From Candidatus Margulisiibacteriota bacterium (lineage in GTDB: Bacteria; Margulisbacteria; Termititenacia; Termititenacales; Termititenacaceae): a stretch of DNA of 36,180 nt. Below, one piece after another: positions 1 to 36,180 of the stretch (positions are counted from its first letter, which is position 1; each line of letters opens with the position of its first letter). The position numbers were made by a program, and so were the translations under genes. Where the stretch lies: NCBI GenBank assembly GCA_031274525.1, contig JAISQA010000028.1, positions 1-36,180 of the forward strand, written 5' to 3'. The notes beneath the pieces are model-generated. The model did not search any database. It worked only from the letters and a program-made list of their open reading frames with translations, and had not been told where the DNA came from.

Positions 1-767
1 GTGCCGCCGGAAATAGTATGCGTATGCGCGGCAAACTCGCTTAACGTACCGCCGGAAAGAGTATGCGTATGATCGCTCACGCTGGCCGCCGAACCGCTGG
101 AAAAAGTATGGCTGTGTGCTCCGCCAGTATTTATCGAAATGCCCGTGGTGCTGGAATTTACGCCATTAGTAGAACTGTATACATATGGACCATTAGAGAT
201 ATTGTTAGTGTCATTTCCTGACCTGGGTTCTGTGGTGCCGCTATAAAAACGCAGCGTATGACTGTGCCCCGGATCGGTAATGCCATGCCCATGCCCGCCG
301 CCGGACTCCACGGTACCGGTCACCGGATGTGTATGCGCACCGCCGGACGCCACAGTACCGGTCACCTGGTGCGTGTGCCCACCGCCAGACTCCACCGTGC
401 CGGTTACCGTATGGCTGTGCGCCCCGGAGCTGCTTACCGTCAGACCGCTTAGCGCATGACTATGCACCGGCAAATTACCCGTGGCCAAAGTCACGCTATT
501 GCTGCCGCCAGTGCCTCCTTTGGCCGTGCTGCCCATAATAAACTTATCCTGTAGATTCGGCGTCCGGCCCGCATCAGCATTGGCCTTGTTGCAGGCGTAC
601 CAGCCCGGTATGGTGTAGTTATCCGACCAGCCGGTTCCGTCATACATCAGGATCGTCCCCACCGGTAAAATAGTCATTATGCCTAAATTGTCTATACTCG
701 CCTGCAAACCATTCTTTAAATCAATAATATCCTGCGCCAGCATTGGCTGACCTTTAGCTATTACCAT
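1..767 (-). CDS. Phage tail-collar/tail-fibre-like His-rich protein, partial (C-terminus beyond window start)
   Basis: Read by hand on the minus strand from ATG at 767 (absent from the ORF track because it has no stop in the window): MVIAKGQPMLAQDIIDLKNGLQASIDNLGIMTILPVGTILMYDGTGW...GWYACNK...TPNLQDKFIMGS...LPVHSHALSG...HSHTVTGTVESGGGHTHQVTGTV... Collar-like GTILMYDG(S/T)GW and repeated HxH motifs; paralogous to 13082..13972. Confidence 0.8.
   Translation of the reverse strand, partial: MVIAKGQPMLAQDIIDLKNGLQASIDNLGIMTILPVGTILMYDGTGWSDNYTIPGWYACNKANADAGRTPNLQDKFIMGSTAKGGTGGSNSVTLATGNLPVHSHALSGLTVSSSGAHSHTVTGTVESGGGHTHQVTGTVASGGAHTHPVTGTVESGGGHGHGITDPGHSHTLRFYSGTTEPRSGNDTNNISNGPYVYSSTNGVNSSTTGISINTGGAHSHTFSSGSAASVSDHTHTLSGGTLSEFAAHTHTISGG
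294..419 (-). repeat. Three tandem 42-bp (14-aa) coding repeats HxHxVTGTVxSGGx
   Basis: Minus-strand translation HSHTVTGTVESGGG / HTHQVTGTVASGGA / HTHPVTGTVESGGG. Confidence 0.85.
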
Positions 768-821
768 AAGATTTCCCCTTTCTATTATATATTCTCCGCT
801 TATTATAACACATAATTAACC

Positions 822-847
822 AAACGCAATAAAATTTTATTGTGTTT
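822..847. promoter_or_regulatory. Palindromic operator candidate between divergent HTH and tail-collar-like genes
   Basis: AAACGCAATAAAATTTTATTGTGTTT: 16-bp perfect core CAATAAAATTTTATTG (827-842) plus AAAC/GTTT arms; overlaps a plausible minus-strand -35 (TTGCGT) with -10 TATAAT at 807-802. Confidence 0.5.
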
Positions 848-904
848 TGAAAATATGGAAATTATTCTGAATGGTTAAACTTTTATCTAAAATGGAGCAA
901 AAAA

Positions 905-1282
905 ATGGACCGAGAGATCACCGATAAAGACCTCAAAAATTTGATCAGCAAAAAATTAAACTGGCTGCATAAGCAACACAAGAAAACGCTGGAAGAAGCC
1001 GCCTTTAACTTGAAATTAGATTATGTTCAGTACTATATGCTGCTCAAGGGTTCCCGGCTGCCGCATCTGCTCACGCTGGTAAATATCAACAAAATTTACG
1101 GTCTGAGCATGGATTGGTGGTTCCATGATCTGGATAAATTGAAGCCCAAAGAGCAGAAAAAACTAAATAAAAAAATCACAGAATTTGAATTGATCAGCAG
1201 TTTCAATAAACTGGACGCTAACGCCCAAACCGTGGTGCTGCGCCTGCTCAAAAATTACCACAAAGAACGCAAGCACAAATAG
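905..1282 (+). CDS. Small HTH (XRE-like) putative regulator, divergent from the tail-collar-like gene
   Basis: 125 aa; KKTLEEAAFNLKLDYVQYYMLLKGSRLPHLLTLVNINKIYGLSMDWWF resembles an XRE HTH; AAAATGGAGCAAAAAAATG start context. Confidence 0.6.
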   Translation: MDREITDKDLKNLISKKLNWLHKQHKKTLEEAAFNLKLDYVQYYMLLKGSRLPHLLTLVNINKIYGLSMDWWFHDLDKLKPKEQKKLNKKITEFELISSFNKLDANAQTVVLRLLKNYHKERKHK

Positions 1283-1283
1283 T

Positions 1284-1577
1284 CTATTTCGGCGTGATCA
1301 GCTTCACCGCTGTTTCGGGAAAACATTTGTAATAATCAGCGATCCAGCCGACCAGCTCCACCAGATCCGCGCCAAAATTAGAACCGCCGCTGATCTTTTG
1401 CACGGGCAGAGTTTTGAACTCCGGCCTGGCCACAAAGCGCAGGATATAACCGGTATAGTTTTTACCGCGCAGGGTAACCTCCGCAGCACAGCCGATCTCC
1501 GCCGCGGCCTGTTCCCCGGCCGGCACAGCGTAAGTATAGATCTTTTGATTTACATATATTTCGGCAAAGTCTTTCAT
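1284..1577 (-). CDS. priA: PriA N-terminal (3'-BD) domain only; truncated primosomal protein N'
   Basis: 97 aa: AEIYVNQKIYTYAVPAG...GCAAEVTLRGKNYTGYILRFV...LVELVGWIADYYKCFPETAVKLITPK, typical of the PriA 3'BD; ends where the rest of PriA should begin; located in the expected coaBC neighbourhood. Confidence 0.65.
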   Translation of the reverse strand: MKDFAEIYVNQKIYTYAVPAGEQAAAEIGCAAEVTLRGKNYTGYILRFVARPEFKTLPVQKISGGSNFGADLVELVGWIADYYKCFPETAVKLITPK

Positions 1578-1580
1578 CCG

Positions 1581-2747
1581 TCACCGGACGCGGCTGAAAT
1601 GCCGGCCGACTCTCTCGATAATTTTCTCCGCGGTCTGAGTTTTGGGCATTCTGTCCAGCGCTTCCGGCTGGTTTTGGCCGTCGAGCAAGACCACCGCCGA
1701 CTCCGCGCTGCCCAGCGCCGAAGTGTCGTTGGCCACCAGCAGATCGACTTTTTTGGCTTTCAGCTTGGCCGCGGCATTTTTGAGCAGGTCTGCGGATTCC
1801 AGCGCAAAGCCGACTATGTACTTATCTTTTTTCTGTCCGGCAAAATATTTCAGAATATCCTCGGTCTTCACCAGCTCGATAGTCAGTTTATCCTGCCCGG
1901 CTTTTATTTTATGCTTACTGACCGCCGCCGGCCGGTAATCCGACACCGCCGCGGCCATGATCAGCGCATCGGCCGCCGCAAAATTTTTAGCGATCTCGGC
2001 TTTAAGCCCCTGCACGCCGTCTACGGCCCCGGCATCTATATACACGACTTCCGCGCCGGCCTGCTCCGCGGCGGCTTTGAGCGCCAGCCCCATTCTGCCG
2101 GAGGAATTATTGGTCAGTGTCCGCACCGGATCCAGCGGCTCCCGCGTCCCGCCGCCGGTAATGATGAGCTTTTTCCCGCGCAGCGGAGGCGCAGCAGCGG
2201 GCGTATCCACCGCTCCTGTCAGCTTCTGGATCGCCGCCAGGATCACCTGATTGGCGGGATAACGCCCCGTGCCGGAAGTCCCGCAGGCCAGCGGCCCGCT
2301 CTCCGGCTCCAGCACCGTGCAGCCGTGTTTTCTTAATTTCTGGATATTTTCCTGAGTGAGCACATTTTCCCACATGCCGGTATTCATGGACGGCACCAGC
2401 AGTTTGGGACAGGCCGCCGCGAGAAAAGAAGCGGTCAGGATATTGTCCGCCAGACCATGGGCCAGTTTGGCGATAGTATTAGCCGTGGCCGGAGCCACGA
2501 CATAGAGCGCCGCGTCTTCCGCCAGCGCGATGTGCGGCACCGGCTCGCCGCCGGACGCGAACTGTTCGGAACAGACCGGATTACGGGAAAGCGCGCGAAA
2601 AGTAACCGGGGTGACAAATTTAGCCGCGGCTTCGGTCAGCACCACCTGCACCGTATAGCCACTTCTCTTGAGCAGACTGACCAGACCCGCGGCCTTATAA
2701 CAGGCGATACCGCCGGTTATTCCGACTATTATTTTCCGGCCGGCCAT
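1581..2747 (-). CDS. coaBC: Bifunctional phosphopantothenoylcysteine decarboxylase/phosphopantothenate-cysteine ligase
   Basis: MAGRKIIVGITGGIACYKAAGLVSLL...PSMNTGMWEN...LIITGGGTREPLDPVRTLTNNSSGRMG...MAAAVSDYRP; CoaB and CoaC motifs. Confidence 0.95.
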   Translation of the reverse strand: MAGRKIIVGITGGIACYKAAGLVSLLKRSGYTVQVVLTEAAAKFVTPVTFRALSRNPVCSEQFASGGEPVPHIALAEDAALYVVAPATANTIAKLAHGLADNILTASFLAAACPKLLVPSMNTGMWENVLTQENIQKLRKHGCTVLEPESGPLACGTSGTGRYPANQVILAAIQKLTGAVDTPAAAPPLRGKKLIITGGGTREPLDPVRTLTNNSSGRMGLALKAAAEQAGAEVVYIDAGAVDGVQGLKAEIAKNFAAADALIMAAAVSDYRPAAVSKHKIKAGQDKLTIELVKTEDILKYFAGQKKDKYIVGFALESADLLKNAAAKLKAKKVDLLVANDTSALGSAESAVVLLDGQNQPEALDRMPKTQTAEKIIERVGRHFSRVR

Positions 2748-2753
2748 GACATT

Positions 2754-3026
2754 TTACTTCTCTTTCTTTTTAGTCTTCTTGATGCTCTCGATGATCTTGA
2801 GGCCGGTCTCGGCCGGCGGTTCCGGCTCCTCGACCACTATCTCGGCCCGGATCTTATCGTCCATTATCTCGCCCAGCGCGACCAAAAGATCACTGTCTTC
2901 TTCCGTCCTCTCGACCTGCGGCACCGCGCCGTCCTTGAGCTGCCGCGCGCGCTTGGCCGCCACCACCGACAGCATAAAACGATTGTCCAGTTTCTTTAAG
3001 ACCTCTTCCAGCACTATTTCTTTCAT
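2754..3026 (-). CDS. rpoZ: RNA polymerase omega subunit
   Basis: MKEIVLEEVLKKLDNRFMLSVVAAKRARQLKDG; start moved to 3026 with SD AGAAGGAG; between gmk and coaBC. Confidence 0.85.
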   Translation of the reverse strand: MKEIVLEEVLKKLDNRFMLSVVAAKRARQLKDGAVPQVERTEEDSDLLVALGEIMDDKIRAEIVVEEPEPPAETGLKIIESIKKTKKKEK

Positions 3027-3048
3027 GTTTGCTCCTTCTGGACAAAAA

Positions 3049-3630
3049 TTATTTGCCCTTGATTTCCGCATCGATTATTTTATTGAGCGCGCCGATGCAG
3101 GCGTTCAAATCCTCGTTCATTATCTGATAATCATAATTATCAGCCAGAGCCAGTTCCTGCCGCATTGTGGCCAGCCGGATGCCCATCGTCTCCGGCGTCT
3201 CCGAGCCTCTGGTCTGCATCCGCTTGACCAGCTCTTCCTCGCTCGGCGGCAGGACAAATATCGAACGCAGATCCGCAAATTTCTTTTTCAAATTTACGCC
3301 GCCCTGCACATCGACCTCAAACAGCACATTTTTGCCGGAAGCTAAAAGCTCCTGCACTTTGGCCCGGCTGGTGCCGTAATAATTGCGGTGCACCTGCGCG
3401 TATTCCAAAAATTCGTCGCGCGCGATCCGGGCCTCAAAATCCGGCCGGTCTATGAAATAATAATTCACGCCGTCCACTTCATCCGCCCGCGGCCGACGCG
3501 AGGTGTACGAAACAGAAATGACCAGATCGGCGCGCAGCCGCAGCAATTCCTGCACAACTGTGCCCTTGCCCACGCCCGATGGCCCGGATATGACAAAGAG
3601 CCTGCTTGCAGATTTTTTATTCCCCGACAT
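3049..3630 (-). CDS. gmk: Guanylate kinase
   Basis: SRLFVISGPSGVGKGTVVQELL...SVSYTSRRPRADEVDGVNYYFI; start probably MSGNKK (3630). Confidence 0.93.
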   Translation of the reverse strand: MSGNKKSASRLFVISGPSGVGKGTVVQELLRLRADLVISVSYTSRRPRADEVDGVNYYFIDRPDFEARIARDEFLEYAQVHRNYYGTSRAKVQELLASGKNVLFEVDVQGGVNLKKKFADLRSIFVLPPSEEELVKRMQTRGSETPETMGIRLATMRQELALADNYDYQIMNEDLNACIGALNKIIDAEIKGK

Positions 3631-3655
3631 AGGGGCTGTAATCTTAGCACACAAG

Positions 3656-4045
3656 TCAGCCGTTTGTTAACTCCAGCAGGACAGTGGCGCCGTCTTTTTT
3701 ATAAGCCGTCAGCGTATACTCGCCGAGCCCGGCATTGAGGCTGTAAATAATCCGCCCCGCCGTGTCCCCGGCCAGATAATCCCGCCCGGTAAAAGGATTG
3801 CGGTAGGGCTGCACAGCCATTATGCCGCTCAACTGCGCCAGCGGCAGAGCTTCGCCGGCGGGATAAAAATTATTATCCAGATAATAACCCTCCACCTCGG
3901 CTTGTACATTGTACAATAGTGTGCGCACCGCCGCTTCTCTGGCTCTGGTCTGCGCGCCGGCCAGATTGGGGATCAGCGCCGCGGAAAGCATGCCCATGAT
4001 CGCCAGCACCACCAGCAATTCCAGCAAAGAAAAACCTTTTTGCAT
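3656..4045 (-). CDS. Type IV prepilin/pseudopilin-like protein
   Basis: MQKGFSLLELLVVLAIMGMLSAALIPNLAGAQTRARE: prepilin peptidase cleavage site G^FSLLE plus hydrophobic helix; SD GAGGAGG upstream. Confidence 0.9.
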   Translation of the reverse strand: MQKGFSLLELLVVLAIMGMLSAALIPNLAGAQTRAREAAVRTLLYNVQAEVEGYYLDNNFYPAGEALPLAQLSGIMAVQPYRNPFTGRDYLAGDTAGRIIYSLNAGLGEYTLTAYKKDGATVLLELTNG

Positions 4046-4098
4046 AAAACACCTCCTCTCCGGCCTATTTTTCACAATCAATCTAACGTATGACAATC

Positions 4099-4114
4099 AG
4101 CAAAAAATATGCCA
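4099..4114 (-). promoter_or_regulatory. Sigma-54 (-24/-12) promoter upstream of prepilin gene
   Basis: Minus strand TGGCAT-ATTTT-TTGCT (GG-N10-GC); ~54 nt upstream of the ATG at 4045. Confidence 0.65.
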
Positions 4115-4267
4115 GGTGGCATAAAAAATTGATTTTTGCTTCCTGTCCCGCTTTATCCGGATCGCGCGCTGCCGGCGGCAGAACAGGCCGCGCCGGAACC
4201 GCTGCCTGCTTCAGCTGAAATTTACGGATTTATTACAGCTGCCGGCCGGTAATGTTATAATCTAACC

Positions 4268-4597
4268 ATGCGGAAAGTTTTAGGGCTTTTGTTGATTTTA
4301 CTCTGCTGCGGGCTGGCCGAAACCAGACTCGGCCGCTGGTATGTGGTCGTCAACGATAATTCGCCTTACGCCGCGGTGTCCGGCGACAAAACCCTCAGCA
4401 GACTGCCCAAAGACGCCGTTGTCCGCCTGATCAAAAACGAGACTATTGCCGAAACTATCGTTATCTTCCCGCTGCGGGTGCTTAAATTAATGGTCACGGT
4501 CGAGCCGCGCGGCAACTGGCTGGTCGAATACAACACGGAAAACCGCGGCTATATGTGGGACAGCGACCTGCAGCTCAGTTCCCGGCAAAATTATTAA
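4268..4597 (+). CDS. Small secreted protein of unknown function
   Basis: 109 aa, N-terminal signal peptide MRKVLGLLLILLCCGLAE; no family recognised. Confidence 0.55.
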   Translation: MRKVLGLLLILLCCGLAETRLGRWYVVVNDNSPYAAVSGDKTLSRLPKDAVVRLIKNETIAETIVIFPLRVLKLMVTVEPRGNWLVEYNTENRGYMWDSDLQLSSRQNY

Positions 4598-4606
4598 GCC
4601 GCCCGC

Positions 4607-5512
4607 TTAAAACTCCAGTCCGGACAGGCTGAACAAAGGACGAAAAAAACTCCAGCTGATCAGCGCGATAACACCGCCGGCAAACAAAAGCAGCCCCGGC
4701 TCCAGCCAGAATAAAATGCCGTCGATTTTGCGCTGATAATTCTGCCGACAGGCATTCTGTAAATACTCCAGACCGCGGGAATAATTGGCTCCGCCGCCGA
4801 CGGTCAGGAGTTTTAATTCCGCGCGGCTGAAAACTTCCGCTCTGGCCAGCGCCTCGCCGACCGGCAGGCCTTTATTCAGATAAAAATAAATCCGCGCCAG
4901 TTCAGGCTGCGGATTGGCCGGCAGATATTCCGCCAGAAAATTGGCCAGTGGTATACCGGCGCGGTCTGTCAAAAGCAGCAGATTCAGCTGCTGGAGCGTA
5001 TTCTGCAGGCGTTTTAAGCCGGTGCGCTCCAGCAGCAGTCCAGACAGCGGCCGAACCGCACAGCCCGGCGCCACCACCAGACCTATAATCAGCCATTGCC
5101 AGAAGCGCGGACTCTGCCGGCCGCCCAGCTCCGCGGTCAGACCGTTAAACATGGGCAGCAGAAAAAATATGAAGCCCAGCAGCAGGAGCAGCGTAAAGAC
5201 CAGCGTCAGGACCGGATAGGCCGCCTTTTGCCGCAGGGCCTTCTGAAAACTTATTTTGTTTTTATAATACTCCAGCGCCAGCGCGATAAAATCCCGCAGC
5301 CGGCCGTTCAGCTCCGCCGTGCGCAGGATCAAGGCCATTTCCGGTTCCAGCTCCCAGACCGCGCTCCAGGCCTGTCCGCGCTGCAAACGCTGGCGGTAAC
5401 GGCAGCCCAGCTCGCTGGCCAGCAGCTCCAGTATCTCGCCGGGCTGATAACCGCAGCGCAAAAAAGCGTCCAGCTCTTCCAGCAGCTCCAGATTTTGCTT
5501 GAGTTCAGGCAT
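4607..5512 (-). CDS. Type II secretion/type IV pilus inner-membrane protein, GspF/PilC-like
   Basis: AYPVLTLVFTLLLLLGFIFFLLPMFNGLTAELGG...GLPVGEALARAEVFSRAELKLLTVGGGANYSRGLEYL...; start at 5512 overlaps the comM-like stop. Confidence 0.75.
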   Translation of the reverse strand: MPELKQNLELLEELDAFLRCGYQPGEILELLASELGCRYRQRLQRGQAWSAVWELEPEMALILRTAELNGRLRDFIALALEYYKNKISFQKALRQKAAYPVLTLVFTLLLLLGFIFFLLPMFNGLTAELGGRQSPRFWQWLIIGLVVAPGCAVRPLSGLLLERTGLKRLQNTLQQLNLLLLTDRAGIPLANFLAEYLPANPQPELARIYFYLNKGLPVGEALARAEVFSRAELKLLTVGGGANYSRGLEYLQNACRQNYQRKIDGILFWLEPGLLLFAGGVIALISWSFFRPLFSLSGLEF

Positions 5513-7037
5513 GCGGCACCCCCGGCAAAAAAGAGTTTTGTTTATACTGCAGGGCTTCGGCGATATGCTCGTCACGCACCTTATCCATGCCGCCTAAGTC
5601 CGCTATAGTCCGCGCGACCTTGAGCACCCGGTCGTAAGCGCGCGCGGACAGACCCAGCTTCTCCGCCGCCGCAGCGAGCAGCCGCCGCGCGGCGGCATCT
5701 ATACCGGCCAGTGACCGCAGGTCGGACGGACACAGCTGGGCGTTGGTATACAGACCGGAGCGCCCGGCAAAGCGGCTGAGCTGTCTGGCGCGCGCGGCCG
5801 TCACCCTCTGGCGGACCTGCGCCGAGGTCTCGCCGCCGGATTTTGCGGCCAGTTCACCGGCGCTCAAGGACGGCACTTCCACAAAAATATCTATTCTATC
5901 CAGAACCGGCCCGGACAATTTGCGCCAGTAATTAGCGATCTGCGGCGGCGAGCAGGAGCATTTTTTACTGGCGTCCAGCGCGTACCCGCAGGGACAGGGA
6001 TTGAGCGCCGCGGCCAGAATAAACCGTGCCGGATAGGTGACCGCCGTCAAAGCCCGCGAGATAGTGATCTCGCCGTCTTCCATAGGCTGGCGCAGGACTT
6101 CCAGCACCTGCCGGTCAAATTCCGGAAATTCATCCATAAATAAAACGCCCAGATGCGCCAGCGATATTTCACCGGGCCGGGGATTGTGCCCGCCGCCGGC
6201 TATGCCGGCCGCGCTGATCGTATGATGCGGCGCGCGGAACTGCCGGCAGCGCACCAGACCGCGGCGCAGCAGACCGGCCACGCTGTATATTCTGGACACT
6301 TCGATAGACTCCTCATAAGTTAATTCCGGCAGGATCGAGGGCAAACGCCGGATCAGCATCGTTTTACCGCAGCCGGGCGAACCAGCCAGCAGGACATTGT
6401 GGCCGCCGGCCGCCGCTATTTCCAGCGCGCGCTTGGCCAGCGGCTGCCCTTTGACTTCCGCAAAATCGCCGCTAAACGCCTGCTCCGCGGCGGTCTGTTC
6501 CGGCTGATAGGGGCTAAGCTCCGCCTTGCCGGACAGATAGGCCAGCGCCTCCGCCAGATCGCGCAGGGGAATTACCTTTAAATCCCTGAGCACAGCGGCC
6601 TCCTCCGCATTCTGCGGCGCGAGCAGCAGTTCCCGTATCCCGCGTCGGCACGCCTCTATAGCGATGGCCAGCACGCCGCGCACCGGCTTGATATCGCCGT
6701 TGAGCGACAGCTCGCCCAGAAAAAGTTTGTCGCGCAAAACCGCCGCGGGAAACAAACCGGCATTGGCCAGCATGCCGATCGCGATCGGCAGGTCAAAAGC
6801 CGGCCCTTCTTTGCGCAGATGCGCCGGCGCCAGATTGATCGTAAATTTACAAAACAAATCCACCGGGATCCGGGAATTTTTAATGGCAGACTCGATGCGC
6901 TCCTTGCTTTCTTTGACCGCGGCATCCGGCAGACCCACGATAGTGTGCCGCGGCAGGCCAAACATGGTATCCACCTCGACCCGCACCATTTGCGCTTCCA
7001 GACCCAGCACCGCCGCCGAATTAACTGTAGTTAACAT
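5505..7037 (-). CDS. comM: YifB/ComM-family Mg-chelatase-like ATPase
   Basis: FGLPRHTIVGLPDAAVKESKERIESAIKNS...GHNVLLAGSPGCGKTML...APHHTISAAGIAGGG; SD AAGGAGG. Confidence 0.92.
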   Translation of the reverse strand: MLTTVNSAAVLGLEAQMVRVEVDTMFGLPRHTIVGLPDAAVKESKERIESAIKNSRIPVDLFCKFTINLAPAHLRKEGPAFDLPIAIGMLANAGLFPAAVLRDKLFLGELSLNGDIKPVRGVLAIAIEACRRGIRELLLAPQNAEEAAVLRDLKVIPLRDLAEALAYLSGKAELSPYQPEQTAAEQAFSGDFAEVKGQPLAKRALEIAAAGGHNVLLAGSPGCGKTMLIRRLPSILPELTYEESIEVSRIYSVAGLLRRGLVRCRQFRAPHHTISAAGIAGGGHNPRPGEISLAHLGVLFMDEFPEFDRQVLEVLRQPMEDGEITISRALTAVTYPARFILAAALNPCPCGYALDASKKCSCSPPQIANYWRKLSGPVLDRIDIFVEVPSLSAGELAAKSGGETSAQVRQRVTAARARQLSRFAGRSGLYTNAQLCPSDLRSLAGIDAAARRLLAAAAEKLGLSARAYDRVLKVARTIADLGGMDKVRDEHIAEALQYKQNSFLPGVPHA

Positions 7038-7050
7038 TTTTACCTCCTTG

Positions 7051-7074
7051 TGTATTACAAAATGTATTACAAAA
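7051..7074. repeat. 12-bp tandem repeat TGTATTACAAAA x2 in the comM leader
   Basis: Two perfect copies immediately upstream of the comM ribosome-binding site. Confidence 0.85.
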
Positions 7075-7165
7075 CCTTTGCGCGCAAGAGCGTGTCCTTT
7101 TTTGCCGCGCCAGCAATAACACCTCTATTGCCTCAAAGCACCGGTTTTGTTATATCTCCGAAAAA

Positions 7166-7181
7166 AGCAAAATTTATGCCA
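7166..7181 (-). promoter_or_regulatory. Sigma-54 promoter upstream of comM
   Basis: Minus strand TGGCAT-AAATT-TTGCT (GG-N10-GC), ~130 nt upstream of ATG 7037. Confidence 0.65.
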
Positions 7182-7269
7182 GGTGGCGGTTGAGCGCCTG
7201 TTTTCTGGCGTGCCGGCAAATACCGGCGCGCGGCGTGCATTTTTGCTGGATTTTTAGTAAAGTGGCTTT

Positions 7270-8013
7270 ATGCATTTACTGCAGGCCGTAAGCGCCAGCT
7301 TTATAGTCAGCCTTATTTCTTTTGTCGGAGCGCTGGCTTTAGTGCTCAAAGCCAAATTTCTGCGGAAAATCCTGATCAGCATGGTCGCGTTCAGCGCCGG
7401 TTCGCTCATCGGCAGCGCTTTTTTGCATCTCATTCCCGAAACGCTGGCCCAAAACCCGGATTACCCGGCGGTGTTTTTTCGGGTCATGGCCGGCTTTACT
7501 TTTTTCTTCCTGCTGGAAAAAGTCTTTTACTGGCGGCACTGCCATGACGGACACTGCGCCGTGCACGCTTTTTCGTACCTCAATCTTTTCGGCGACGCCG
7601 CGCACAATTTTCTCGACGGCCTGATCATAGGCGGCAGTTTTTTTCTCGATCCGGCGGTCGGCTGGATCACCACGCTGACCATACTCACACACGAGATCCC
7701 GCAGGAGCTGGGCGACTTCGGCGTGCTGCTCTACGGCGGTTTAAGCAAACACCGGGCGCTGTTCTATAATTTTTTATCCGCGCTGACCGCGGTGGCCGGC
7801 ACGCTGCTGGGCTTTTTCTTTTCCGCGCGTTTTCAGGCTTTCACCGGCGCGCTCCTGCCTTTCACCGCCGGAGGCTTCATCTACATAGCCAGCTGCGACC
7901 TGATCCCGGAGCTGCACGAAGTCAAAGACCAGAAACAATCCCTGCTGACCATGCTGACTTTTATGCTGGGCCTCGCGCTGATGTCTGCCCTGACGTTCTG
8001 GCCGGCAGTTTAA
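7270..8013 (+). CDS. ZIP-family metal transporter
   Basis: 247 aa membrane protein; GDAAHNFLDGLIIGGSF and THEIPQELGDFGVLLYGG are ZIP TM4/TM5 signatures. Confidence 0.9.
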   Translation: MHLLQAVSASFIVSLISFVGALALVLKAKFLRKILISMVAFSAGSLIGSAFLHLIPETLAQNPDYPAVFFRVMAGFTFFFLLEKVFYWRHCHDGHCAVHAFSYLNLFGDAAHNFLDGLIIGGSFFLDPAVGWITTLTILTHEIPQELGDFGVLLYGGLSKHRALFYNFLSALTAVAGTLLGFFFSARFQAFTGALLPFTAGGFIYIASCDLIPELHEVKDQKQSLLTMLTFMLGLALMSALTFWPAV

Positions 8014-8768
8014 TTTTTCTCCACCAAATACTTCCAGTACCGCCGGGGCATAAAATGTCTTTGCAATTTTAGATTTCTGCGCTCCTGAATGGCAATGTTT
8101 TTAAAAAATATTTTCCAGAGCTCCTGATAGCCCGGTTCCGCGGCGGAATACTGCTCCCGCGCGTTCTGAATATCCACAGCGGAAAAGACCCGCACTTCCC
8201 CCTGCCGGCAGACCAGCGCCATACTCCGCCGCGCGTCGTGGATGATCCAGCTCTGGCCGCCCAGCCGCGCGCGAAAATGCCCGGCCAGCAGCGGCAGCAC
8301 GCAGTGCTCCGGCTCTACCGCCCCGTAAAAACTGCCGTCTTTTAATTCCTGCAGCCGGAGCAGTCCTTTCAGCCGCTCGGCCTCGCGCGTGACTTTTTGC
8401 AGACAGGCTAAAGCCGCGCTGATGACCGGATCGGCATAATTGCCGTTCAGATCACGCCCGGCGGACAGGGTGTGCCTGATGTAAGCAAAGATAATTTTTT
8501 CTTTCCGCGGTTCGCCGGACAAATAACAATACTGGACTGTAGAAAAAACAGCTCCACCCAATTTTTTTAATCCGGCGCAGACTCTCTCCGCTTTAACCGT
8601 GTCCGTTGCTATATATTGCTCCGCCGCAAACAGGCTTTTGCAGTAATTATCTGCAGACGCAATTTCCGGCAAAATTTTTAAGCGGTACGCCTCAAAAACA
8701 CAGGTCAGCAGCCCCTCCAGACTGCCATCATACAAGAACACCGCGTCTCCGCCCGGCAGCCCTGTCAT
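8010..8768 (-). CDS. TIGR03915-like putative DNA metabolism protein
   Basis: FLYDGSLEGLLTCVFEAY... and coupled overlap with the radical SAM gene upstream. Confidence 0.75.
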   Translation of the reverse strand: MTGLPGGDAVFLYDGSLEGLLTCVFEAYRLKILPEIASADNYCKSLFAAEQYIATDTVKAERVCAGLKKLGGAVFSTVQYCYLSGEPRKEKIIFAYIRHTLSAGRDLNGNYADPVISAALACLQKVTREAERLKGLLRLQELKDGSFYGAVEPEHCVLPLLAGHFRARLGGQSWIIHDARRSMALVCRQGEVRVFSAVDIQNAREQYSAAEPGYQELWKIFFKNIAIQERRNLKLQRHFMPRRYWKYLVEKN

Positions 8769-10015
8769 GACACCAGCAAAGCCAGCTGTTCCTGACCCGG
8801 CAAAAAGTTTTTTTCAGCAGCTGTAAAAAAATGATACAGCGTGGCCGGGGCATAAGCGCGCACATCCTGCGGCAGACGGCCGGAACAGGTAATAAAATAC
8901 TGCGCGCGTTTAAGCACCACACCGATGCGTTTCAGGGCCGGCACATCCAGCGCATGAAAACGGCGGGACTGCACAATGCGCCGGGCGGAGCGCACGCCCA
9001 CGCCGGGGATACGCAGCAGCTCCGCGTATTGCGCCTGGTTAATTTCCACCGGGAAAAATTCCGGATGTCGCAAAGCCCAGGCGGTCTTGGGATCCAGCTT
9101 TTCATCCAAATCCGGATACTCCGGTGAGAGTATTTCTCCGGCCGTAAACCGGTAATAACGCAGCAGCCAATCGGCCTGATACAGACGGTGTTCGCGCAAA
9201 CGGACACTGCGGCTGCGCTCCGCGGCTGCGGCCGCGTCCCCGAGCAGCGCGGGCAGGCGGCTGTCGGTATTGACCGGCACATAGCCGGAATAATACACGC
9301 GGCTTAAATTTTTGGTCTGATACAGGCGTTCGGCCAGACCGACGATCTGCAAATCTTTTTCCGGGGTCGCGCCGACGATCAGCTGAGTGCTCTGCCCGGC
9401 GGCCGGACGCACGGCCCTAATGGTATCCATACTTTTATTTATCGCAGCCGGTTTTTTATCCGGCGCCAGCAGCTGTAAGCTCTGCGCCGTGGGCAATTCA
9501 ATATTGGTGCTCAGCCGGTCGGCATAACGGGCAGCCAGCCGGATCAACTCCGGCGCTGCGCCCGGCAGGACTTTCAGGTGAATATAACCGGCATAGCGCT
9601 GTTCCTCGCGCAGAGTCCGGGCCACCCGCACCAATTGCTCCATGGTATGGTCTGGATCGCGCATAATCCCCGAACTCAGGAAAAGCCCTTCTATATAATT
9701 GCGTCTGTAAAATTGAATGGTCAGGTCGCTCAACTCCCGCGGCGTAAATGCGGCGCGCGGTATGTCATTGCTCCGGCGGTTGGCGCAGTAGGCGCAGTCG
9801 TATATGCAATAATTCGTCAGCAATAATTTAAGCAGGGAAACACAGCGGCCGTCGTCCGACCAGCTGTGGCAGATACCGGCGGTCACTGTCGAGCCCGGCT
9901 GCGGCTGCCCGGCTCCGCCTGCTGTCCGCCCCGTCCGGGACACACCGCAGGAAGCGCAGGAAACATCGTATTTGGCCGCGCCGGAGAGTATTTTTATCTT
10001 TTCCTGAATGTCCAT
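8765..10015 (-). CDS. Radical SAM putative DNA modification/repair protein (TIGR03916-like, C-terminal helix-hairpin-helix)
   Basis: MDIQEKIKILSGAAKYDVSCASCG...LLLTNYCIYDCAYCANRRSND (CxxxCxxC); HhH LLRIPGVGVRSARRIVQSRR. Confidence 0.87.
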   Translation of the reverse strand: MDIQEKIKILSGAAKYDVSCASCGVSRTGRTAGGAGQPQPGSTVTAGICHSWSDDGRCVSLLKLLLTNYCIYDCAYCANRRSNDIPRAAFTPRELSDLTIQFYRRNYIEGLFLSSGIMRDPDHTMEQLVRVARTLREEQRYAGYIHLKVLPGAAPELIRLAARYADRLSTNIELPTAQSLQLLAPDKKPAAINKSMDTIRAVRPAAGQSTQLIVGATPEKDLQIVGLAERLYQTKNLSRVYYSGYVPVNTDSRLPALLGDAAAAAERSRSVRLREHRLYQADWLLRYYRFTAGEILSPEYPDLDEKLDPKTAWALRHPEFFPVEINQAQYAELLRIPGVGVRSARRIVQSRRFHALDVPALKRIGVVLKRAQYFITCSGRLPQDVRAYAPATLYHFFTAAEKNFLPGQEQLALLVS

Positions 10016-10039
10016 TAACCCAGCATAACATAATTCTTG

Positions 10040-10059
10040 AGAACAATTCAATCTGTTCT
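10040..10059. promoter_or_regulatory. Inverted-repeat operator candidate AGAACA-N8-TGTTCT
   Basis: AGAACAATTCAATCTGTTCT plus a further AGTTCT at 10066-10071; upstream of the radical SAM gene. Confidence 0.4.
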
Positions 10060-10122
10060 ATAAACAGTTCTAATATTGTAAATCCTTGTGTTAAAACTGT
10101 CTTTTATGCTTTAATTAACGTT

Positions 10123-10839
10123 ATGGATGGGGCGGTAGCAGCAGCGCTGGTTATTTGTATGGTTTTTTTCACGAATCTTTCAATCAAACCCGCACCGGCG
10201 GCGGCTAAAAAAGCCTCACCGTTAACGCCCAGTGTACGCGCGCAGGTGGATACGTCAGTGCAGCCGGCCAGCGCCGTAACATATCAGGCCCCGGTTCCTG
10301 TGGCCACAGCGTCTGCGCCGCAGCCAGCGGCAGCGCCGGTCATACCAGCAGGGGTGCAGGCCGATCATTCCCCGCCGGCTTATCAATATCTTGACTACGA
10401 CCGCATGGAAGCGGTGATCCGCAGGTATAATAAAGATCTGTCGCAAAGTGACGCCAATCAGATCAAAATGGCGGTCAATCTATACAGCAAAGAAAAAGAT
10501 ATTGATCCGCGCTTGATCCTCGCCTTAATGGCCAGAGAGTCCGGTTTTAATCCCAACGCTGTTTCCTCAAGCGGAGCGATCGGCCTCGGCCAGATCATGC
10601 CTTTCAATTATACAGAGCTGGGTATCTCCAATCCCGGCGACATCAATCAAAACGTCAAAGGCACGATCTATTATTTAAAGCAAAAAATGGATGATTGGGC
10701 CGGGGACAGCAATCAGCTGGACCTGTCGCTGGCTTCGTATCTCAAAGGCAGCGGCGACATCCGGCGCGCCAACGGCCAATTTGACGAGCACACCAGAACA
10801 TATATTGAGGATATTCTAAAAATCCGCGCGTCGATCTAA
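10123..10839 (+). CDS. Lytic transglycosylase (SLT domain)
   Basis: DPRLILALMARESGFNPNAVSSSGAIGLGQIMPFNYTELGI; N-terminal membrane segment and Pro/Ala-rich linker. Confidence 0.88.
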   Translation: MDGAVAAALVICMVFFTNLSIKPAPAAAKKASPLTPSVRAQVDTSVQPASAVTYQAPVPVATASAPQPAAAPVIPAGVQADHSPPAYQYLDYDRMEAVIRRYNKDLSQSDANQIKMAVNLYSKEKDIDPRLILALMARESGFNPNAVSSSGAIGLGQIMPFNYTELGISNPGDINQNVKGTIYYLKQKMDDWAGDSNQLDLSLASYLKGSGDIRRANGQFDEHTRTYIEDILKIRASI

Positions 10840-10860
10840 AGCTCCCGCTGCGCAGAACTC

Positions 10861-12669
10861 CTAGCGTTTGAAACGCCGCGCCAGTTCATCGCGCCCCAGA
10901 TAGGTAATGATCGGCCGACCATGCGGGCAGGTCTGGTAATTGGGCAAAGTCAGCAAATCATTGACCAGCGCGGTCATTTCCAGCATGGTCAAAATATCAC
11001 CGTCTTTGATCGCGGTCTTGCAGGCCAGCGTATAGAGCAGATAATCCTCGCGTTCCGGCAGAGCGCGCACGCCGGCCGACTCGCTCAGCTCTTCCAGCAG
11101 CTCTCTAAAAAATTGCTCGACCGGAATTTTCAGCTCGACCAGCGGAATAGCCCGCAGCAGCGCCGAACTGCCAAAATCCTGCCACTCAAAACCCAGCTGC
11201 CGCAAAGTTTCCGCATTTTCCAGCAGCGCTTTATTCAAGCTCTGGCCGATCTCGACATTTTTCGGCACCAGCAATAATTGTTTTTCTTTACGCCGCTCCG
11301 CTGTTTTTAAACGTTCATAAATAACCCGTTCGTGCGCGGCATGCTGGTCGATCAACAGGAGATCTTCGCCATCCAGAGCAATGATAAATAAACGATTGGC
11401 CTGACCGAGAATGTGCAGATTGTGCTGATTGCGGGCCGGCCAGATATCCGGCGGGGTCTGCGGCTGTAGCTGCGGGGACGGCGCCCCGGCTCCGACCGGT
11501 AAGCGCTCCGCCCCGGCAGAGGCCAAACTGTTATTGTATTGTAAATCCAGTTCCGGCGCGGCGTATGGCGGGTGGTACAGGGAGCGGGGTAAGGGCAGAG
11601 ACGCCGCCCCGGCCCCGCCCGGCGGCAGACCAGACTCCACAATGCCCCCCGCGCCGGTATCCGTATGATACGCTTTTTTGACCGCCGCGCGCACCGCCTC
11701 AAAAACCCGGTTGCTGGCGGCAAAACGCACTTCCCGTTTGGCCGGATGCACATTAACATCCACCTGATCGTAAGCGATATTAATAAACAAAACGACATAC
11801 GGATATTTCCCGCCGTAGACCAGATCCGAAACCGCCGCGTCCACCGCTTTATTTAAGAGTGGCGAGGAAATATACCGGTTATTGACAAAAAAATTCTGCC
11901 CCTGCCGCGAGCCGGAAACCACCGTCTGGTCAGAGACAAAGCCGCTGACCGCAAAATCTTCCAGCTCCAGATCGACTTTGCGCAGGGACTTCGCCACGCG
12001 CGCGCCATAGACCGAGCCGACCGCGTTGCGCAAAGCTATATCCAGATCCAGCGTCTGGCCGCCCTGCGTGCTCAAGACCGTTTCGCCGTCACTGAGCAAA
12101 GTGTAGGCCACATCCGCGCGGGACAGCATCAATTTGCTCAAATACTCCCGGATATGGCTTTTCTCGGTCTCGGCGGTTTTGAGGAATTTCAAACGGGCGG
12201 GAATAGTCGAAAAAAGCTCCTCGACAATAATCGTCGTGCCTTCCGGCGCCGGGACTTTGGCGATCTGCTCGGTCTGGCTCTGCTTGAGATACAGGCAGTA
12301 GCCGTGCGGCTCCGGCGCCCCCTGCGGCTTGGAAATAATCCGCATTCTGGACACCGAGGCTATGGACGGCAGGGCCTCGCCGCGAAAACCCATCGTGGTG
12401 ATCCGGAATAGATCTTCCTGCGTTTTGATCTTGCTGGTCGCGTGGCGCAGGATGCATTTTTCCAGGTCGGCTTTGTCCATGCCGCAGCCATTGTCCGTTA
12501 TTTTTATCAGACTTTTGCCGCCGTCAATTATTTCAATAACAATGCGCGTCGCCCCGGCGTCCAGCGCGTTCTCGACCAGCTCCTTGACCACGGACACCGG
12601 CCGCTCGATGACCTCGCCGGCGGCAATCTGGTTGATCAAATCCGGGGCCAATAACTGAATGGCAGACAT
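10861..12669 (-). CDS. mutL: DNA mismatch repair protein MutL
   Basis: LAPDLINQIAAGEVIERPVSVVKELVENALDAGAT; C-terminal DQHAAHERVIYE endonuclease motif. Confidence 0.96.
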   Translation of the reverse strand: MSAIQLLAPDLINQIAAGEVIERPVSVVKELVENALDAGATRIVIEIIDGGKSLIKITDNGCGMDKADLEKCILRHATSKIKTQEDLFRITTMGFRGEALPSIASVSRMRIISKPQGAPEPHGYCLYLKQSQTEQIAKVPAPEGTTIIVEELFSTIPARLKFLKTAETEKSHIREYLSKLMLSRADVAYTLLSDGETVLSTQGGQTLDLDIALRNAVGSVYGARVAKSLRKVDLELEDFAVSGFVSDQTVVSGSRQGQNFFVNNRYISSPLLNKAVDAAVSDLVYGGKYPYVVLFINIAYDQVDVNVHPAKREVRFAASNRVFEAVRAAVKKAYHTDTGAGGIVESGLPPGGAGAASLPLPRSLYHPPYAAPELDLQYNNSLASAGAERLPVGAGAPSPQLQPQTPPDIWPARNQHNLHILGQANRLFIIALDGEDLLLIDQHAAHERVIYERLKTAERRKEKQLLLVPKNVEIGQSLNKALLENAETLRQLGFEWQDFGSSALLRAIPLVELKIPVEQFFRELLEELSESAGVRALPEREDYLLYTLACKTAIKDGDILTMLEMTALVNDLLTLPNYQTCPHGRPIITYLGRDELARRFKR

Positions 12670-12695
12670 AAGCAATTTTAGCACAAAGAGCGGGC

Positions 12696-12989
12696 TTACA
12701 AGTCTTTAATCTGCGCCTGTAATTTCCGCAGAGTTTTTAAAACTTCCGGCTTACCCTGCGGCCCGGCATTAAGCGGCTGGCCCGGCAGGAGAGAAACCGG
12801 TTTTATGCCCAGAGCCGCGGCAATTTTATAAAGAGCCCTGATAGTGAGATTACGCCGGCCATGTTCTATCTGGGAAAGATAAAAATAACTCAGGCCGGCC
12901 GCAAAAGCAATTTCTTCTAAAGAACTGCCCTGCTCCTGCCTGACCGCGCGAATTGTTTTCCCGATATGCTCCAGCAGTTCATCCGCCAT
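12696..12989 (-). CDS. XRE-family HTH regulator
   Basis: IGKTIRAVRQEQGSSLEEIAFAAGLSYFYLSQIEHGRRNLTIRALYKIAAALGI. Confidence 0.9.
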   Translation of the reverse strand: MADELLEHIGKTIRAVRQEQGSSLEEIAFAAGLSYFYLSQIEHGRRNLTIRALYKIAAALGIKPVSLLPGQPLNAGPQGKPEVLKTLRKLQAQIKDL

Positions 12990-13019
12990 AATTAACGCCC
13001 TTTTTATTTATTCTATGCG

Positions 13020-13067
13020 TTGACAAACTATAGTTGTATAAACTATAATTTATGATATATAGTTTGT
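13020..13067 (+). promoter_or_regulatory. Sigma-70 promoter of tail-collar-like gene with overlapping AAACTATA operator repeats
   Basis: TTGACA (13020-13025)-N18-TATAAT (13044-13049); AAACTATA at 13025-13032 and 13040-13047, inverted TATAGTTT at 13058-13065. Confidence 0.75.
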
Positions 13068-13081
13068 GAGGGGGCAGTTAT

Positions 13082-13972
13082 ATGGCCAGTAATTACACAG
13101 GAAACTACACAGGAATAAGCGCCGGAGGGCAGATGAAGGCTGCGGATGTGACCGACGCTTTGAACAAAATGGAGAAAGTGGAATATAAAGTAACAGAGCT
13201 GAGTTCCAGTTCTACCGACACCCAGTATCCGTCGGCCAAAGCGGTGTATACCGGTCTGGCCGCCAAAGCCGCGGCCAGCGACGTGAGTGCTTTATCCGGC
13301 ACAGTGACCGCTTTACAAACGACGGTCAGCGGCTTGCAGGACAAGCTGCCCGCAGGCACTATCCTGATGTATGACGGCTCCGGCTGGGAAAATAATAAAA
13401 CTCTCGTCGGCTGGTATAAATGCGACGGCAACAACGGTACGCCCAATCTAACCAATCTGTTTATCCGGGGCGGAGCCAGCAGCGGCGGCAGTGGCGGAGC
13501 GGACAGTCAAAGCATAACTTTAACCACTGCCAATCTACCGGGCCACAGTCATAGCGTTACTGACGCGGGGCACAGTCATACAGTTACGGACAGCGGGCAT
13601 ACCCATACCGATTCCGGGCACTCCCATTCGCACACGCACGACACCCACACCGGATCAGTACAGGGATACGACGCAGGAAACACAAATATTTTTGGCAACG
13701 CCAGCGGAGTATTCTCTGCGAGCGGGAATGCCAATAGACAGCAATCCTCTGATGGCGGCGCCAGAGACGCTTATTACAAGCTGTCTCTTTCCGCCGGTCA
13801 TTCAACTGACTCTACTTCCGGCAAGGCGGCGATATCCAGCAACGCTACAGGCATCACAATTGACAGTAAAACCACCGGCATTTCTCTCGGCAATACCGGC
13901 TCCGGGGCGGCTTTCACCGTAAACACTGTCCCCGCTTATTATGCGCTGATTTATATTAAAAAAGTCGCGTAA
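13082..13972 (+). CDS. Phage tail-collar/tail-fibre-like His-rich protein
   Basis: STDTQYPSAKAVYTGL; GTILMYDGSGWENNKTLVGWYKCDG; LPGHSHSVTDAGHSHTVTDSGHTHTDSGHSHSHTHDTHTG; C-terminal VPAYYALIYIKKVA as in tail-fibre tips. Confidence 0.82.
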   Translation: MASNYTGNYTGISAGGQMKAADVTDALNKMEKVEYKVTELSSSSTDTQYPSAKAVYTGLAAKAAASDVSALSGTVTALQTTVSGLQDKLPAGTILMYDGSGWENNKTLVGWYKCDGNNGTPNLTNLFIRGGASSGGSGGADSQSITLTTANLPGHSHSVTDAGHSHTVTDSGHTHTDSGHSHSHTHDTHTGSVQGYDAGNTNIFGNASGVFSASGNANRQQSSDGGARDAYYKLSLSAGHSTDSTSGKAAISSNATGITIDSKTTGISLGNTGSGAAFTVNTVPAYYALIYIKKVA

Positions 13973-13989
13973 ACACACATCGCCGATCT

Positions 13990-14034
13990 AATTGTTTCAC
14001 AATCTCAGCTTAATTGGCTCATTTTGTAACAATT
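13990..14034. terminator. Hairpin between convergent genes, possible bidirectional terminator
   Basis: AATTGTTTCACAAT / ATTTTGTAACAATT arms (12/14 complementary), 17-nt loop; no strong T tract. Confidence 0.3.
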
Positions 14035-14043
14035 AACGGCAGA

Positions 14044-15120
14044 CTAACCGGCCGCCAGACAACGCCAGTCCGTAAAAACCGGATCGAAACCCTGCCGCTC
14101 TAACATGGTCTTTATTGCATTGACCGGGCGCTCATCGTTAATTTCAAATTGACACTTCGACTCCGCCCGGTGTCCGGTATCCGCATAGCCGCCGACGGCC
14201 GTCGAAGAACCCGCAGAGATTTTGGTCACGCCGAAAGACACCGCCCGGTCGCGGAAAGCCGCGCTTTCTCTGGTCGAAAGATTGATGCCGACCCGCGGAA
14301 AAAGCAGGCGCGTGCAGCAGATAATTTTCACCATGTCCGCATCGCCCACCAGATAGCCGCTGTCGTCATAACCGCCCAATTTTTGCAGGCGCGGAAAAGA
14401 CAGGGCGTAATCCACGCCCGGAAATTCTTTTTCCAGACCCCGCAGATGGTCATAGAGCGCCAGTACATCCTGCCGCCAGTCACTCAAACCCAGCAGCGGC
14501 CCCAGCGTGATCTGGCGCAAACCGGCCTGCGCAGCACGCCGCGGCGTCTGATAACGGTAGTCATAATCTCTTTTGCGGCCGGCCGGGTGCAGCAGCTGAT
14601 AACGCTCCCGGTCATAAGTCTCCTGAAAGACCGTCATGCCGTCACAGCCGGCGGCACGGAGCCGGGCATATTCGGCTGTCTCCAGCGGGTAGACCTCTAT
14701 ACTGACGTTTGCGAAATACTTGCCGGCTATTTTTAGCGCCTGTTCCAGATATTCCGGCGGAGTATGCCGGCGCGACTCGCCGGTCAGGAGCAGCAAGCTC
14801 TGTATGCCGGTCTGCGCCAGAGCCCGGCACTCCCGCTCGATATCCGCCGCATCCAGTTTGAGCCGCGGAATAGCCCGGCCGGCGTGAAAGCCGCAGTACA
14901 CGCATTGATTGGCGCAATAATTGGACAGATACAGCGGCGCGTACAGGCTTATCGCCCGGCCAAAATACTGCCGGGTCAGGCTTTGCGCCTCCCGCGCCAG
15001 CTGCTCCAATAAGCCCGGATCAGAACTATTAAAAATGTCCAGAATTGCGGTATTGCTTATTGTATTACGTTTTGTAATACATTTTGTAATGCTTTTCGTA
15101 ATACTTTTTGTATTATTCAT
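14044..15120 (-). CDS. thiH: 2-iminoacetate synthase ThiH
   Basis: Radical SAM: PLYLSNYCANQCVYCGFHAG; next to thiG/thiE; GLSDWRQDVLALYDHL. Confidence 0.9.
   Translation of the reverse strand: MNNTKSITKSITKCITKRNTISNTAILDIFNSSDPGLLEQLAREAQSLTRQYFGRAISLYAPLYLSNYCANQCVYCGFHAGRAIPRLKLDAADIERECRALAQTGIQSLLLLTGESRRHTPPEYLEQALKIAGKYFANVSIEVYPLETAEYARLRAAGCDGMTVFQETYDRERYQLLHPAGRKRDYDYRYQTPRRAAQAGLRQITLGPLLGLSDWRQDVLALYDHLRGLEKEFPGVDYALSFPRLQKLGGYDDSGYLVGDADMVKIICCTRLLFPRVGINLSTRESAAFRDRAVSFGVTKISAGSSTAVGGYADTGHRAESKCQFEINDERPVNAIKTMLERQGFDPVFTDWRCLAAG
15070..15117. repeat. Degenerate 12-bp tandem repeat (TTTTGTAATACA-like, ~4 units) within the thiH 5' coding region
   Basis: Encodes N-terminus NTKSITKSITKCITK; one unit matches the comM-leader 12-mer exactly. 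Confidence 0.8.
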
Positions 15121-15279
15121 TATGCTAATACCTCTATATTGTTCCGCAAATATCTTTACCGCTCACGCCTGAGGGCGTACTTGCCGCCGAGGAAGTCCGG
15201 CCAGCGAACAGAGCCGACCGGGTGAAGTTCATTGCGCAGACGCGCTACAGCAAGTAATATTCGCTCCACATAAATTCAG

Positions 15280-16059
15280 TCACTGTACATTATACAAAAA
15301 CCCTGTCAGCGGCGAAGAGGCCTGCGCCTGACCGGCCTGCACCTGACCGGCCAGATAGGCCGCACGTCCGGCCTGCACGGCCAGACTAAAAGCCCGCGCC
15401 ATTTCCACCGGGTTGTCCGCCAGAGCCACGGCGGTATTGACCAGCACGGCGTCATAACCCATTTCCATAGCCGCGGCGGCCTGCGAGGGCGCGCCGATAC
15501 CGGCGTCTACCACCAGCGGCACCCCGGTGATCTCCTGCCGCAGAACTTCCAGCAAATGTCTGGTCTGCAAACCCTGATTACTGCCGATCAGCGCACCCAG
15601 CGGCATTACCGCCGCCGCTCCAGCCCTGACCAGCGCGCGCGCCGCGTATAGATCGGGGCTCATGTACGGCAGGACGACAAAACCCTCCGCGGCTAATATC
15701 TCCGTAGCTTTGATCGTCTCCTGATTGTCGGGCAGGAGATATTTACTGTCGTTGATGATCTCGACTTTTATCCAGTCTCCAGCGCTGGCCGCCCGCGCCA
15801 TTCTGGCAAGGCGTACCGCTTCATCGGCATTGCGCGCGCCGGAAGTATTGACCAGCAGCTGGACATTTTTCGGCACAAAATTCAGGATATTTTCGGCGCC
15901 CTGCTTAATGTCCACGCGGCGCAGGGCCACGGTCACAACTTCCGTGCCGGACTGCTCAATAGTCTCGCGCATCGCCTGCTTACCGGCAAATTTGCCGGTG
16001 CCGAGAAAAAAGCGATTGGTTAATTTCCTGCCGCCGATAACCAGCTCATTCATGTCCAT
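15280..16059 (-). CDS. thiG: Thiazole synthase
   Basis: [73 protein letters not shown]. Confidence 0.95.
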
Positions 16060-17047
16060 TCCTCCGGGCAGACCCGCAGGTCTGCCCTGCCTGCCTTTGT
16101 ATCATCTGCAAATATTCTCCTGTATCCTCTGCGCTCCTGACCACGCCGATAGTGTCCGCACCGGCCGCGATAACTTCGCCGACATTTTGTAAATTTATCC
16201 CGCCGATAGCCACGAAAGGCAGCTCAATATGCGCGGCGACTTCGCGGACATACTCCAGCCCCACCGGCTGGCGGCCGGGTTTGGTAGGAGTAGTCCAGAC
16301 CGGCCCGGCGGAAATATAATTCACGCCCAGCTCCACGGCCTGCCGCGCCTGCGCGAGATTGTGCGTCGTCCAGCCGATGATTTTCGCCGCGCCGATGATC
16401 TTCCGCACGGCAGACGGTTCGGTATCCTGCCCGATATGCACGCCGTCCGTATCCGCGCGCAGGCACAGTTCGGGATAATCATTTATGATCAGAACAAAAT
16501 CATATTTTTCTTTTAATTTTTTAACCGCTAAAAGTTTTTGATAAATAACCTCCTGCTCCGCTTCTTTATCGCGCAGCTGGACAATACGCGAGCCGTTTTT
16601 TACAGCCTCAATTAAAACCGCCGGATCAGCAGAAATAACATACACATCATGGTCAAAAGGTCTGACCAGCTGGATTTGGGCGGCAATAATTTTTTCTAAA
16701 TCATAAACTCTGTAACGCTGATCTTTTATGGCGCTGCCCCGCGCACAAAATTCTTCCAGTACCCGCAAAGCCTCCGCCGCGCGCTTGGCATTGGCCGCGA
16801 CTATCTGGCGCAGATCCGCCCGGCGGGGCACCGGTCTCTCTCTGGCCACATCCGCGTCCGAGCCACGGCTCCCGACCAGCAGAGCATCCGGAATATCGAC
16901 CAAATCTTTCAAGGAGTGGCGAATGGTTTTAATTTTGTCGGTTAATTGAATATCGTCCAGAATAAAGCGGCTGATATCCTCCAAGACCCGCAGACCTTCG
17001 CGGGCACGGTTGACATTGGCGTCCAGTAAACGCTGGATTTTCGGCAT
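16046..17047 (-). CDS. thiE: ThiD2-ThiE fusion: thiamine-phosphate synthase with N-terminal ThiD2 domain
   Basis: N-term [26 protein letters not shown]...[12 protein letters not shown] (ThiD2 type); C-term [17 protein letters not shown]...[15 protein letters not shown] (ThiE). Confidence 0.88.
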
Positions 17048-17123
17048 AGTGCATATAATTTTAACACATTCTCCGGGGATTTCAGGTTTATTTTGCCAGA
17101 CGCCGGATTATTTCTGGCCGGCA

Positions 17124-17870
17124 TTAACTGAGCCCGAGCAGCGCGGCAAAGTCCTCTTCCGGCAGGTCAAAAACTCTGGCCAGCAGGCCGGAGCGCAGAT
17201 GCTCCTCGGGAGCGCCGGAAATTATTTTACCTCTGTCCAGCACCAGCAGTTGTTCGCAAAACCGGCAGGCCAGCCGCAGGTCATGCAGCACCACAAGGAC
17301 TGTCCGGCCGCTGGCGGCCAGCCGCTGGAAATAACGCAGAATATCCAGCTGATGATGAATATCCAGATGATTGACCGGCTCATCCAGCAGCAGCACCGGA
17401 GTATCCTGCACCAGCGCGCGCGCGATCACCACCCGCTGGGTCTCGCCGCCGGAAAGAGTCCGGAGCCGCCGGCCGGCCAGCTCCGTCAGCTGAAGCTCCG
17501 CGGTGATTCTGGCAAGCAGTTCTTTTTCCCCGCGGCTCGGTCTCTGCCAAAACCAGTGATGATAGGGCGCGCGGCCGAGGCCGATCATTTCGCAGACCTT
17601 GAACTGCGGATTCAGGACATTGAGCTGCGTGACCACCGCCACTTTTCTGGCGCGCTCTCCGGGTTTTAATTTCGTCAGATCCTGGCCGTCCAGCAGCGCC
17701 CGGCCGCCGGGCCGCGGCTGATAAAATCCGCTCAGGAGCCGCAGGAGCGTCGTCTTGCCGCTGCCATTCGGCCCGACCACGCCGATAAACCGCCCGGAGG
17801 GAATAGGGAGCGTGACCGCGTCCAGCACCGTCTGCTTAAAAGCATATGAAACGTTTTCCAGCTGATACAT
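17124..17870 (-). CDS. ABC transporter ATP-binding protein (FecE/BtuD-like)
   Basis: GVVGPNGSGKTTLLRLLSG, LSGGETQRVVIARALVQDTPVLLLDEPVNHLD. Confidence 0.9.
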   Translation of the reverse strand: MYQLENVSYAFKQTVLDAVTLPIPSGRFIGVVGPNGSGKTTLLRLLSGFYQPRPGGRALLDGQDLTKLKPGERARKVAVVTQLNVLNPQFKVCEMIGLGRAPYHHWFWQRPSRGEKELLARITAELQLTELAGRRLRTLSGGETQRVVIARALVQDTPVLLLDEPVNHLDIHHQLDILRYFQRLAASGRTVLVVLHDLRLACRFCEQLLVLDRGKIISGAPEEHLRSGLLARVFDLPEEDFAALLGLS

Positions 17871-18634
17871 TATTTTTCCAGCAGTTCCAGCATTTTGCGG
17901 TTATCATCTTCCAGATTATCGCGCTGGGTGAGCAGGAAATCCCGCTCTTTCTGAATCCCGTCCTGCGGCCCCTCGACCAGAATTTTCTGATCATATTTGG
18001 CGATCAGCGTGTCGTACCGGCTGATCTGTTCATTATTGTACGCGATCTTGCGCCGCAAATATTCTTTGCGGGTGGTCACGCCTTCTTCCGGCGTCTGATG
18101 CCGCACCGGCGGAGGCGGAGGCAGGATTATCGCCCAGGCTAGAGACCAGGTGTCCGCGGTCAGACGGCTGTCCGGCTCATAGGCATTATTAATGGTCTGA
18201 TGACTGTATTCCAGATTGAGGCGGTTCCATTCATCCAGCCGGAAAGAATACCCCGCCAGAGCCTCGCTACAATAAACCCCGCGGGCGGTATACAGATATT
18301 TATCCGCAGTGACTTCTGTGTTGATCCAGCCCAAATTGTAGCCGAAATAAGGCGTCTTCGCGGCCAGCGTGTTCAAATAAAGCCGCAGCGCAGCGAGCAG
18401 ACCGCGCGTCCGGAAATTCCGTTCAGCGTCCAGCAGCGCGCCGGTCTGCGCGTATTTCAGGCCGAACTGCAGGCGGGAATAAGGATTGAGCGTGTACTCC
18501 ACAAAACCATTATTGGACGAAAACCGGAAATTCACATCATCATAAACGGTCTGCCCCAGACCAAAGCCGAACCGCGGCTCTCCCCCCAGCAGAGAAACAC
18601 AAAGAAGCGCGCCGACAATTAGCCTTTTATCCAT
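17870..18634 (-). CDS. Outer-membrane beta-barrel-like protein with Pro-rich linker and C-terminal coiled coil
   Basis: Signal peptide, aromatic/alternating beta pattern (NGFVEYTLNPYSRLQFGLKYAQTG), PPPPP linker, then charged helical tail. Confidence 0.55.
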   Translation of the reverse strand: MDKRLIVGALLCVSLLGGEPRFGFGLGQTVYDDVNFRFSSNNGFVEYTLNPYSRLQFGLKYAQTGALLDAERNFRTRGLLAALRLYLNTLAAKTPYFGYNLGWINTEVTADKYLYTARGVYCSEALAGYSFRLDEWNRLNLEYSHQTINNAYEPDSRLTADTWSLAWAIILPPPPPVRHQTPEEGVTTRKEYLRRKIAYNNEQISRYDTLIAKYDQKILVEGPQDGIQKERDFLLTQRDNLEDDNRKMLELLEK

Positions 18635-19146
18635 AATACCTTAACAGGCTGGCCGCTGGTGTTGCGGAAACTGTGCTCCGCGCTGGAATTAAAATAAATA
18701 TTATCGCCCTCCCGGATAGTATAGGTCTCGCCGTTAATTTTGATGTCCAGCTGGCCGGAAAGGATCAGCAAAAACTCCTCGCCGCGGCCGGACATTTCCC
18801 CGGAAGAGGCGTCCGGCTCCATGACCAGCAAAGCCGGTTCCAGCGTATTGTCAATATTGTCCGGCACCAGCCGCTTGATCGTGACCCGGGACAGCTTGTT
18901 CGAATCAAAACGATTTTTTACCAGCGGCGCGGCGCTCAAAGCCCCGGTATCGCTCTCGCCCAGCAGATAGGAGCTGGTCACGCCCAGCGCTCTGGCAATA
19001 TGCCGCAGCGATTCGACGGACGGCGCGGCCTTGCCCTGTTCAACCTGTGAAATGAAGCTCGGCGACACGCCGATGTCCTTGGCCAGCCGGCGTAAAGTAA
19101 TACTCTTTTGTTCTCTGGTCTCTCTTATTTTAGCGCCCAATTCCAT
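18619..19146 (-). CDS. XRE-family regulator with C-terminal cupin domain
   Basis: MELGAKIRETREQKSITLRRLAKDIGVSPSFISQVEQGKAAPSVESLRHIARALGV...GEEFLLILSGQLDIKINGETYTIREGDNIYFNSSAEHSFRN. Confidence 0.92.
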   Translation of the reverse strand: MELGAKIRETREQKSITLRRLAKDIGVSPSFISQVEQGKAAPSVESLRHIARALGVTSSYLLGESDTGALSAAPLVKNRFDSNKLSRVTIKRLVPDNIDNTLEPALLVMEPDASSGEMSGRGEEFLLILSGQLDIKINGETYTIREGDNIYFNSSAEHSFRNTSGQPVKVLWIKG

Positions 19147-19268
19147 AACCGCACAACCTCTCTGTAGTAAATTAACCATATTTTAGAGGTAATTTATGCC
19201 TGCATCAAGTATCTATTAACTATTAAATTACACTTAACAAAATGGTGCAAAGCCAGGGACTTTTATTT

Positions 19269-19408
19269 TGCAACCTCTGCCAGAGTCCGCTCCCCTGTGA
19301 TAAGCCGCCCGCGGCGTAATAAACTCTGGCCTGTTTGCGCTAAAATCCTTCGCCGCAGGCAGCTGCGCAAAAAAGTATGGCCTAAAATATACTCCGGCAG
19401 AGGTTGCA
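19269..19408. repeat. 140-bp element bounded by 18-bp inverted repeats
   Basis: TGCAACCTCTGCCAGAGT (19269-19286) and ACTCCGGCAGAGGTTGCA (19391-19408), 17/18 complementary. Confidence 0.75.
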
Positions 19409-19446
19409 TTTTGCCGGTGGACGTTTGAGTATGTTAATATCAAGTC

Positions 19447-20286
19447 ATGGCGCCATTTTTACAGCTCCATAATGCTGTGGTACTGCGGGACAAGCGCTGC
19501 ATCCTCAATGTGCCTCAGCTGCAAATAGACACCGGTGAGCAGGTGGCCGTACTGGGACACAACGGTGCGGGCAAATCGACCCTGCTCAAATTATTATCCG
19601 GCGATATTCATCCTGTTTTCCAGAAACAGCCGCCGGTAAAATTATTCGGCGCGGCGCAGTGGGATCTGTTTGCCCTGCGGAACAAACTGGCGGTAATCTC
19701 TCCGGCCGTACAGGAGCAGTATCAGCAGCACGGCGAATGTACCGGGCTGGAAATTATCCTCTCCGGACTTTTTGGCAGCATCGGCCTGTACGCCAATCAC
19801 AGAACGACCGGCGAGCAAAAACAGTATGCCCGGCTGATCGGCGCCAAACTGGGTCTGCACGCGCTGCTGTCTAAATCTGTCCGCACCTTTTCCTCCGGAG
19901 AACTGCGGCGTTTCCTGATCGCCCGCGCGCTGATCAACGACCCGCAGCTCATTGTCCTTGATGAGCCGACGGTCTCGCTGGACATCAAAGCCCGCGCGCA
20001 GTTCCTCCAAAATATCCGCGGGCTGGCCGCGCAGGGGCACAGCGTGATCATGGTGACCCATCTGCTGGAAGAGATAATCCCGGAAATAAAACGTGTGATT
20101 ATCCTCAAGGCAGGCCAAATTTTTGCCGACGGGCCCAAAGACAGAATACTCAAAGCTCCTCTGCTCTCGGAAGCGTTTGAGCTGCCTCTCCGGGTGGAAA
20201 AACACGCCGACTATTATTATTTAAGACGGATCCGGATCAGTGCGGCCGCCAAAACTGCTGGAGCCGGGAAAAAACATCCGGTTTGA
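19447..20286 (+). CDS. Stand-alone ABC ATP-binding protein (YlmA/ModF-like)
   Basis: AVLGHNGAGKSTLLKLLSGD; FSSGELRRFLIARALINDPQLIVLDEPTVSLD; no permease adjacent. Confidence 0.85.
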   Translation: MAPFLQLHNAVVLRDKRCILNVPQLQIDTGEQVAVLGHNGAGKSTLLKLLSGDIHPVFQKQPPVKLFGAAQWDLFALRNKLAVISPAVQEQYQQHGECTGLEIILSGLFGSIGLYANHRTTGEQKQYARLIGAKLGLHALLSKSVRTFSSGELRRFLIARALINDPQLIVLDEPTVSLDIKARAQFLQNIRGLAAQGHSVIMVTHLLEEIIPEIKRVIILKAGQIFADGPKDRILKAPLLSEAFELPLRVEKHADYYYLRRIRISAAAKTAGAGKKHPV

Positions 20287-21025
20287 ACGGCAGCAGGAGC
20301 ATATTATACCAGTCCAGGCCCAGACGTATATTGGCCTCTCCTATTCTCTGCCGGAGACTTTTTATGCTGTCAGCCATCGCATCTGCCAGAAAATCATCGT
20401 CTTGCGTGGTGCCCAGCGGCATTTCTTCTGCCAGCCAGTAACGGAACACTAATTCATATATATCCCTGTACCGCCACACGATCTCCGGATGTTCAATATT
20501 AAAGCGGGGGATCTCCCCCGCCTCCGCCAAATTAATAATTTCCCTTTCGGCCGCCGCGCCCACCAGTTGCGGCGCAAACCCATAATTAAAACGGTAATTA
20601 ATGTTTATTCTTGCCAGCATACTATAAGTCAACTTGGTAAAGCCCACCCTCTGTCCGGGATAGCCGGAGACAGCGCCCACAGACAGCCCATAAAAATCAG
20701 AGTTACTGTCGCCAGGCAGGGCTTTCACCGCCGCCACTACATCTACATTCCGGCAAAGATAATCATAAGCATTGCTGCCGTCATCCTGCACTTTGAACCT
20801 GCACAGCAGGTCCCGCAAATCATGCGTCAGATTGGCGGTATGAAAACTAACCGCCGCATGGGTATAAGCCTGATTATATATTTCCAGACTGGACTTGCCG
20901 TCCAGGGCGTCATCTATTTCCAGCAGCGCATACTCACACGCCACAGGCTGGCGCGGGGTAAGTCCGCGGCGGATCTGCCGGGTAAACGGCACTGGCCTGT
21001 CTGCTACAAACTTACAGAAAATCAT
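20237..21025 (-). CDS. Conserved-looking protein of unknown function
   Basis: Open 262-codon ORF with GC-rich codon usage similar to the flanks; 50-bp convergent overlap with the ABC gene; no family recognised. Confidence 0.55.
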   Translation of the reverse strand: MIFCKFVADRPVPFTRQIRRGLTPRQPVACEYALLEIDDALDGKSSLEIYNQAYTHAAVSFHTANLTHDLRDLLCRFKVQDDGSNAYDYLCRNVDVVAAVKALPGDSNSDFYGLSVGAVSGYPGQRVGFTKLTYSMLARININYRFNYGFAPQLVGAAAEREIINLAEAGEIPRFNIEHPEIVWRYRDIYELVFRYWLAEEMPLGTTQDDDFLADAMADSIKSLRQRIGEANIRLGLDWYNMLLLPFKPDVFSRLQQFWRPH

Positions 21026-21391
21026 ACTTACTTATATCGTAATCAGCCTGAAATCGTTGCAAAGTTTTTCTGAATAGGCATCTTACGGGCTATGCTCCTG
21101 GCTAAGCGCAAGCTGGCTGGCTAAATTAAATCGAAATAATCGCCAGCGTTTCTTTAACGGATGAATTTGAATCATTTACAAATATGAAGTGTTTGACAAT
21201 CTTCAAGCAACTGCATATTCCTTGCCTAAAACTAAAGATTTTAAACAATATGGAGATGATGTATATTATTATATTGGCAAAGAACGAAAGGCACGCTCGG
21301 TATAAACATCTAAAACGCAAAGGTATAAAATGTGATTTTTGGATTGTGAGAAAATATCTTGTAACAATAAAACATAAAAGGGATTACCAAT

Positions 21392-22612
21392 ATGCTCGAG
21401 ATCACAGGCAAATATAATACAGCTAAGGTATATACAAATAACCTTGATGATTTTTCCAGAGAACAGATTGAGACTCTCTGTAACCAATCTTTTACGGCAG
21501 GGAGTCAAATACGCCTAATGCCAGATGTTCATGCGGGAGCAGGTTGTACTATCGGAACTACTATGACAATTACAGACAAAATAGTCCCTAATCTTGTTGG
21601 CGTGGACATTGGTTGTGGAATGGAAACGGTAGTGCTTAAAGCAGATAGCCTGGCTTCTCGTGATTTTGAGCCTGCCCGATTGGACACGCTAATTCATGAA
21701 CATATTCCTGGTGGAATGAATGTTCGTAAAGCACCTCATGAATTTGCTGAACAAATCGAGCTTGATAAAATTCGTTGTCCTGCTATTCATATTTCTAGAG
21801 CTAAATTAAGCATTGGAACTCTTGGCGGAGGAAATCATTTTATAGAAGCTGATAGAGACGATGAGAATAATTTATACATTGTTATTCATTCTGGCAGCAG
21901 GCATTTAGGCAAAGAGGTTGCCGATTATTATCAAACAGAAGCCTGGCACCAGCTTAACCACAATCGGAAGAAAGATATTACAGAGACGATTACCCGCTTG
22001 AAAGCTATTGGTCAACAGAAAAATATTCAAAATGAAGTTAAAAGACTAAAAGCGCAAACCATTGTAGATATTCCACCAGCGTTAGCGTATGTCAGCGAAG
22101 ATCTTTTTACTGACTATATAAACGATATGAAAATAACTCAGCAATTTGCCATGCTCAATCGTAAGGCAATGTTATCTGTAATTCTAGAGGGGTTGAATAT
22201 TGCCCAAAACGAAATAGAAAATTTTACTACTATTCATAATTACATTGATACGGAAGCAATGATCCTGCGTAAGGGTGCGGTATCTGCTAAGGCTGGCGAA
22301 AAGTTTATTATTCCTATCAATATGCGTGATGGCAGTTTGATTTGTGAAGGGCTAGGTAATCCAGATTGGAACTTTTCTGCTCCACATGGTGCAGGTCGCC
22401 TAATGAGCAGGAAGAAAGCTTTTGCAACCCTACAAATGGAAGAATTCAAAGAATCCATGACAGGAATTTATTCCACCTCTGTAAATGAAGCAACCCTGGA
22501 TGAAAGTCCAATGGCTTATAAAAATATGGATGATATTGTAACGAACATAATACCTACTGCTAAAATTCTGAAAATCATTAAGCCAATCTATAATTACAAA
22601 GCTGCAGAATAA
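21392..22612 (+). CDS. rtcB: RtcB-family 3'-phosphate/5'-hydroxyl RNA ligase
   Basis: QIRLMPDVHAGAGCTIGTTMTITDKIVPNLVGVDIGCGMETVVL; IGTLGGGNHFIEAD; IHSGSRHLGKEV; APHGAGRLMSRKKA. Confidence 0.95.
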   Translation: MLEITGKYNTAKVYTNNLDDFSREQIETLCNQSFTAGSQIRLMPDVHAGAGCTIGTTMTITDKIVPNLVGVDIGCGMETVVLKADSLASRDFEPARLDTLIHEHIPGGMNVRKAPHEFAEQIELDKIRCPAIHISRAKLSIGTLGGGNHFIEADRDDENNLYIVIHSGSRHLGKEVADYYQTEAWHQLNHNRKKDITETITRLKAIGQQKNIQNEVKRLKAQTIVDIPPALAYVSEDLFTDYINDMKITQQFAMLNRKAMLSVILEGLNIAQNEIENFTTIHNYIDTEAMILRKGAVSAKAGEKFIIPINMRDGSLICEGLGNPDWNFSAPHGAGRLMSRKKAFATLQMEEFKESMTGIYSTSVNEATLDESPMAYKNMDDIVTNIIPTAKILKIIKPIYNYKAAE

Positions 22613-22705
22613 TGTCTGAACCAACAATAAAACAAAAGATCAAAAAACTTTTCAGAGATTATTGTTTAGATATATTTTCTTTTGGCTATACGCTAAAATT
22701 ACTAA

Positions 22706-23152
22706 ATGGAAGCAATTATCTTTATAGGTATTCAAGCCAGCGGGAAGTCAACTTTTTATAAAGAAAATTTCTTTAACACCCATGTCCGCATTAGTAATGA
22801 TTTATTAAAAACGAAACACCGAGAAGAATTATTATTGGAATACTGCAACTCTGCTCAAATGTCTTTTGTTTTAGACAATACAAATGTTACAAGACAAGTA
22901 CGAGCAAACTATATCAATATCATTAAACAAATGAAAATCCCAATTAGGGGATATTATTTCAAGTCTGATATAAAGCAGGCTTTACTCTGGAATAAAACCA
23001 GATATGGCAAAGAAGCAATCCCGGAAAAAGGAATTTTCAGCACTCATAAAAAGCTGGAACTTCCTAGTATAGCTGAGGGGTTCACAAATTTATTCTATGT
23101 GGAGATAGTTAATGGTAAATTTATTATAAAGGACTGGCAAAATGAAGTTTGA
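22706..23152 (+). CDS. P-loop polynucleotide-kinase-like protein (AAA_33 type)
   Basis: MEAIIFIGIQASGKSTFY (Walker A), RISNDLL, FVLDNTNVTRQVRANYI; between rtcB and thg1. Confidence 0.8.
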   Translation: MEAIIFIGIQASGKSTFYKENFFNTHVRISNDLLKTKHREELLLEYCNSAQMSFVLDNTNVTRQVRANYINIIKQMKIPIRGYYFKSDIKQALLWNKTRYGKEAIPEKGIFSTHKKLELPSIAEGFTNLFYVEIVNGKFIIKDWQNEV

Positions 23153-23738
23153 TGAATTAGACACACAAATGCGTGTCTATGAAACAACCAATGACATCCG
23201 TGTATTACAGGGAATGTATATGGTTGCCAGACTGGATGGTCGTAATTTTACAACACTAACCAAAGACAGCAAGAAATTTGAAGTTCCGTTTGATGAGAAA
23301 TTTTGCAATATAATGGTAACAACAACAGAACATTTAATGAATTGTGGATTTAAGGTTGTTTATGGATATACAGAAAGTGATGAAATATCGCTCTTATTTG
23401 ATATTGCCGATGATACATTTGGACGCAAGATTAGAAAGTATAATTCTATATTGGCTGGAGAAGCATCAGCTAAATTTAGCTTATTGCTGAATGATATGGC
23501 GGTCTTTGATTGCAGAATATGTCAGTTACCTAATATAGAAGTGAATAATCCATTAAATGCCGTCCTATCTTTATTGCCGCCAGTATTGATCAGACACTTA
23601 TCTTTTTTGATTTTTTCTTTGGTTTCCCGCAATACTTTGTCCACATTCGTGAACTCTGTGCCAAATCTTTCATTGAACTTCTCTATAATTACGGACAATG
23701 GATCGAATTGCTTTTCTTTTTTACCAGTACCGCCTTGA
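23142..23738 (+). pseudogene. Thg1-like tRNA 3'-5' polymerase, C-terminally truncated
   Basis: MYMVARLDGRNFTTLTKDSKKFEVPFDEKFCNIMVTTTEHLMNCGFKVVYGYTESDEISLLFD...GEASAKFSLLL...FDCRICQLPN; after ~23530-23550 the frame is antisense to hsdR. Confidence 0.8.
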
Positions 23739-24117
23739 GGGGGAGTCACTGTGCCAGTTTCATCCAGCAAAGATATTTGACCGCTGAATACTTTCTCAAT
23801 CTTGTAATACTCCAGCAGGATTTTATCATCCAGTTTAATTCCTGATATAGACTTCAAGCGTAAGAACTTACTGAGATACTTAGCATAGTCATAAAATTTC
23901 TGTAAGTCTTTATCGAATAATCTGACCACCTGAATAACAAAGGCATACATTCTGATAAAATTATTCAGGGCTTTGCGGATGGTTTCCTGCTCTTCTTCTT
24001 TCCTGGCATTGAACCGATCTACGGCAGGCTTAATAATGCTGGATAACATACCCAGCACATTCTTATCTTTTTGAGCCTCTTTAGAATAATAGAGCCTGGC
24101 ATAGCTTTCTATTGAAG
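23522..24117 (-). pseudogene. hsdR: HsdR (type I restriction endonuclease subunit R) C-terminal remnant
   Basis: SIESYARLYYSKEAQKDKNVLGMLSSIIKPAVDRF...YYKIEKVFSGQISLLDETGTVTPPQGGTGKKEKQFDPLSVIIEKFNERFGTEFTNVDKVL; no N-terminal motor/nuclease domains; the open frame extends upstream of the ORF-track start. Confidence 0.78.
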
Positions 24118-24157
24118 AATGTTCAGCACATAGTCACTGCTGGCTCCCCGAGTAGGA
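24118..24157. repeat. Direct repeat copy of tRNA-Asn 3' end and downstream hairpin (att-like)
   Basis: 38/40 identical to 24221-24260 (AATGTTCAGC...TGCTGGCTCCCCGAGTAGGA). Confidence 0.85.
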
Positions 24158-24220
24158 TTACTTCGCGCGCTACGCGCACTCGTCGTCCAACAGTGTAGAA
24201 CAAGTTGCCTTTGCCCGAAA

Positions 24221-24243
24221 AATGTTCAGCATATAGTTACTGC
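24221..24243 (-). terminator. tRNA-Asn terminator
   Basis: Minus strand CAGCA-N9-TGCTG-AACATTTTT just downstream of CCA. Confidence 0.55.
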
Positions 24244-24319
24244 TGGCTCCCCGAGTAGGACTCGAACCTACGACCCAATGATTAACAGTCATTTGCTCTA
24301 CCGACTGAGCTATCGGGGA
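24244..24319 (-). tRNA. tRNA-Asn (anticodon GTT), CCA encoded
   Basis: TCCCCGATAGCTCAGTCGGTAGAGCAAATGACTGTTAATCATTGGGTCGTAGGTTCGAGTCCTACTCGGGGAGCCA folds as cloverleaf with TCCCCGA/TCGGGGA acceptor stem. Confidence 0.96.
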
Positions 24320-24472
24320 ATTAGCAATGCCTCACATTTTCAATTTTACATTGTAATTGTCCGGCTGGCAAATACCGCCGGTTTTACCCCTGCCCGCCCA
24401 AAACCGCGCCGGTATTCGCTCCGGGCGTTCCTGATCAGCGGTAAAATCCGCACCGCGGTCTGCGGTGTCCGG

Positions 24473-25015
24473 CTAAAAACCCCGCTCCGGCCGCCAGCCC
24501 GGCTCCCGGTCTTTGCCCCAGGGATATTTGCGCCAGCGCTTTAACACGTTCACTTTATTACCGTTCTCATCTATGTAGCTTTTGACCCAGATCCTGAAAC
24601 CGGCCGGCTTCTGCTTCAACAGGATACCGGTCAGTTTGGAGCTTTCGTCTTCATCAAAAAAAGAAAAAGTCGGCCGGGCGATCAGAATACGCCCCTCCTC
24701 CGGCAGAATGGGCTTATCCAGTTCATCATACAATTGCACCAGAAATTCGATGCTCTGCGGCGCAAAATCATGTTTAATTCTGGCTATGCGCATCGTAAAA
24801 TTATAAGGTTCATATTCGGTTCTGGCGCCCGCGCCGGCCAGGTCAAAAGCATAATCCAGCGCAATGTTCTCTATGGTCAGCGGCACAGTGTTGACATCCC
24901 ACTGGGCAATACCGTACAACTCATCGCCCCAAAGCGGCATCATCACAAACCGTTCAGCGCGCAATACGCCGGTCAAAAACAGCACGCTCCAAAACAAAAG
25001 CAGAATTTTACGCAT
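24473..25015 (-). CDS. Exported protein of unknown function
   Basis: MRKILLLFWSVLFLTGVLRAERF signal peptide; GAGGAGGTGC SD; TATAAT upstream. Confidence 0.7.
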   Translation of the reverse strand: MRKILLLFWSVLFLTGVLRAERFVMMPLWGDELYGIAQWDVNTVPLTIENIALDYAFDLAGAGARTEYEPYNFTMRIARIKHDFAPQSIEFLVQLYDELDKPILPEEGRILIARPTFSFFDEDESSKLTGILLKQKPAGFRIWVKSYIDENGNKVNVLKRWRKYPWGKDREPGWRPERGF

Positions 25016-25140
25016 AAAGCACCTCCTCAGTACTATATTATAACAGGCCGCCCTGCTATTTTGGGTTATCGGCAAGAAGCCGCGGCCCCAAAACAATTAA
25101 GGCCGTAAACGCGGCCTGGCCCGCGTCTCCGGCTAAATTA

Positions 25141-25932
25141 TCAGCCCAGAGCCACATCCAGAATCATCATTATTAAAAAACCGCCCATCACCGCCAGCGT
25201 GCCCAGATTGGAATGTTCGCCTAAATGCGCTTCCGGGATCAATTCCTCCACGACCACATACAGCATCGCCCCCGCCGCAAAAGCCAGCAGCCACGGCATA
25301 TAGGGTGCGAGCAAGTCGGCCACCGACACCACCAGCAGGCCGAATACCGGCTCGACAAAGCCCGACAGGCAGCCCAGCAAAAAAGACTTTCCGGCCCGCA
25401 GTCCTTCCTGACGCAGCGGCAGAGCAACGGCGGCGCCTTCCGGAAAATTCTGGATGCCGATGCCCAGAGCCAGCGCCAGCGCGGACAGGTACAAAGCCGG
25501 TTCCCCGCCGTGCTGCGCCGCCAGCGCAAAAGCCAGCCCGACCGCCATGCCTTCCGGGATATTATGCAGGGTCACCGCAGAGACCAGCAAAGTCGTCCGC
25601 TTCAGCGCAGCCGGCACGCCCTCGCGCACGCCGGTGAAAGCGTGCAGATGCGGGATAAATTTATCCAGACCGTACAAAAAAAGCACGCCGAGGAACAAAC
25701 CGCCGGCGGCGGGCAGCCAGCTGATCTGTCCGGCCGCGGCTGTCTCTTCGATCGCCGGCAGCAGCAGGCCGAAAACCGCGGCGGCGATCATCACCCCGGC
25801 CGCAAAACCCAGGAACAAAGTCTGCATCGCCCGGCTCGTCCGCTTCTGAAAAAAGAAAACCATAGCGGAACCCAGACAGGTCATCAAAAATATAAATCCG
25901 GTGCCGCCGGCCGCCCACCAAAAATCGCGCAT
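25141..25932 (-). CDS. ZIP-family metal transporter (ZupT-like)
   Basis: VTLHNIPEGMAVGLAFALA; GIGIQNFPEGAAVALPLR; FAAGAMLYVVVEELIPEAH. Confidence 0.93.
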   Translation of the reverse strand: MRDFWWAAGGTGFIFLMTCLGSAMVFFFQKRTSRAMQTLFLGFAAGVMIAAAVFGLLLPAIEETAAAGQISWLPAAGGLFLGVLFLYGLDKFIPHLHAFTGVREGVPAALKRTTLLVSAVTLHNIPEGMAVGLAFALAAQHGGEPALYLSALALALGIGIQNFPEGAAVALPLRQEGLRAGKSFLLGCLSGFVEPVFGLLVVSVADLLAPYMPWLLAFAAGAMLYVVVEELIPEAHLGEHSNLGTLAVMGGFLIMMILDVALG

Positions 25933-26058
25933 AAATATTCTCCCGGACAGGTATTATACGCCGTTAAAACAGGCCGCGAAAGCCGCGCTGGTCGGCAGGA
26001 AAAAGCAAATAGCCGGCTGTAAATTCTATAAATCCGGCAATCCAAAAATTCTCGAAAG

Positions 26059-26961
26059 ATGTATAATCCTGTAATGCAAAAGATTAGTTATCTCTGTCTG
26101 CTGGCCCTGTTCCTCTATGCCTGCGGCGTGGCGACCAGAGACACCGGCAGCGGCGCCGCGCAGGAACAGGCTCTCTGGGTTTTCACGGACAAAGGCTTGA
26201 GCGAAGGCCGTATTTCCAGCTGGACCAGAAATATCGGCCAATCCGCCCAAACTTTCCGCGGTTTGCCGCAGGACGCGCTGCGCAATGGACAGGGCTTATT
26301 TCTGGCCACGGACGCCGGGCTGTATGTCTCCACCGACAATGCCCGCGCTTTCAGCCTGCTCCTCACCGGCAATATCGCCAGTCTGGCCGCCGATCAAGAG
26401 CTGGTCTGGGCCGCCACGGAGCGGGGCTGTTTTGTTTCCACGGCCAACTGGCAGTTTGAATTGATCACTTCCGCGGACAGTTACCAAAAAATCATTTATC
26501 ACAACGACCGCCTTTATATTCTGGGCGGCGGCAGTCTGCAGGTCAGCACAGCTAACGGCTGGAGCGCCGCGGCTTATGTGAGCGGCAATATTCAGGATTT
26601 TAACTTTATCGCCAACCAGTTGTTTGTGCTGACCGGGGCAGGGCTGGTCACAGGCAGCGCGCCGCTGGAAATCCCGCTCAATCAGCCGGAGCGGCTATAT
26701 GTTTCGGGCAAACAGCTCTGGCTGGCCGGAGCAAAAGCGCTGGCCAAATCCACGGATAATGGCGCAACCTGGGCCGTCTATGACACCAATGTTAATTACG
26801 GCGGGGAAAAAGTCCGCGACCTGCTGGTTAATGGCTTGAATATTTATGCCGCCGCGGAAAACGGCCTCTGGTATTCACTCAACGGCGGCGAGAGCTGGAA
26901 AGTCCTGCGCAAACAGAACGGACTGCTCAGCAATTACACGGTGAAAACCCTGCTGCGCTAA
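26059..26961 (+). CDS. Lipoprotein with BNR/YCF48-like beta-propeller repeats
   Basis: Lipobox LFLYAC; repeats VSTDNARAFSLLLTG, KSTDNGATWAVYD, YSLNGGESWKVLRKQNG. Confidence 0.72.
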   Translation: MYNPVMQKISYLCLLALFLYACGVATRDTGSGAAQEQALWVFTDKGLSEGRISSWTRNIGQSAQTFRGLPQDALRNGQGLFLATDAGLYVSTDNARAFSLLLTGNIASLAADQELVWAATERGCFVSTANWQFELITSADSYQKIIYHNDRLYILGGGSLQVSTANGWSAAAYVSGNIQDFNFIANQLFVLTGAGLVTGSAPLEIPLNQPERLYVSGKQLWLAGAKALAKSTDNGATWAVYDTNVNYGGEKVRDLLVNGLNIYAAAENGLWYSLNGGESWKVLRKQNGLLSNYTVKTLLR

Positions 26962-26983
26962 TGGCCTTGCGCGCCAGCGCCGT

Positions 26984-29900
26984 TTATCCTTTTAAATCCT
27001 GCAGCAGCTTCTTTTGCCGGGCGCGTTTTCTCCGCCATTCGTCCCAGGTGTAATAAACCACCGGCACGATTATCAGCGTCAGTATCGTCGAGATTATCAG
27101 GCCGAAAAATATCACCGAAGCCATCGGCCGGAACATCATTGCGCCGGAATCGGAAAAATCCAGCCGCAGTTTCTTGAAATTGACGCCGATGCCAAACAGC
27201 AGCGGAAATAAGCCCAGCGCGGTCGTAAACGCGGTCAACAGCACCGGACGCAGCCGGACTTTGCAGGCCTCGATAATTGTCTGCTTGCGGTCTTCCGGAG
27301 TTTCGCCGCTGTCGGCGCCCTCGCGCTGCTTGAGCTGGACAAAATCCAGCAGCACAATGCCGTTATTGACCACAATGCCGGCCAGCGAGATCATGCCGAC
27401 CATCGCCAGCATGCCAAAAGGCTGATTGGTCACTTTCAGGCCGAAGACCATGCCGATAATCGAAAGCGCCACGGTAAGCATAATGATTATCGGCACATAA
27501 AAACAGTTAAACTGTGCCACCAGCACAATAACCACCAGCAGCAGGGCAATTTGCAGGGCTTTGCCTAAGAAACTAAAACTTTCCATCATCTCTTCCTGCT
27601 CGCCGGTATAGCGCACAACATAGCCGGGCGGCATTTGCATCTGGCCGATCTGCTGCTGAATATTTTGCATCGCCACGGCAGGCAGCGTCCCGGCCTCGGT
27701 CGCGGCCGTTACTTTCAGCACCCGGCTGTAATCCTCGCGCCGCACCGAATCCAAACCGGCGGACAGGTTAATCTTCGCCACTTTGGCCAGCGGCACGTGA
27801 TCGCCGGAGCTGGAAAGCAGGGTTAGATTGCGCAGGGTCTGGGTTGAAAGTTTTTCGCTCTCATCCAGTTTCACAACTATATCGTACTCGTCGTCGCCTT
27901 CGCGGTACTTGGCGGCAGTCGCGCCGTAAAAAGCCGTCCGCACTTCCATCGCCACCTGCGCCGGCGAAAAACCGTAGAGCGAGGCCTTGGTGCGGTCAAT
28001 AATGACGTGTATTTCCGGGCGTCCGGTCGAGAGATTATCCTTGATATTCACCACGCCGGGCGTGCCGCGCATTATGGATTTGATCTCATCGCCCAATCTG
28101 TCCAAAACCGTAAAATCATCGCCGGCCACGACTATGGAGATCTGCTCGCCCGTCTGCGGACCGTTAGCTTCGGTACTCACCACAATTTCCGCGCCGGGAA
28201 ATATGTCCACCTGCCGGCGTATATCATCAACGATCTGCAAGGGAGATATCGACAGCTGCCGCCGCTCTTTAAATTTGACCGACAGCCGGGCTACCGTCGC
28301 GTCGTCCGATCCGCTGCCGCCCATGCCGGAGCCTTTATTGCCGACATTGGCCACAAAACGGTCAATATTTTTAAGATTCTCGGCGGCCTGCAAAATGTTT
28401 TCCATTTTGGCGACTAATTCATTGGTCGTCTCGATATTCGTGCCGGGCGGCATTTGAATATCGATCACAAATCCATCCGGTTCAGTCACCGGAAACATTT
28501 CTTTGGGCATGGTGAACAAAAGAAATATGCTGGCCACAAACACCACTGCGGTCAGGCCGATAACTTTGCGGCGGTTGCTCATCGACCAGCGCAGACAGCG
28601 CTCATAAAAACCGTTCTTAAATTTTTCCAGCCAGTTATCCACGCGGTGCGGGATACTCAATTTTCCGGCCTCAGCGGCGCCTTCCTCCTCATGGCTGCGC
28701 AGAAAAGTCTGGCTGATGACCGGATTAAAAATGATCGCTGCGACAAAAGAGGCAAGCAGCCCCACCACCATGGTTACCGGCAGATAATGCAGCATATCCC
28801 CCACCATGCCCGGCCAGAAAGCCATAGGCAGATAGGCAGAAACCGTCGTCAAAGTAGAAGTCAAAACCGGCACCAGCACTTCCGCCGCGCCCTCCACCGT
28901 GGCAGTCCAGCGGTCTTTGCCGGCATTGAGCAGGCGGTAGATATTTTCCACGACCACGATAGCATTATCCACCAGCATGCCCAGCAGGATAGTCAAACTA
29001 ATCAAAACCACAAAGTTCAGCGTAAAGCCCAGCAGGCTGATCACGATAAAAGTCATCAGCATGGCCAGCGGAATAACCGTGGCGACGATCGCCGAATTAC
29101 GAAAACCCATAAAGAAATAAAGCACCACCACCACCAGGATCACGCTCAAAATCAAAGTATTTTCCATATTATCGACCTGCGACTCGATCATATCCGAAAG
29201 ATCATCGACAAGTTCAATCTGCGTGCCTTTGGGCAGACCTGGTTCGGCGTCTTTAATTATTTTCTTGACCTCATTAGCGACATTGATAATATTCGCGCCG
29301 GAACGTTTCTGCACGGTCAGCGTTACGGAATCTTTTTGGCCGGTGCGGGACATAGAGGTCTGTTTGCGGTTGGTGTCGCGCACATCGGCCACGTCCTTGA
29401 GCAGAATAGTCTGTCCGCCGAAAGTGCCCAGCACGGTATTACGGATATCCTCGACCGAATTGAATTCATTGGGTATGCGCAGCAGATAAGAACGAGTGCC
29501 AATGTCCAGCAGTCCGCCGGGTATATTGATATTGGCTGATTTGACCGCCTGCGAAAACTGATCGTAAGAAAAATTATAAGCCTTCAGCCGCGCCGGGTTG
29601 ACCACCACCTGTATCTCGCGGGTGTAGCCGCCGATCACGGTGACACTGGTCACGCCGTTTATACTCTCAAATTCATCTTTGAAATTATCGGCGATTTTTT
29701 TCAACCTGTTCAGGCCGTAATCGCCGGACAGCGAAATGGTCATGATCGGGAAATCATCAAAGCTGATCTCCGAGACTTCCGGCTCTTCGACATCTGCCGG
29801 CAATTCGCCGCGCGCCGCAGCTACTTTATCGCGGACTTTTTGCAAAGCGCTCTCGATCTCCACATCTGGATTAAACTCAATAAAAATTGCCGAATAAGAC

Positions 29901-30160
29901 TCGGCGGAAGTGCTTTGCAGCCGCTTAATGCCGCTGACGCCTTTGATCTTGTTTTCCAGCGGCCGGGTGACCAGACTTTCCATATCCTCCGGCGACACGC
30001 CCTGATAGACCGTCAGCACCAGCATATAGGGTATCTCCACCTGCGGAAAACTTTCGCGCGGCAGGTTGACATAAGCTGACCAGCCGGTCAAAAGGATGCC
30101 GATAAAAGCCAGCACCACCAGGCTCTTGTAATGCAGGAAAAATTCCACAAAACGTTTCAT
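26984..30160 (-). CDS. RND-family efflux transporter permease (AcrB/CzcA superfamily)
   Basis: 1058 aa; MLVDNAIVVVENIYRLL, MFPVTEPDGFVIDIQMPPGT, MVGMISLAGIVVNNGIVLLDFV. Confidence 0.96.
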   Translation of the reverse strand: MKRFVEFFLHYKSLVVLAFIGILLTGWSAYVNLPRESFPQVEIPYMLVLTVYQGVSPEDMESLVTRPLENKIKGVSGIKRLQSTSAESYSAIFIEFNPDVEIESALQKVRDKVAAARGELPADVEEPEVSEISFDDFPIMTISLSGDYGLNRLKKIADNFKDEFESINGVTSVTVIGGYTREIQVVVNPARLKAYNFSYDQFSQAVKSANINIPGGLLDIGTRSYLLRIPNEFNSVEDIRNTVLGTFGGQTILLKDVADVRDTNRKQTSMSRTGQKDSVTLTVQKRSGANIINVANEVKKIIKDAEPGLPKGTQIELVDDLSDMIESQVDNMENTLILSVILVVVVLYFFMGFRNSAIVATVIPLAMLMTFIVISLLGFTLNFVVLISLTILLGMLVDNAIVVVENIYRLLNAGKDRWTATVEGAAEVLVPVLTSTLTTVSAYLPMAFWPGMVGDMLHYLPVTMVVGLLASFVAAIIFNPVISQTFLRSHEEEGAAEAGKLSIPHRVDNWLEKFKNGFYERCLRWSMSNRRKVIGLTAVVFVASIFLLFTMPKEMFPVTEPDGFVIDIQMPPGTNIETTNELVAKMENILQAAENLKNIDRFVANVGNKGSGMGGSGSDDATVARLSVKFKERRQLSISPLQIVDDIRRQVDIFPGAEIVVSTEANGPQTGEQISIVVAGDDFTVLDRLGDEIKSIMRGTPGVVNIKDNLSTGRPEIHVIIDRTKASLYGFSPAQVAMEVRTAFYGATAAKYREGDDEYDIVVKLDESEKLSTQTLRNLTLLSSSGDHVPLAKVAKINLSAGLDSVRREDYSRVLKVTAATEAGTLPAVAMQNIQQQIGQMQMPPGYVVRYTGEQEEMMESFSFLGKALQIALLLVVIVLVAQFNCFYVPIIIMLTVALSIIGMVFGLKVTNQPFGMLAMVGMISLAGIVVNNGIVLLDFVQLKQREGADSGETPEDRKQTIIEACKVRLRPVLLTAFTTALGLFPLLFGIGVNFKKLRLDFSDSGAMMFRPMASVIFFGLIISTILTLIIVPVVYYTWDEWRRKRARQKKLLQDLKG

Positions 30161-30193
30161 AATTTACCCCTCGTTAATAAGCCGCGCCGCGCT

Positions 30194-31225
30194 TTAAGGC
30201 GCGACAATCTCCACTTCCTCGCCGTCCACCACGAAGTCCTGGCCCTGCGCCACTATCCGCTGACCGTAGGGCAGGCTGGATTGAATATATACTTGGTCGC
30301 CAAATTCGAAATTAACCGTCACCGGCGCAAAATGCACAATATTGCCGGTGGTGACCGCGTACAGTCCTCTTGTCTCGCCGCGCAGTACCAGACTGTCCAG
30401 CGGCACAACTTTGGCACGCTCATAACGCTCCAGCGTCAGGCTGGCCCGGCCGAACATACCGGGCTTGATCAAGCCCTGAGTGTTATCGATCTCGATGCGC
30501 ACTGGATAAGTGCCGCTCCGGTCGTCCGCCAGCGAGCCGACTCCGATCACTTTGCCCGGCCAGAGCCGGCCGGATAGATCATCCACCCGCACCGTAGCCT
30601 TTTGACCGGTCTTAATTTTGGACACGTCCTTATCCGTTACGCCGATGCGCATGATAATTTTGCTGTAATCCGCCAGCACGATCACGGTGGAGCCTTTGGG
30701 CGCCGAGTCACCGATATCGTAATTGATAAACGACACCACGCCGTCGCGCGGCGCGGTCAGCGTGCAGTCTTCCAGATTTTTCCGGGCCACATTGTAAAGC
30801 GCCTCCGCCTGTTTGTACTGGGAGTCCGCGGACTCATACTGCTGGAGCGAAATAACTGACTCATCATACAGGGCTTTCTGCCGCTGCAGCGAGGTCCGGG
30901 CCTGTTCATAAGCCGCCTCGGCCTGACGATACTGCGCCGCGTTGACCTCGGACTCCAGTCTGGCCAGTTCCTGTCCTTTGCGCACGGTCTGGCCCAGCTC
31001 CACGCTGATCGACTCGACAATACCGCCGGTATTGGTCTGAATATTCATCTTATACAGCGGCGTCAAGAGGCCCGGATACTCCTGCGTATTGACCGCCGGG
31101 GACGGCGCAAGGGCAAGCACCGCCACTTTGGTCAAACGAGGAGCAGGGGCCTCTTTGGGGCCGCCGCAGCCGAACAGCAGTAAAGCTGCTAGCAGTAATA
31201 TTAAAAATCTTTTCATAATATTCAT
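30194..31225 (-). CDS. RND efflux periplasmic adaptor (MFP) lipoprotein
   Basis: Lipobox LLLFGC; VELGQTVRKGQELARLE, coiled coil, LTAPRDGVVSFINYDIGD. Confidence 0.93.
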   Translation of the reverse strand: MNIMKRFLILLLAALLLFGCGGPKEAPAPRLTKVAVLALAPSPAVNTQEYPGLLTPLYKMNIQTNTGGIVESISVELGQTVRKGQELARLESEVNAAQYRQAEAAYEQARTSLQRQKALYDESVISLQQYESADSQYKQAEALYNVARKNLEDCTLTAPRDGVVSFINYDIGDSAPKGSTVIVLADYSKIIMRIGVTDKDVSKIKTGQKATVRVDDLSGRLWPGKVIGVGSLADDRSGTYPVRIEIDNTQGLIKPGMFGRASLTLERYERAKVVPLDSLVLRGETRGLYAVTTGNIVHFAPVTVNFEFGDQVYIQSSLPYGQRIVAQGQDFVVDGEEVEIVAP

Positions 31226-31269
31226 ATTTATAACCCCTCTATTATTAGTTATTTACAACTCAAATGTTG

Positions 31270-31297
31270 CACTTCACACTTCACACTTCGCACTCCG
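31270..31297. repeat. Heptamer repeat CACTTCA, CACTTCA, CACTTCG, CACTCCG
   Basis: Four adjacent 7-bp units between the MFP and TolC-like genes. Confidence 0.7.
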
Positions 31298-31372
31298 GCT
31301 GCGCTCAGTACCCGCAGGCCACAGCCCCAAACACAACCCCACCGCCAACGGTTAACGCCGCGGCTACCTGCT

Positions 31373-32677
31373 CTATATTATTTTCTGCCCGGCCGCGTAA
31401 TTTAATCTGGCCGCGGCATACTCATAATCATACAAAGCCTTGATGAGATTGGTGGCGGAACTCTGCCGCTGGATCAAAGCGTCGTTGAGCTGCGTGCTGG
31501 TGCCGTTGCCGGACTCAAAGTTGATCTGAGCAATACGCAGGGATTCCGCGGCCAGCTGGTTTTGTTCGCGCGCGCCCAAAACAGTCTGGAGCTGCGCGCG
31601 CAGCTCATCCAGCGCGCTCTGGATCTCGATCAGGACGGCATTGCGCTGGATTTTCTCCTGCTCTGCATATTTATCCCGGTTGTTCGCTTTCTCGTGGATC
31701 TGGAACCAGTTGGCGCCGCCCGCAAAAAAGTTCCATTTGGCGCTGAGCGCCCAGGTTTCCGTGTCGCCGTCAGGGGACATCAGGGAAGCCGGGTCATATT
31801 CGCTGCTCTGTTTGGAATACACATAATAAAGCGCCGGCAGAGAGCTGCCCCAGGCATTGAGATAAGCGGCTTTGTTCAGCTCGACCGCCTCGTGGAAAGC
31901 CAGAAACGACGGCCGGAGCGCGTAAGCCTGCTCCGCCAGCTCGACCGCGTCCAAATTTTTGGTCAAAAACGTTTCGTCCACGGTCACGTTATAGGCCGCC
32001 AGCGCGGTATTCTGCGTGAGCGGCAGGCCAATCAGCGTATTCAGATTGTAACCGGCCGCGGCGGCAGCTTTGCCGGCGTTGGTCAGATTTTTCTGCGCTT
32101 CATACAGCTGAATACGCGCGTTCAAAAGCTCGCTGCGGGCGATCGTGCCGTTGTCAAACATCAGCTGAGCGTTGCGCGCGTAATGCTCTGTTTGCGCCGC
32201 CAGCTCCTGATTGAGCCGCAGCAATTCCCGGCTCATTTGCAGGTCAAAAAAAGCTTTTTTGACGGAAAGCACAAATTGTTCTTTGCTGTCCGCGTAAGTG
32301 TAATCCGCCAGTCTGCCGGACGACAGGGAAGCCTTGAGCGCCGCCAGACCATTGACGCTGAATAATAATTGCTGGGCGGACAGCTCTTTGATTTTGGTTC
32401 TGGTCTCATCCCCGCCCATGCCCAGTGCTACCATTTCCGGGCTGGACGGAGATTTACGCGTGGATTCCGTATAGCTGTAATTGAGCTGCGGCAGCACCTC
32501 GCCGTAACCCGCGAAAGACTGAGCGCGGCTGATCTCTTTGTCCTTATATATGACCCTGTACTGCGGGCTGTGCTGCAACGCGTAATCAATGGCGTTTTCC
32601 AGCGTAAACGTTTCGGCGCTTAAAACCAGACTGCCCAGCGCCAGCCAGCCAATTATTAGTTTATATTTATTTTGCAT
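31373..32677 (-). CDS. TolC-family outer-membrane efflux protein
   Basis: AETFTLENAIDYALQHSPQYRVIYKDKEISRAQ...; two helical repeats typical of OEP. Confidence 0.92.
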   Translation of the reverse strand: MQNKYKLIIGWLALGSLVLSAETFTLENAIDYALQHSPQYRVIYKDKEISRAQSFAGYGEVLPQLNYSYTESTRKSPSSPEMVALGMGGDETRTKIKELSAQQLLFSVNGLAALKASLSSGRLADYTYADSKEQFVLSVKKAFFDLQMSRELLRLNQELAAQTEHYARNAQLMFDNGTIARSELLNARIQLYEAQKNLTNAGKAAAAAGYNLNTLIGLPLTQNTALAAYNVTVDETFLTKNLDAVELAEQAYALRPSFLAFHEAVELNKAAYLNAWGSSLPALYYVYSKQSSEYDPASLMSPDGDTETWALSAKWNFFAGGANWFQIHEKANNRDKYAEQEKIQRNAVLIEIQSALDELRAQLQTVLGAREQNQLAAESLRIAQINFESGNGTSTQLNDALIQRQSSATNLIKALYDYEYAAARLNYAAGQKII

Positions 32678-32739
32678 CTTCTTCCCCAAACAGGCATACA
32701 TTCAATAATGCAGCCAGTGTAAAATTAAGCCTTTTTTAT

Positions 32740-33369
32740 TTATTTCAGCTGCATCGCCGACATAGACTGCGCATACAAATCCCCGCCCTGCCGCGCTTCG
32801 GGCGGCACATCAAAGGTAGCCTCCAGCGCCGAGCGAAATATTTCGGCCAGATCAAATTTACCGTCCCAAAAAACCCAGACCAGCAAGACGCCCATAAACT
32901 GCATCCCGGTCGCCACGGTCAGGGCCCGCGCCTCCGATTTATTGCGCACCTCGCCGGCATCCTGAGCCTTGCGGATAATGTCGATCTCGATCTCCAGCAT
33001 TTCGTGTTTATCTTTGACTGCCCCGTCCATGCACTGTATCGCTTTAATGCTGTGCAACCCGCGCAGGAAACTGGCGCCGCAGCCCATAACGAAATCTATC
33101 CGTTTTTTATACAGCAGCCAGAGCTGCTCAAAATGATTCGGCTCAGACAAAAGTATTTTAGACAGCTCCTGCATGGTCAAAGTCTTTTGCTCGCCGATAC
33201 AGGCCAGCAGCAGGGCTTCTTTGGATTCAAAATAATAATAGTAAGTATTCTTAGAAATACCCACCGTTTCACAGAGCTGTTCGATAGTTAAATCCTGATA
33301 CCCGGGGTCTTTGAATAATTTCAAAGCGGCATCTATGAGTTTCTGTTTGGTTTCTTTGTTGTTTTCCAT
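32740..33369 (-). CDS. TetR-family transcriptional regulator
   Basis: KQKLIDAALKLFKDPGYQDLTIEQLCETVGISKNTYYYYFESKEALLLACI. Confidence 0.95.
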   Translation of the reverse strand: MENNKETKQKLIDAALKLFKDPGYQDLTIEQLCETVGISKNTYYYYFESKEALLLACIGEQKTLTMQELSKILLSEPNHFEQLWLLYKKRIDFVMGCGASFLRGLHSIKAIQCMDGAVKDKHEMLEIEIDIIRKAQDAGEVRNKSEARALTVATGMQFMGVLLVWVFWDGKFDLAEIFRSALEATFDVPPEARQGGDLYAQSMSAMQLK

Positions 33370-33393
33370 AGTTAGTACTTAGTAATACAAAAA

Positions 33394-33470
33394 TGTTACC
33401 TGTTACCTGTTACCTGTTACCTGTTACCTGTTACCTGTTACCTGTTACCTGTTACCTGTTACCTGTTACA
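33394..33470. repeat. Heptanucleotide tandem repeat (TGTTACC)10 + TGTTACA
   Basis: Ten perfect units at 33394-33463 then a variant unit at 33464-33470; upstream of tetR. Confidence 0.97.
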
Positions 33471-33499
33471 ATTTTACCAGTATTCGGTAATAATGTCAA
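33471..33499 (-). promoter_or_regulatory. Sigma-70 promoter of tetR with TACC...GGTA dyad in the spacer
   Basis: Minus strand TTGACA (33499-33494)-N17-TAAAAT (33476-33471); spacer overlaps TACCGAATACTGGTA. Confidence 0.75.
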
Positions 33500-33505
33500 C
33501 AGCGA

Positions 33506-33536
33506 TAAGGGACAGGCTTTTCGCCTGCCCCTCTGG
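33506..33536 (-). terminator. Possible terminator downstream of hsp20
   Basis: Minus strand GGGGCAGGC-GAAAA-GCCTGTCCC followed by TTAT. Confidence 0.45.
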
Positions 33537-33577
33537 CTAATTTTTGGGCGCTGGAATAAAGGGTATCGGTACCAGCA

Positions 33578-34006
33578 TTATTTAATTTCTATTGTCCGCG
33601 CTTTTTTCCCGGCTTTTTTGGGCACGATCAATTTCAGCTCGCCGTTCTTAAATTCGGCTTTGACCGCGTCCGCATCGATATTCTGCCCCAGCGCGAAACG
33701 TCTTTCAAAACTGCCGTACTGCCTTTCCAGCCGGTAAAAGTTTTTCTGGTCAGTCTCTTTTTTGAAGCTCCGCTCACCGGCCAGCCGGAGCACATTGTCT
33801 TCATTTATTTCGATCTTGATGTCCTTCTGTTCCAGACCGGCCAGGTCGGCCTCGACATAAACATTGTCCTTATCCTCGTGAATATCGACCTTCGGATAAA
33901 AACCCCAGTTGTGTTCCGCGTGGCCGTCCAGCGGATTGTCAAAGAACCTTTCCAGCAAATCGCCAAAATCCCCTCTCCTGATTAAACCCGGTAACATATT
34001 TACCAT
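33578..34006 (-). CDS. Hsp20/alpha-crystallin-family small heat-shock protein
   Basis: PKVDIHEDKDNVYVEADLAGLEQKDIKIEINEDNVLRLAGER...GSFERRFALGQNIDADAVKAEFKNGELKLIVPK. Confidence 0.95.
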   Translation of the reverse strand: MVNMLPGLIRRGDFGDLLERFFDNPLDGHAEHNWGFYPKVDIHEDKDNVYVEADLAGLEQKDIKIEINEDNVLRLAGERSFKKETDQKNFYRLERQYGSFERRFALGQNIDADAVKAEFKNGELKLIVPKKAGKKARTIEIK

Positions 34007-34034
34007 CTCCTTTCGTTGTGCTGTCCACTATATA

Positions 34035-34050
34035 AACAATTTTTATGCCA
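34035..34050 (-). promoter_or_regulatory. Near-consensus sigma-54 promoter upstream of hsp20
   Basis: Minus strand TGGCAT-AAAAA-TTGTT (GG-N10-GT; one deviation from GC). Confidence 0.45.
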
Positions 34051-34147
34051 GGCTGACCGGACTGCGCGCAGGGCATACTGAATAAACGCCTCAATATCAG
34101 TTTTTTGGCGTTTCCTGCGGATTGGCGGCAATTCCGCGGCCAAAACA

Positions 34148-34212
34148 ATGTATATTTTCTATACATGTAATTGTCAAAAAATTATACATAGTGTAAAATA
34201 TTTATACTATGT
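34148..34212 (+). promoter_or_regulatory. Promoter of sigma-54 activator gene with two palindromes
   Basis: TTGTCA (34171)-N17-TAAAAT (34194-34199); ATGTATA-N5-TATACAT (34148-34166); ACATAGTGTAAA/TTTATACTATGT (34186-34212). Confidence 0.6.
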
Positions 34213-35231
34213 CCAGAGGAAATTATCGTTTCGAGACCCTGCACAATGTGCCTGTCCCTTTGCGGATGATCGGCAATTCTCCGGCGCTGTATGCCCTTTT
34301 TCAGCAGATGAAGGCGGTTATTGACAGCGCGGTGCCCGTCCTGCTCGAAGGCGAGTCCGGCACGGGCAAAGAACTGGCCGCCCGGATCATTCATTATCAG
34401 AGCGGCCGCAAGGACAAGCCTTTCGTCGCGATCAACTGCGCGGCGCTGCCCGAAACGCTCATTGAGGCCGAGCTTTTCGGCTACGAAAAAGGCGCGTTCA
34501 CCGGCGCCGACCGCAGCAAGCCCGGCAAATTTGAAATAGCGCACCGGGGGACTATCTTCCTCGATGAGATCGGCGAAATGCCGCTGGGCCTGCAGACCAA
34601 ACTGCTGCGCGTCCTGCAAAACAAGCAGCTCTCCCGCCTCGGCTCCAACGAAATTATCGACATTGACGCGCGGGTTATTTCCGCCACCAACCGCAAGCTC
34701 ATCAATGAAGTCGCCGCGCAGAAGTTCCGCGAGGATCTGTATTACCGGCTGGCGGTGTTCCCGATCACCGTGCCGCCCCTGCGCGAGCGGGGGCAGGACA
34801 TTATCCTGCTGGCGGAATATTTTCTGCGCGAGGAAAATCTCAACGGCAAAAAACAAATAGCCGGATTTAGCGAGCAGGCCAGAGCCAGCATGCTGCATTA
34901 CAGCTGGCCGGGCAATATCCGCGAGCTGGAAAATATCGTCAAGCGCGCTTATCTCCTGAGCAGCGGACAGCTGATAGAACACACCGACCTGCTGTTCGGC
35001 AATCTCCTCAGCACGCCGGTGAACAGCGCCGCCGCTCCGGCTGCGTTCAGCGGGCGCACTCCGGTCAGCGAGCACAGCCGGATTGCCCCTGCGCCCGGCC
35101 CCCTGCCCGCGCTGGCCGAGATCGAAAAGAACGCTATTCTGGCACGGATAAAATATTTTAACGGCAATATCACGCAGGCCGCACGTTCGCTGGGGCTGAC
35201 CCGGGCGACAGTATACAAGAAAATAAAATAA
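34209..35231 (+). CDS. Sigma-54-dependent activator (AAA+ plus Fis HTH), no N-terminal sensor domain
   Basis: LLEGESGTGKELAARIIH, ELFGYEKGAFTGADRSKPGKFE (GAFTGA loop), FLDEIGEMPLGLQTKLLRVLQ, C-term GNITQAARSLGLTRATVYKKIK. Confidence 0.95.
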   Translation: MSRGNYRFETLHNVPVPLRMIGNSPALYALFQQMKAVIDSAVPVLLEGESGTGKELAARIIHYQSGRKDKPFVAINCAALPETLIEAELFGYEKGAFTGADRSKPGKFEIAHRGTIFLDEIGEMPLGLQTKLLRVLQNKQLSRLGSNEIIDIDARVISATNRKLINEVAAQKFREDLYYRLAVFPITVPPLRERGQDIILLAEYFLREENLNGKKQIAGFSEQARASMLHYSWPGNIRELENIVKRAYLLSSGQLIEHTDLLFGNLLSTPVNSAAAPAAFSGRTPVSEHSRIAPAPGPLPALAEIEKNAILARIKYFNGNITQAARSLGLTRATVYKKIK

Positions 35232-35255
35232 GGCAGCTCCCCCCTGGTGCTGCCT
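35231..35255. terminator. Terminator between the activator gene and the convergent small ORF
   Basis: AGGCAGC...GCTGCCT hairpin flanked by A/T-rich tracts on both sides. Confidence 0.55.
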
Positions 35256-35298
35256 CAAAAAAATTACAGAAATATTACCTCTGCTTTTACATCCTTAT

Positions 35299-35589
35299 CT
35301 ATTGAATATCCCGGCTGATTATTTTATCGGCCAGGCCCAGGATCTCGGCAGAAATGTCCGGATCGCCGGCCGCGGCTTCGACCAGAATCTCCGGCTTGCT
35401 CAAGCTGACACCGCTGGCTTCCAGCGCCGCCAGAATGACGTTCTGAATAATAGCGGCGGGTTTCGCGCAAACCGCCGGGGTTAAGCGCCCCTGCAGCAAT
35501 TCCTCAAAATGATTGATCTCCACAGGCATAGCGAGCACCGGCGCCAATTCCGTCTGTTCCTGCGGCTGAAATAATAGTTCGTTGTCCAT
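35299..35589 (-). CDS. Small protein of unknown function
   Basis: 96 aa; ATG preceded by GGGGAGG SD. Confidence 0.5.
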   Translation of the reverse strand: MDNELLFQPQEQTELAPVLAMPVEINHFEELLQGRLTPAVCAKPAAIIQNVILAALEASGVSLSKPEILVEAAAGDPDISAEILGLADKIISRDIQ

Positions 35590-35714
35590 AAAAATCCTCC
35601 CCTTTTACAGCATAACTATCGAGCGTACAGCCTGAATACTTGCATCAAGTTTTTAGAATATATTAGGCCGGGGTATCGCCCCGGAGCGGGATAAATATAT
35701 CGGCCTGAGAGAAA

Positions 35715-35783
35715 GAGAGAAAGGGACAGATAAAATACCCAGTGCGCCGGCTCACTGACCGCTCTGCCCTGTCCCTTTCTCTC
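35715..35783. repeat. 15-bp perfect inverted repeat/long hairpin
   Basis: GAGAGAAAGGGACAG (35715-35729) and CTGTCCCTTTCTCTC (35769-35783), inner CAGTG/CACTG stem. Confidence 0.75.
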
Positions 35784-35812
35784 AAAAGTAAAAATCCCAA
35801 AAAAATGCCAGT

Positions 35813-35828
35813 TGGCATATTTTTTGCA
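35813..35828 (+). promoter_or_regulatory. Sigma-54 promoter upstream of Rpn-like gene
   Basis: TGGCAT-ATTTT-TTGCA (GG-N10-GC), ~54 nt upstream of ATG 35882. Confidence 0.65.
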
Positions 35829-35881
35829 TTTTAGGGTTTGTGCAGCTGGCATAAATTCTTTAAGAAAGGCAGGTAAAAAAT

Positions 35882-36180
35882 ATGGCAGAGAGGTTGAATC
35901 CGTTGAATGATTTTTTGTTCATGAAATATATGGGGGAGAAAGGGGACGAGACACAGCTTTTGTCATTTCTCAACGCTGTGTTAAAAAGAACCGGGCAGGA
36001 TAAATTGCAGAGTGTGGAAATTCTGGAAAACAAGACGCTGGCGGCGGAGACCATCGATGCGAAGACCGGTATTCTGGATATTCTGGCTGTTACGAACGAT
36101 GGCGCTAAAATAAATATCGAGGTGCAGCTCTGCAATCTCGGAGATATGGACAGGCGCAGTTTGTTTTACTGGAGCCGGGA
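35882..36180 (+). CDS. Rpn/PD-(D/E)XK-family nuclease or putative transposase, partial (runs off right edge)
   Basis: Hand translation MAERLNPLNDFLFMKYMGEKGDETQLLSFLNAVLKRTGQ...LDILAVTNDGAKINIEVQLCNLGDMDRRSLFYWSR; not in the ORF track because it has no stop in the window. Confidence 0.85.
   Translation, partial: MAERLNPLNDFLFMKYMGEKGDETQLLSFLNAVLKRTGQDKLQSVEILENKTLAAETIDAKTGILDILAVTNDGAKINIEVQLCNLGDMDRRSLFYWSR

Follow-up and report, generated by a model that had tools for sequence, protein, structure and literature searches.

Phage-fibre-like genes paired with divergent HTH genes form a dispersed repertoire in a Margulisbacteria genome

The window analysed here, a stretch of 36,180 bases that constitutes the complete contig C40 of a draft Candidatus Margulisiibacteriota genome, contains two units in which a gene for a phage-tail-fibre-like protein is divergent from a gene for a small helix-turn-helix (HTH) protein. 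The two units are probably members of a set of about 40 cassettes that together provide the genome with a repertoire of binding proteins derived from phage fibres, each repressed privately. The genome of the window (G000) comprises 1.61 Mb in 92 contigs and is 92% complete. ORF calling was simple, and all genomes compared are draft assemblies.

The two units of the window

Unit A lies at the left edge of the window, which falls within its fibre gene. The partial minus-strand gene that the initial annotation had proposed at this edge is a real ORF (3-767, minus strand). It encodes 255 visible residues of fibre A, a collar-domain phage-tail-fibre-like protein, and is cut by the contig edge at its 3' end. 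The first 30-119 bases of the window have no second occurrence in the DNA examined. Fibre A matches the PHROG tail fibre families phrog_2097 (E=2e-11) and phrog_8469 (E=3e-10) and is, as had been claimed, paralogous to fibre B of the second unit, with 41% identity (E=2e-18).

A divergent intergenic region of 137 bp (768-904) separates fibre A from the gene of repressor A (905-1282, plus strand), a putative XRE-type repressor of 125 residues. The region contains a candidate operator, a 26-bp imperfect palindrome AAACGCAATAAAA/TTTTATTGTGTTT at 822-847 (shuffling p=0.03), which was not found in the other units. Repressor A scores just under the Pfam cut-off for HTH_3 (22.5 against 23 bits; E=1.2e-4). 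Despite this score, its predicted structure has a clear XRE fold, with a five-helix XRE domain followed by two C-terminal helices (pLDDT 81). Profile comparison matches it to XRE repressors of known structure, ImmR, DdrO and C.BclI with E-values down to 1e-8, and fold comparison of the predicted model indicates similarity to controller proteins, such as C.BclI, and to antitoxins.

Unit A is adjoined by an ORF for an N-terminal piece of PriA (97 residues, 1284-1577), and a helicase body of 516 residues is encoded at C26:23186-24736. Disruption of priA by unit A was ruled out, as a short stand-alone PriA N-terminus is also present in six of seven relatives; the split is therefore probably ancestral.

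Unit B is located inside the window. Repressor B is a plain HTH_3 protein of 97 residues (12696-12989, minus strand; 47.1 bits against the cut-off of 23), and its gene adjoins mutL. The two regulators had been described as non-identical, and they belong to different HTH subfamilies. The intergenic region of 92 bp (12990-13081) contains a sigma-70-like promoter of fibre B that agrees with the consensus at 12 of 12 positions (13020-13049). A candidate operator spans 13023-13067 (p=0.05) and is composed of the arms ACAAACTATAG (13023-13033) and ATATAGTTTGT (13057-13067). One arm overlaps the -35 element and the other lies just beyond the -10 element, a placement that would be expected for repression by occlusion. 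Fibre B (13082-13972, plus strand) is a collar-domain phage-tail-fibre-like protein of 296 residues that matches the tail fibre family phrog_8469 with E=4e-22. Candidatus Margulisiibacteriota relatives with matches to fibre B include Candidatus Termititenax aidoneus.

The right contig edge lies within another ORF (35882-36178), which begins MAERLNPLNDFLFMKYMGEKGDE and which we take, by reading, to belong to the Rpn/PD-(D/E)XK transposase-nuclease family. A copy of 85% identity adjoins a fibre unit at C35:7488-7781.

Across the genome, the fibre partners are 180-480 residues long and consist of a short module at the N-terminus, a stalk that is coiled or made of repeats, a conserved collar, and a C-terminal tip that varies. 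The collar core reads GTILMYDG...GWY.C...TPNL...F and is accompanied by HxH repeats and a conserved C-terminal YY.VIYI strand. Among solved structures, the family profile matches that of a phage tail fibre (PDB 9qgo, E=1e-13), and the match to Pfam PF21939 (Gp10_C) stays under the cut-off (22.9 against 27 bits). The model of the fibre monomer is poor (pLDDT 60), and a fold search with it returned weak matches only. The fibre N-termini show no apparent signal peptide, and comparison with Pfam, PHROG and profiles revealed no toxin-like domain. The collar core, the HxH repeats, the variable tip and the C-terminal strand are those of phage tail fibre and collar proteins (PHROG 8469 and 2097, PDB 9qgo, PF21939). 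The units differ from phage tail fibre genes in being present in some 40 copies per genome, in having a divergent repressor for each copy, and in lacking tail genes beside the two copies of the window.

Genome-wide pairing and distribution

The initial annotation had suggested that the HTH and fibre genes form a recurrent unit, and a genome-wide search with fibre A was strongly positive. It recovered about 42 ORFs and a 5' piece at C55:3-380. Six fibre pieces stop within the gene at contig edges. The ends of C37, C35 and C42 share 117-119 identical bases, so some of these pieces are probably halves of one gene, and the true number of fibre genes in G000 is 40-43. The genes are dispersed on more than 30 contigs. 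Housekeeping genes surround both units of the window, and inspection of translations reveals similar neighbours at other loci.

Where the upstream side of a fibre gene is visible, it faces a divergent small XRE-type HTH gene in 39 of 40 cases, usually at a distance of 70-235 bp. These comprise 36 pairs of a first survey, two recognised by an HTH profile (C33:10257 and C12:3866), and the pair on C55; the sole exception is the fibre gene at C59:85342-86082. Under an assumed and generous chance of 5% per gene of having a divergent HTH gene, 38 pairs among 39 would arise with p of about 1e-48, which excludes coincidence. The HTH genes fall into several subfamilies, which indicates one arrangement kept with many regulators rather than 40 copies of a single cassette.

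Three further observations concern single loci or related genes. The fibre gene at C56:80204-81057 (L033:12205-13058) is frameshifted at an A9 tract, an isolated case of a pseudogene or an assembly error. HTH genes of the main subfamily occur without an adjoining fibre at L144:4562-4942 (C54) and L145:4045-4455 (C4), which may be empty sites. A second class of genes, mostly divergent from similar HTH genes, encodes proteins that start with MTNAY and contain long Cys-rich repeats; its members are found at C13:29168-32000 (L148:3169-6001), C4:8199-10088, C15:8094-9479, C15:19068-20549, C29:20153-20485 and C69:6876-7124. The member on C13 is followed by genes for a protein of 105 residues and for a radical SAM maturase of the CXXX-repeat target type (TIGR04115, E=1e-61).

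The repertoire is characteristic of the family. Among 75 genomes of the phylum searched, all eight genomes of the window's family contain fibre matches, 14-53 each, whereas nine of the other 67 contain one to three and the rest contain none. The divergent pairing is kept as well: when an HTH profile built from G000 was applied to four relatives, all 36 sampled leading fibres (22 in G041, eight in G037, five in G038, and one in G036) were divergent from an HTH gene, with one pair in G038 spaced by 654 bp. In the genus-mate G036, one divergent HTH gene heads a row of six fibres (L103:4458-8399), which would be switched together, and another row, of at least two fibres, lies at L104:2-813.

Since repressor genes and tail fibre genes are both common in phages, the units might be remnants or cargo of ordinary prophages. 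This origin is highly improbable given some 40 dispersed copies in one two-gene arrangement, the housekeeping genes around the units of the window, and the occupation of the same locus by some units in different genera. Moreover, 50,697 phage records yielded distant and partial matches only, and viral contigs yielded one weak collar match. No clustered phage or tail genes were seen beside the units, as judged from the ORFs of the window and from inspection of translations at other loci.

Conserved intergenic DNA and exchanged fibres

Inverted repeats that exceed those of shuffled sequence at p<=0.05 are present in the divergent regions of 20 of 36 units, with a combined p=7e-11 by a test that used single-base shuffles only. 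The inverted repeats differ from pair to pair. When 19 significant palindromes were compared with all other units, the resemblance was no better than to shuffled sequence. The intergenic DNA is conserved between genera: for HTH pairs taken as best matches at >=58% identity (58-88% identical), the combined p for intergenic conservation is 3e-9.

The regulators share with XRE/Cro-C1 repressors (ImmR, DdrO, SinR, C.BclI) the HTH fold with C-terminal helices, the divergent target, and the promoter palindrome. In contrast to those systems, dozens are present per genome, each apparently with an operator of its own, and G000 has no ImmA/IrrE-type protease. Derepression by such a protease, as the matches to DdrO and ImmR would suggest, was ruled out by the absence of Peptidase_M78 from G000 and from the four most complete genomes of the family.

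The initial annotation had called the units diversifying, and the fibres are indeed mosaic and exchanged under conserved regulators. Fibres beside matching HTH genes of different genera rank anywhere from first to nearly last within the fibre set of the other genome, in a comparison for which the units of G037 and G038 were sampled in part only. At HTH identities of 68, 80 and 86%, for instance, the partner fibre ranked 23 of 24, 14 of 24 and 4 of 8, respectively. At C59:31539, even the N-terminal type of the fibre differs from that of the unit with the matching HTH gene in another genus. Some orthologous sites keep a related fibre, so exchange is not universal. The order lysC, HTH, fibre, SNF2 helicase is common to G000, G041 and G037, and the fibre at this locus of G000 ranks first of 24 in G041. 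A fibre gene convergent with serS likewise occupies the same locus in G000 and G037.

The strongest evidence for the movement of fibre frames between sites comes from within G000, where fibre segments of 91-94% identity adjoin unrelated HTH genes of different subfamilies. Such blocks are shared by C12:6 and C56:80566 (93% over 481 bases), by C44:823, C53:6141 and C88:5500 (92-93% over 270-283 bases), and by C35:2969 and fibre A of the window (C40:3; 91% over 189 bases). Several of them begin 0-17 bp upstream of the ATG, which would fit a junction at the ribosome-binding site or the start codon. Two other routes to variation were ruled out in G000. Slipped-strand phase variation is not indicated by homopolymer tracts, which number 0.77 per kb in fibres against 0.66 in other genes. 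Diversity-generating retroelements, which also diversify receptor-binding tips of phage type, would include a reverse transcriptase, and the genome has no match to PF00078.

The description of the units as mobile holds in part. Relative to the window, units in other genera identify occupied and empty sites: a unit of G041 sits between homologues of the ORFs at 7270-8013 and 8010-8768, which in the window overlap by 4 bp at their 3' ends, and a unit of G037 sits between homologues of two neighbouring ORFs of the window, those at 16046-17047 and 17124-17870. The REP-like repeat AAAGGGACAGGT has sites on C56, C12, C28, C29, C31 and C85 and is found at the ends of several units; of 13 independent sites, 8 are no more than 300 bp from a unit (p about 7e-8). 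The only match in G000 to a Y1 transposase, the REP-associated type, lies between two units (C56:9189-9479). No recombinase is borne by the units, and no target-site duplication was established at them. The repeat is at best one contributor to mobility, for most units have none nearby.

These repeats and the Y1 transposase, together with the resemblance of the predicted HTH fold to C.BclI-type controllers and antitoxins, could point to a selfish two-gene module of the toxin-antitoxin or restriction-controller type, kept by addiction or by REP-like transposition. However, the partner is a fibre without a toxin-like domain, and most units have no repeat nearby. The two genes of a selfish pair should also travel jointly, yet these units exchange the fibre and retain the HTH gene and the intergenic DNA. 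A selfish module is accordingly a distinctly unlikely account of the pairs.

Proposed function of the repertoire

As cassettes of a privately repressed repertoire, the units may be viewed as sockets in which three parts are fixed, namely a small gene for an XRE repressor, the intergenic region between the divergent genes, and a palindromic operator that is private to the unit and covers the promoters. Most likely, the HTH protein would repress its own gene and the facing fibre gene, and loss of repression would switch on one fibre. Because the operators differ from pair to pair, we propose that each fibre is separately inducible and that one or a few fibres are made per cell. The sockets would be inherited over long periods, with recombination between fibre genes replacing or rebuilding the resident fibre. 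A junction that often lies at the ribosome-binding site or start codon would place the incoming fibre under the resident repressor. The fibres may be displayed at the cell surface or secreted, and their variable tips may bind partner cells or competitors.

Clues to the location of the fibres come from elsewhere in the phylum (L159-L164), where the collar domain has no HTH gene beside it and occurs in ORFs of 1,056-3,407 residues or in proteins of about 260-280 residues. Several of the collar proteins outside the family have signal-peptide-like N-termini, which suggests surface display. The fibres might instead be anti-phage decoys or blockers that derive from captured phage receptor-binding proteins and are normally repressed, a role consistent with the phage-like homology, the large and variable repertoire, and the provision of one repressor for each fibre. 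Yet beyond the family this collar domain is found at the end of large proteins that have the N-termini just described, and a decoy function appears very improbable.

The genome might also encode, at another locus, a phage-derived tail particle (a tailocin or contractile injection system) for which the fibres supply alternative receptor-binding tips. Homology connects the fibres to those of phage tails and, weakly, to a Photorhabdus injection system fibre (PDB 8on5), and G000 contains a baseplate module at C86:1-4990, with a similar one in G037. However, the tail sheath (PF04984) was not matched in any of the eight family genomes, with positive controls, and Baseplate_J is present in two of the eight only. 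It is absent from G036, which is 100% complete and has 16 fibre matches, and from G041, which is 95% complete and has 43. The module on C86 also carries a fibre of its own that is unrelated to the repertoire. Service as tips of such a particle is thus unlikely.

The C86 module (L156:3-4990) is partial, encodes a hub, a wedge, Baseplate_J and a tail fibre, and adjoins housekeeping genes. The locus on C32 of G037 (L157:1770-9355) is a probable prophage tail module, in which a gene for a fibre of 719 residues is followed by a reverse transcriptase gene (phrog_1423, E=3e-116); the two are possibly a diversity-generating retroelement.

A repertoire of privately repressed binding proteins has partial parallels in known systems. 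Antigenic variation by cassette exchange, as in the pilin genes pilS/pilE and in mycoplasma vlhA, uses one expression site and a set of silent copies. The features in common are a large paralogous family of surface proteins (a location that is presumptive for the fibres), mosaic genes, and an exchange of the coding part within a fixed regulatory context. Here, in contrast, there are dozens of expression sites, each with a putative repressor of its own. Streptomyces XRE-DUF397 pairs of the WhiJ/BldB type are likewise many, paralogous and scattered, and their partner is a small regulator, whereas the partner here is a fibre that is exchanged independently. The component families are known. For their arrangement, with dozens of family-wide sockets per genome, conserved regulators and exchanged fibres, no description was found in the open-access literature, which also yielded no account of collar genes or tail fibre genes from Margulisbacteria or from symbionts of termites.

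We tentatively suggest, as a reading that goes beyond private repression, that a phage fibre gene was domesticated into tens of sockets with specific repressors and operators, and that the exchange of frames at the start codon has produced an individually addressable cell-recognition library in a small symbiont. Some 40 fibre genes of 240-350 codons and their regulators take up roughly 3% of a 1.6-Mb genome, so the family invests heavily in this repertoire. Gene turnover in which the socket is retained and its coding part exchanged is unusual. The dozens of repressor-operator pairs, diverged in nature, would also offer ready material for work on the avoidance of cross-talk between related regulators. 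Attachment to spirochetes and protists has been reported for Candidatus Termititenax, and with a library of privately switched fibres the choice of partner by such cells would become a testable question.
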